This document shows positions 1-64,000 of a DNA stretch of 64,000 nucleotides, piece after piece. The notes beneath the pieces are model-generated. The model searched no databases. It saw only the letters and a list, made by a program, of their open reading frames with translations, and was not told the origin of the DNA. The position numbers and the translations under genes are program-made. The stretch's first letter is position 1. Every line of letters starts with the position of its first letter. Source of the DNA: Neospora caninum Liverpool (lineage: Eukaryota; Apicomplexa; Conoidasida; Eucoccidiorida; Sarcocystidae); the NCBI RefSeq assembly GCF_000208865.1, contig NC_018397.1, positions 1,860,001 to 1,924,000 on the forward strand, given 5' to 3'.

Positions 1-1133
1 GCGCCAAAACGCCTCGAACACGAAGAGATGCGCGTTCTGCTCGAGAAAACGCGCGACACGCGGCCACCGGCGAACACAAGGCCCCGCAGACACTAGGCAA
101 AAAAGCTCGTGACGCGATTACGCCCATGAGCAAAACGACGTAACGTCAAACAGAAGGGAAGGTATCCGGTGTGTTGCCGCGCACCATTATGCCTGGAAAA
201 AGAAACACCGGCGTTTCACACAACGGCCCAGCAACGTCCCCAGAGGAGAGACTCCGATAGGCACCAACCCACAGGCGCACGAGAACTGATTTCTGAGCGG
301 GCACCGTGTCGTGATTAACGAGCGTCGCCTTTAATAATGGAACGGGCCAAGCAGGTGCACGCGAGCGGAAGCGTGTACACAGCGAAGTCAAGCGCCTGTC
401 TACGGGTCCCAAAAACTATATGAAAAACGCCACACAAATGACCACAAGAACAAGCCGCGCCCTAGCCACCATTTGCGTCCGTCGGGCGTCTAATAAATGC
501 ACCAGCTTTCCAAAAAACATTCTTTATTCTCACCGCTCCGAGATGGCCTCCTGTGCGCAGCGGCGCCATGGGCGACTGGCCAACGATGACAGGGACTGTC
601 TCTGAAAACAATCACATCGCGTGAGTGCATCCAAGAATCGTCAGGCCTTTAGGCAGGGAGTTTAAATGTCGAGACACCGTATACGCTGGCGCAGCCAGCA
701 GGGGAGTCAGTGGACTAGGAATGAGGAAGTCGAGCTTTTGGGCGCCGGCTTACGTATGTAGGCGTTGGGGTCTGAAAAAAAAACGCCACAGGATATGCAC
801 ACACAATGTCCGAGCTTTTGCAAAGCAGCGATGAGGGGAACCAAATTTGGCAGGAAGGCAACAATGTATAAGGAATCGATTACACTATACATACATCGGG
901 GTATCTGAGGATACAGACTGACGCGGAGAGCTGGGCAGACGCGCGTAGCGAGAAGACGTGCGGAGAGGTGCGGACAGGAACAGCGACAGAAGGGGGTCTT
1001 AAATTGAGGATCGGCGATCCAGACCTGTAGAGTCTTAAATTCTGTCGCGCCGGTAGGCGGCACAAATCGTCGCAAGGTCGGGCAACCGAGGCAGCGCCAA
1101 AAGCTGTCTTCTGCCCCGCTGAGGAGACCCTGT
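1..1133. other. 3' flank of gene A, no gene seen
   Basis: This stretch lies downstream of the stop codon of gene A, which runs leftwards. The open frames present are short, lack a convincing start, and do not join in phase to the last exon of gene A. A GTAAGT lies in the terminal exon just before its stop (about 1188, minus strand), so alternative splicing into this flank is conceivable. I found no acceptor that continues the protein plausibly. It probably holds the 3' UTR and intergenic DNA. Confidence 0.4.
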
Positions 1134-4100
1134 TCATCGTCGTTGCGTGCGTCCCAGGGGTCTGCGGTGCCGATCAGACTTACTGTCCATAACTTGACAG
1201 ACTTTTGCGACGATTTCCTGGAAGAGTTCCATTTTGAGTTGCCTGAAGGATTCTCGGACAATTTCTTTCCTGACGTTTGCGTCCGAATCTTGGCCACGTG
1301 AAGCAAGTCGCGATTTGACTCTCGCGGTGTGATTGATCAGCTCTTCGACTCCGGACAGTTCGAGGAGCGCGTTGGCAACCATCTGAGGCGTCAGCGTTTC
1401 AACCGCACTGTGGACGATGTTCATCGCGTAGTCGAGGAAAGCTTGCGCCAGCGCAAAGTCTTGCGTCAAGGTTGCAAGCAGCTGCGTCCGAAGCTCATCG
1501 AGTGGAAGGACAGTGCCCGGACCGGGCGGATTTGCCGCTACCGCTTCGACGAGGCGCTTGCACGCGCTCAAGATGACGTGGCCTGTGGACGCGAAGGGTG
1601 GGGGAAAACAGAGGAAGTGGCGAACGGAGAGTGAAAATCGGAGACAAAAGGAAGGGACTCTCCATTCGTCCGTGGTCCAAACAAGAGGCATGCGAATGGA
1701 GTGATTTTGTGGACTGAGAGCGAAACAGAGAGACGTCGACCCCCCGGAGAAGACGGGGATACCCAAGGTAAGATAGCGCATACACAGGCCTGCCGAGGAC
1801 TCCGGCGCGGTAACCGCGGGGGCGAAAAAAACAGCAGAGACCGCCAAACCCGACCGGCTCAGACGCAGGTGGTGGCCGTAATGGGAAGCAGAACACAAGA
1901 CAGGAGAGCAGAATTGGAAGCAAAAGTCGAGCTGCCAAGGGCTGATATAGAGGGTTCTGGGGCTCAGGAAAAAAGCGGCAGCAGAGAAAAGAATCAAAAA
2001 GGCGAAACCGAAGAAGCAGCCCTCAGCGGCAGGAGAAAGAAGATCTAAAACTCGTGGGGGAGAGAACGATGAAAGAGGAGGCGTGAACGTGGAAGGAAAC
2101 TTTTTTGAGGGACTGTAGAGTTACCCACCCCCCTCCCCACACGCAACAGCGACTTACAGCCAGCACGAAGATGGTATCCAGCTGCACATCAGCACCACAC
2201 GACGCAACACACGGTCGAGAACAGACATGCTCCATGAGGGTCTTGGGTACATGCATGCAGGTGGAGGCTGAAGCCTCGGCGCACACGTTCCATATAAGGT
2301 TCGTTGTCTTCAATTTTGCACGTGTTCACCAATTCTGCGTTCTACACAGCTAGTTTATATATCTGCAGCAGAAAAGATGTGTCTAGGTCGACGCATATAC
2401 TCATATGACTTCAAATAGTGAGGCAAGCACACATGCGTTTGTGTAACTGCATCCACGTGACGCTCGTTCACGCCGACAGCCCCGAAGATCCTAAAGCCAA
2501 GCCCACATTGGGCCTTCGTAACGCTTTCCGGTTGGACTTCCCGTCGAAAAACCACGTGGAAAGAAGCCTCCCCCGGTCACAGATTTCCTTTTTGTCACTG
2601 GAACAACGCCGCCAGCTGGAGGCGGTTGAGATCCATCAGCTTTTCCTTCTTTTTCGCCTCCACTCGAAAGCATACCAGAAATCTTCGTCAATGCAGACTG
2701 CATTGCATTGTACGCCGAGACCTGCGCAAATTGATCGGCAGCCGCCGCCGCCGCAGAGGCTGAAAAAGCAAAGGCCGGAACCGGGACAGCTTCCACATCG
2801 TTCAAACGCTCTCCTTTCAGGCAAACTTATCGTCAACTCGTACAGCCTTGCAAGCAAAGACCAATGCACGAAAAACTGAGCTACATGTATGTGCTCTAGA
2901 GTGCATAAAAACTCAGGCCCACATAAACCTGGAAATAGCCGAGTCGTTCGCCGAGACACACGTTCCAACCAGACACTCGCGCGCAGAAGCAACGCACAAA
3001 TCCGTGCAAGTGCCCTGTGTGGCAGCTTCCCACGTGGATAGACACGATCAAACGAACACACACACACACACGCTTCCGAATGCCTGTCGAACCGCACAAA
3101 GGCACGTGTCTCTCTTGATATAAATATATGTATATGCGAGGTGCATGCAGCTGAAGCTGCCTATCGCTTCCCCTATGCTTCTACTTGAGCAAATATTCGG
3201 TTTGTCTACATATGGGCCGGGGTGTTCATGCGTTTTCCTCTTCTGTTCCGGTTGCTTATTTCCGCCCTCGTCAACGGGTGTCAAGAGACTCGGGGGGCCA
3301 GCAGAGGCATGTTGAGTGTCTGTCTCTCCGGCGATCAGGCGTTCGACCTTTTCCCTACACCCACACTACCCGTCGAATTTCTAGACGGCGACACAGCGGA
3401 GTGAAAGCATGTCATGGAAGACATTTCCTTGGCGCCTTTTCGCCTACCGTCTCGCCTAAATTTGTCAATCGTAGCTTCCTGGAGAGGTCGAGCTTCCTCA
3501 TAAGCGTCTTGGACTGCTTGCGGGACCCCGGAGTCGGTCGCGTCAGGGTTGTATGGCGGCGGTCGCTGGTATTCTTCATCCGGCGTTCGATCTTGTGCCC
3601 CTCGCCCATCTTCTTCATTCTCCGTCGGAGCCTCCTGGGTGCCTTCCAATTCGGCGAAGATCCCTGTTGAAAAGCCCGAAGAGAGCATGCGTACGGGGAA
3701 GCGACAGGCGTAGTCATGCACGCGATCACAACTGAAGTTCTCAAAGGTCCGCGCAAAAATGAACTGCAATCTTCCACTGCCTGCCAGGCACATAGGTTCA
3801 AACGCCTCCTGTCTTTCCTCCATCCTTCACCCAAGAAGAGGGACTGTCGTTTTCCCCCTGCCGCAAATCCTGTCTCTCCTCCAAGGAGCATGCCGTTTGT
3901 CAATCTTCCTTCCACTGACCATACAGAATTTCCAAGGCAAAAACTTCCCCTTCGCACCTCGCAAAACCCTCATAAAGCTCTGTTCACGAATCGACAGGTG
4001 ACTGCTCACCTTGACTCGGCGAGGAGCCTTGCGCTGGTGCACCTGACCCCGAAGGGGACGCATTCGTGCGGGCGGGGGGACGGGGTGATTGTCCAACGCC

Positions 4101-6188
4101 GATCTGAGATGTTTTTCCTTTCACGGCCTCGTTAATTTTGTTCTTTTCCGCGATTGTCAAAGGGGCCCGCTCTTCACACACTAGGTTGCCTGGAAGAAAG
4201 GGAGAAACGAAAAAGAAACTTCCTGTCGTGAGCAACGGGTCCGGTTCCTCAAGCGCGAACGCCGGCGTCGGTTTCTTATCTTTCCGTCAGGACTCTGCAT
4301 CAAAGGCATCCACACTGGATTTCCCTTTCTACCCCCACTGAACCAGCGTGTGTTTGCAGGGTTGCCCATCCTCAACTGCCTTCCCTTGGTCGGCCGGAGA
4401 TTTCCCTTCCTCTGTAGTGCCATCGAAGCGATCCTCTTTTACCGGATCCCCCCTTTCCGTTGATGTGGGTAATCGTGGCGTGTCTATCCAGACGAATGGG
4501 CCGTCATCTCTGTATTACACCCTAAAACCAAAGTCCGACACGCACTGCCATCTCCTTCAATGGTGAGTTTTGCTTTTCGCGTTCTGGTTTCCTTCTTCCA
4601 AACCGCGTTTAACCTTCTGGGTCCTCTGTTGTTGTGTTGGTTTTCCTGTACCACCCTCCTCTTCCGCCTGAACACTGTGCGTCTCTTTCCGCATGTCCTT
4701 ACTAGATTCCTCAACAATCACGGAGGTGGCTGCGAATTCGTGAAGGAGCTGGCAAGTGTAGGTTGGTTTTCTTCGAGCCAAGCAGACTTGAACGGGGTCT
4801 TCCAGAAGAGGCGAGTTAGAGCCGTTCGCGGAGGATATGAACCGCTGCAGGGTGACGAGATCTGGACCCCACACGAACACGGCAAACCGAGGAACAAACG
4901 AACCAGGTTTCTGTCGCTGTCCCTCGTGAGAGCAGACGGGTCCAGCATCTCAGCTGTGCACAGATCAAGACGTTTTTCCACGATGGGGAAGACTTGTGCC
5001 AAAACGTGAAAACTTCATGTCCTCTCTTGAACGATCAGAGATATGTGATTCCCAATCATACGCGACCTTCGGTTCTTCCGTGACGCCAGCGGGAACCCGC
5101 GAAACGAAAATAAGGGCTTACCGGTGGGAGATAGATAGTCCGGCATTTGATCTAAATCGCAGACAGGGCAAAAGGAGAGACCACACATCAGGAAACGGAA
5201 ATGTTTTCTCCCTGCGCTGTACCCGGAGTTCTCTATAACGCCAAGGGTTCCCCGTTTGCCGCGATTTCTCACCTGGCCGCTCCTCATCATAGTCGGCAGG
5301 ACCCACGGTTCTGGACTGCAAGATCTCGTGAACTTCCATCGGGTCAATGCCTCCTAGGAAAACAAACACAGAACGAGAACACGAGCCGGTCGTCTTCTGG
5401 CAACTCACAACGCTGGGAGCCGCACGTGGCGTTATGCTGTCGAGAAACAGGATGCGTACCCCGAAAAAAGGGCTGCCTGGCCCCAGCGCCTTGTCCAGCG
5501 CATTCGATCTTGCCGTCGACAGCATGGCACTCCAGAAAATGGACGCCGTTGTGCCGAGCCGGAGCAGCTGCCACATTCATGGGGGGAGGCGAAAAGTCCT
5601 CCCCGCCGAACAGATCATCCGCCGCAGCGGAGCCTCCCGGTGCGGCTCGGGCCGGACCGCCAAACACACGCGTCTTTTGAGCAGCTTGCTGTGACAGGGA
5701 AATCGCAGGGGTGATGTCGATGCCAGTTTTCGTAGTCGGCAGAGCGTCGCTCACCAACAAACCCTGAAGGAAAAGGGGAAGGCGGCCGCGGAAAGATCAC
5801 AACAGGTGGGGCCGGAAATCGACAGAGACGAGTCGGCTCTCCATCCACGAGGACGGTTCGAAAAAAGTTGAGCCGTTCAGGGTCGCGAGAGCAGATGCGA
5901 AAAAGACATGGAGTGGCGCACTAGAAGAGACAGAACAGAAAACGTGGTAAGAGCAATCATTGGACATCTGAGATTGCAGGACACTCTGGTTGAGACAAAG
6001 ATAGGAAAAGGAAAGTCGGAAAGAGATGGCGAACAGCGCGAAGAACGAAGGATGTATTTGGATGCACCAGCGAGGAGCCAGCTGAGACATGCTCTCTGCA
6101 TGGGGAGCGTCCGCACCTGGCCACCTGCAAGCAGGACACGCACGGAACGGAAAATGAAAAAATTAGCGGAGGCAGGATGTGGAGACAT
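1134..6188 (-). CDS. Gene A: unrecognised protein, nine exons, internal introns all phase 1
   Basis: Function is not recognised. The chain on the minus strand is 6188-6117, 5763-5460, 5353-5273, 5151-5122, 4861-4703, 4189-4010, 3663-3448, 2759-2676 and 1582-1134, giving about 524 residues. Every junction is GT-AG. The eight exons from 5763 on join without a frame break, each intron between them splitting a codon after its first base. The first exon (MSPHPASANFFIFRSVRVLL) is less certain; its intron is phase 0. The middle is Pro/Gly/Ser-rich and disordered, then acidic (ELEGTQEAPTENEEDGRG). The last about 150 residues look helical (LDYAMNIVHSAVETLTPQMV) and end in a basic tail. The hydrophobic start could be a signal or anchor sequence, but it is short. 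No catalytic motif was seen. Exon structure from 5763 down is well supported by phase; the start is a guess. Confidence 0.7.
3056..3071. repeat. (AC)8 microsatellite in an intron of gene A
   Basis: Eight uninterrupted AC units lie in the intron between the exons at 3448-3663 and 2676-2759 of gene A. It is a simple repeat with no other function seen. Confidence 0.9.
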
Positions 6189-6651
6189 GCGCCGTTGAAA
6201 ACAGGAAACAGTTTAGGCGGTGTGCGACACGAGGGGATGCTCGCGCCGGGAGCGTCATCTACAAAAGGCTCTCCGTGAAAATAATGCCGTTGAAGCAGGG
6301 GATGTGGCGTTCTGGCAAGATTCAGAGATGTTACCACGAATCATTTTAGCTGTGCTCGCAGTCACTCCTTCGCGTTTCGTCTGACGAAAGGTTTCATGTA
6401 CATTGAGGCACTGGGATGAAGTGCAGCGTCCGTCTCATGTCTCTGTTTACGTATCATGTGAAACGAACCGTGGATCTGCTTGTGACTCGTACGAGCGTGG
6501 CCGAGTAAGCATGGTTGCCATATCCAAAGAACGTGATGGAAAACTCGTTCATCCTCTCTGCCTCTCTTAACTCCTCTGTCGAGATCTCCGACTCTTCGGC
6601 ACCCGCCCGAGCGAGCCACCACGAATGGAGTAGAAAATAATCACTTTCACG

Positions 6652-7161
6652 ATGGAGCCACCTAAGAAGGGGGTGGTGTCCGATTCAGACCACAGCCGAT
6701 GCATCCTACTCGGGAAAAAAACGCTTACGTTCATTTATGACGGTTGGGGCGACTGCAATACAGAACACACACGCAAGGCACCTCACATTGGAAGCGGGCA
6801 GCTTAAGGAGCCTGCTCCATCGAAAATTGCGAATTTCTTCCGATGCGCCGAAACGTTCACTAGACTTACGAGCGATCCGATCTGTAAGAAACGCAGAAAC
6901 AACAAAGAAAACGAAGTAATTAGAAGACGGGCAAGCCGGACGGCAGCAACCACATCAAAGGCGCAGCGACGGGGACAAACTGATCCAGAAAACCACGAAA
7001 CTCGCAGCGCGTCCGGTTATACACACCTCCCTTCAGTCGCTGGAACCGCACAAAATAGATGGAACAAAGTGAAAGCGCTTTTTCCTTGGTGTATCAGTGA
7101 CGCGAAGACAGGCAGGCAGATGCCAAACACAGACTCCGCAATACAGACTTACCAGCAGTAG
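6652..7161 (+). CDS. Candidate ORF, 169 residues, basic, unrecognised
   Basis: The ORF starts with a real ATG in a favourable context (A at -3, G at +4) and runs 169 residues on the plus strand, divergent from gene A about 460 bases away. The product is basic and hydrophilic (ICKKRRNNKENEVIRRRASR), with no signal peptide, membrane segment or known motif. It could be a small gene, part of a spliced gene, or chance. An ORF of this length is not rare at this base composition, so confidence is low. Confidence 0.22.
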   Translation: MEPPKKGVVSDSDHSRCILLGKKTLTFIYDGWGDCNTEHTRKAPHIGSGQLKEPAPSKIANFFRCAETFTRLTSDPICKKRRNNKENEVIRRRASRTAATTSKAQRRGQTDPENHETRSASGYTHLPSVAGTAQNRWNKVKALFPWCISDAKTGRQMPNTDSAIQTYQQ

Positions 7162-9417
7162 GAGAAGCCGCCACAGAAGCGAGAACTCCCGAGAAGAGCA
7201 GAATCTGGACAGAAGCTGATAGTGAACACATCACACCATACACGGACGCACGGATGACGACGAATGTGTTCTCCATTCAGCCCCTTCAGCGGTCAAAAAT
7301 CGGCCGCGTTTCAGCTGCCGGCTGCAGAAATAAAGACGATCAGCACAGTATGTCCCTGGGGAATCCCAGAAAGGAACCTGAAGCTGCCCACCCAAGAGAT
7401 GAGGTTCAGATGAAAAACGTGGAAGCCACGTCCTTGCTATGAAGAAGCTGCAACCCCCCTGACGGATTCAATCCCTGGAACCGCGGCTAGCGAGTTGTAA
7501 GCAGCAGTTTGTTAGCCCAGCTTCCTGGTTTGTTACATGAAAAAAAAAGATGAAAAATGCTCACCGATCATTTTCAGTGGAGAGAGCAAAAAGATACGCC
7601 AAGTGAATCTCGCCATGGCGCCTCTGAAGACTCAAAGAACAAGTCTTCTGGCACTGGCGGGGGGCTACCGAAGGATGCAGCTCGTCATGAAATGGACAAG
7701 TAGACAGGGAAAAAGAAAGTATAACCGCTGAAGGAGCGGCCAGAAAATACTTTTGCCTCTTCTCAGACTCGTTTGGTGCTTGGAAACAGGGCGACGGGTT
7801 TTGTGTCGACGAGGATTCAATTCGCAAGGAAGAAAACACACTGCTCCTCTGTTGTTCGGAAGACACAAGGTAGCGCTATGTTTTATGGGGCTGCAGACAT
7901 TCAGCTGTACGCCGTCTCGCCATGGAACGAAACTAACAAAGACAGGGTGCTTCCCCGGCCCCGCACAATGTAACGGGAGCTCCTCTGCTTTATATTCAGT
8001 GTTTCCAAAGGAAAAGTGACATCAAACGGGGGCCCGAAACTTCAGTCGATGCGAATTCGCCACAATTCCGCCAGCCAGTTGCTCGATGGCGTGTCCTCTG
8101 GACCGCCGCCCTCTCGTGTCAACACGAGTCCAGGGCATCATCTTGAGCTGCGCGCATGTGTCAGCTGGCCGCCTCTGCGACGCGAACAACACGCAAAAAA
8201 CGACCACCTCCGTTGATGCTTGTTTTCAGACAGACTTCCGGCCGTCTCTCAAGGGTGAAGGACTTCAGGATTTATTGGGAGCGTCTACGAAATGGATTCC
8301 ACGAGATAGAAGAAAAGATTCTGCACTGTTCGGTGGAACTCCATAGTTGCGTGGCGTCGGCAAGTCGCTTGTCTTGCCGAGACGACTGCATACAACTTTT
8401 GGTGCACTGGCGACGCGGCTTCGAGAGACCGCTCAAATCAGGGAACCGCCACAGATGACTCATTCAGTCTCTGCTTGTGAAGGAAATCTGGTGGACTTTT
8501 TTTATGCGCCTTTCAGATGGCGGAAAAGGTAATCCGGCCAACAAGGACCGCGAGAGGAGCAGCAGCCTTGGCGAGACAATCTCAATCACTTGCGGTGGTT
8601 TGCAGTGTAACCGAGCGGTAATTTCCGTGTCTAGTTAGCTTGTCGCGGAAAGGAGGGATGATTTCACTTGTCGGTACGTGGGTAACCCGGAACCGTCGTA
8701 GACCGTTCGTGTTGTTACAGCCTTTCCGATAGCATTTCGACTGTGGCTGAGCAAAATGTCGACGAGCTTGAGCAGTGGTGGACTTGTGACCACAGTGCAG
8801 CAGGGATTCAAAGGATATTGAGCCCCGATAAAGATTGACGCTGTACTGTTAGTCCGTCACCTTCTCGAGATCTGGCCGACAATGGCAGCACTGATTGGGG
8901 AACAATGCAGAACTCGGCGGCGCCAACCTCCCGGTTGTCACCTCCGGCAGCTACACATGTCGCCGTTTGAGAGCACACTGCAAAGGAGTTCCGTAGGGTG
9001 TCCTCGGCAGGCAATCCTGCTACCTACGTCCCAACTCTAAGTCGCGATATGTGATCTACTGTTTGTAACGCGCAAAGCCGGGGGGCGGAGTCTAGCCGTT
9101 AGCACACACTGTGGGGTATGACTGAATGCGCGTACAGGTCGCTACAATCAGTTCAGCCCTTTTGTTAAGTTAAAGCTGTGTCCACAGGTTGATCGGTGTC
9201 TCTATGCACCGCAACGTCCACTAAATCCGTACGCCTCTTCCCAGAAATTTACTACGGGATGGGAGCAGCCGCCGTCAGCTAGACACTTGAAATCTTTCGT
9301 TTCTCTTATGAAATAGTCTTCACTTGCACGCAAAGTCTGTGAGCTCTCCTTGCGTACACGGTCCCTTTAAAATTGCCTCCAGCATGGGTGGTCACAACCG
9401 AAAAATCGGTGAAACGC

Positions 9418-9867
9418 CTACTTGTACCGCGGTGGAGCTCGGGAGACCCGGGGAAGTGCCGTATTGGCCAATGTTGGCATCCAGCTAAGCTTTTCCTTCA
9501 CACCAACAACGGGATTTGCCACCCTAATCAATGGAGACAAAATCCTTTTGAGGTCTGCTGCTGCCATCAATGGTGCCAGTTTTCGCCAGGTCATACGTCT
9601 GCCGCTTGAAAGCGCAAGATTCTGTCCTGGGTGCCCCCGTTTCCGCAGTGCTTTAACGCGCTGCCCTGCATCATCCCCCATATTTGGGCGCACCCTCGTA
9701 AAACCTGTCTTGGATGAACGGTACCTCCGCATCACCGCTGGTGCACTGTCGCTCCCGCATAGTTCCGCCTCTGAAAGGTTTTGTTTTTTCTCAGCAACGC
9801 ATTTTTTGGTGTTCTCGCGTCTTTTCCGGAGGCAACTGAACGGTGAGAGACGCTTGCGCCGCATCGA
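9418..9867 (-). CDS. Candidate ORF, very basic, 149 residues
   Basis: An ATG at 9867 opens 149 residues ending at 9418. The frame is open further upstream to about 9948 without another ATG. The product is strongly basic (MRRKRLSPFSCLRKRRENTK at its start). The plus strand over the same bases is also open, from a TTG at 9422 to 9907, so one of the two frames must be a shadow and both may be. No family was recognised. It could be a decayed mobile-element fragment, since the block beside it carries mitochondrial insertions, but no element ends are visible. Confidence 0.18.
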   Translation of the reverse strand, partial: SMRRKRLSPFSCLRKRRENTKKCVAEKKQNLSEAELCGSDSAPAVMRRYRSSKTGFTRVRPNMGDDAGQRVKALRKRGHPGQNLALSSGRRMTWRKLAPLMAAADLKRILSPLIRVANPVVGVKEKLSWMPTLANTALPRVSRAPPRYK

Positions 9868-10439
9868 TTGGTGTAGCGGGCTCAACAAAATATTTGTGAA
9901 GTCATGACGATCGTCTTCGAAGTGCTCGGCGGGGCCATCATCAGGCACAGCTTACGCATCCCCCCGTGACGATGAGCTTGCCAAGTCTTGTCTGACTGGG
10001 GCTTATGGTTGCACGTTTCGGTGAAGACAGCACTTCATCTGGTAACAGCGAAAGATCCAGCTGCTGTGGTTTTTCGCAGGATTACTGCTCCACTTGAATT
10101 CGATGGTTCCGTATTGTTGGTTTTTCACTTGCAGGACTGGGCCTTCTCCAAACAGCCCCAGCAATGACAGTTAGCAGATAATAATGACACTGTTCCGACC
10201 GGAGCCTTTTTCGAGGCACTTGCCAGGCACTCTGCAGTTCCAGTCATGAACGCGGTAGCAGTTGCTTCAGACGACGCTAATAGAAGTTTGTAAGAACGAA
10301 GCGAGTTTGTGCGTGTTACGAGGAAGACAGACGACTTTCGATTTGGGGATCTTTGCATATTGTGGCTCCCACATTCCCAGATGAGCGTTGTGTTGTCACA
10401 TGAGTGAAGGAGTGTAAAAACTCTATCTTAAACTTTTGG

Positions 10440-10790
10440 TCTATCATCTTTCCTGTTCTACTTTTAACACCGCATAGGACGCTAGAAAATATTGTGGAAA
10501 TAGAAGCAACTTAACACCATGTATTACCCAAAAAGTTTATGAATAATCCTGTCCTAAAGGTAGACAATATCTACTTTTAATGTGATCATAACAATACATG
10601 GTCTAGCGCTCCCATTTAAACATCCCTTTTTCTTTGAAACAGACGTAATATATGGATTACTGTTATCACTCGTATTACTAGCGTGTGAAAACTAAAGCTA
10701 TACGGTTTGTTGGCAAGTATGTAATCAGCGAACTGTTTCGGTGTAGTCTCCCAATCTCTATCTATGTATTCATGCTTTACGAGGCAGCGC
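10440..10790 (+). pseudogene. Nuclear mitochondrial insertion (NUMT) with coxI fragment
   Basis: An AT-rich patch unlike its surroundings. Bases 10733-10780 read FGVVSQSLSMYSCF in one frame, which matches the cytochrome c oxidase subunit I region just after its WFFGH motif. It is nearly the same DNA as the coxI piece at 24590-24620. Just upstream, 10575-10700 encodes a hydrophobic stretch (VIYGLLLSLVLLAC) ending in TAA, probably from another mitochondrial gene fragment that I cannot name. The order does not look like an intact gene, so this is a rearranged, non-functional insertion. The outer borders are approximate. Confidence 0.7.
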
Positions 10791-12856
10791 CAACGGGACC
10801 TCCTTGAGGCGAGAGACAGTTTCGATGAAGACAGCGATGACGTAGTTTAAATATGGAATTTATTGGAATTGCTTCATGAGGGTGCAGCGCCGTGTAGGCA
10901 TGACACCACTGTTTTCGCGAGTCTCTACGATCAGAAAAAGGCTGCTGAAAATTGTTCGACATCGCATGTTTCTTCGTTGGGCTTGCAAGGACCTTTAGCC
11001 TGCTACTTCAACCTTTAGAGCTTTGAGAGACAACGTGCAATGCCTGGGGTTCGCAACAGGATGGAGACGTCACTCCGCTGTACTAGACAGTACACTAGAC
11101 AAGAGCCTCGGCAGTGCTGCTAGCGCCTTCACCTAGACCCAAATCATTACCTCACCACACACAAGGCAATTGTGGAAATCAGCTAATGTATCAACTGAAC
11201 GGCTGGCGCGTTGACGCGCCGCTAGGTCTATGGCTGGCCCCTTGAAAAAAAAATTCGAGATTTGCGCTCCAGGTGATTATCGCCGAAGGAGTGGACATCT
11301 CTACTGCACTGTGGCACAAACAATATTCCACCTTCCTGGATCGTTAGAACCCCACATCTCGCCGACCTCTAAGCTTATGCCCACGACATCTTTCCTTCAG
11401 GAGACGATTTTCTCACATAAGTTTTGTTCCCGTACGTGAGGTAGCGATTGCCCGTCACCGCTGCGACCGCGTAAAACCAAAATACAACTGGGTCAGGGGA
11501 TTCCCGCGACGGGCTCGTGGGAACTGTCACCCATCCGGACGGGCAAAACAACCGGGAACGCTGCCTTAGCAGCTCTCTGACTGTATATCGTGACGCCGTT
11601 GTTGTCCCTCTCAGCGCCACAGATGCTTTGGCAAATATCGCACTTCTACACCGCGGTACAACTGAGCATCGTCTTGAATTATATGAAGTATGTGGCTGCT
11701 CTGTGATACAAAGCGTTATTCTCTAGTAACCGGCGCGCATGTAATGCAACTATGCTGAGTGCCCTGCCAAAACGCAGATTTCTTCGTATTGCTACCTGAA
11801 TACGAACTGCCATGTGCCTGCTGCTGGCGAAGAGGAGAGACACCACAGTTTCCGACAGCGTCGAAATGATCGCGACATCGCTGCAGCAATGGTTGATCGA
11901 GCACTGCTGCTCCTCCACATTCGCGCCATTTTTTGCGAGGCCATTTTGGAAAGTGACCGAAAAAAGCGCCAGTTCTCTGGAATTCCCCGCGCCTTCCCAG
12001 TACAGAAAGCTGATACGCGAGGAAGACGAGGACCAACCGTTCTCAAGTTCTCGGTATCAACCATTTTTCTCTGGAAAAATTTAAAGAGTGCAATAGTGCC
12101 CAGGGGAGAAAAACGAGACGGACGCACTCTCAAGTCGTTGCGATACTTTAAAGAATGTATAATGAAGGAAACCCTCGAGTGCCGGAATGGTCACAGCTGG
12201 ATTAAGCCGGCTTTGTTAGACACATGCCCACAGTAGAAGAGGCGAGAACACCTGTTCCACCTTTCTTGAAGCACATGAGAAGCGATCCTTCCCGCCTGCT
12301 GGACGCTGGGCAGGAGCATGCAAATAAAAAAAAATGCGACAAGGACGACTCCTCACCTACGCTGAATTGTACTACAAGAGATTGAGGCTTCGCGCGTTTT
12401 CACCAGATCCTCCTTTTCTGTCGGCCAACATCCCTACTCTGATTCTGTTGGAGCTACACAGCAAACGAGCCGAGCCACCTCTTTCGTCGAAATCTTCAAC
12501 ATATTTTACAGGCTTCTTTTTTATGGGCAAAATCCACTCAAATCACACAAAATGTGGCTGCGCGCTCCAAAAATGATAGTATGATACGCAACATATAACG
12601 GTGAGTTTTGATTAGGCTTAGACTACGTACTCAATTTGCTTTCGCCTCTCCATGTCCTCTGTTGGCCCTTCCGCCTGCAATATCCACCAAATGAACTCGA
12701 TTGTCCGTTGCCGCACTGAAAAGGCTGCAGCGCGGTTCTTCAGGATGACAGGGAACATTGATCTGACCGTTTTCCGAAAATCCGTTCCCTTCCCGTGTCG
12801 CCTGCATTGTACCTTAAGCTCTGGTTCCCTTCCGAATTCACAACTGGAACTGAAAA

Positions 12857-15701
12857 TTAAAAATCGTCTACGAGCACACGCGGTTCCTCCGCGTCCGCAC
12901 ATTTTGTCTCTCCAGTCCCGACTCCACCATTGTATTTCGACGCCTCAGACATCCCTTCGTCCTCTTCGTCGGAGACTGCGAAACCCGGTGGCACAAAGGT
13001 GTTGAGGGCGGTGTTGCGAATGAGGATCTCTCGAGCGGCTTTCCCTTCTTCCGTATCGTCCTGCTCAAGAAGTTCTAGAAGATCGTCGCTGCTTCTCTTC
13101 ATTAAGGAGGCGTGCCCAGTTGGTCTGAGGAAGACATAACGCACAAACCACAGTCACCTACGTTTAACACTTGACAAGCTCCTCCCCCGCAGTAAGGGTG
13201 CGCACCTTCGCACAAATGTAGCAGATGACAACTCTTTTCATCGAACACACAACAGAAGTATCCAATGCCTGCCACATAACAGAGGGCCACCCTGGCTTGG
13301 TTCACTGCTTGACTCTGCGCGACATGACAAAGGGAAAACCACCCGCAGTCAAATTACGTGATGTTCTGCAAAAGTGTCCCCTCCGCACAAAAAACGGCGT
13401 TTCGAAAGAGAACATCGGCGAAGGAATTGCTCGCAAGGGAAACATACACAATCCATTCCGTAATGACACACTGACCTTTGCAGCCGTGAGTTTGCTGCGA
13501 CACCCGGTGCGTACGGAAACCAGACAAATTCTGAGCGTCTTCCTCGAATAAAAACACATTAGAATGTATTCCTAACTTCAGGTTTTCTTTTCATGACATC
13601 CCGATTATCATTTGAACGCCGTGTCCCCTGTGGCGTATATGACTCCAAGCGTTTACTAGACGCGATCTAATTAGGAAAAACATCCACGACCCCAGTATCA
13701 GAAATCAAGGTAGTATACGCGCCTAGTTAATTGTCCTCTCCGAACAAGTCTCGAGAGCGCGTTTACCCGCACACGTACACAGCTACGTGTATGCATGCAT
13801 ATATATATATATATATCGTGCGCACTTCTCCACGATTTATATATGCATCTGCCTTGGACATTCGCTTTCAACCTGAAGAACGTCCTCCAGAAGCAGCTCT
13901 TCCACCGAGTTCGTTTCTGTTTTCTGGATCTGACTTACACCCTTTTTCTGATACGATTGAAGCGGCCTGAGTGACGATCACGGTCGTGCCAATGCGAGTC
14001 TCCTTCAGGGTCCTACGAGAAAAAAGACATACACCAGAAGGAAAACACGGTTAAAACCGCAGCAGTGCCTTCGCAAACTGCGACACAGTGACGAACAAGC
14101 ACTTCTCCACCCTGCTCTGTAGACAACTCCGGCGTACGTGCAAGGCGAAACACGCGCTCCACCAGCATCTACGGAAACTCCCCTCCTTGTCTAGCAGACA
14201 TGATACAACAAAAGCAAACCCACGTCCCTGCCGTTCACCTGTGGTCTAAAGCTGTCTCCGTCGCTCTCGTCGTCCACCCAGGTATGTCTTTCCACCATAG
14301 ATGAATGTGGTACAAGTGACAGGATAGGTAACGTAAAGCCATGTGCAAGGAAAAACGCGCTTACGTCGATTTCCTGAACAACGCCCATCGAAACGGAGCT
14401 CTCACGCCTAAGGACGTGAACCTCTGGTTCGTCCGTCACGTTGCTGAACACACAAAGCACAGGCCGGCGCGCAATGATACTGGAGCTGACATGGAAATGA
14501 CTGCATGATCCGTTCCAGGTAACCTATGTGCAAGAAGACATCACTTTACTCAAGCTGTTTCCTTTTTTGAACGGTAGCTTTCTGTCATTCATTCATGGCT
14601 TCCTCGCCACACACAGAACAAGACAAAAGTGCGAGGACTCGGCCCACCCACAAACAGTAACCGTTCTTCCTTGCAAATTTCCCATGTCCACGTCTTCTCT
14701 ACTGCAACAGAACATGCGATGCTGGTGTCCGCAGGCAATCCACAAATTCTGGTGTGTCGAGGAAATCTGTGGTCTGGACAACAGGGTGATCCGGCTGAAG
14801 AGCACGACACTCTTGCCGTTGCGAAGAGAAGGGAAGTCACGTATGGAGGAATTACCAACTGCACGTAACTGTATGAGACGATTCTGGGAAACTCTCCTTG
14901 CTTCTACGCGGTTTAAGCCCCGAATCAATAGGAATCAGTGATGCATAAATAAACGTGCTTCATACTGAGGAAACGCATGGACCTCAGATGCGGTGAGGCG
15001 CCGTCAACGCAAACCATGCGAGAAAACAAAAAAACTATAAGGGTCGAGGAAACGGCCATATCCCCAAACGATACCACAAACAAATGCACAGAGTCTTCCG
15101 AGGGAGTCTTGCAGAGAGCGACTTAACAAACGATCAAACGAGGATGGGGCCAGATGACACGCCGGTAGAAGCTTCTGCTGCCATAGGAGACAAACGAAAA
15201 AAGTGTGCCGCGTGGCGGCTATAGATGCTGTTTCCCTTGTCGCTGTCGCCTCTCTCCGCGCAGGCTCTACGCTCCTGTCTTTGTGTTTCGTACTGGATTC
15301 ACAGCGCGACTCTCCGCAACTCACAGAGAAAACACGACGGGAAGGCAAAAGCACATAGACATACCTGCACAGTCCGCAGAGGAAAGACATTCGCGACCCC
15401 TGCGCCTGCTGGCCGGATGACTTCTCGGACATTTGACTCTCTCGCTTTTCAAAGTTATCCGGAGTTGATTTGTTGCTCTTCTGAAGTGACAAACACTGCA
15501 ACCAACATTCACCCTTTATCAGCATCTCCACGCTGATAGCGCAACCGGACACACGCGTCGTGGGATCCCTCAAAGCACCCCGGCAAAAGGCTGTTGTCGC
15601 CCTCGGCCCCATCCGCATCCTGTCCCTCGGCGTCCCTTGGGCGAAACCACCATGAATAGTCGAAAAAAATACCCGTAAGCATACACACACAACGCACTAC
15701 C

Positions 15702-15735
<34 letters not shown>

Positions 15736-18700
15736 ACATGTATACGTAAAGGGTCGTCAATGCAAACCTAGATGCGGACATTCCTGCGAGTGGAAGCACA
15801 AATATGTGTATCTGTTGGACTATGCCACATGCATGTGGCACAGTGGGACTCCACTGCTTTCTACGCGCGAAGCCATCGTGAATCGTGCTGTTTTCCTTAC
15901 CGGCACCGGACTTGCAGATGTCGAAACGTCGTTCCGTTCGTCATCATCTTTCTCTGAAAGAATGCGAACACGAAGCCAAGAAAAAGTCCCCACTGTCGAG
16001 CTTGTGAGCGGCAAACACAGCTCTGCTCTTTTTCGGGCACAAGACTCCACAACGCCTCATCCGAAACACAACTAACTCGTCCGTCGTCACGATCAGCCGC
16101 CTAGGCAAACACACAGCTGAGCGCTTTCGAGAACCGAAGTGGAGAGAAGAATTTCTAAACACGCCTCACGCCATCTCGTGGGCCTTTGTAATTCTTTGAA
16201 GCACAGACGATGAGCAGTCTTTGACGGGCTACGGGCGCTGCATACTGGCGACGAAATTCTCTCGAAAACGGATATTCCATCTTATCCCGGAATAAGAAGC
16301 GCTAACGAGCTACCACAACGCCGTGAACTTTCTTGTAGGTGCATGCAGTACCTTTTTCAAAGTTGAATTTTGCGTAGCCTGTAGCCTTTCGGACCTTCTT
16401 CCGACTGAAATCAGGCTTGATGGGTTGGTGGCTAACAACAGGCGTGTCGTCCCGGTCCGGTTCCTGCATAGTTCGATCACAAGGGACAAGTAAACTCTGG
16501 GCTTGACAGCGACTCCGGACAATAGCAGATGCGATGTTTTCCAACTGAAGAGGGCAAAGCCTTCAGTCGACTGATTTCCTACTTACGGAAACATTCGCCT
16601 CCTTTCCTGTGCATATGCAACCATAGGTATATATACGTATCAATCCCACTTTTGTCCAGGTGGAAGTCTGAACGCCAGTCGAAACGGAGGCTTGGCATTT
16701 CTTACGCTACAAAACACCCAGAGCTTTTCAGAGTCTCTCCCCATTCCACTGACACGACGCTTCTCTGGGCCCCTGGCTCCTCATTTCGAGTAGCTGAGTT
16801 TTGATGTGTGTCCTTCCAGCGAAAAGCACACGCCCTTTCAGCGAGGGTCCCTCTGATCCGAGACGGTAGACAGCCCTGGAACCGATTCTCGGTAAGGTTA
16901 TCTTCACTCACGTTGACAATCATTGAAACGGAGCTGCGGAATTCGACCTTTCCTCGTCCTGCCGTGGGCGTTTCCCATTCTGCATCTTTCTCTGCAAACC
17001 ACGACAACACAGGAAACTGGAGTGACGAGACGCGACTCAGCCGAAGAATGGCCTACCCCACTCTACGCTCGAATCGAGTCGATGAATAGCCCATCACGCA
17101 TATCCACGCATCCGATTCATGAGAACAGAGCAAGTGAAGTGGACTTGCTTCATCTGTCTCATGGAATCTGCCAAGACACTTTGTAGGAGGGTGGCGCGCC
17201 TGCATCTTTGTGGACAGAGATAAAGCCAGCCTCTGAGACAACACACAGAACACCCCCCGCCCCCTCTGCAAGGCTTCAGGCGAGAGGTTCTGCGTCCGTT
17301 CTGGTCGCTCGTTTGTTCCTTACCGCAGTCAACAAGGTTAGAAATCTCGTTGTCCGTCGGCGTCAAGCCGACGTCCTTCGCAGCAGCCACAAGTTCCCGC
17401 AAAACTGAAGAACTGTCTGGGTAGCCACGCTGCATAGTGCCTCCCGCCTGCACACGAATCAGATATAGGAACAGTGCCCGGACGCTGGAACGTACACGTA
17501 AAATCAGAAGGTAGAAAGACTGGCACATGGACACGGCGACCCGTCCGATTCCCACATCCAGAAATAACAGACGCTTCGGCGGCCTAGCATATGTTTTCGA
17601 GTGTTTCTGGTTCTCTCGCTGCATCGTATCCGGCACGGAAGGTGTGAACAAACGCACGGAGATTTACAGATAACAAACGCACGCTTTTCTCTCCCGGTCC
17701 TGCCCGCACATCTCGAAGGGCAAACTGAGGCTTTGAGCGAAGAGACACATCTACGAGTCATTCCTCTGAATTCTGAGTATGCATGCAAACATCTGAACGA
17801 TACCTATACAGATTTCATGCCACACACGTGATAGGGCAGAAGTCAAACGGTGACGGAGGAAGGCACATCGTGGCCCCGGTTCGTAAGGGGCAAACAGACG
17901 ATGCATGCAAACGCGTCCACACTTCATGTATGTGGATCTGTAGCTAGGCAGGAGTGGCGACAGGCATAGAGGGCCGCGCCCAACGGCTTTCCTCCAGCTC
18001 TACGCGTCCCAGGTGCCTCAGCAGAAAGGACGGCGGCCTGCAGGTGTCCCTTGCCCCAGCCGACCTGGGGCAGAAAACTTCCGCAAGAACTTACCAGGTT
18101 GCTGGCTGCAAGAGACAGAGACTGGATGCGATTGCAGAACCCTGTCAAGCAGTATAGGGCAGCAGACGCCTGCGCAGTCTTTTCCCGTGCATCATCGCTC
18201 TCAAAATACTTGCTGAACGCCTGCGAAACGAACGGAGGAAGCCACAGGAAAAGAACAGACATCAACGTGGCGTGGTAACGCTTGTGATCCACGCACACGC
18301 CGTCCCGCGACACTACGTGGCGCGACGTGAGAAACGAGTGGGAAAGGAACTCTCCTCTGTCTCCCTCTCTCAAACACCTTTTTGGGACGTAGCGTGGCGT
18401 CAAAAAAACAGACGAGAACCGAACTTTCCGCCTTGTCGTCGCTTGTACCCACGGATGAGGAACGGCCGCGAAAGACAAAACACAGCAGCTACGAGGCCAT
18501 TTGTTTCAGGGCCTGCGAATGCTTCTGAGGCGCATGTTCACGGGCGGAGATCAACACAACAGTCGAATAGCACGTACTGCGGCGCAAACAAGCATAAGAC
18601 GGCGACGCATTTCCGCTTGGCGCCTTTCTACGTGAGGAAACGCCTCTGGAATGCTTACCCGGAATCCGCAACTGGTGAACTCTTGCAGCATGCGCAGTTC

Positions 18701-19138
18701 CTTCACAATGACTTCAGGAGAACAATCATCGTCCCCAATGGAATCTAAACATGTGCTCTGGATCGGGGCATAGGCGAGGCAGTAGAGATCCTGAAGAGAC
18801 GCATTCGAGATCGGGGAAAGGAAGCAAACACTTCTGTTTGTTGCGCTTCTTCTCGACGCGCGCGCGGAAAATCCGCATCTGCTTAGGTGAGCCGCTTCAC
18901 CCTTCAAGAAAGCATTTTCTCCAACAGATACGTATATATCAGTGGATATTTGTCCACCTTCAGTCTTTCAATGCGGGTCTCGCTGTCGCCATCCGCCCAC
19001 TGCCAAAGGGTATGTACATAAACACTAACAGGTGCGGGGGTGTACGCCTCTTTATACACACATACACGGAGAATGCCAGGATCCGTCTCCTTCATCTGAT
19101 GCGTACGTTGGCTGTGCTGAACTTACCGGGAGAGCCAT
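12857..19138 (-). CDS. Gene B: unrecognised 433-residue protein, eleven coding exons
   Basis: Function is not recognised. The chain on the minus strand is 19138-19127, 18790-18659, 18220-18095, 17447-17324, 16991-16912, 16463-16352, 15953-15901, 15480-15365, 14443-14239, 14012-13939 and 13124-12857, keeping phase to a stop. The first coding exon is only 12 nt (MALP), with the ATG in an ACGATGG context and a GTAAGT donor straight after. Residues 5-90 look helical (VIVKELRMLQEFTSCGFRAF). The middle is Lys/Glu/Ser-rich with a basic stretch (PDFSRKKVRKATGYAKFNF). A CGLC pair lies at the 15365 junction. The C-terminus has an acidic, Leu-rich helix (SSDDLLELLEQDDTEEGKAA). No membrane segment or enzyme motif was seen. 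At the 14239-14443 exon a donor at 14364 is an alternative that would shorten the protein while keeping phase. Confidence 0.65.
13799..13816. repeat. (AT)9 microsatellite in the last intron of gene B
   Basis: A run of AT units follows ATGCATGC in the intron before the final exon of gene B. It is a simple repeat. Confidence 0.9.
15703..15732. repeat. (TA)15 microsatellite in an intron of gene B
   Basis: Fifteen uninterrupted TA units lie in the intron between the exons at 15901-15953 and 15365-15480. The length is likely to vary between strains. Confidence 0.95.
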
Positions 19139-19814
19139 CGTGTCTCTGTCCTAGGAAACGAGTGCGGTTGCCGATGGCGTGCAAGAACAATCAATGGGAG
19201 ACTTTCCGGCCCGCGTGTGCCTTCCGAAATGCTAGTACGGACGAGAGGTTACAGAAACAGAAGACGACCTGTGGACACAGCACCAATGGAAAGGGAAGGA
19301 TTGAAAAGATCCGTTTACGCGCCCATGAAAACGGCCGGACGCCACACGGGACGCACTAGACATGGAGACTACGAGGGAGAGGAAGTCTCACTCGGGTTTC
19401 AAAGACTGAAACGCGTTTTCCGGTGTATGGACATCCACGATTTGTTTACCAGACAGTGAAGGTGAACACAAGCATCGCGCAAAAAGCACGTTAATGAGCG
19501 TTACGCGTTCCCGACAGGAACGCATGGCGCAAGCGACCAAAATAGCGGTGGCCAGCACTCCACGGATGCGGTTTACGAGGTTTTGTTTGTACGGAGTCAC
19601 AGGAACTCTGACGCCGGACTCCTCTTTCACGAGACAAAGGGTTGTGACCATGGCACCAATGGAGGCATCTAGCCTTTCTTTTATAAGCAAAACGACATGG
19701 CCACAACCGCGCTTCGCGGCGTCGAGCGCCCTGCCAAATTGGGATCGTGGACGACTGGTCGCTTTGGGTTGTGCCTCTCGGTGCGAGCGCGTCTGAGAAG
19801 ATCGTGCACTTCTT

Positions 19815-19829
19815 GAGAGAGAGAGAGAG
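19815..19829. repeat. GA-repeat tract
   Basis: A short uninterrupted GA run upstream of gene B. It may be part of a 5' UTR or promoter, but nothing else supports a function. Confidence 0.8.
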
Positions 19830-20453
19830 TGACTCACGAGAGAAGGATCCTAGACATTTCTCGGCGCAGGTGTGGTCACCTCGGCCGCGTGCTGAACATA
19901 TCTAGTAGACGTGAATTGAGCTAAGTTGCGCGTTCCCCAATCGGCAGAGAGGCGGGAGATAAAGGCGCGCGAAATCGAGTTTTCAGTGGCCGTTGAAGGA
20001 TCAGTCTGGAGAAACGAGCAGAAATAGTACAAAGGGGAACTTGGTGCTTCGGAACAAACGGACGCGACAGAAGTGAGGAACAATCGGAGGGAAAAACTTT
20101 GGATTCAGTAGGCAGACGGTTCCAACGGAAACGTTGGCACTTCAGGACACAAACAGACCGTGGAAAGCAGAGAGGCCAGGTTGGAGAAACGCAAGGAAAG
20201 ATGAAGCTGGCCTTCTCCGCGACCGGCAGAGAAAAGGAAAACACCCTGGGGCCGCAAACGCGAGACAGACGATAAGGAATCGAAGAAACGGGCGTGCATA
20301 GCTCCGTCTTCAACTGGAAGAAAATTTTGTCTCAAAGAGCGACAGAGATTGCTTGCTTCCCAGTGACAAGGGAGAATTTGCATGAAGGTCCGGAGCCGAA
20401 CGCCGGCGCGTAGATAGGCCCAGCACGACGCCTCTCTGCATGCTTCGACGACT

Positions 20454-20849
20454 ATGCAGCCCGACTGCCTCCTTCGCGCATTTTTCCTGCACCTCCGCAC
20501 TCATCTTCAGCGCGCATACATCGCCGGCCGGAAACAGTTACGTCCAGCGTCTTCTTTTCGCCTCATCGAACGCCGTTTTCAAAAGAGGATCTTCCGGTGC
20601 GATGAAACCCTCGAAATTTTCGGACGCCGAAAAGCAAAGGACCAAAGGAAAAGCACGGGAGAAAGAGCATCGATTCAAGCCTCATACGCCGTACGCGCCG
20701 TCGTTCACCTCGCGTCACTAGAGGCGCCCGAGGAAGCAGAGACCCGAGCGAGTATGCAGCGGGTGGTGGAGCACCAGCTGGCCAGCTTGGAAGAGTTCGC
20801 ACTCCATACCGATTTCAGCAGCTCGGCAGATGCAAGAAACGGAGAGTAG
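20454..20849 (+). CDS. Candidate ORF, 131 residues, unrecognised
   Basis: The ORF starts with ATG and has an Arg-rich first half, then a second half that looks like an amphipathic helix (VVHLASLEAPEEAETRASMQ). On the opposite strand of the same interval a frame reads AFDEAKRRRWT, a TAA, then ALKMSAEVQEKCAKEAVG. The coding strand is therefore uncertain and neither may be real. There is no domain, signal peptide or membrane segment. It sits between the divergent genes B and C and could be part of a spliced transcript. Confidence 0.2.
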   Translation: MQPDCLLRAFFLHLRTHLQRAYIAGRKQLRPASSFRLIERRFQKRIFRCDETLEIFGRRKAKDQRKSTGERASIQASYAVRAVVHLASLEAPEEAETRASMQRVVEHQLASLEEFALHTDFSSSADARNGE

Positions 20850-23800
20850 TGCAACAGCAGAGGGAAAGCGTGCGTGGAAAACGCGCCGTAGATCCGCGGA
20901 AACACAGAGTCCCGCGAAAATTGTGTTCTAAAACCAACTTACAAAGGGAAAGGAGGCCTGCCGGGGAAAAGCACCGGTTGAAATAATCCGGCAAACAGTG
21001 GCGCCGGCGGATGAGCTGCCGCGTGATCGTGGAGCGAAGAACCCCACCTCGAGCAAGAAAAAAGCATGGGGAACTTTTTACGAGAAGCAAAGGGTAGACC
21101 GGATTGGAAAGGGAAAACGTGCGCCGCTTTCTTCTATGGCGTGTACAGACCAATAAACGTTCCTGTGGAGAACCAAAACGCTTTGAAGAATGTCTCCTGT
21201 TGGAAGTGGGGTCCCCGCCACATGGAAGCCGGATGCGAAATACAGAGGCAACAGACCGTAGCTTCCACTCCACAGCGCTCAAACGGGTGTCTAGTCAACA
21301 CCCAGCTTCCAGAGAGAGAAGCTGGAGGAGGGTATGCGATGAATTTTCATCGGACCTTCCATAGTAAAGTAGCAACGCCAGGTATTCAAATCTGGCGCCG
21401 GTCTGACCGGCTCCGACCGAACTTGCAGCCAGTAACGGGATATTCCGCCTTCCTCACATGTGATTACCGTGTTGCCATTGAATATAATTAGAACGACGCG
21501 CTCGGGTTAAACGGAGTTCGGGTTTCCATACCCACAATGCACCCAGACGTCACCTCTTTCCCGTTTGGCTTCACCCTGTGTCAACTTTGACGCGCTATTT
21601 CTCTCCGCACTCACAGTTGTATTGCAGATTCATCAGCGTCCATGTGAGACCCCGCACTGTGGAATCCCCGTCTGACTCGGTTCGTCCCTCCTTGGTTGAT
21701 CCTCATCTTTTCTTCCTACATACATAGCAACAGCGTGGCAGTTTGCCTCCGCTCCGGAGTGTTGCGCGGTTCGAGGTGACGGAGAGCTGCTATCTTTCAA
21801 ACAGCTGCCTGAACTTTCTAACACAGCGAATCGAGCCAGCGCACGAAGTGCACATTCTCCTTCTACTCACACCTCACAAGGCCATGGTGTAAAACACTCT
21901 TTCGCTGTAATAGATTGCATGTGGGTGTTACCAAAGAAATCAACTACCCTACAGATGAAGTGGGTATTTTTTCAAAACGCCCCACCTGAAGATCTCGACT
22001 TCATCTATCCTTTGTCTTCCTGGGGTTGGAGTATTGCTTCGATTCAGTTCGTGGCGGCAGAGCCCCGCACCACGGTATGAGACAGAGGCCGTCCCCTCTC
22101 GATGGCGGAGGACCCTACAGAAATATTTTCGCGATCCACTGCGGATTTGTGTGTGGAAGAGAAACAACAAGCTCCTGTGCAATCCATTCCACTTGTCTCT
22201 CTGCTTTAAACCTGTTTCCAGGCGTCTGTTGTCACTGGGATCTTCTCAATTTAAATGCCCCCCGAAGAACTGGTTTGCGTCAGCCGCTCTACGTCCCATT
22301 TACCATGCTTGCTCCTTGTGGCCAAGATGGCCCCTCTATGAGGGAGTGGTGTACCTTGCGTGATGTCACCGTGCGTAATGACAGGCGGAAAGTCATGCAC
22401 AAATACCCAACATGCGGCGTTGTAACAAGCGATGGACGTTACCTTTGCGCGTTGCCGGCGGTTTTAACAAAGCCCGCCTCGTAACTCCGAAAGTGCCGAA
22501 TACGCATAGTTGAAGAGAGAGCATTGTCAGTGTTGTGTAGTCTTGGCAGGAAGAATGCAAAAAAGAAAGACCAGTCAAACCGACAGCGACCGCCTGCGGC
22601 ACTGACCGCCGGACCGCACGCTGTCGGATACCAAGGCACTCTGCGGCAGGAAAACACCGACTGCGCCGTGAAGCACCCTTCCACCCATGCAATTCAGCTT
22701 CGCTTCTGGGAGCACTATCTCGTGGTTCGCGTTTCTCAGCTTTCCATTTTGATCGCGGCCGGCATTTGAAGATTCTGCCGAAATCACGCTGCACTCCGAC
22801 TCCATGCCCGCTCCTTCCATCAAGACCACAATACGCCTACCGGGCTTAGCGCACTGCTTCTCAGGACTTCTTGACAAATTGTGGTTTTTGTTCCACCGAT
22901 AGGTGTTTTTTTGCTCGGATAGAGTGCTACCACTGTCACTCGACGGGGGTGGGGCGTAGGCTAGACCGGCGGGAGGCCTTCCATTCCTGGAGCAGAAGGC
23001 ACGCCTGGGATGCAGATATGGCTGTCGTTTGTTAGTTATGCCTATAACAGAAATATAGGTAACGGAGTGGGGTGGTGAACTTGTACAGGCTCGCCGTTGT
23101 GAGACAGTGTCTGCGTGTCTCCTACGTAGGGCTTTGCTCGGCATCCAGGGTTTGGTCAACACAACAGACGCATTCCGGGGTTTTCCGACGGAAGTGTAGT
23201 GTCTTCACAGAGGATTCTTTCTCCATGCAGCCATGTGGAAGGACAAACAACAACATCCAGGATACCAAGAAAGAAGGTGCCTTTCAGCGTGGATCTGAAA
23301 GCCATGACCCGTTGGTTCAAAGCGTCGTCCTCGGGTGTAGCGCGAGTCATTGCCAAACGCGGTGGCGAAAAGATGGCGTGGAAGGTTGTCGGGATTTCGA
23401 TGCTCGATTCAAAACAGCTGGACCGCGGGGTTCACCACGTTCACTAAGTCGCGGGCGACTCTTCTTCTGGTGAGGGGCTATTTTTTTCACCTTTGTCTTC
23501 TGATCCTTTCGCCCTTTCTCTAACAGGCGACAAAGTTAGCGTCGTATAGGTTCGTTGCCGCATCTGACTACGACGCCTTCACTCCGGGATGGTGGCGGAC
23601 TTCGCGACAACAAACTAACCGTCCTGATTATAGGGTATCGGAGAAACGGAGACTCTTCACGTCGTTTTCACGGCTCTACACAGCGTTTTCCGGTTTTTCT
23701 CGCGATAAAGAAGTCTTCGCCCATCTGGTCTCTCGCACTCGGTCTCTGCCGAACCGCCTTCTCCGCCTTCTCCCCTGGACGGGTGCGCAGCCGGTGCGAC

Positions 23801-24107
23801 ACACCGGAGGGGGAACCCCCCGTCGCCGTACCCATCGATTCTCTTACCGTGGAGTATCCGCCAACGAAGCGGGGCAAAGTGAGCCTTTCTCCTTCTCGTC
23901 TTTTCCAGAGGGCCGCCGTATCCATTGGCGGAAGGCACTTCTGGAGCCTCCTGTCCCCGCCGCGAGCCAGCTGATTCCAAACTGCGCACGATGACGGCGT
24001 GCTCAAACGGAAGCCGTGCGTTGCCGGGAGGGTATCCAGATTCTTGTCTTTATCTGTGCCAGGAATGACGAAGACTGACAGCGAGGAAGCCAGAAAAGCG
24101 AGATCTT

Positions 24108-24114
24108 TGCATGC
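24108..24114 (+). promoter_or_regulatory. TGCATGC motif upstream of gene C
   Basis: The palindrome TGCATGC lies 116 bases before the gene C start codon. GCATGC-type motifs are known as conserved upstream elements in T. gondii promoters and resemble sites bound by ApiAP2 factors. Position and motif make a regulatory role plausible; the sequence alone does not prove it. Confidence 0.35.
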
Positions 24115-24229
24115 GACCAGCACGGAAGAACAACGGGGAATTTGAAGCCGGCAGCCGCGCGGCCTCGTCCGAGCGCCGTGCTCAAACCCCAGCGCATTCT
24201 GTTTTTATCACTTCCGCTCCATTGGCAAA

Positions 24230-33830
<9,601 letters not shown>

Positions 33831-36025
33831 ACACGCCACTTTTAGACGACGGGATCGACACCGTGCGTCGGACTGCCGACGGCCTCTCTCCGGTGTCGGC
33901 CGCAGAGGCAAATCAAATCCTGTCCCTCCTAGTCTCCTCGCGATGGTTTGGCCGTTCGGACTTGAGGCGGACGGTGAGCACCAGAGTGAACAGGGCTGCA
34001 GACGCGACGCGTTTTGAGGCGCGACGCGCTCGTCTGTGGCAGCGCCACGGCGAGAAGAGGAGGCATGGATGTGAGGAAAGGAGGGGGAAGCTGAGCACCA
34101 AGACCAGAGTGGATCAGAGGCACGAGGGCGAGAGACGCCGGAGCAGAAAGGAAGGGAACAAAGGACAGAAAACGACGCGCTGCCCCACAGCGAACGGGGC
34201 GGTGCTGCACGCCTACCCGGGTTCTCGAACCATCCAGTCGCAGTACCGCTGCTGCTGCAGAAGAGCGAGGGGAGTGCGCCTACCTTGAATGGGACTGGGC
34301 ACGCAAAGGAAGCTGGACGGGGTCAAAGCGAAACCACGTTCTGGAGTGCCGAAACACCGTGCCAGGGGAATTGCAAAGGTGATTTTTTCCATGACACAAA
34401 GAGATATCTCAGCGAGGCACCCGGCGATGGACCTGTACGAAGATGTCGGTTTCAGCGTCGGCCTCGCCACAAGCCAGAAAAAACTGCGGGTACGACAGAC
34501 AGAAAACCGCCCCGTTTTCCGGTTCCTCTATCTATCTACCTCTCTATCTATTCATAAATGTGTTTAGGCACCTGCAAATACGTATGCGGGGACGGGCATT
34601 CTTAGCCGCATTATGCCGTTACACCCGTATACAAACAGCAAGGTAAAAAGGGAGGTACATCGTGCATCAGCTGTTTTTCCTGTGTATAGTAACTGGGTCG
34701 TACAAACACCATTCTTCACACGTATTTAGCCCCCCAAACGCGCTCCTCGTACACAGGGCTAGAGGAACGTGTTAGGGAAGAGAAAGGTCACCTGGTACGG
34801 CAGGGCCCACAGAGGTGCATCCGGAGAAACTGGTGAAGGGGGAGCGGTCCAAGGAAGCTGTGGGACACGAAAGTGAAGCAGGAGGGGAAACGACACAACA
34901 CATCAGACAGCGGCGTCCACGAGGAAGAAAATCGTGGAGCCAAAGGTCCAAGTGAAGCTGATGTGACATGCATCGGGGAACCAGCCCGTTGAGAAACCGG
35001 CATTCGAGAAAAAAGGAGAGAAGGAATCGAAAGAGCTGCGAAAAGTGCTGAAGGGGGGCGCCAGCGGGTCTACAGGTTATTCCGCAAGGCGGAGCTCTGT
35101 CAGGGTTCCCCAGTTCTCTTCTTTTTTTCCCAGCAGAGCAGATGTTGCGCTCCGCTAACCAGGTGCTATCTTCAGCTCTTGCGTTAGGTTCTCTTCTGCT
35201 TAATACGATTTCCAGAAGTTCTGCATTGATTCATCATGGGCGGGGTTTGCGGTTCCTCAAGCCGAAAACAGCTGGGGTCGTGGCGGTTTCCCCGTTTGTG
35301 TTAGTTCACTTTTTGTCAAGAGGATTCTCCATTTAATGGAGTGAAAAAGCTGCTAGTTCCTCCCGCTTCCCTCAGTTCGCTCGAACTGGTTCCCACACAC
35401 GCACTCGCTCTCTCTCTTGGAACTTTTGTGCACCGGAGTTTTTGTGAGTCTCGCGGATCGCAACACACCACCCCAGGATTTTCGCGCAACTGCACGTCTC
35501 AGGCTGAACAACTCGGTAGCCACGCCCGCTGGCGATGTGCGCAGCTGTTCCGTACTGGGGCTGGGAAGCGCGAACACTAGAACGATGCCAAGAGTCGTGA
35601 AACCTGCACCAGATCGGCGTCGTGGCCTCCACGGGTGTGAGAAGTGACAAGGCCGCACCTAGAGGAGAAAGCGCGGCTGGGAAAGAACAAGATAAAACAG
35701 GAAGAGTGACGCAGGAAGCGAGGGCCAGGTGAGCCAGTGTGATGTGGGTCTGCATTGACCGGCGGAGTTCAGATTTTCACACAAAAAGTCCACGAGGCAC
35801 AGGGGCCTCAGAGAAGACCGGCACTCGTCCCCGTCGCACCGTTTGCATGCGCAGTCGTAGTCCCGATCTGAACCTTGGGCAAGCGAAGAATTGAAAGACA
35901 GGGAACGAAAGAAGGCACGACCACGGAGCAACGGGAAAGAAAAGACACTGGACATTCCACGGCTACAGCAGTTTAGAAACGTGGAGATTTTCTCGCGATC
36001 CGCGCCCCGACGAGGAATCTCTTTT
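33831..36025. other. Convergent intergenic region between gene C and UBA2
   Basis: This 2.2 kb block holds the 3' flanks of gene C (plus) and UBA2 (minus). It contains short frames only, one of which (35142-35336) is listed as a weak candidate, and a TCTA-type imperfect repeat around 34527-34551. The first 450 bases after the gene C stop are GC-rich with open Arg-rich frames, probably 3' UTR. Confidence 0.5.
35142..35336 (+). CDS. Candidate small ORF, 64 residues, hydrophobic
   Basis: An ATG-initiated frame between two convergent genes. The start (MLRSANQVLSSALALGSLLL) is hydrophobic with basic residues and lacks acidic ones, as in a mitochondrial presequence or small membrane protein. A second hydrophobic stretch (AGVVAVSPFVLVHFL) follows near the end. 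It could be a small mitochondrial membrane protein, but chance ORFs of this size are common and no homology was recognised. Confidence 0.15.
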   Translation: MLRSANQVLSSALALGSLLLNTISRSSALIHHGRGLRFLKPKTAGVVAVSPFVLVHFLSRGFSI

Positions 36026-39000
36026 CTAATTGTCGTCGTCGTCGATAACGATCTCTGCCTCATCAAAAGACGGAGAGCCTTCTTTTCTCTTTTTCGCTTC
36101 CTGAGACGCGAGTGTGTGCCCCTCTTGCTCCTGACCATCGTCATCGAGAACTACTATTTCCGCATCGGTCGCATTTCCAAGATGCTGCCTTCCAGAGCTC
36201 GCGGCCTCTCTAGTCTCATTGCGAGGCCTAAGCAGAGCGGAGAACCAGAGAGCACCAGCATCCGCAAAGTGAGAGGACCGTAGCGTCCACGAGCACCGGA
36301 TAAAAAAGACGCAGCAGAGGAATACAAAACATTGCGCCTGGACGCATTTTGCACTCGTGACTTTCTTGACGTGCCGCAAACGGTAGGGTCGCTCCGGCAC
36401 GACCACGCGTACGGAAACCTTCCTGCATGCATGCCCAATTCCAGGGCCATACATCAGCAACTGTACAAGCGCCGAAGACAGGTATAGGCATATATGTAAA
36501 GATGTAAACAAATGTGAATAAACATATACATATACTATACATATACATGTCCATATTCTGTATCTGTGTGTCCTTCGGTTACACCGCGCGATACTTCCCT
36601 TTTCTGAGCATATGAAAACGCATATTCGTAAGGCTACATGCAGACGCAGATGTACAGTGGTGTCCCCATTTGCATGCGCTTGCGAGAATTGGCTTTGTGG
36701 AGGCGCGATTCGTCGAGTGGAAGGGAGAGGATACGAACAAAGGACTGACCTTTTCGCACGTCCGTTGCCGCCCCCGTGCCCCGCTACGTCGATGCCACCT
36801 TGGTCCGCTTCACGTGCGGGCTCCTCCTGCGTCTCTGGATGCGTCTTCGCCCCATCAGCTGGCAGCGCCTCTGTCTCTTTCTCGGCGGTCCAGGAGGCGC
36901 CACTCTCACGTACAACCCGAAATGTGTGAGGATCATCCTTGTCTTTTTCACCGAGCTCGGGGCGTTCGAGAAGTAGAAGATTACATTGGAAGTCGCCCTG
37001 AAGTTTTATCAGCGAACGCGGGGGCACCGGAAACCCGCCGTACATGCGCGTATACTTTACATAGGCATGCGTACAAATCGATACGTGGAAATATACATAT
37101 GGGCGGATATGAAGGGGGAAATAGGACTTGAAACACGCATGCAGTCACATAGTTTGTGACACAGGGGAAACGTCGAATCGTCTCTTTTTCCCATTCTCTT
37201 GGCCCTCCTCTCGCGACTGTCGCAAATGCAAGAGTAGTCAGTGCACAAGGAGTCACCGAAAGCCGGAAAACAAAATCGAAAGCTACAAATGCTAGGGATG
37301 GCACGCATGCAGTGTGGACCGCACGAACAAAAGTCGTTCCGCCAGAGTCTCCGTTGTTTCCGGTTCAGACCGCGACAGGCGTGAAGTCAGGTGACCAGAA
37401 CGCCTAAAGGCGGCTTTCTGTCCTTACCCTGGAGAAGTCGGTGGCCGTGAGAATGGATCCGGATACAATCCCGAAATTCGCCAAAGGCTGCTTCAGAGGG
37501 GACGCGTCGTCCTCTTCTGAAAACGATCAAATGGGGCAAGAACGTGCAAACGAGAAGCGCACATGTGGGCGAGCACATGCAGTGAGACAGGCACGAAGAG
37601 AGGGAAAACCAAAGAATGGCACAGACACAAAGTGTGTATTTCGACGCAGAACTATAGAGGTCCAGCTAGGAGCTGGGGCTATTACGCAACGCGTTCTCGA
37701 GCATTCAATGCCCTGCCGTTCGAATCAGGTAAGTGCCGAAACAGTTTCTCCTTACCCCCGTTTTGCCTCTGTTCGTCGACCTCATCCACATCATAAAGAT
37801 TCCGCGACTCGGAATCAACGTAAGGATGCGCCAGCCCCAGCTCCCCTTTCACAATTCTCTCCACGAACGTCTCGATATTCCACGCCTGGAGAAAAATATA
37901 CACAGACGCCACCATTTATATATATATATATATATATACATATATGCCTGCAGATTCACATAGGTATACTGTCGGTTCAAGGTACGACTATAGATCGGGG
38001 CAACAAGGGAGTTCAGGCGGAAAGTTCCGGGACCGCAAGGCGCTCGAGCCGGGTTTTGCTTCTGCGCTGGTTGGAAAAACACAATTTCTCACAGATTCGC
38101 ATTTGGCAGATATGCACAGCCGCCCACGGATGTAGACATATGTACAGTTAACCATACGCAGGTGTAAACGGTATCTCCTAGAAGCGCCACATAACCCTCC
38201 ACCAGAAGAAATGTATGGCATGCATCTAGGTCCCTCTCGCCATCGAAATATACAACGCTGTGCGTTTCCCTCTGTACAAATATGTGTGGGCCTACACCGC
38301 ATGCAGAGCAGACATGAATACGACGCAAGGATTCGACGATGGGATGATTTGTGTTCAACTCACTTTGAGAGAAATAAGTTCAATCGTGACTGTTTGTTGC
38401 TGGCAAAGGAAACACGAGGCTTTCGGGGGATCCATGACTTCGGGAAGAATGAGACGGCCCGCTGCTTCTGGTCGTACACCCGTCACAAAGGGCTTGACCC
38501 AAACCTGACGAGCAGAGGAAACAGAAATACAGGAACTGAGAAGAAAAAAGAAGAGAAAAAGGAGGACGACGGTGCGTGAAAGGCTAAGGTGGCAAAATAA
38601 CCAGGGAGAAAGGGAAAGGAGCGCGTCCTTTCTCTCCTGTTGCTACCAGACTGGTGCGAGCGACACTTACGTAACGGCATTTGCTGTCAGTTCTGAGAGT
38701 CTTCGCTGGCTCCGTCTTGCCACTTTCCGCCTTCACTGCCGCGGATCGCTCGTGGCGCAGCCGCCCCTCCGAATGAAGAAATTGCAGGAGGTGAAGCAGC
38801 TGCACAACCTACCAAACAACCACGGGAAACAGAGACATGCTCGACGCAGATACGGTTGCTTGCAGCTCCGCAGCAAAACCTGCACGTAGACAAGCATGTA
38901 CCTCTTCCGCAGTCGGCCCAGCCGTCACGTCCTATGCTCACATACCTATATACACTCACTCACGCATCCGCCGGCACATGAACACACCCGGGTTTGTCCA

Positions 39001-41413
39001 TGCATGCAGAGATGCGTTTAGGTTACCGCATCAGACAGAATGAACAAGACATCAAAGCACATGCGCGCCATGCCGGCTTCGGGCATAGAAGCTCATCAGC
39101 GACAAGAGATGTCCACCGCACTTTGTCCTTGTAGGCGTAGGTATCAGGTGCCCTGAGAGGAATATCAAAAACAGTTTTCACGGACTGCCTCCGGTGCCTC
39201 TCCGCGCATGTTGATCTCCCCTTCATGGACACGCACCAGTTGGAAAAGAGGCGACGACAGCACAAAATGTGAGCGTGCCGGGGAGAGACAGTCTAACCTG
39301 GAGAGAGGCAACAACTGCATTGGTCGCCGCGATGGCAGGGATGATGGAGCCGGCGATAGCCTGGATGGACCAGCGCGACTGGCAAACAGGAACTCACGCA
39401 GAAAAGAAAAACCTTCCGTGAGAGGCAACAAGTCCACACGAAGCCGAGAACAGATTCTTGACGCGAAAGAGACGTAACAGTTTCTGACCGCATCTTCCTC
39501 AGTCGTACTCGACCATGTGGCGCTTCACAAGCACCAAGCTGTAGAGTCGACGTGTGTTTGTCCTCAGTCGTTGCCGCAAGCGGTTTTTTTTCTGAAATTT
39601 GTAGGCGACGGCTGTTTGCAGCACTCCTCGTGGTATCTACTCGTTATCGCCGTCGTTTCTCCCGGTAAGTTCCCTTGATCTCCTCTCTCCTGAAATATGC
39701 ATTACCCGTTCGTCTGTCTTCTTGGCTAAATCGTTCCGTGTTCCCTTCTCCCATCAGTGACCACCTTCTCTCTGCGTCTCCCTGTCCTCACTGTCTGTCT
39801 CCCTCGGCCACGCCTCTTTCGCCTGCGGTCTCTGCGTTCCATGTTCTCTGGTCCTATTATCTCCTCTCTCGGGATGCAGTCCGTACCTTGAGTGGAATGT
39901 GGAAGTTATGCATGCGAAGGTTGGCAGCGGCAGCAACGAAGTCCATGGCGAGGTCATCGTCTTTGTCGAACGGGATTCCTGCTTCCCGCTTCCCTGTTCC
40001 CGCCTTTGCGTCACGCTCTGTGGTTTTCTGTCGTTCAAGAAGCCCCAAGAAACTCCGCTCAAACACCTCTTGGCACTCCTGGACGCTCCACGTCCGCTGA
40101 CTCTCTAGGCCTTTGCCTTCCCCTCCCTGTTTGACTGTCTTCTTCACACTCGCGTTGTCTCGAGACGCTCCATTTGTCGCCGGGGCGTTTTCCCATCCTG
40201 CACGCTGTCTGTCTTCGACACTTGTCGCGCCCGTAAGCCCTTGGACGCAGAGCGGAGTAGGGAGGATGTCATTTTTCTTCGGCGCGTCCTTGTTTTCTTG
40301 GCTCAGCCTGAGAAGCTCGACAATCTGATCGTGAAACAGTTCCTTCATCATCTTCCGACTCATCAGTCGCATTGCCTCGGCCCTCTCCCTCTTGCTTTCT
40401 GCCGCCGCACCCAGCTCTGTCGCTCCCGCTGTGCTATCCCCGTCGAATGCGCTTTCTGGCTCTACAGGAGACACAATGAGGAAGGTTCTCAACTGCTCCT
40501 TGAGGTCGGAGAGAAGGTTTTCGTTATCCTCAACCCCGAAGACCAGTTCGTAAATCATTTTGGCCCATGCAATACAGTGCTCCGGTCTTTCGGGGCGCTG
40601 GCGCAGTGTACAGACAGGAAAGCGCTGCTGGTCTCTCGGCTTGGCTTCACAGTCATAGCAGAGCGTTTCGTTCTTCAGAATCGGCATGACTTGCCCCGAG
40701 TATCCCGTGCTGCCAGCCTCGATGAGAGGCACGCCGGCAGCGATGCAGAGGCCGTTCAAATGGCGCCTCGCTTTCTGGTTATCCAGGGCCGATATGACGA
40801 CTTCATACGTCTGGAGCAGCTGAACGGTGAAGCCCGAAGAAAGGATGTTCATTTTCTGGCCCACTACGCCCCACACTGTCCTCCCATCGATGCACACATC
40901 CTGCGCCTCGACTCCTTCGCCCTCGGTCGCCGTCTCAGACAAGGCGGGTGAAGGCGCCTCGCCTTTTGCATCAGGTCCGTGCTTCCCATCAGTGCTTTCT
41001 TCATCTTCCTCGTCGCACTCGGAGTCGACGTCGCCGGCCTCCTTCAGCTGCCGCACGGCTCTCGCTCTCTTGTGCGCGAGAGACTGACGCTCTTCTCGGG
41101 GAATGAGGGCAGAACACGAGGCTGCGAGGACAAACGCCTTGCTCAGTCCCACATGTACATTTCTGAAGAAGAACTGACGATTCAGATTGCTCACGTCAAT
41201 TGTGTCCAGATCGACTACACACAGCCGCCGAAATCCGGACAGCAGAAGATCTTTGCACACTTCGCAGCCTATCCCCCCTGCGCCGACAACGAGGACGCGG
41301 ACTTTCGAGAGACGCGGAGCAGCCGAAGAAGATGAATGGCAAGAAGAGGCGGAAGACTCGGTGGGGATGAGGAGCGGATTGAATGCAAAGCTTGGAGACG
41401 ACGCAGGCGCCAT
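36026..41413 (-). CDS. UBA2: SUMO-activating enzyme E1 subunit 2 (UBA2/SAE2)
   Basis: This is the catalytic half of the SUMO E1, which with AOS1/SAE1 adenylates SUMO and carries it as a thioester before handing it to UBC9. The minus-strand exons are 41413-39887, 39378-39298, 38799-38671, 38504-38364, 37885-37756, 37516-37428, 36997-36750 and 36227-36026: 848 residues, all phases consistent. Seen: a nucleotide-binding GAGGIGCE at about residue 44; DLDTIDVSNLNRQF; YEVVISALDN; the zinc pair CYDC near 252; the active-site Cys in FPVCTLRQRP near 267; AIAGSIIPAIAATNAVVAS near 520; the second zinc pair CFLC; a ubiquitin-fold region (LANFGIVSGSILTATDF); and a C-terminal tail with EIVVLDDD and EIVIDDDD. 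It is longer than the usual about 640 residues because of an acidic insert after the nucleotide-binding part and a longer catalytic-Cys domain. The first ATG of the open frame lies 30 codons further up, but MAPASSP gives the better start. Confidence 0.95.
37917..37938. repeat. (TA)11 microsatellite in an intron of UBA2
   Basis: Eleven TA units lie just upstream of the acceptor for the UBA2 exon at 37885-37756. Confidence 0.95.
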
Positions 41414-41800
41414 GACGACACGCCGGGGAAAAGATGGGGAAAATGACGCGGAGAATAGGTGCCACGGCAGAGGTGCTGGGGAAGAAAAGACAAAGCGTGG
41501 CATTCACAGATACAGAGACTGTCAGCTGCAGAAAAACACACGTCCACAGAAAGGTGTGATTGCAGACCATTCTCTTTGGAAAGAAACAATCGCCGACTAT
41601 TCTCGTCTAGGGCCAAGCGCATGCAGCTGCTCATACCCGAAAACAAAAGATCGACGACGAACTTTCTTCCGCAAAGCCTTTTCAGATAAAAGATGGAAAA
41701 CCGAGTCGCACTTGATGATTATTCGGTGAAAAAACGTGGTGGGAAAATTCGAGAAAGGAATGGGATGTGTATACAGAGTTCGTGGATAGCGAATGTCATT

Positions 41801-41807
41801 TGCATGC
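41801..41807 (-). promoter_or_regulatory. TGCATGC motif upstream of UBA2
   Basis: The palindrome lies 388 bases upstream of the UBA2 start codon, within the range where coccidian promoters carry this ApiAP2-like motif. Support is motif and position only. The same motif occurs elsewhere in the window, including in introns, so a single copy is weak evidence. Confidence 0.25.
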
Positions 41808-43344
41808 ACAGCTGCGAGCATCGAGATCGAAACCACTGTGAGGAGAAGCTTTAGATTAGGCGCAGCGAGACAGAGCAGTTCGTCTCCTTTGTTGTTGTTT
41901 CCTTTGACTACAAGATTGTGTCGAACATCCGTGCCGTTTTCGCACGATGCACACTGCGAATGACGACAGCTCTCTCAGGCTACAGTGACACACACAGAAG
42001 TATCGGAGGGTTTCCTTTTTGTGTGACACTGGAAAATCCCTCCCTTCCTTCTGCATACTCAAGAAGGTCTTCGAGAATTCTAGCTGGAATGGTTGGTCGC
42101 AGACAGACTCCACGGGCTGCCAAGTTGGAAATCATAATAGACTGGCGCGTGTAAAGTGAACTTTGTGATTACGACAGGGAAAACTATAAACGAGTAGCTA
42201 GAAAGCTGTTCTCCGCGACGGTCCTGTTGTTTACAGTCGCCCTTCTGTCCAAATCATTCACTATCTTTTCTGCGCCTGACTTGGAAAATGACGCCAAAAT
42301 TGCAGTCGAAGCAGAGCTGTGACATAAGCATAGAGTTACGGACATTCGCAGTGACAGAGTTTCTGAGTGGGCCGGCTTCGCGAAGAAGAAAGAGAAGAAG
42401 CGAGTAGCGGTGAGCGATGGTACTCCTCTTTGGACACAGTTGCTTCGAGACACGAGACAAAACACGCCGATGAAGCAACGGTTAGGAAACCTTCTTTGTT
42501 TGGGTCAGTCTCGTTGACACACTGTCATCTGGCCTCATACTGTCCCGCCTTCGTCGTGTCCTTTGCTCAACGCGTTTTTTCACTTCTTCGACCGTTTTTC
42601 TGCTTAGGGGGCTCTATGAGGTAAACTCGGAGGGTTGAAATGCAAAACTGACGGACTTGTAGTAGTTCTGTTGATAATCTCGGATTGGTCGTGACTAATG
42701 TTAAACCGAACTGTCTGCGCCATGTGGGCTTATAAGATCCCTCACCTCGGTGACTCGTCTACGTACAGTACGGTTTGTAGTCGAGCAAAGAAAGTATCAT
42801 CTACAATGGAACGAAAACGAGACTGGCGAAAAGTTGATTGTCTGTGCGCCCTACCGTAAAAACCGACCGCCAAGTTTCATATGCTTGTCGCACTCAGGAA
42901 ATATTTTGTTCTGTTGGTGCCTCCCCTGTTGCCACCTGCAGGAGCATGACGTGGCCCTGATGAACTATGAACAATCTCGCCATCATTGCGATTGCCCGAA
43001 TAGAGGCAAGAGACGCTCAAATAATACTTGTGCTGATACAGACGCTCTCACATGCGTGCGCTTCGTGAAAAAACGGATCAGCGTGTTGCGGGTATTTTCT
43101 CAATACACGGCTTCTGGCGACCAACCAGACGCTTTTTGCAGTGTGCCACAGATAGCGATGAGTAAAGCTGTGTCTGTTTCGTAGCTTTAGACGGCTTACA
43201 TTCACATTAGTGTTTTTGTATTACCGTTTCCCAGACAGGTCACTGCAAAAAAAGATACTCACAGATTATTGTTTCCCAACAGGATCGTGCGCCCGAGACC
43301 ATATTCAGCACGTACGGTATAATTGAAAATCACGCTTTCATACG

Positions 43345-43348
<4 letters not shown>

Positions 43349-43383
<35 letters not shown>
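43349..43383. repeat. (TA)n microsatellite, about 17 units
   Basis: This is the longest uninterrupted TA run in the window, 35 bases, lying between UBA2 and the kinase gene. Confidence 0.95.
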
Positions 43384-43386
<3 letters not shown>

Positions 43387-44815
43387 AATCTCAACGTCTG
43401 AACAAGGAAACAGGTGCTGGGCGGTGACACGAAACGAAGCGTCTAGCATGCCTGCGGAAACAACTACTGTCCCCGCATTTTTGAGCCGCGTGGTTCGTGG
43501 CCGATGAACAGGGAGATTACAACTTCACTTATCCACACCCGTCTCCCGGTAGAGCGAGTTTGTCTGCGTGCCTCATCGGGGGCCCCCGTTGTACCAACCT
43601 TCTGTACTTTGTGTGCTGAAAAACATCATTTGAATATGGGCAAAAACACACGATAACTCTGATCCTCTTTTCCCAGATGCAGCCAAACAGAATAGTCCAC
43701 TGCCTCCTCAGATGTATACCTCTGAGTAAAACAAACGGATAGCTTGCTTCCCAGCATGAGAAAACCCCGATGTTAAAATTTACGTCAATAAGAAAAACCC
43801 CTCCTCGACTTCGACAAAGCCTTCCGCATTCTGCAGACTCCGTTAGATGCTCATTAAGAGATGCATACCTGTGCATCTTCACGTATGAAGCAGTCAGTAA
43901 CGAAGAGAAGACTGGGCGAAGCTGTATCTCACGTCATTGTCCATACAGACGGATCATCTTCATGAGTTGAATGCAAAAAAAGACGCACGTATGTATTTGT
44001 GCGTCCGTTTGTTTTAAGAAATATACTCCACGGTAGAGGGGTTGTTCGGTATCTTGGAGAACTCTTCACAACTGCGCGGGATAATGGTAAAAAAGTACAA
44101 CCTACCCCCTTACTGGAGTTCGCCGTCCTGTCCACCCCGCGTAAGACACTCAAAGGAGTTTTCGCGGATGTCGCAAAGAGACAGTCGAGCTCTGGAGGTC
44201 AGATTACGGTTAGCAGCTCACAAAAGAACGGTCCGCGGTGGCGGGAGCATGTAGCACAATTGACAGCTGTCAGTCTCATGAGCCTGGCGGCTCCAGAAAA
44301 TGTCCGGTGAGGAAGGTTCACTTCCATCTGCATGACCCATTGTAAAAGAACACGGCCAGGGAAGCGCAAACTCATGGCATTTGCCGGAGGGTAGCCACGA
44401 CCGTCCGCTCACATCCCCCTGTGTGTCCCTGAAGAAAATTCCCCCCGGAGCAAGCGTGACGGCGGTGGGAGATATTCTTCCCTCGGTGGCATTTGAACTA
44501 GCCAACTGCTCGGGGGGATTCACCCCACACGCCACCCCTTTGCAGCCAGAGCAAGTGCAGCACGCGCAGAACGCACGCGGACAAGCGGAGTATCCTGAAA
44601 ATGCTGTCGAGGGGCAGGTGCACGGAGCGCCCATGTGGTGACCACACCACGGACTCTCCGGACGCGTGCTTTCTCCCGCATAGATCGACAGGCACGAGCG
44701 GCCTGACGTATGTGTACTTCCTTCACCATCTGAATCACGGACTGCATAGAAACTTGGTTCTTCCAGCGTCTCACGCCGGAAGCGACACGTGAAAGGACAC
44801 ACACAAGAGACTAGC

Positions 44816-47800
44816 CTAGTTGAGATGGTCGGAGAAGAAGGAGCACTCGGTAGCAAGAAGCACGGTAGGGCTTTGAACAGTGTCTCCAGAGGATCTTTCC
44901 CCGGCATCAATGGTGCTGGTGTGCGCTGACTCCATTCGCGATCTGCACGCGAAGGAGAGGGGGACCCAATCAGCCGGAAGAGATGAGTGGTGGCAAGGCG
45001 TCCCCAGAGGACCGGTAGGATAGGACTGCGAAGGGTGATCTTGTCCGTCGGCCTGCGCGTCGAAACTCGAACTAGCCTGGTCCCAACACTCCCTCAAGCC
45101 AGAACCCGCAGGGCCCTGGACGACCGCAAAGTGCTGCCGTAGAGATTGCCCGATGCCGGGCACGCTCCCCTGAGGTTCGTCATCTCCACTCAGGTGAGAT
45201 TCAACACTGCTAGGACAGCCCTGTTTGGGTGAGTAGAATAACAGTTCTTCCGATGGTGGCAGCCGATGGGGGAGACACGCGCCCGTCCACACGTGGGGCA
45301 GTCGACAACACTGAGGAAACGAGACATTCTGATTTTCTGTCCGCGATAAGAGTTCTAAAGTTGAACATTTGGGTGCCTTGATTTTGGGACCGAACACCGA
45401 TCCCGTGGACCAATAGTGCTGATACAGCTGACGAACTGTAGGGCGCTTTGAGGGGTCCTTTTGAAGGCACCATCGACAGAAGGGTACAATCCACGGATAG
45501 GTCGAGGTGACATTTGGAGGAAAACGTCCATCCCGAGCGTTTCGGAAATTCATGGCTTGTTCCATAGCGGTGTTGCACCTTGTGAACAGATTTAAAACGA
45601 TGAGACCCAAGGCCCATATATCCACGGAGAAGTCATATCTCCCGCCTTGAAGTTGCTCAGGTGGCGCATAAGCTCTAGTTCCGACTCCTGTCGTTCGTTC
45701 CTCAAACACCGGGGATACCAAGGGAGGCCTGTCTCGAGGGTTACTAGGAAGAGAAGGGCTCCGATGCCGGGCTTTGCTTCTTTGGCAAGGACTGGACCAC
45801 CTCTTAGCGACGGTCTTCTCTTCTTGCACAAACGCTGCTCCTCCTTTGCCGACTTGGTCCTGTCCGACCCGTAACAGCTCGGGAGAAAGAAAAGGAGATT
45901 TCTGTCGAGCCGCTTCATTGAGGTCTGCAGGTGATGTCAGAGGTAGTGACCCGGAAGGAAGATACCAGGGAGACCATGCCCCGTTTTCGGATCCTTTAAC
46001 GGGATTTCGGCAACCAAAGGACGGGGAACATGACGACGAATCTGCCGCCCTCATCCGCCTCGCAGCCAGTACTGGGCTGTTATCGTTCATTTGCTGCAAT
46101 AGGCTTGGTCGTCGCTCTGTCCTTCCTTCAGATATGCCCACGGCAGGCGTGTTCGCCTGTAGGACTATCATTTGATTGGAACAACCGTCAACCGCAGCAA
46201 TAAGCTGCCCTGAACAACGCCAGGTTTCACGGGAAGACCTCCAGACCTGACTTGCTCCAGGAACCTGGCGGCAGGTATCTGGACAAAAGCCGCCCTCTAC
46301 TGCAGTTGCACGCGGCGTGGCGGGGAGCAGTATCTCCGGTGAGGAAGGACCGGAGCGGGAAAGCGTGTATTTCTCCCTGCCACCCTTCTGCTCTTCCTTG
46401 TCCATGCCCAGCCGCATTTCCACTTCGTCCTCTTCCCGAACGCTGTCACAGAGACGACAATATGGGTCTCCGCAACTGTGTGGATTAGGGGACCACATGT
46501 CGCAACAAGGCCCTCCTGCAATCCCACAGCACCCTGCGCCGTCAATCGAGGCCGCGGAGCACATTCGGGGGCTCCGAAATTCGCGCTCGTGCCTGCCAGC
46601 CACGCGACTGCATTGATTATGCAGATTCACACCCGATGCAGGCCAGTGGAGGCCACAAGGAGTTGGACACCAGAAAATGGGGAGCTGACCGCGACGGTGC
46701 GGTGAGTTGCACGGACTGTGAACATTGTGAACACAGGCAAACCCGGTGCGCGGTGAATGGAACTGAAACTGACCCACCGGCTTTACAGGAGAAGCACAGC
46801 CACTATAATCCCTGTGCCACCCACCGCAGGCACAGCTTTGCGCTGACGTACTTGCAAGCCTTGGCGACCCGAAAGTACTTGCTGGTAAGGACACGTTTTT
46901 CATGCTGGGCAGTATACCCAGCATGGCGTTGTCGTGGGCGTGCCCCGACCCGCTACCACAGCACACGACACGGCACGTGGGGGACCCTCCAGACGGAGTT
47001 GCAGTCATTGCCCCCACTCTCATCCCCACGCTGAAGCGGTCACTCCTGCTCTGAACGCAGTTCTCACATTTTTGCCTTGTATCATCGATGGGTCCAGCGG
47101 CGTGGACGTTTACGGTACACCACAAACTCGGCGCAGGCCTCAACGCTTTTCCGCCAGGACTGGCCACTGGGCTCTGTGCCTGATGGGGGACAGAAGCCTT
47201 GTTGGTGAGGATGCCTCCATTCACGTCAACCTCACTCTTCCCCAAAGGGGGCGGTTGGTCTCCTCTGCGTGACCACGGCACCATCTCAGTCTCGCTTGTA
47301 GCAAGATCGAGTTGGATACTGGAAAGGATGGGGCTTTCACAAAGGCGAACGTCCAACGTTGTGCGAGGCGTCAGGCAAGGAGCATGCGAACCGCATATCT
47401 TAACGGGAGTGGACATCTTGCCCAAAACAAGGGGTGTGCCATTGGTTAATGTTTCGTTCGTCCGTTCTGATGAGTCGTCTCTTGATTTCTGTAAACCCGG
47501 CGAAGGGAGAGCAAAACATTTCCCTGTGCTTGGGAGAGGCACCGCAGCACAACAGTTGGGTGAGATTTCTGGAGCGTCGGAGATTGCCTCTCTGCCAACA
47601 GACTGTGTCACGTTCTCGCCGACGCCACTATCCAGTGTTGGTCTCGTTGAACGGCGTGTGCTTCCGTCGCCTCTCAACATATCATTTTGGGGGGTTCGTT
47701 CCGCAGACGCAGGATATGGCATGCACGACGTCCCGCAGGGAGAGTTTTGATGAGCCTGAGTCTTAAAACGCGTGTCTTCGTGGATATTAGCGTGCGGCTG

Positions 47801-50800
47801 AGCGCCACGTGTTAAGGATGTGGCCGAACAGGAAGGCGAACTTGAAGGCACGTGGCAGTTGTGTAGGCACGCACAATGATTACTTTGTTGCCGCTCTTCC
47901 TGAAGGTTTTGGTGTCTACAGGTGTTCGCTGTAGTGGAACTCATATGAACGCTCTCAGCCCCTTCCTTCATGTTCTTCACTCCATTTCCGCCACTGTGAC
48001 GCACACCAGAGAGCGTAACCTGGCAGCCTTCATCTTTTTTCGCATGAGCCTTCTTGCCTGTGGGTGTTGGGGAACTTAGGGTCACCACAGCGGAGTGGCT
48101 TTTTGAGGAACTATCCTTTGAGGAGATGCCGCTATCGCGGCTTGATCTTGGGCTTGCTTCCATATCGCCACTGAAGGCGAGGCCGAAATCGCCAATTTTG
48201 ACTACGCCTGTTTCTTTGTCGATGAAAATATTCGATGGTTTGAGATCACGATGCATGACGCCTGCACTGTGGCATTGGTAAAGACCTGAAATAATCATCG
48301 CCACAATTTCCTCGTTTCTTTCCGGATCAACTTCAGGCGTCTGCGCGATATACTCGTCGAGGCTCATCCCGCAATACTCCATCTGGATATATAGCGTCAC
48401 GGCAACTCTGCATTGATTCCGCTCACAGAAGTGAGAACGACCGAGGAAGGGCCGGCGGTTGACTGGACGGTCAGGATTGTTTTGCGAGGAAATGTTGGCA
48501 TTAACAGGTCCCTGGCCTCGCCTCTCACTCGATGGGGCTCTTCTTTTCACGGTCTCGCGCCCGTGTGGAAGATTGAATACCGTAACTTCTTGCCGGCCAT
48601 CGCCCTGCCTTTCTTTATGAGGTGACTTATCATCACAGGAAATCTCCAACCGTCCACGCCCTCCTATGAGGGGCAAGGGGGAACGGTCTTTTATGTTGTT
48701 GTAAGACGTTCTCGGTGAGTGTGAAGAGTCTGGCTTTCGTATGGAAGCATCATTTTTGTCCTCAGGAACAGCTTCACGCGGGGAGTCTCTTGCTCCTGCC
48801 TGCCTCCCTGGGACCGAGTGAATTATACCATCGCTGGCTTCCTCTTTGAGGTACGTAAATTCAGCAGCGCCTACCACTTCTTCCGCTAAGCACCGTACCT
48901 TTATCTTCTGGGCTTCACCTCGCCATCCCTCAACGTCATCAGCGGGCAGCCAGCGAGCGGAGAGTGAACTTTGACTCCTTCCCCGACAGAGGTAGGTTTT
49001 TTCCTCTCGGCAGCGGGGGTAACAGCAGCTATGACGCCTTCGTGATTTGCAAGACCGCTCTGTACTATCGGCTGTACCCATTATGCCTTGTTGCCGACCA
49101 CGGCATCCACGCGCTCCTTTTTCCTTCTGCTCTGCAGTTATGCCACCTACAGCGACGGGGGACAAGCCCGCAGGCTGCCAGTTAAAGGGGCGATGCAACG
49201 GACGGTCTTTTTCCGGGTCAGTTTTCTCAACTGCCATATGACCCATCAGCCATTCTCCCATCTCCATCCTCCCACTGTCTCCCCGGTTCGAGTCTATGGA
49301 TCGGATGCCGCCTTTCACGTCTGTGCCATGCTTTGTTGATGCCTCCGCCGTGTTTGCGCCTATATCGCCGAAACAGCTATATCGTGCCTTTGCATCAGAA
49401 ATCCACACCCGTCCCGCCGCGTTTTTCTCTTCCTCTGTCTTTCTTTCTTCTCCCGCAGAAGAAAGGGTGCCACCTGGCTCTACTTCCGCGAAGACAATCT
49501 GTAGGCCGTCCTCACCGCCGTCGTCACTGTAGAAGCCGTAACACGGCCAAAAATCGTCGGAGACAAGACACTTCGTACCGGGCTTCTTTCCGGCGTTTCT
49601 GATGTTTTTGTCACCTGTCGACGGGGTCTTCAGCCGCACAGGGGTCCTGTCGAGGCTCGTGATAGGGTGGTCATGGCTCCATACGTTTGATGGCAAGTCT
49701 TCATAAGGTCCTCCCGTCCTATAATGGTATACTCCTTTCTTGCTTCTCACCTCGTCATCATCATTCGTATCTGTGCCCTCGTACCCAGGGAGCGTAACAT
49801 TTCTCTCTCTCTCTTTCTGTGCTGCTGGGATCATCGCACCATCCGGCGGAGACCCGTTTTCACCAGCGTGTTGTGACCTAGGCCCGTACGCCCCTTCTCG
49901 CCCTTCTTTCGCTTCAGGCGACCTCCCTAGTTTTTTCTCTCCATCCAGTCTTTTATTTATGCGCGCGAAGGCATGGCCGACTCCTTGGGAAACAATAGAG
50001 GTCCCTTGTCCGTTCCCAACAGCATCTTCTCGATCTAACTCCTTCTGCCCCACGTCCTCATTCCATTTGTCTGTCACCTCATCCTTCACTTTTTCCTTGT
50101 CTATTTCTTCTCTCAGATGCTCCTCCTGATCCCTAGCATTGCCTGCGCTCCATCGCACGCAATCCGCGGTTGAGACAGTGGTCTCTTGCCAGAGTGGGCA
50201 TGACTGGCCGTTGCACGAAAGAGCACAGTTGTTCCCGCTGGACATACGGTGATTCCCCAGTCTGTCTGACGCCGCCTCGTGGAGGCGAAGAAATTCCTTT
50301 CTTGCCGATTCCAGGGCTGCATTGAGTGTTTCCGACACCTGCTCTCTTCGCCAACTTCGATTTCGTTTCTCGCTCCGCAGCGTTCCCCATTCTGCCGATA
50401 CAGGGCGTCGGCCCGCTTGTCCTGACTCACTCTCTTCATCTGACTCCCTTGTGGTACGTCGTTTTGCTCTCAAAACCATTCCCTTTGGAGAGCTCCCACA
50501 CAGACTGGAACCGCCATGTTGGTCAGAGAAGAAATGCGGGGTCTTACATTGATTATCACCCTCACTCAGACCAGCACAGGGACCGCTATCGAAAGGAGAG
50601 CTTGCTCCGCCCACGCACCGATTAGAGGGTCTGACGCGCGCTCCCATCGCCGACAATGTTGATTGTGCAAAGTGCCTGTGTTTGCGCTGGTCGGTCTGGA
50701 CTGTGTTTTGCTCGCCCACTTTGCGGCGCCCCCTACGAACCGAAGCACACGGTGGACGGGTGCATGAAGAGGCTCTGGGAATTCCGTTGGTGTTCCTTTT

Positions 50801-52584
50801 CCTTGTACCGTCTTCCGCCATAGAACAACAGAAAGGCGATACTGGTAGACTGCCTCGGAAAGCCTTTACCTCGCCCTTCTTTCCTCCATCATAGTCTGAG
50901 TTTCTCTCGCCAGTCTCCTCGCTCTCAGGCTCACACCAACTGCTACTGCGACTGATTCTGCGGGCGTGAGATTGTCTTCGTCCATCGCTCTCTTCTCCGT
51001 CCTCTCGTTGTTCTCCTATCTTCCACCGCGAGGTGCCGCCATCCCGGAAAATCTTCTTTACCTTGGGACAGGGGATTCGACCACTCGTCCACGGTGTCAG
51101 CGGAGAGCGGACCCAACTCGCCTTCGCTCCCAATGGCGCCTGACCCCGAGATGCAGGAAGGGAGGTCCGGTGCATCGCATTCTCGGGGGTAAGAGGCGAA
51201 GGGGAAACTTCCACCCAGCTATTAAAATAGCGTACAATATTCGGGTGCGCGTCCAGTCGCCGTAGGCACTGCACTTCTCGAAGAAACAGGGCCATGTGTG
51301 CATCCAGATGCTCTCGGGTCGCCGCAAACTGGAAACGACAACAGGAGAATACAGACGATGCCTATTGCACGAAACTAAGTCGAGATGCTGGATACGTAAC
51401 AAACCGTTAGTGACCCGGGTGGTCTGTGTATGCACATCAATATTGTATATATAGATGCTTGACAGCGCTACTCCAGTCAGTCACAACCGAGCTGCTTCGA
51501 TTGCTCTTTCTCTCCTACATTTTCTTCATGTCTACGTTTATTCAGTCCTCGTGACACGGTCTCACAATCGCGTGCCTGGACCCACCCGCTACTGTGTTCG
51601 TCCGTCCCACGATCTTGTCACCTGCCTCAGCGTTCCTGTCCCAAGAATTTTCTTTCTCTTTGGCTGCCTTCTGTGAGTTTGGTTTACCTTGATCTCTTTA
51701 ATTGCGTACGTCTGTCCGTCGAGAACGTGTGTGGCCTTGAGGACTCTTCCACAGCCTCCCCGTCCGGCGACGATGACGCCTGTGAAATCTTTGCTTAACC
51801 GCTGAGAAGCCAGAGTGGGGTTACTATCGCTATCTCCTCCATCGCTGTTCCCCTTGCTTCCCCTTTTCTTCTTCTTCGCTGACCCTTCGCCCCCCTTTCT
51901 GCATTCCATGTCTCCGCTCGCGCTCTGCCGACGGCATAGCCGCGCAGACGTGTGGTGGAAGTGCAGAAGGGGGGGCGAGTCGGATCTGAAATCCGCTGGA
52001 ACAAAACAGGCCTCGTGCCCTTGCATTGTTGGTCCGCCAATGCTCTCAGTCGATGTCTGTGGAGTAGGATAAACCGCTGGACTTTCATTAATCGGCGACG
52101 TTAGGGCCCGCAGAGACTTTCCCTTCTCTGTTGTGTTGACCTTTCTCTCTTCCCCAGAAACATCAGTTCCCCTCTGTTCACCCCTCTGTTCTTCTCCCTC
52201 GCTTTCGCCTTCACCCCCTTCCGCTAGTTCTTCGTCATCTCTTGTCCGTCCCTGGTCTCTGTATCTCAGCAAATCATTGCCGTCGTTGTCGTGTGCTGTC
52301 CTCGAGGTACACCATGCACTACCGTGTTGAGGCAGGAAGGGCGGGGAGCATCTTTTCCCGCTGTTTCCATGTCTGTCCCCACCGCTACGATGATGACTCA
52401 TAGGCGCAGATGGGTAGACATGAAACAGAGATGAAGGAGGCGAAGAAGAGGATGAAGAGCACAAGGAATTTGTGAATGTTGTTTGTTTACTGCCAGGCAA
52501 CGCAGAGGAGGCGAAAGCATACTCCTGTGCCTTGCACCTACTATCCTCCTCGGGATGCGACGACAGTCCTGCATCGCTCGCCAT
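44816..52584 (-). CDS. eIF2alpha kinase with two giant inserts in the catalytic domain
   Basis: A Ser/Thr kinase of the eIF2alpha-kinase family, which dampens translation initiation under stress. Two exons, 52584-51688 and 51328-44816, join in phase 0, giving about 2469 residues. Seen: Gly-rich loop GRGGCGRV; ATP-binding Lys in YAIKEIK (about 296), just before the intron; the alphaC Glu in FLREVQ (about 317); NIVRYFNSWVE, typical of PERK/HRI/GCN2; hinge MEYCGMSLDEYI; catalytic HRDLKPSNIFID (about 1326); DFG (about 1346); GTRAYAPPEQ (about 2182); DIWALGLIVLNLF. The insert between beta4 and beta5 (about 920 residues) is a family hallmark, although very long; the one of about 820 residues between DFG and APE is unusual. 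No signal peptide, membrane segment or GCN2-type His-tRNA synthetase domain was seen, which favours a cytosolic enzyme such as T. gondii IF2K-B over ER-resident IF2K-A. The ATG at 52584 (ACATGG) is the first in frame after a stop. Confidence 0.9.
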
Positions 52585-53283
52585 GTCTCCCTGATCATCG
52601 GTTCCTCCGTCATGCACAGTACTCAATGTATATTAGCCGTTTTGTTCATTTGTTGGAGAAATGCCGCCCGTTCGCTTCTCCCGTGATACACGCGAAGCAG
52701 ATAATTACTCGGTGAGGAAGAAATAGAACCTGTTTGCCAGGTACTAAAGTTCTCCTGTCCTACAGGTCAATCGAGCGTCATGACGATACGGCAGCAGAGA
52801 CGAGAAAGAACGAAGAAAGGAGAAACGACATGAGCAATACTCACTCTCCTGCTCCTTAACCTTTGTTGCACACCATGACGAATGCTGCGGTTCGAATTCC
52901 GCGTTCACTAAATTCGTGTATACCAATGAGAAACACGCAACTGCACATCGTCACGGGAAGCACCCGAGACAGACAACACACCCTCGTGACTTCCCAGCAA
53001 CCCCCACTAGTTACGGATATCCAATGCCATGGAAGATGCTGAAACTGCCGAAAGAGGAGGGAGAACCAACACAGTCGTACCACTCCGTTCTTTTCCGACG
53101 GAGAAACGAAGGACCTACGGTTAGCTCCCACCTCATTACGTGTTTGCTGAAAGACTGTTATATAAGCTTCTTCCACTTGGTTTGCATGTTCAAGTTGTGA
53201 GAAAGCACACCCCCAGTTTCGTCTGTTTCAAATCGCCCCCAGTGCACGACCATGACCCTGCTCGTACAAAAAGCTTCGCGCCC

Positions 53284-53583
53284 TTAACTTTCAGATGAAG
53301 GAGACTGGCGGAGCTGACCAACACACCACAGATTGAGGCTGAGATCTCGACAGTCTTGCTGAGTTGCAGATATCTGGTGTGTGCGCAATGCGTGGAGACG
53401 GTACGGTTGCTTGTCTTTCCGCTCTCTATTCACAACAGGAAGCACAAGCAACTCGCGCTTGCCACGGACGACGGAGCAGACATGTGAGTCTTCAGCGTAC
53501 ACCTTAGGGATGACTTGAGGACGTAGGCCACACACAGCAATACACCACCCCAAGCTCAACCACCAACACAGCCCCGATGCCAT
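53284..53583 (-). CDS. Candidate small secreted protein, 99 residues
   Basis: The ATG at 53583 opens with MASGLCWWLSLGWCIAVCGL, a hydrophobic N-terminus that looks like a cleavable signal peptide, followed by a hydrophilic 75-residue body with several Cys. It runs in the same direction as the kinase gene about 0.7 kb upstream of its start. I tested whether it could be a signal-bearing first exon of the kinase, but there is no good acceptor in phase before 52584. It may be an independent small secreted protein, the first exon of another gene, or chance. No family was recognised. Confidence 0.28.
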   Translation of the reverse strand: MASGLCWWLSLGWCIAVCGLRPQVIPKVYAEDSHVCSVVRGKRELLVLPVVNRERKDKQPYRLHALRTHQISATQQDCRDLSLNLWCVGQLRQSPSSES

Positions 53584-56500
53584 AGACTCCCGTCAAACTT
53601 GCCCGACAGGCACGTAAAAAAAACAAAACGACGTCCACACTACGACAAAATGCTAGCAATAGTTGGGTCTCATCCTGAAACCTTATCAGACCTCTTCACG
53701 GGACATAGGAAAACTAAAACACGCAGACCAGAAATGCCCCACCGAGAGAGCTCGACCACTGCCCCCTGTGACGGCTAGATACAGCGGAGAAAATCCGAAC
53801 GAATGACCGACCCTAATCTACTGGAGGCGCCAGACCACAAAAGAAACACCCGTCAACGCAGGCAATCCTGAAACACCCCGAAGAGTGGCAGTTTCAGGAA
53901 TACTTCTGACGAGAAACGGCAGGTTACACTCAATCGCTGCAGGCCATGCACAAGTTTTGCGCTTCTCAGATATGCTGAAGAAGCTTCAGTGAAAGAAAAT
54001 GCCCCGGAAAGCTCCGAACAGCGAAGCGCTGGAATGGCACAACGACAGAACTAGCGTGGCTGTTACCAGCAGTCTGAGTACGAGCAGCTCCAAAGGGAGG
54101 TACTCAACAATGGCCCTGCAGCTTGAGGGCCTCTGAGAGGAACGTCCGTAGAAGCAGCCTCACAACGAGAACACACTAGGGCCCTTCCCAGTGCAAGCGT
54201 GCGGAATTTGCGAAGGCAAGGACCTCCGACACAGCTTCCGTTGCGCAGCGAATAGCACTTGCTCAAGCAGAAGCTTGGCTGAAAAACATTCAGAGAGACC
54301 AGCTCTATAAAAAGTCCCCAAGGGGGGAAAAGCTGCTAATGCTGCCTCACGTAGATGTGGAATACAGTGCATACGGTGCTTCTTGAAGCACATGGAAGAT
54401 GCAGAGATTTACTGACGGCCACATGTAGAGAAAACGTAGGAAAGCCACCTGGACGACCAAGCGACGCTTGAGACAAAACGCGAGAACTGGCGACGCCTAC
54501 CATACAGACGCTACATGAGGAAGGGTATCCCCAGACAACTCGATAACAATGGTAATGGAGACAGACGCTGCCTCATTCGAAATATCACGGGAAACGCAGT
54601 ACAGGTTTTCTCCTTGGACGGCGACAAAAGGTATATTCTCCTAACACATACACGCCGGCGCTCTCTTGAACTCACACCAGAACGCCGCCCTCCGTCCACA
54701 GCACTGAGTGTTGTTCTCCCCCATGAGAGAGTTGAAAGCGTGGACCAAACCCTTTCCTTTCGGATTCGCTCTTTTCTGGTCACAGTTTAAGCATAAAAGC
54801 GAGTAGGAGCGGACGGACTCTGGACGCGTTCGCCTCATTCAGATGAAGCTTTCATTGAAGGAAATCGATGGGGCTCGATTCATCTACCTCTGGCTGAGGT
54901 GTTTGTCGCGGGAAACGTGGGATCCTTTGACACATTCACCACGCTGTACTGCCAGTGCGAACAAAAACACACATGTCATGGGAGAAAACCGGCCAAACGA
55001 TGGAATGGAGGAACAAAGTGCGAGCAGGAGCAGGGCAGGAAGGATGACACAGGCCAGCGTATTTGTTTGTATCGACGGCATAGTAGCGACGTCAAAAGGG
55101 CGGCCGGGCCACGTATGAAAACAAGATGACACGCAGTAACCCTCTACGTTGAATCAAATAAAAGGGATTAGTGGTGCCGCCAGGTATTTAAGTGGCTGGC
55201 ACTCGATATTTGGGTACGACAGTGCAAATGTGCCCAAAATGCAGTGTTCACGGAAATACGCTTAGTCAGTTCTTATCACATCAGGAGAAACGAACAAGGG
55301 AACGTGAAGCCGAGTCGGCAGTCCCATGAGAGATTTGGAGACGCCGGAAGAAAAACTGGTTCGTGTCCCTAACTTAGGGAAGGAGGGAGAAAACTGGCTT
55401 GTTCTCCAACCTAAGGCTCATTTCTTCGTCTCGTTAAGCATTGGAGAAGCGACACATGTGCACGCAACTGTCATCTTCTTTTAATCATTCTCCCACCGAT
55501 GCTGTATCAGTCAACGTCCTCTCACAATGTCCTGGCCCCCCTTCTGAGTCTTGAACGCACCAGATAATACGGTTAGCCTTGCCGAGGACGAAGACGGACA
55601 AGCCACCCGCTGGACCTTACGAAAAACGTACAATAATTGGCCCTGCGAAAGCGCTGAGAAGACGGTTAACTTAGCGACAAGTCATACGCTCGACTGTAAC
55701 AAAACCCTTCGCTTTCAGCTCGTTGAATCAGCACGGGCATCCTGGCAAACTTCCAGACCACGGCAATCTGTCCCTACCATATTCATCCAGCCTGGCTCCC
55801 CGTGGCCCGCCCAGCTTCCGACACAGACAACGTTCTCAGATCCGGAGAGCAACATGGAATTATCGGACAGTTGGAAGAGCAACGCGTTCAGATTAGGCAT
55901 TCATGCTCTCACGAAAGCAGAAAGAGAAGAAAACCCAAAGGAGGAATGGCTCCCCCCTCCCGTTCAGCTTTCCAAGCTGTCGAGCCCCTCCAGAGACATG
56001 AGATCTGGACTCATTGCTCTTAGGTTTCGCTGTCATCTCATTTGTACACACCTCTTTCAACCTTCCAGAAACAATGAAGAAAATAGTCCGGGAAAGCGCG
56101 CATTCACCGAGCGGAGCATTCGATGAAAAGATGCTGCTCTTACTCTCCTATTTCAGTAGGCGATCCTCTCGCTTCCAATAACAAACGAAGTTTCATTATG
56201 AGGATAAGTTGACGGCCCGTTCAACTTGTTTAAGGAGAGTTCTCACAAGTGGCTAAATCACTGAAGGCTGCTTGACTGAAACCTTTTACCACGAGTGCAC
56301 ATACAGACGACGCCAAGAAACAAAGGAAGCGACACAGAGCAGTTCGTTGTGTCCTCCACCGCGCCTCTTGGCGCAAAAATGATCGCGCCTAGCACACACT
56401 GATCTCCAACGATTGACGGCCATATCCTCGTGGTCCCTCTGGTTCCTGTGCTGTCTCGAACCGGCTGCAGGTGAGGTTGGACTGACAGCGGGCTGACCAG

Positions 56501-56735
56501 GCCTCTCTCCGTATGCGGAACGACGGCATCCGGTGTTGAAACCACAACCCGCCGAAACATCGAGTAGTGCCGGTGGGGTGTCGAAGACGCCCGCGCAGTT
56601 GTTCCACCTCGACGTCCCAAAAGGAAAATCAGATGAGATTAAATTCTTCCGGTTGTACTCTCGTTTCATGAACGCGCCCAACCTTGGTGTGTCCCGGCGT
56701 CGCGACTAGGTCAACAGCGCCCGCACACAAGAAGC

Positions 56736-57305
56736 ATGTTACCTAGGTGTGCGTCATTTCGGCTGCCCGGCCTCCCTGGCGCGAGGATCCAGATCCCTAT
56801 CACGGTTATTCAGAATCGGTACATTCTCAACACATTTTCCCGTTTTACCTCCGAGACAACGGGATACGACGTCAACACACACTCTGGGCGCCAAAGAGAA
56901 GGCCCCTCTATCCGAGACACGCCGATTGTCATTGACTGGCAGGGCACGAACAGCGGCAGCTTCAAGGGGGAAGGAGCAGGGGTAATACGACCGCGCAGGA
57001 CAAGTTTCGGTAGATTGAGGCACTTGAATGGGCTCGCCACCCTTCCAGTGGAAATGTTTACCTCAGGTAACACACAGTCGTCCAGCACCGCCAGAGGTTT
57101 TATGCGGCTGCCAGGTTGTGTACACTACACGGAAACTGTGGACCAGGAGTTAAGCGGCAGCCTCACGCTCACCGTCTCACGCTGGCGTGCGTGTCTCCTT
57201 AGAGGTGATACAGAAAATGCAGTGCGGTGCGGCTGCCACCTGTGTGCAGGGAAAGCTACACATGCAGACGTTGCACATGAAGATACATATGCGGTGAGTA
57301 GCTAG
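56736..57305 (+). CDS. Candidate ORF, 189 residues, unrecognised
   Basis: This is the longest ATG-initiated frame in the 52.6-58.8 kb gap. The product is of mixed composition with a Cys pair near the end (CGCHLCAGK), no signal peptide and no membrane segment. The minus strand over 56258-56681, just to its left, also has open frames. It could be a small gene, an exon of an unseen spliced gene, or chance. No domain was recognised. Confidence 0.25.
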   Translation: MLPRCASFRLPGLPGARIQIPITVIQNRYILNTFSRFTSETTGYDVNTHSGRQREGPSIRDTPIVIDWQGTNSGSFKGEGAGVIRPRRTSFGRLRHLNGLATLPVEMFTSGNTQSSSTARGFMRLPGCVHYTETVDQELSGSLTLTVSRWRACLLRGDTENAVRCGCHLCAGKATHADVAHEDTYAVSS

Positions 57306-58806
57306 CAGCAAGGCGCTGCTTCTCGGGGGAAGAACTGAGGAGTTGGCTGACGAGTGGTGTGTGGTCCTGCAGACCAACACCTCACCGGTCACGATTTTCC
57401 TCCATAGTTATCTCCCATTAGGATTTTCTCCGTGTGCCACTCGGGCAATGGGATGCAGACACGTATCCGGACAAGGTGTCCGGTCTACTGGTAACACGAA
57501 AATTGCCGGTCGAATGGTGGGGATACGTCGAACTGTTTCGACTCCGCAAACAATGAATGAGTTCTCTCCTAACTCATCTCCTTGGAAAGACTGCGGAGAA
57601 CGACGTAAGTGTGCTTTGAGTGTATACAAAATAGTATGGGCGCGCGGCCGGGTAAAAAAAAACGTTTCCGCTGTCCTCACGTGCTACAGATACCAGCGTG
57701 CCTCTGTGTGTTAGTTGTAGAGACAAGACTGGCTGGCCGTGGACGCGGGCCTCGTGTCTTCATAGCTTCAGGGCCAGCCATAAAAAGTTTTTGAGTACGG
57801 CTCTGTCCGTCCCGGAGTATCTGTATCGGTGTCAGTCTACAGGAAGTAGCACAATGGCATCATTCATCAGGTTGTTGATTTCACGGCGCCACGGCTATCG
57901 TTAGTCTCTAGTCGTTGATTCGCCCTGCCGGCCATATCGAATGGATGGACGCTTCCGACTCCACCCGCTAGTGACATAGAGTTTACTCTGTGTGATGGCG
58001 GAACAGGCTGCAGCAGCTGCTACCGCAGAGCGAGTAAGTCCTACAAGGCTTTTACCTAGCGTCCGCATAGCGCAGTTCGCAGGGCAAGGGACAATGAACT
58101 GAGAGGGATGTAGAAAGCACGAAGTAGACAGACGCTTGCTTCCTTCTCCGTTTTTTCACCAATAGTGTCTCCATGCCTGTCCTGTGATGGGGCGGAATCA
58201 CAGCTTTCCGCGGAATCACCGTCGGCTCGCTATGCCTCCTCCAGACGGCAGGGTGAACCTCGAATAATATCCACGAAAATGGAGAGTTGTTCGGTTGCTA
58301 GAAGAGTGGAACCCGTTTCCAGAGCCAAAGGAGGAAGCTCACAGAGTGTGTGTTCAGAAAACAATAGCGTGCGGTCTGCATGTTGACACGTCTTCCACGC
58401 ATAACATGTACATGAACCTAGCAGCCATGGACATACGTGGACATAAGGGTATACCTTCGTAGGCAAATGCGCATGTTAAAACGTAGGTCCTCGGAAAGGA
58501 ACAAGCTGTGCCGGCACCGAGATTTGAGACTCCCATATGATCCGCTGTGTAGTGAGTTGCCGCGTAGCGGTACCATTTTGTGATAGTAGCTATTAGCGTA
58601 TTGTTTCTGCTCAAAGAAACGCGAGCCCGGAAATGAAACCACGGTATACAGACGAACTAGCGGACAACGAAGTCGACACGATACCGCCCTGGAGCTGAAA
58701 GTAAACCACACTGAGAAAGACCAGTAAGGGGAAAAGTCAAACCCCGTTCTTCCTCCCTCCAGGCAAAGCGTCTCCCCCGACCCTCAGCTTGGCGTATGTT
58801 TTGTCC

Positions 58807-61800
58807 TCAGTGACGAAAACTGCCGAGTTCCGGCCGTGGTCGACTACCACGGAGGGTAAGACGGTCACTTCTTCTCGTTGGCGACACTGCCTCATCCTCT
58901 TTCTCCGACGAAGAGAGAGAAGGGAGCGAGTCAAAGCCCTCACTCCTGCACGTGCTCTTTGTGCGAGCAGAGTCACCCCTGTGCATTCTTCCTCTTCTGC
59001 CGCCCCTTCCCCGTCTTCCCGGTCGCGCTTTTCGCTGGCTTCTCCGCCCTTCCGTTTCGTCGCCGACGTAATCTTCATCATCGTCTGGATCATCCTCTTC
59101 TTCGTCTTCCTCACTAGAAAGCTCAGTCTGATCGTGATCGTCACTTCCAAGATCTCCTCTTTCCCCTGTGCCTTCGTCAGCGTGGGGCTCGCCCACGTCG
59201 TTCTCTTCGTCTCGGCCTTTGCCTGTTCTGCTCCACGTTTTTGAAAGCCTCTGTTCTGTGGCCGCCTCGTTCTGCCTTTTGCCTGCACTGTTTAGCGCTG
59301 ACGTGTTCCCGTTCAGCTGTCCCCTCTCTTTCTCCTCGTCTCTTCTCGCCTTTCTATCTTCCTCCTTCCCCCCTGAGTTTTCCTCGGCGCCCCTCCCGCT
59401 ACCCTTAGCTGTCTCGAGGCGCGTCTTCCGCTCCTGTTCTTCCTTGTACGTCTGCACACTCAGAGCCAACGCCTTCTTGAGTTCGTCTTCCCCGCCTTCT
59501 GATTCGTCCCTCGGTGCTTCGTCTCCTTCCTCCCGCTGTGCAGTCGACCGCTGTCGACGCCCTCGCCGAACCCCACCGCCGCCTGCCGTGGCGCTCCGTC
59601 CTGGCATTGTGGCCGCACCGCTCTCGTCCCGACTACATCGCAGCGTCTTTCTTTCTCTATCACTGCCTCTCGCTCTTTCTTGTTCGTCTCCCTCCCCATA
59701 GTCCGAGAACAAGGCACTGCGTTTGATAACGCGACCGCTTCGCGTCGTCCCGAGAATCGCACCGCATGCAGGGCCGCGACCTGAGGAGTGGCTTTCTGGA
59801 ACGGCCGAGGAAGCGTGATCGTGTACGCCCACTGGACTGCCTGGACGTCGCGAAGGAAGGCCCCTGTCTGCCTCGCCTTCTCGCTTCCCCTCCTCGGCGT
59901 CTGTCCTCCGTCTCGCGCCTGCCGCCTCTGCCCCAGGACAAGAAGGGACAGTGACGCATCCCTCGTTCGGCTCGTCTCCAGATGCTGGGAACGCGCGAGC
60001 ACAGGAGGCAGAAGCTCCAGAAGAAGAGGCCGAGAAGTCCCGAAGTGTCCGCGCACGCTTTGTTCGGTCGGCTGGAGAAAGGGCACCGAATCGACTCTCG
60101 TCGAGCGGAGACAAGAAATCGATTTCCTCCGGCGACAGCCTTTTCCGGGACGAGCAACCGTCTTGAGGAAGCCGACGAGTGCGCGAGACAGCGGTCTCAT
60201 CCATAGAAACGTCGGCGTCCCCCTCTCTCTTCGTCTCTCTAGCTTCTGTCCCCCCCGTCGAACTCGTGGCCCACGACGAGGAAGACGCAAGCGAAGGATA
60301 TGGATTTTTCGGGGCAGCTCGCAGAGTCGAGGCAAGTCGGTCTTCCGTTTCTGTCTTACGAGGCCCTTCGTTTCCTTCGTTGTTTGTCGACGCTTCTCTC
60401 TGCTCCGCTACCAAAGCGTGGCTGCTCTCACCGAGAACGCTGGAAGAAGACGAAGAGATCCCTGGCACTTGACTCGCCTTCCTTGTGTGCTTCAGCGAAG
60501 AGCCGGGAGGCGATACTGCAGGGAAGGTGTTTGTCTCTTCGAGAGAACCCTGGTTTTCTGCGGTCCCTTCAAACCGCCGTAGACGCGCCTTTCTCCGCTT
60601 TTCATCTTCTTCTCTTCTTTCGTCTTCCTGTGTTCGTCTGCCTTCCGCCGCCTGTCTCTCGTCTTGTGCTTCTCTCACTCCGTACTCGACTTCCCCTTCG
60701 CTCCCTTTCCCCTCTTCGGTGCCACTCTCGGGCGTCGGCTTCCTTTCTTTGACCCACTGGATCGCAGCTAGCTGGATGCGTTCTTCTAGTTCTCCAGCCA
60801 GTACCAGTTGGGTCTCGGCGTGCCGCCGCAGCTGCCGGAGAAGGTTTTGCTGAGTTGCCTCGGGATCGCCGCGGTCCATGCCTTGGCTCTTGCCTCTTGC
60901 ATTCGTTCCCTTCTCGTTCAGCAGCGCCTTCGGCAGCAAGCCTTGCCGAATCAGCTCTTCTTCCAGACGATACGACAGCGTGTGGACCGGGTCTCCAGGG
61001 GGGTTGAAGAGCCGGCAATCGTAGAGGAGAAGATGAAAGTCGAAATGGAGAGCAGGCTCACGGCGGTAAAAGCCGTTCCAGAGACGCTCGCGAATGAGCG
61101 CCAAACTGATGGGGAGAGGCACTTCTTTCCAGTACCGCTCGAGCCACGACGGCACGCCCCTTCGAGCGCCGCGTGTCTCGCCGATCGTCTCGATGGGTTC
61201 AAGGAACAACTCAAACAGGAGAGGCGACGAATGGGTGTCGTCGCCTTCTGGTTTCCCATCCTCGCCGCCTGCATCTGGGCCTCGAATGGCCGAGGCGGAA
61301 CTTCCCTCGTCCTCTTCGTCTTCGTCCTCGTCTTCTCGTTCCTCGTTGTCGGCCGCTGCCCGCCGCTTCCTCGGTCGCCCTCGCCGTCGCCTGCGGTCGC
61401 CTCGGCGTCGGGCCTTCTTCACGCTGTCGTCTCTCCCGGGTTCCCCGTCTTCACCCAAGTTCGTCTCTGTGTCTTGCATCATCATCAGTGCGTCAAGAGC
61501 AGCAAACAGTTCGAGCTGGCGCGCCCGCGGAAACTCCGCCTCTTGTAGCTTCCACTGGAGCTCCGCGTGCATGCGGTCGCGTTCGCCCACTGGGAAATCC
61601 ACTTCCCATGCATTCAGCCACTGCTCTTGATCTTCTGTCTGCCTTTCAGCGTCGTCCTGCCGAGAAAGGGCAAACGATGACTGCTTTCGTCCTCTCTCGT
61701 CGTCTTTCTTTCCCCGCCGCCTAGAGGCCCCGCGTGCGTCCCCGGACCCCTCGCCAGAGCCGAGCGAGGTTGAGGATGAGGCGCGCTTCTCGTCCTCTTC

Positions 61801-64000
61801 ACCTGAGTAGTAGTGAACTCGGATCGCCTCCAAGCCTAAGCTCGCAGTTTGCATCCAGCGCCTCTGTTGCAGGCTTCGCTCCACGAAGAAGTCGTTGCCG
61901 AAGAGGGAAGCCGCGTTTTGCCCCACGCGTCTGTCTCGCTGAACGCGCTGCGTCATCGTTTCCTCCCGTAGGCGGAGATGGGCGCAGTTCACCACTCCCG
62001 GGGTAGGGAATACCGGCCAGTCGAACGACGCCAGGGAGGCCTGGATGGCCAGCGCCCCGTCGATTTCGTCCTGACCGCTCCCATCTCGGGTCCGCATGCC
62101 ATCTTCACTCCCGCCGTCTCGCGCGTCTCCGCTTTGGAGGGACGGCGAGGACGACGCGCCGCCAGATGCCGACAAACAGGATGCAGAAAGAGAAGGCCTG
62201 GGGGAAGGTAAACCAGGCCCTCCCAGTTCCTCAGATTTCCTTCCTTCTCCCTTTCCAGAATTCTGCTCTTCTGTTCCGTTCCCTTCCGACTCGCCATCTC
62301 GGGGGCCTCGCGCAGACGCCGAAGCCGCTCGCGCAGCCGCAGCGGCACCGGCCAAAATGGACGGGCAAGGTCTGGAGCTCGTAGCAGGCGTCGCAGAAGA
62401 GCCAGAAATGGACGCAGAGGAAGAAGAGAGGAACGGCGGATGGGTAAAAGGAATTGAATGCGGTTTCTGCGCTGGAGAGAAGGCTTTCGTTAGGAGAGTG
62501 TCAGGTCTCCTCTTGATTTCCTCGACGCGTGCAGTATAGAATTTCCCGTCCATATACGCACGGCAGTCCTCACCTTCGCGGAGCTGAGCGAGGCGCAGCA
62601 GGCCTCTATTCACGTCCAAAAGAGGAACGAGGTAGTCAGCCTCACCGTCCAGAGACGGGGCAAAGTGAACTTCGAAACGACGGCCGTACAAACACTCGGG
62701 ACGCACCACAGACAGCTCGAGCACGGCGAAAATCGCCACTGGCTCTTCGTCGACTGGAAGGCCTGCAGGCGACACGAACACACAGGGGACAGGGTCGAAG
62801 CAAGCACATGAGGAGAAGGGGGGGAAAGGAACATGATAAAGCGAGAGCGAATAAAACCACCACAACCGCGCCAGAATAAAAGAAACGTGAAGGACAGGGC
62901 GGCACAGCGATGCTTATCTAGAGCACTGGATTGGATACCCAGGGAACTGTGCTCCCATTAATAAGATCATAATATAAGTCACCAGTCATGTCATACCAAT
63001 CAGATGACAACTGAAGCTAGACTCCCTGCCACACATTAAAAGCAGTCCAGTGGGGCGGTGGTGTACAGCAGTCATACAGAACTTGGTTGTCTGTATCTCA
63101 AAACTGGAGTCATACTCAGTATCCTAGGTACTAGAATGTCTCTATTCGATTCTCGACACAGTTCAGGACGCCTGAGGCTTCTCAGGCCCTCAAGCGAACC
63201 GAACCGAGATCCCGCTTGGCGGCACCACAAAAAAGAAGTGGAGACTAACTCACAGGTCCTTGGCAGGAGGACCAAGAAACCAGTCTTCTTCGCATTCTAC
63301 GCGCATGCAAAAGACACGCCCACTTTGGTGCATCCGAGTCACGTGTACCGACCCGCTAAAAACAAGTTGCTGCGACATAGGTGAACAACCTAGCCACCCG
63401 TCTGCTGACACGTTTGCGCTCGTGGCCATGCTTTGAAACCAAAGAGCGGGGTACGCTCGCAGCTGAGGGCCGACGCTTTGGTTTCGTTTCTCTTCTGTCG
63501 CAACACCAACTGATTTCGTCGCCGCGCCCTTGCAGTATACGGCCCCACAGCTTTTTCTCATGTTGAACTACGTGAAAAAGAAATCCGTCCGTGATTCCCA
63601 GACGTTCGCCAGCGCCCCCGTGGGAACTACCACAAGCAATCGGGCCCTCTGAGTTGAAGTGTACGTACCGGGAAACTCGTAGCTGATGTTGGTGACAAGG
63701 ACGTCGCAGGGAAGAAACAGCTCTGGCTGCCAGAGCTGAACGCGGTCGTGAGGCAGCACAGGGTTCTGGTGAAGGTGGGGAAAGTACCTCAACACATCTC
63801 CGAGCTGGGGAACGTACACGCCAACACTGGAGAAGCAGCAGGGAATGTCGTCTGCCGGGGGGAGGACAACGGATTCCAACATGGAGGTTTTCTTCCCGCC
63901 GTTCTCGCCATTGGTTTGTAAGGCAGAAGTCTTCTCACATTCTTTTTCCGTTTCGCCCCCTTCACTCTTCGCCCTGTTGTAACCCGAGGTGGCGTCAATT
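58807..64000 (-). CDS. BRWD/PHIP-like bromodomain protein, C-terminal part (continues past the right edge)
   Basis: A chromatin-associated protein whose N-terminus (expected WD40 propeller) lies outside the window. The exon at 64000-63669 carries GVYVPQLGDVLRYFPHLHQ, the motif that follows the WD repeats in BRWD/PHIP proteins. It joins in phase 1 (donor GTACGT, acceptor CTGCAG) to the long exon 62762-58807. That exon continues with a region resembling the pre-bromodomain block of the family (YLVPLLDVNRGLL, AYMDGKFYTARVEEI). It then has an AT-hook-like RRRGRPRKRR, a divergent bromodomain (about residues 630-700 of the visible 1428: PISLALIRERLWNGFYRREP, then DCRLFNPPGD with the Asn expected to contact acetyl-lysine), and a long disordered tail of acidic and basic blocks (DDPDDDEDYVGDETEG, GRRGRGGRRGR). 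It probably reads acetylated histones in the nucleus. Identity as a bromodomain protein is good; the BRWD assignment depends on the unseen WD40 part. Confidence 0.8.

What the first reader, a model, noticed from the sequence alone, without database searches (positions are those of the whole stretch)
46430..46975. Cys/His-rich cluster nested in the kinase activation-loop insert
Within about 175 residues (about 1750-1930) the insert holds about 19 Cys and 11 His, including CRVVCC, SCACGGWHRDYSGC, CPTPCGLHW, GCCGIAGGPCC and CGDPYCRLC, while the flanking insert is Ser/Pro/Thr-rich. This density suggests a metal-binding or redox-sensitive module. An IF2K of T. gondii (IF2K-B) has been linked to the oxidative stress response, and a Cys module inside its activation segment would be a direct way to sense oxidants.
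Basis: partly seen in the sequence, partly recalled or inferred. Interest (0 to 1): 0.75.

Follow-up and report, generated by a model that had tools for sequence, protein, structure and literature searches.

The report
Cysteine-crowded stretch in kinase switch loop
A stress-response (eIF2-alpha) kinase gene, likely of the parasite Neospora caninum, carries an 827-residue insert in its activation loop with 19 cysteines crowded into 176 residues, which is predicted to react with oxidants or arsenite and so would help switch the enzyme, though this is untested.

Summary
In detail: window 46448-46975 (minus strand) encodes 176 residues with 19 Cys and 11 His. They lie in an 827-residue in-frame insert in the activation segment of an intact-looking eIF2-alpha kinase (2469-aa two-exon model). 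C+H density exceeds most shuffles of the insert (2 of 2000 reach it) and a dinucleotide model of the local DNA (15 of 3000), but that DNA alone predicts about 11 Cys.

A known metal finger gets no support: Cys spacing is no better than shuffled and no Pfam, NCBIfam or PDB profile matches. The redox reading is plausible but untested: T. gondii IF2K-B is needed for the arsenite response, which N-acetylcysteine lowers, and this gene is its likely counterpart by elimination.

The decisive check, Cys conservation across coccidia, could not be made: five protein searches failed and a sixth met the cap. My best guess is an unpatterned thiol patch that arsenite or oxidants modify (0.38), barely ahead of a passive, fast-evolving insert (0.36).

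The parts
51688..52584 (-). Exon 1 of the kinase model: 299 residues, starts MASDAGLSS, ends ...YAIKEIK; Gly-rich loop GRGGCGRV at 51742-51765 (Cys in the usual Phe position, recalled)
   Evidence: weak Pfam Pkinase match, below its cut-off
51329..51687 (-). Predicted intron AAG|GTAAAC ... TTTCCAG|TTT, 359 bp
   Evidence: sequence; exons join in frame; no RNA evidence
44816..51328 (-). Exon 2: rest of the kinase, 2170 residues plus stop
48401..51190 (-). Kinase insert between NSWVEV and TLYIQMEY, about 930 residues
48167..48400 (-). Catalytic core segment with HRDLKPSN and DFG
45686..48166 (-). Activation-loop insert: all 827 residues between DFGLAFSG and VGTRAY (the few of an ordinary loop included); 43 Cys, 26 His, 36 Ser/Thr-Pro
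46448..46975 (-). Cys/His-dense stretch, 176 residues, 19 Cys and 11 His (the finding)
47057..47068 (-). CENC (CX2C) just upstream of the stretch
47852..47920 (-). Smaller Cys/His patch CRHQNLQEERQQSNHCACLHNCH nearer the DFG motif
45356..45685 (-). End of activation segment and C-lobe: VGTRAYAPPEQ and the segment NTAMEQAMNFRNARDGRFPP that aligns to PERK and HRI

Best explanation
This is an 827-residue insert in the activation loop of an eIF2-alpha kinase, likely the Neospora counterpart of IF2K-B, and its cysteine-dense stretch would act as an unpatterned thiol patch that arsenite or oxidants modify, likely changing how the activation segment sits and so the kinase's activity. Shown here: the insert, its position, the Cys/His density, and intact catalytic motifs on both sides. 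Taken from the literature: the T. gondii kinase is required for eIF2-alpha phosphorylation after arsenite. Inferred: orthology, direct thiol modification, and coupling to the activation Thr residues (ERTTGVGT) that follow the insert. The patch is thought to be disordered when reduced and to gain order when As(III) or disulfides tie nearby Cys together, not to be a preformed zinc finger.
For: Density beyond composition and local DNA, and beyond 46 other ORF rows. Position between DFG and GT..PPE. Coding: 827 open codons, chance 5.7e-12; no frame-keeping splice pair of the quality set removes any of the stretch. No convincing second copy in its own genome. No non-kinase Pfam domain above its cut-off in the protein, and the highest 19-residue hydropathy (1.48) lies in the kinase C-lobe, so the inserts are the likeliest places for a sensor. 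TgIF2K-B is needed for the arsenite response, NAC lowers it, thapsigargin and halofuginone responses persist without it. As(III) binds C3H1/C4 fingers and orders a disordered three-Cys peptide.
Against: Cys spacing in the stretch is no better than shuffled: CX2-4C 5 against a mean of 5.8; Cys trios within 13 residues 4 against 3.5. Local DNA alone gives about 11 Cys. Single-sequence AlphaFold gives mean pLDDT 32 and 35 (weak evidence). Conservation untested. Arsenite and NAC may act indirectly. Another kinase of this genome has about 562 residues inserted at the same place.
Confidence: 0.38

Rival explanations
1. A passive, fast-evolving disordered insert of a kind seen in apicomplexan kinases; the Cys excess is a by-product of local base composition and drift, and the loop's regulation, if any, is by Ser/Thr-Pro phosphorylation.
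For: Insert has 36 SP/TP against a shuffle mean of 14.4 (0 of 3000 reach it); 23 other ORF rows, some duplicates, show ratios of 0.68-2.07. Two other own-genome kinases hold extra residues at this place in one frame: about 562 (1749-aa frame) and about 39. Cys spacing in the stretch random. Local DNA gives about 11 Cys. Inserts of one apicomplexan kinase group are reported as rapidly evolving (PMC3239843, passages).
Against: 10.8% Cys, with C+H beyond the DNA model in 2985 of 3000 simulations; unmatched in 46 other ORF rows.
Confidence: 0.36
2. A folded zinc-binding module (novel finger) in the activation loop that holds the loop in place and opens on oxidation.
For: Enough Cys/His for several sites; CGDPYCRLC and CENC; fewer charged residues (11.9% against 21.5%) and more aromatics (6.8% against 2.8%) than the flanks.
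Against: No profile or PDB match; CX2C 1 against a mean of 1.9; pLDDT 32 without an alignment.
Confidence: 0.1
3. If the kinase senses oxidants itself, the sensor is a Cys in the kinase core, such as the Cys in the Gly-rich loop GRGGCGRV, and the insert is irrelevant.
For: Gly-loop Cys present.
Against: Single-genome observation; no conservation data.
Confidence: 0.08
4. The CC pairs are palmitoylated and bring the kinase to membranes.
For: Three CC pairs in the stretch.
Against: CC count not above shuffles (876 of 3000 reach it); TgIF2K-B reported cytosolic.
Confidence: 0.04
5. A heme-regulatory Cys-Pro site as in HRI.
For: One CP in the stretch; HRI is said to be modulated by heme at its N-terminus and kinase insertion loop (review passage).
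Against: CP count at or below chance (1 against 1.9 in the stretch, 5 against 6.8 overall).
Confidence: 0.04

Closest known systems
T. gondii IF2K-B (eIF2-alpha kinase; PMC7858062, passages plus sections 7 and 10 read)
   Same: eIF2-alpha kinase, cytosolic type, of a close coccidian; likely the orthologue by elimination
   Different: Its sequence could not be fetched. A word search of the main text gave 0 places for 'cysteine', and the 'insert' places shown concern the knockout cassette
PERK and HRI kinase domains (PDB 4g31, 9rhh)
   Same: Activation-segment end and the segment after it align; best PDB relatives
   Different: In PERK 4g31 the parts before and after the insert align to chain residues 87-172 and 181-276, so nothing of this length lies between
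Activation-segment Cys kinases: Aurora A Cys290 (PMC9952272), BRSK1/2 T-loop +2 Cys (PMC11964447); passages
   Same: Redox control through Cys in the activation segment
   Different: Those are single Cys next to the activation Thr; here ERTTGVGT has none and the Cys sit in a long insert
As(III)-binding Cys sites: AfArsR three-Cys segment (PMC11212059), PARP-1 C3H1 finger (PMC5348335); passages
   Same: Short Cys-rich stretches that As(III) can bind, one disordered until bound
   Different: Not kinases; binding shown by experiment there, not here
Apicomplexan kinase inserts: Pfmap-2 and Pfcrk-5 group (PMC3239843, passages)
   Same: Inserts in or near the activation segment
   Different: About 26 residues and, in Plasmodium, over 100; described as hydrophilic for the Pfcrk-5 group; no Cys-dense stretch in the passages seen

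Membership tests
eIF2-alpha kinase | Catalytic Lys, Glu, HRD, DFG, PPE present | tested here: met
   YAIKEIK, REVQ, HRDLKPSN, DFG, PPE
eIF2-alpha kinase | Best PDB relatives are eIF2-alpha kinases | tested here: met
   PERK 4.8e-26; C-lobe PERK 4.3e-13, HRI 8.2e-13
eIF2-alpha kinase | Kinase insert, and the alpha-G segment (name and role recalled) | tested here: met
   About 930-residue insert; NTAMEQAMNFRNARDGRFPP aligns to PERK/HRI
IF2K-B orthologue | Reciprocal best match with T. gondii IF2K-B | not tested
IF2K-B orthologue | Not ER-membrane type (A) and not GCN2-like with RWD (C, D) | tested here: inconclusive
   Highest 19-residue hydropathy 1.48, in the kinase core; the four RWD matches of this genome lie outside the window. 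Other own-genome eIF2-alpha kinases were not identified; IF2K-A is listed as TgME49_229630/NCLIV_030460
Zinc finger or other known Cys module | Profile or structure match | tested here: not met
Zinc finger or other known Cys module | Paired ligand spacing beyond composition | tested here: not met
   CX2C, CX2-4C and [CH]X2-4[CH] below the shuffle mean in the stretch; over the whole insert [CH]X2-4[CH] is mildly enriched (56 of 3000 reach it)
Zinc finger or other known Cys module | Conserved ligands | not tested
   No orthologue sequence obtained
T-loop +2 Cys redox kinases | Cys two residues after the activation Thr | tested here: not met
   ERTTGVGTRAY has no Cys
HRI-type heme-regulatory motif | Cys-Pro beyond chance | tested here: not met

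The most novel reading that the evidence does not exclude
An eIF2-alpha kinase that carries its stress sensor inside its own activation loop: a disordered cysteine patch that arsenite or oxidants cross-link, directly gating the kinase switch with no separate sensor domain.
Probability: 0.25. Interest if true: 0.78.

Novelty: new variant of a known kind. Interest (0 to 1): 0.42.

Why it matters
[quoted passage not shown] If the activation-loop patch is the sensor, signal detection and kinase switching sit in one loop, a layout that can be tested on purified protein. If it is not, the case still shows how long an insert the activation loop of an intact-looking kinase can carry.

Tried and rejected
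Intron rather than protein: rejected. The 827 codons are open (chance 5.7e-12), though the 176 alone could be open by chance (0.024). No frame-keeping splice pair of the quality set overlaps the stretch, while the predicted real intron's two sites pass the same scores. The mean codon score of the stretch is neutral (-0.029), as is that of the certainly coding C-lobe (-0.015), so it decides nothing.

Zinc-like spacing, Cys trios and Cys-Pro motifs beyond composition: not found in the stretch. Over the whole insert [CH]X2-4[CH] pairs are mildly enriched (26 against 17.0; 56 of 3000 reach it), and over the whole protein Cys trios within 13 residues are too (9 against 5.0; 60 of 2000); both partly reflect the clustering itself.

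Other activation-loop inserts: a first count by eye gave four. Reading held locus L043 showed a stop between the parts of one, and one search gives a second only a 90-aa open frame, so I keep two.

Copies elsewhere: no convincing one in its own genome (best other E 0.02); no relatives in viral contigs or bacterial and archaeal genomes, as expected. Structure prediction without an alignment was too poor to search with. In one search about full-length residues 1703-1757 had block means of 44-55, near those of parts of the kinase; the fragment begins inside that stretch, so it is no check, and I make nothing of it.

The accession TGME49_270240 given for IF2K-B in a 2026 review is one I recall as MAG1, so I did not use it.

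Full report
What is there. The window is G000:C13:1860001-1924000 of a 57.5 Mb, 14-contig genome. Size and contig number fit Neospora caninum Liverpool (recalled, not from a record). The finding lies in minus-strand ORF 44816-51361 (2181 aa). An upstream exon supplies the Gly-rich loop and catalytic Lys; the exons join in frame across a 359-bp GTAAAC...CCAG intron, giving a 2469-aa protein that begins MASDAGLSS. The model rests on sequence only.

What kind of protein. PDB relatives are eIF2-alpha kinases first: PERK at 4.8e-26 for the ORF, PERK and HRI at 4.3e-13 and 8.2e-13 for the C-lobe. The catalytic motifs are present, as is the segment after PPEQ shared with PERK and HRI. Two long inserts split the domain: about 930 residues between NSWVEV and TLYIQMEY, and 827 residues between DFGLAFSG and VGTRAYAPPEQ. 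No non-kinase Pfam domain passed its cut-off. The highest 19-residue hydropathy (1.48) is in the kinase core, and the four RWD matches of this genome lie outside the window. T. gondii has four such kinases: A (ER, PERK-like), B (cytosolic, oxidative stress), C and D (GCN2-like) (PMC13076163 and PMC13071378, passages). By elimination this is likely IF2K-B. That is inference: no orthologue sequence was obtained and the other eIF2-alpha kinases of this genome were not pinned down.

The observation. The stretch runs from CRVVCC to CGDPYCRLC: window 46448-46975, residues 1751-1926, 19 Cys and 11 His in 176. Cys is 10.8% there, 4.3% in the insert before it and 2.8% after it. Shuffles of the insert reach this C+H density in 2 of 2000 and the Cys density in 39 of 2000; for the whole ORF 0 and 11 of 2000. 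A dinucleotide model of the stretch's own DNA gives 11.3 Cys on average; 54 of 3000 reach 19 and 15 of 3000 reach 30 C+H. In 46 other ORF rows from this genome (49 less 3 rows of this gene; 44 distinct, some likely non-coding) the maxima were 15 Cys and 22 C+H. The stretch has no convincing second copy in its genome. It is therefore real and unusual, but more than half of the Cys count would be expected from local base composition alone.

Protein or intron. The insert is open for 827 codons (chance 5.7e-12). No donor-acceptor pair of the set quality removes any of the stretch in frame. It is read as protein.

Is it a metal module? Little supports this. Within the stretch CX2C occurs once (shuffle mean 1.9), CX2-4C 5 times (5.8), and [CH]X2-4[CH] 12 times (14.6); Cys trios within 13 residues number 4 (3.5). 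There is no match in Pfam, NCBIfam or PDB sequences. Single-sequence AlphaFold models have mean pLDDT 32 and 35, which is uninformative without an alignment. Mildly in favour of some order: fewer charged residues (11.9% against 21.5%) and more aromatics (6.8% against 2.8%) than the flanking insert.

What else the insert shows. Ser/Thr-Pro dipeptides number 36 against a shuffle mean of 14.4, with 0 of 3000 shuffles reaching that. Other ORF rows of this genome are often enriched too (ratios 0.68-2.07 in 23 rows, some duplicates), so this insert (2.5) is at the high end of a general tendency. Activation-loop inserts are not unique: a kinase on C12 has about 562 residues between its matches at the same profile position in one 1749-aa frame, and one on C10 about 39. 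This one (825 between matches) is the longest of those.

Mechanism. In T. gondii, parasites without IF2K-B show minimal eIF2-alpha phosphorylation after arsenite but respond to thapsigargin and halofuginone, and N-acetylcysteine lowers the arsenite response of wild-type parasites (PMC7858062 section 7). As(III) binds C3H1 and C4 zinc fingers (PMC5348335, passage) and orders a disordered three-Cys peptide (PMC11212059, passages). A thiol patch in the activation loop of such a kinase could therefore be a direct target. I commit to this at 0.38. It is close to a passive insert (0.36), because spacing is random and conservation is unknown. Activation-segment Cys control is known for Aurora A and BRSK1/2 (passages), but through Cys next to the activation Thr, which this kinase lacks.

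What is missing. A Sarcocystis neurona IF2K-B is listed at 158 aa with 74% similarity to T. gondii (PMC5371900, passages), apparently a fragment, which says nothing about the insert. I saw no mention of cysteines of IF2K-B in the passages found; the listings named no paper on this stretch as far as titles and starts of abstracts show. That does not show that none exists.

Noticed in passing
window 51742-51765 (minus): Gly-rich loop GRGGCGRV has Cys where kinases usually have Phe (recalled), a second possible thiol site in the catalytic core.
   Followed up: partly
window 45686-48166 (minus): Strong Ser/Thr-Pro enrichment in the activation-loop insert (36 against 14.4), suggesting proline-directed phosphorylation of the loop.
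   Followed up: partly
window 47852-47920 (minus): Second, smaller Cys/His patch (CRHQNLQEERQQSNHCACLHNCH) nearer the DFG motif.
   Followed up: partly
window 48401-51190 (minus), full-length residues 1059-1072: Cys/Arg-rich patch CKSRRRHSCCYPRC in the first kinase insert.
   Followed up: no
G000:C12:6593690-6596155: Another kinase in one open frame (1749 aa) with about 562 residues at the same activation-loop position; its sequence could not be fetched.
   Followed up: partly
window 58810-62913 (minus): 1368-aa open frame with a bromodomain match (1.8e-5).
   Followed up: no
window 39860-41503 (minus): Frame with ThiF and ubiquitin-activating-enzyme SCCH matches, an E1-like enzyme.
   Followed up: no
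literature: PMC13076163: The review's table gives TGME49_270240 for IF2K-B, which I recall as MAG1; possibly a wrong accession.
   Followed up: no
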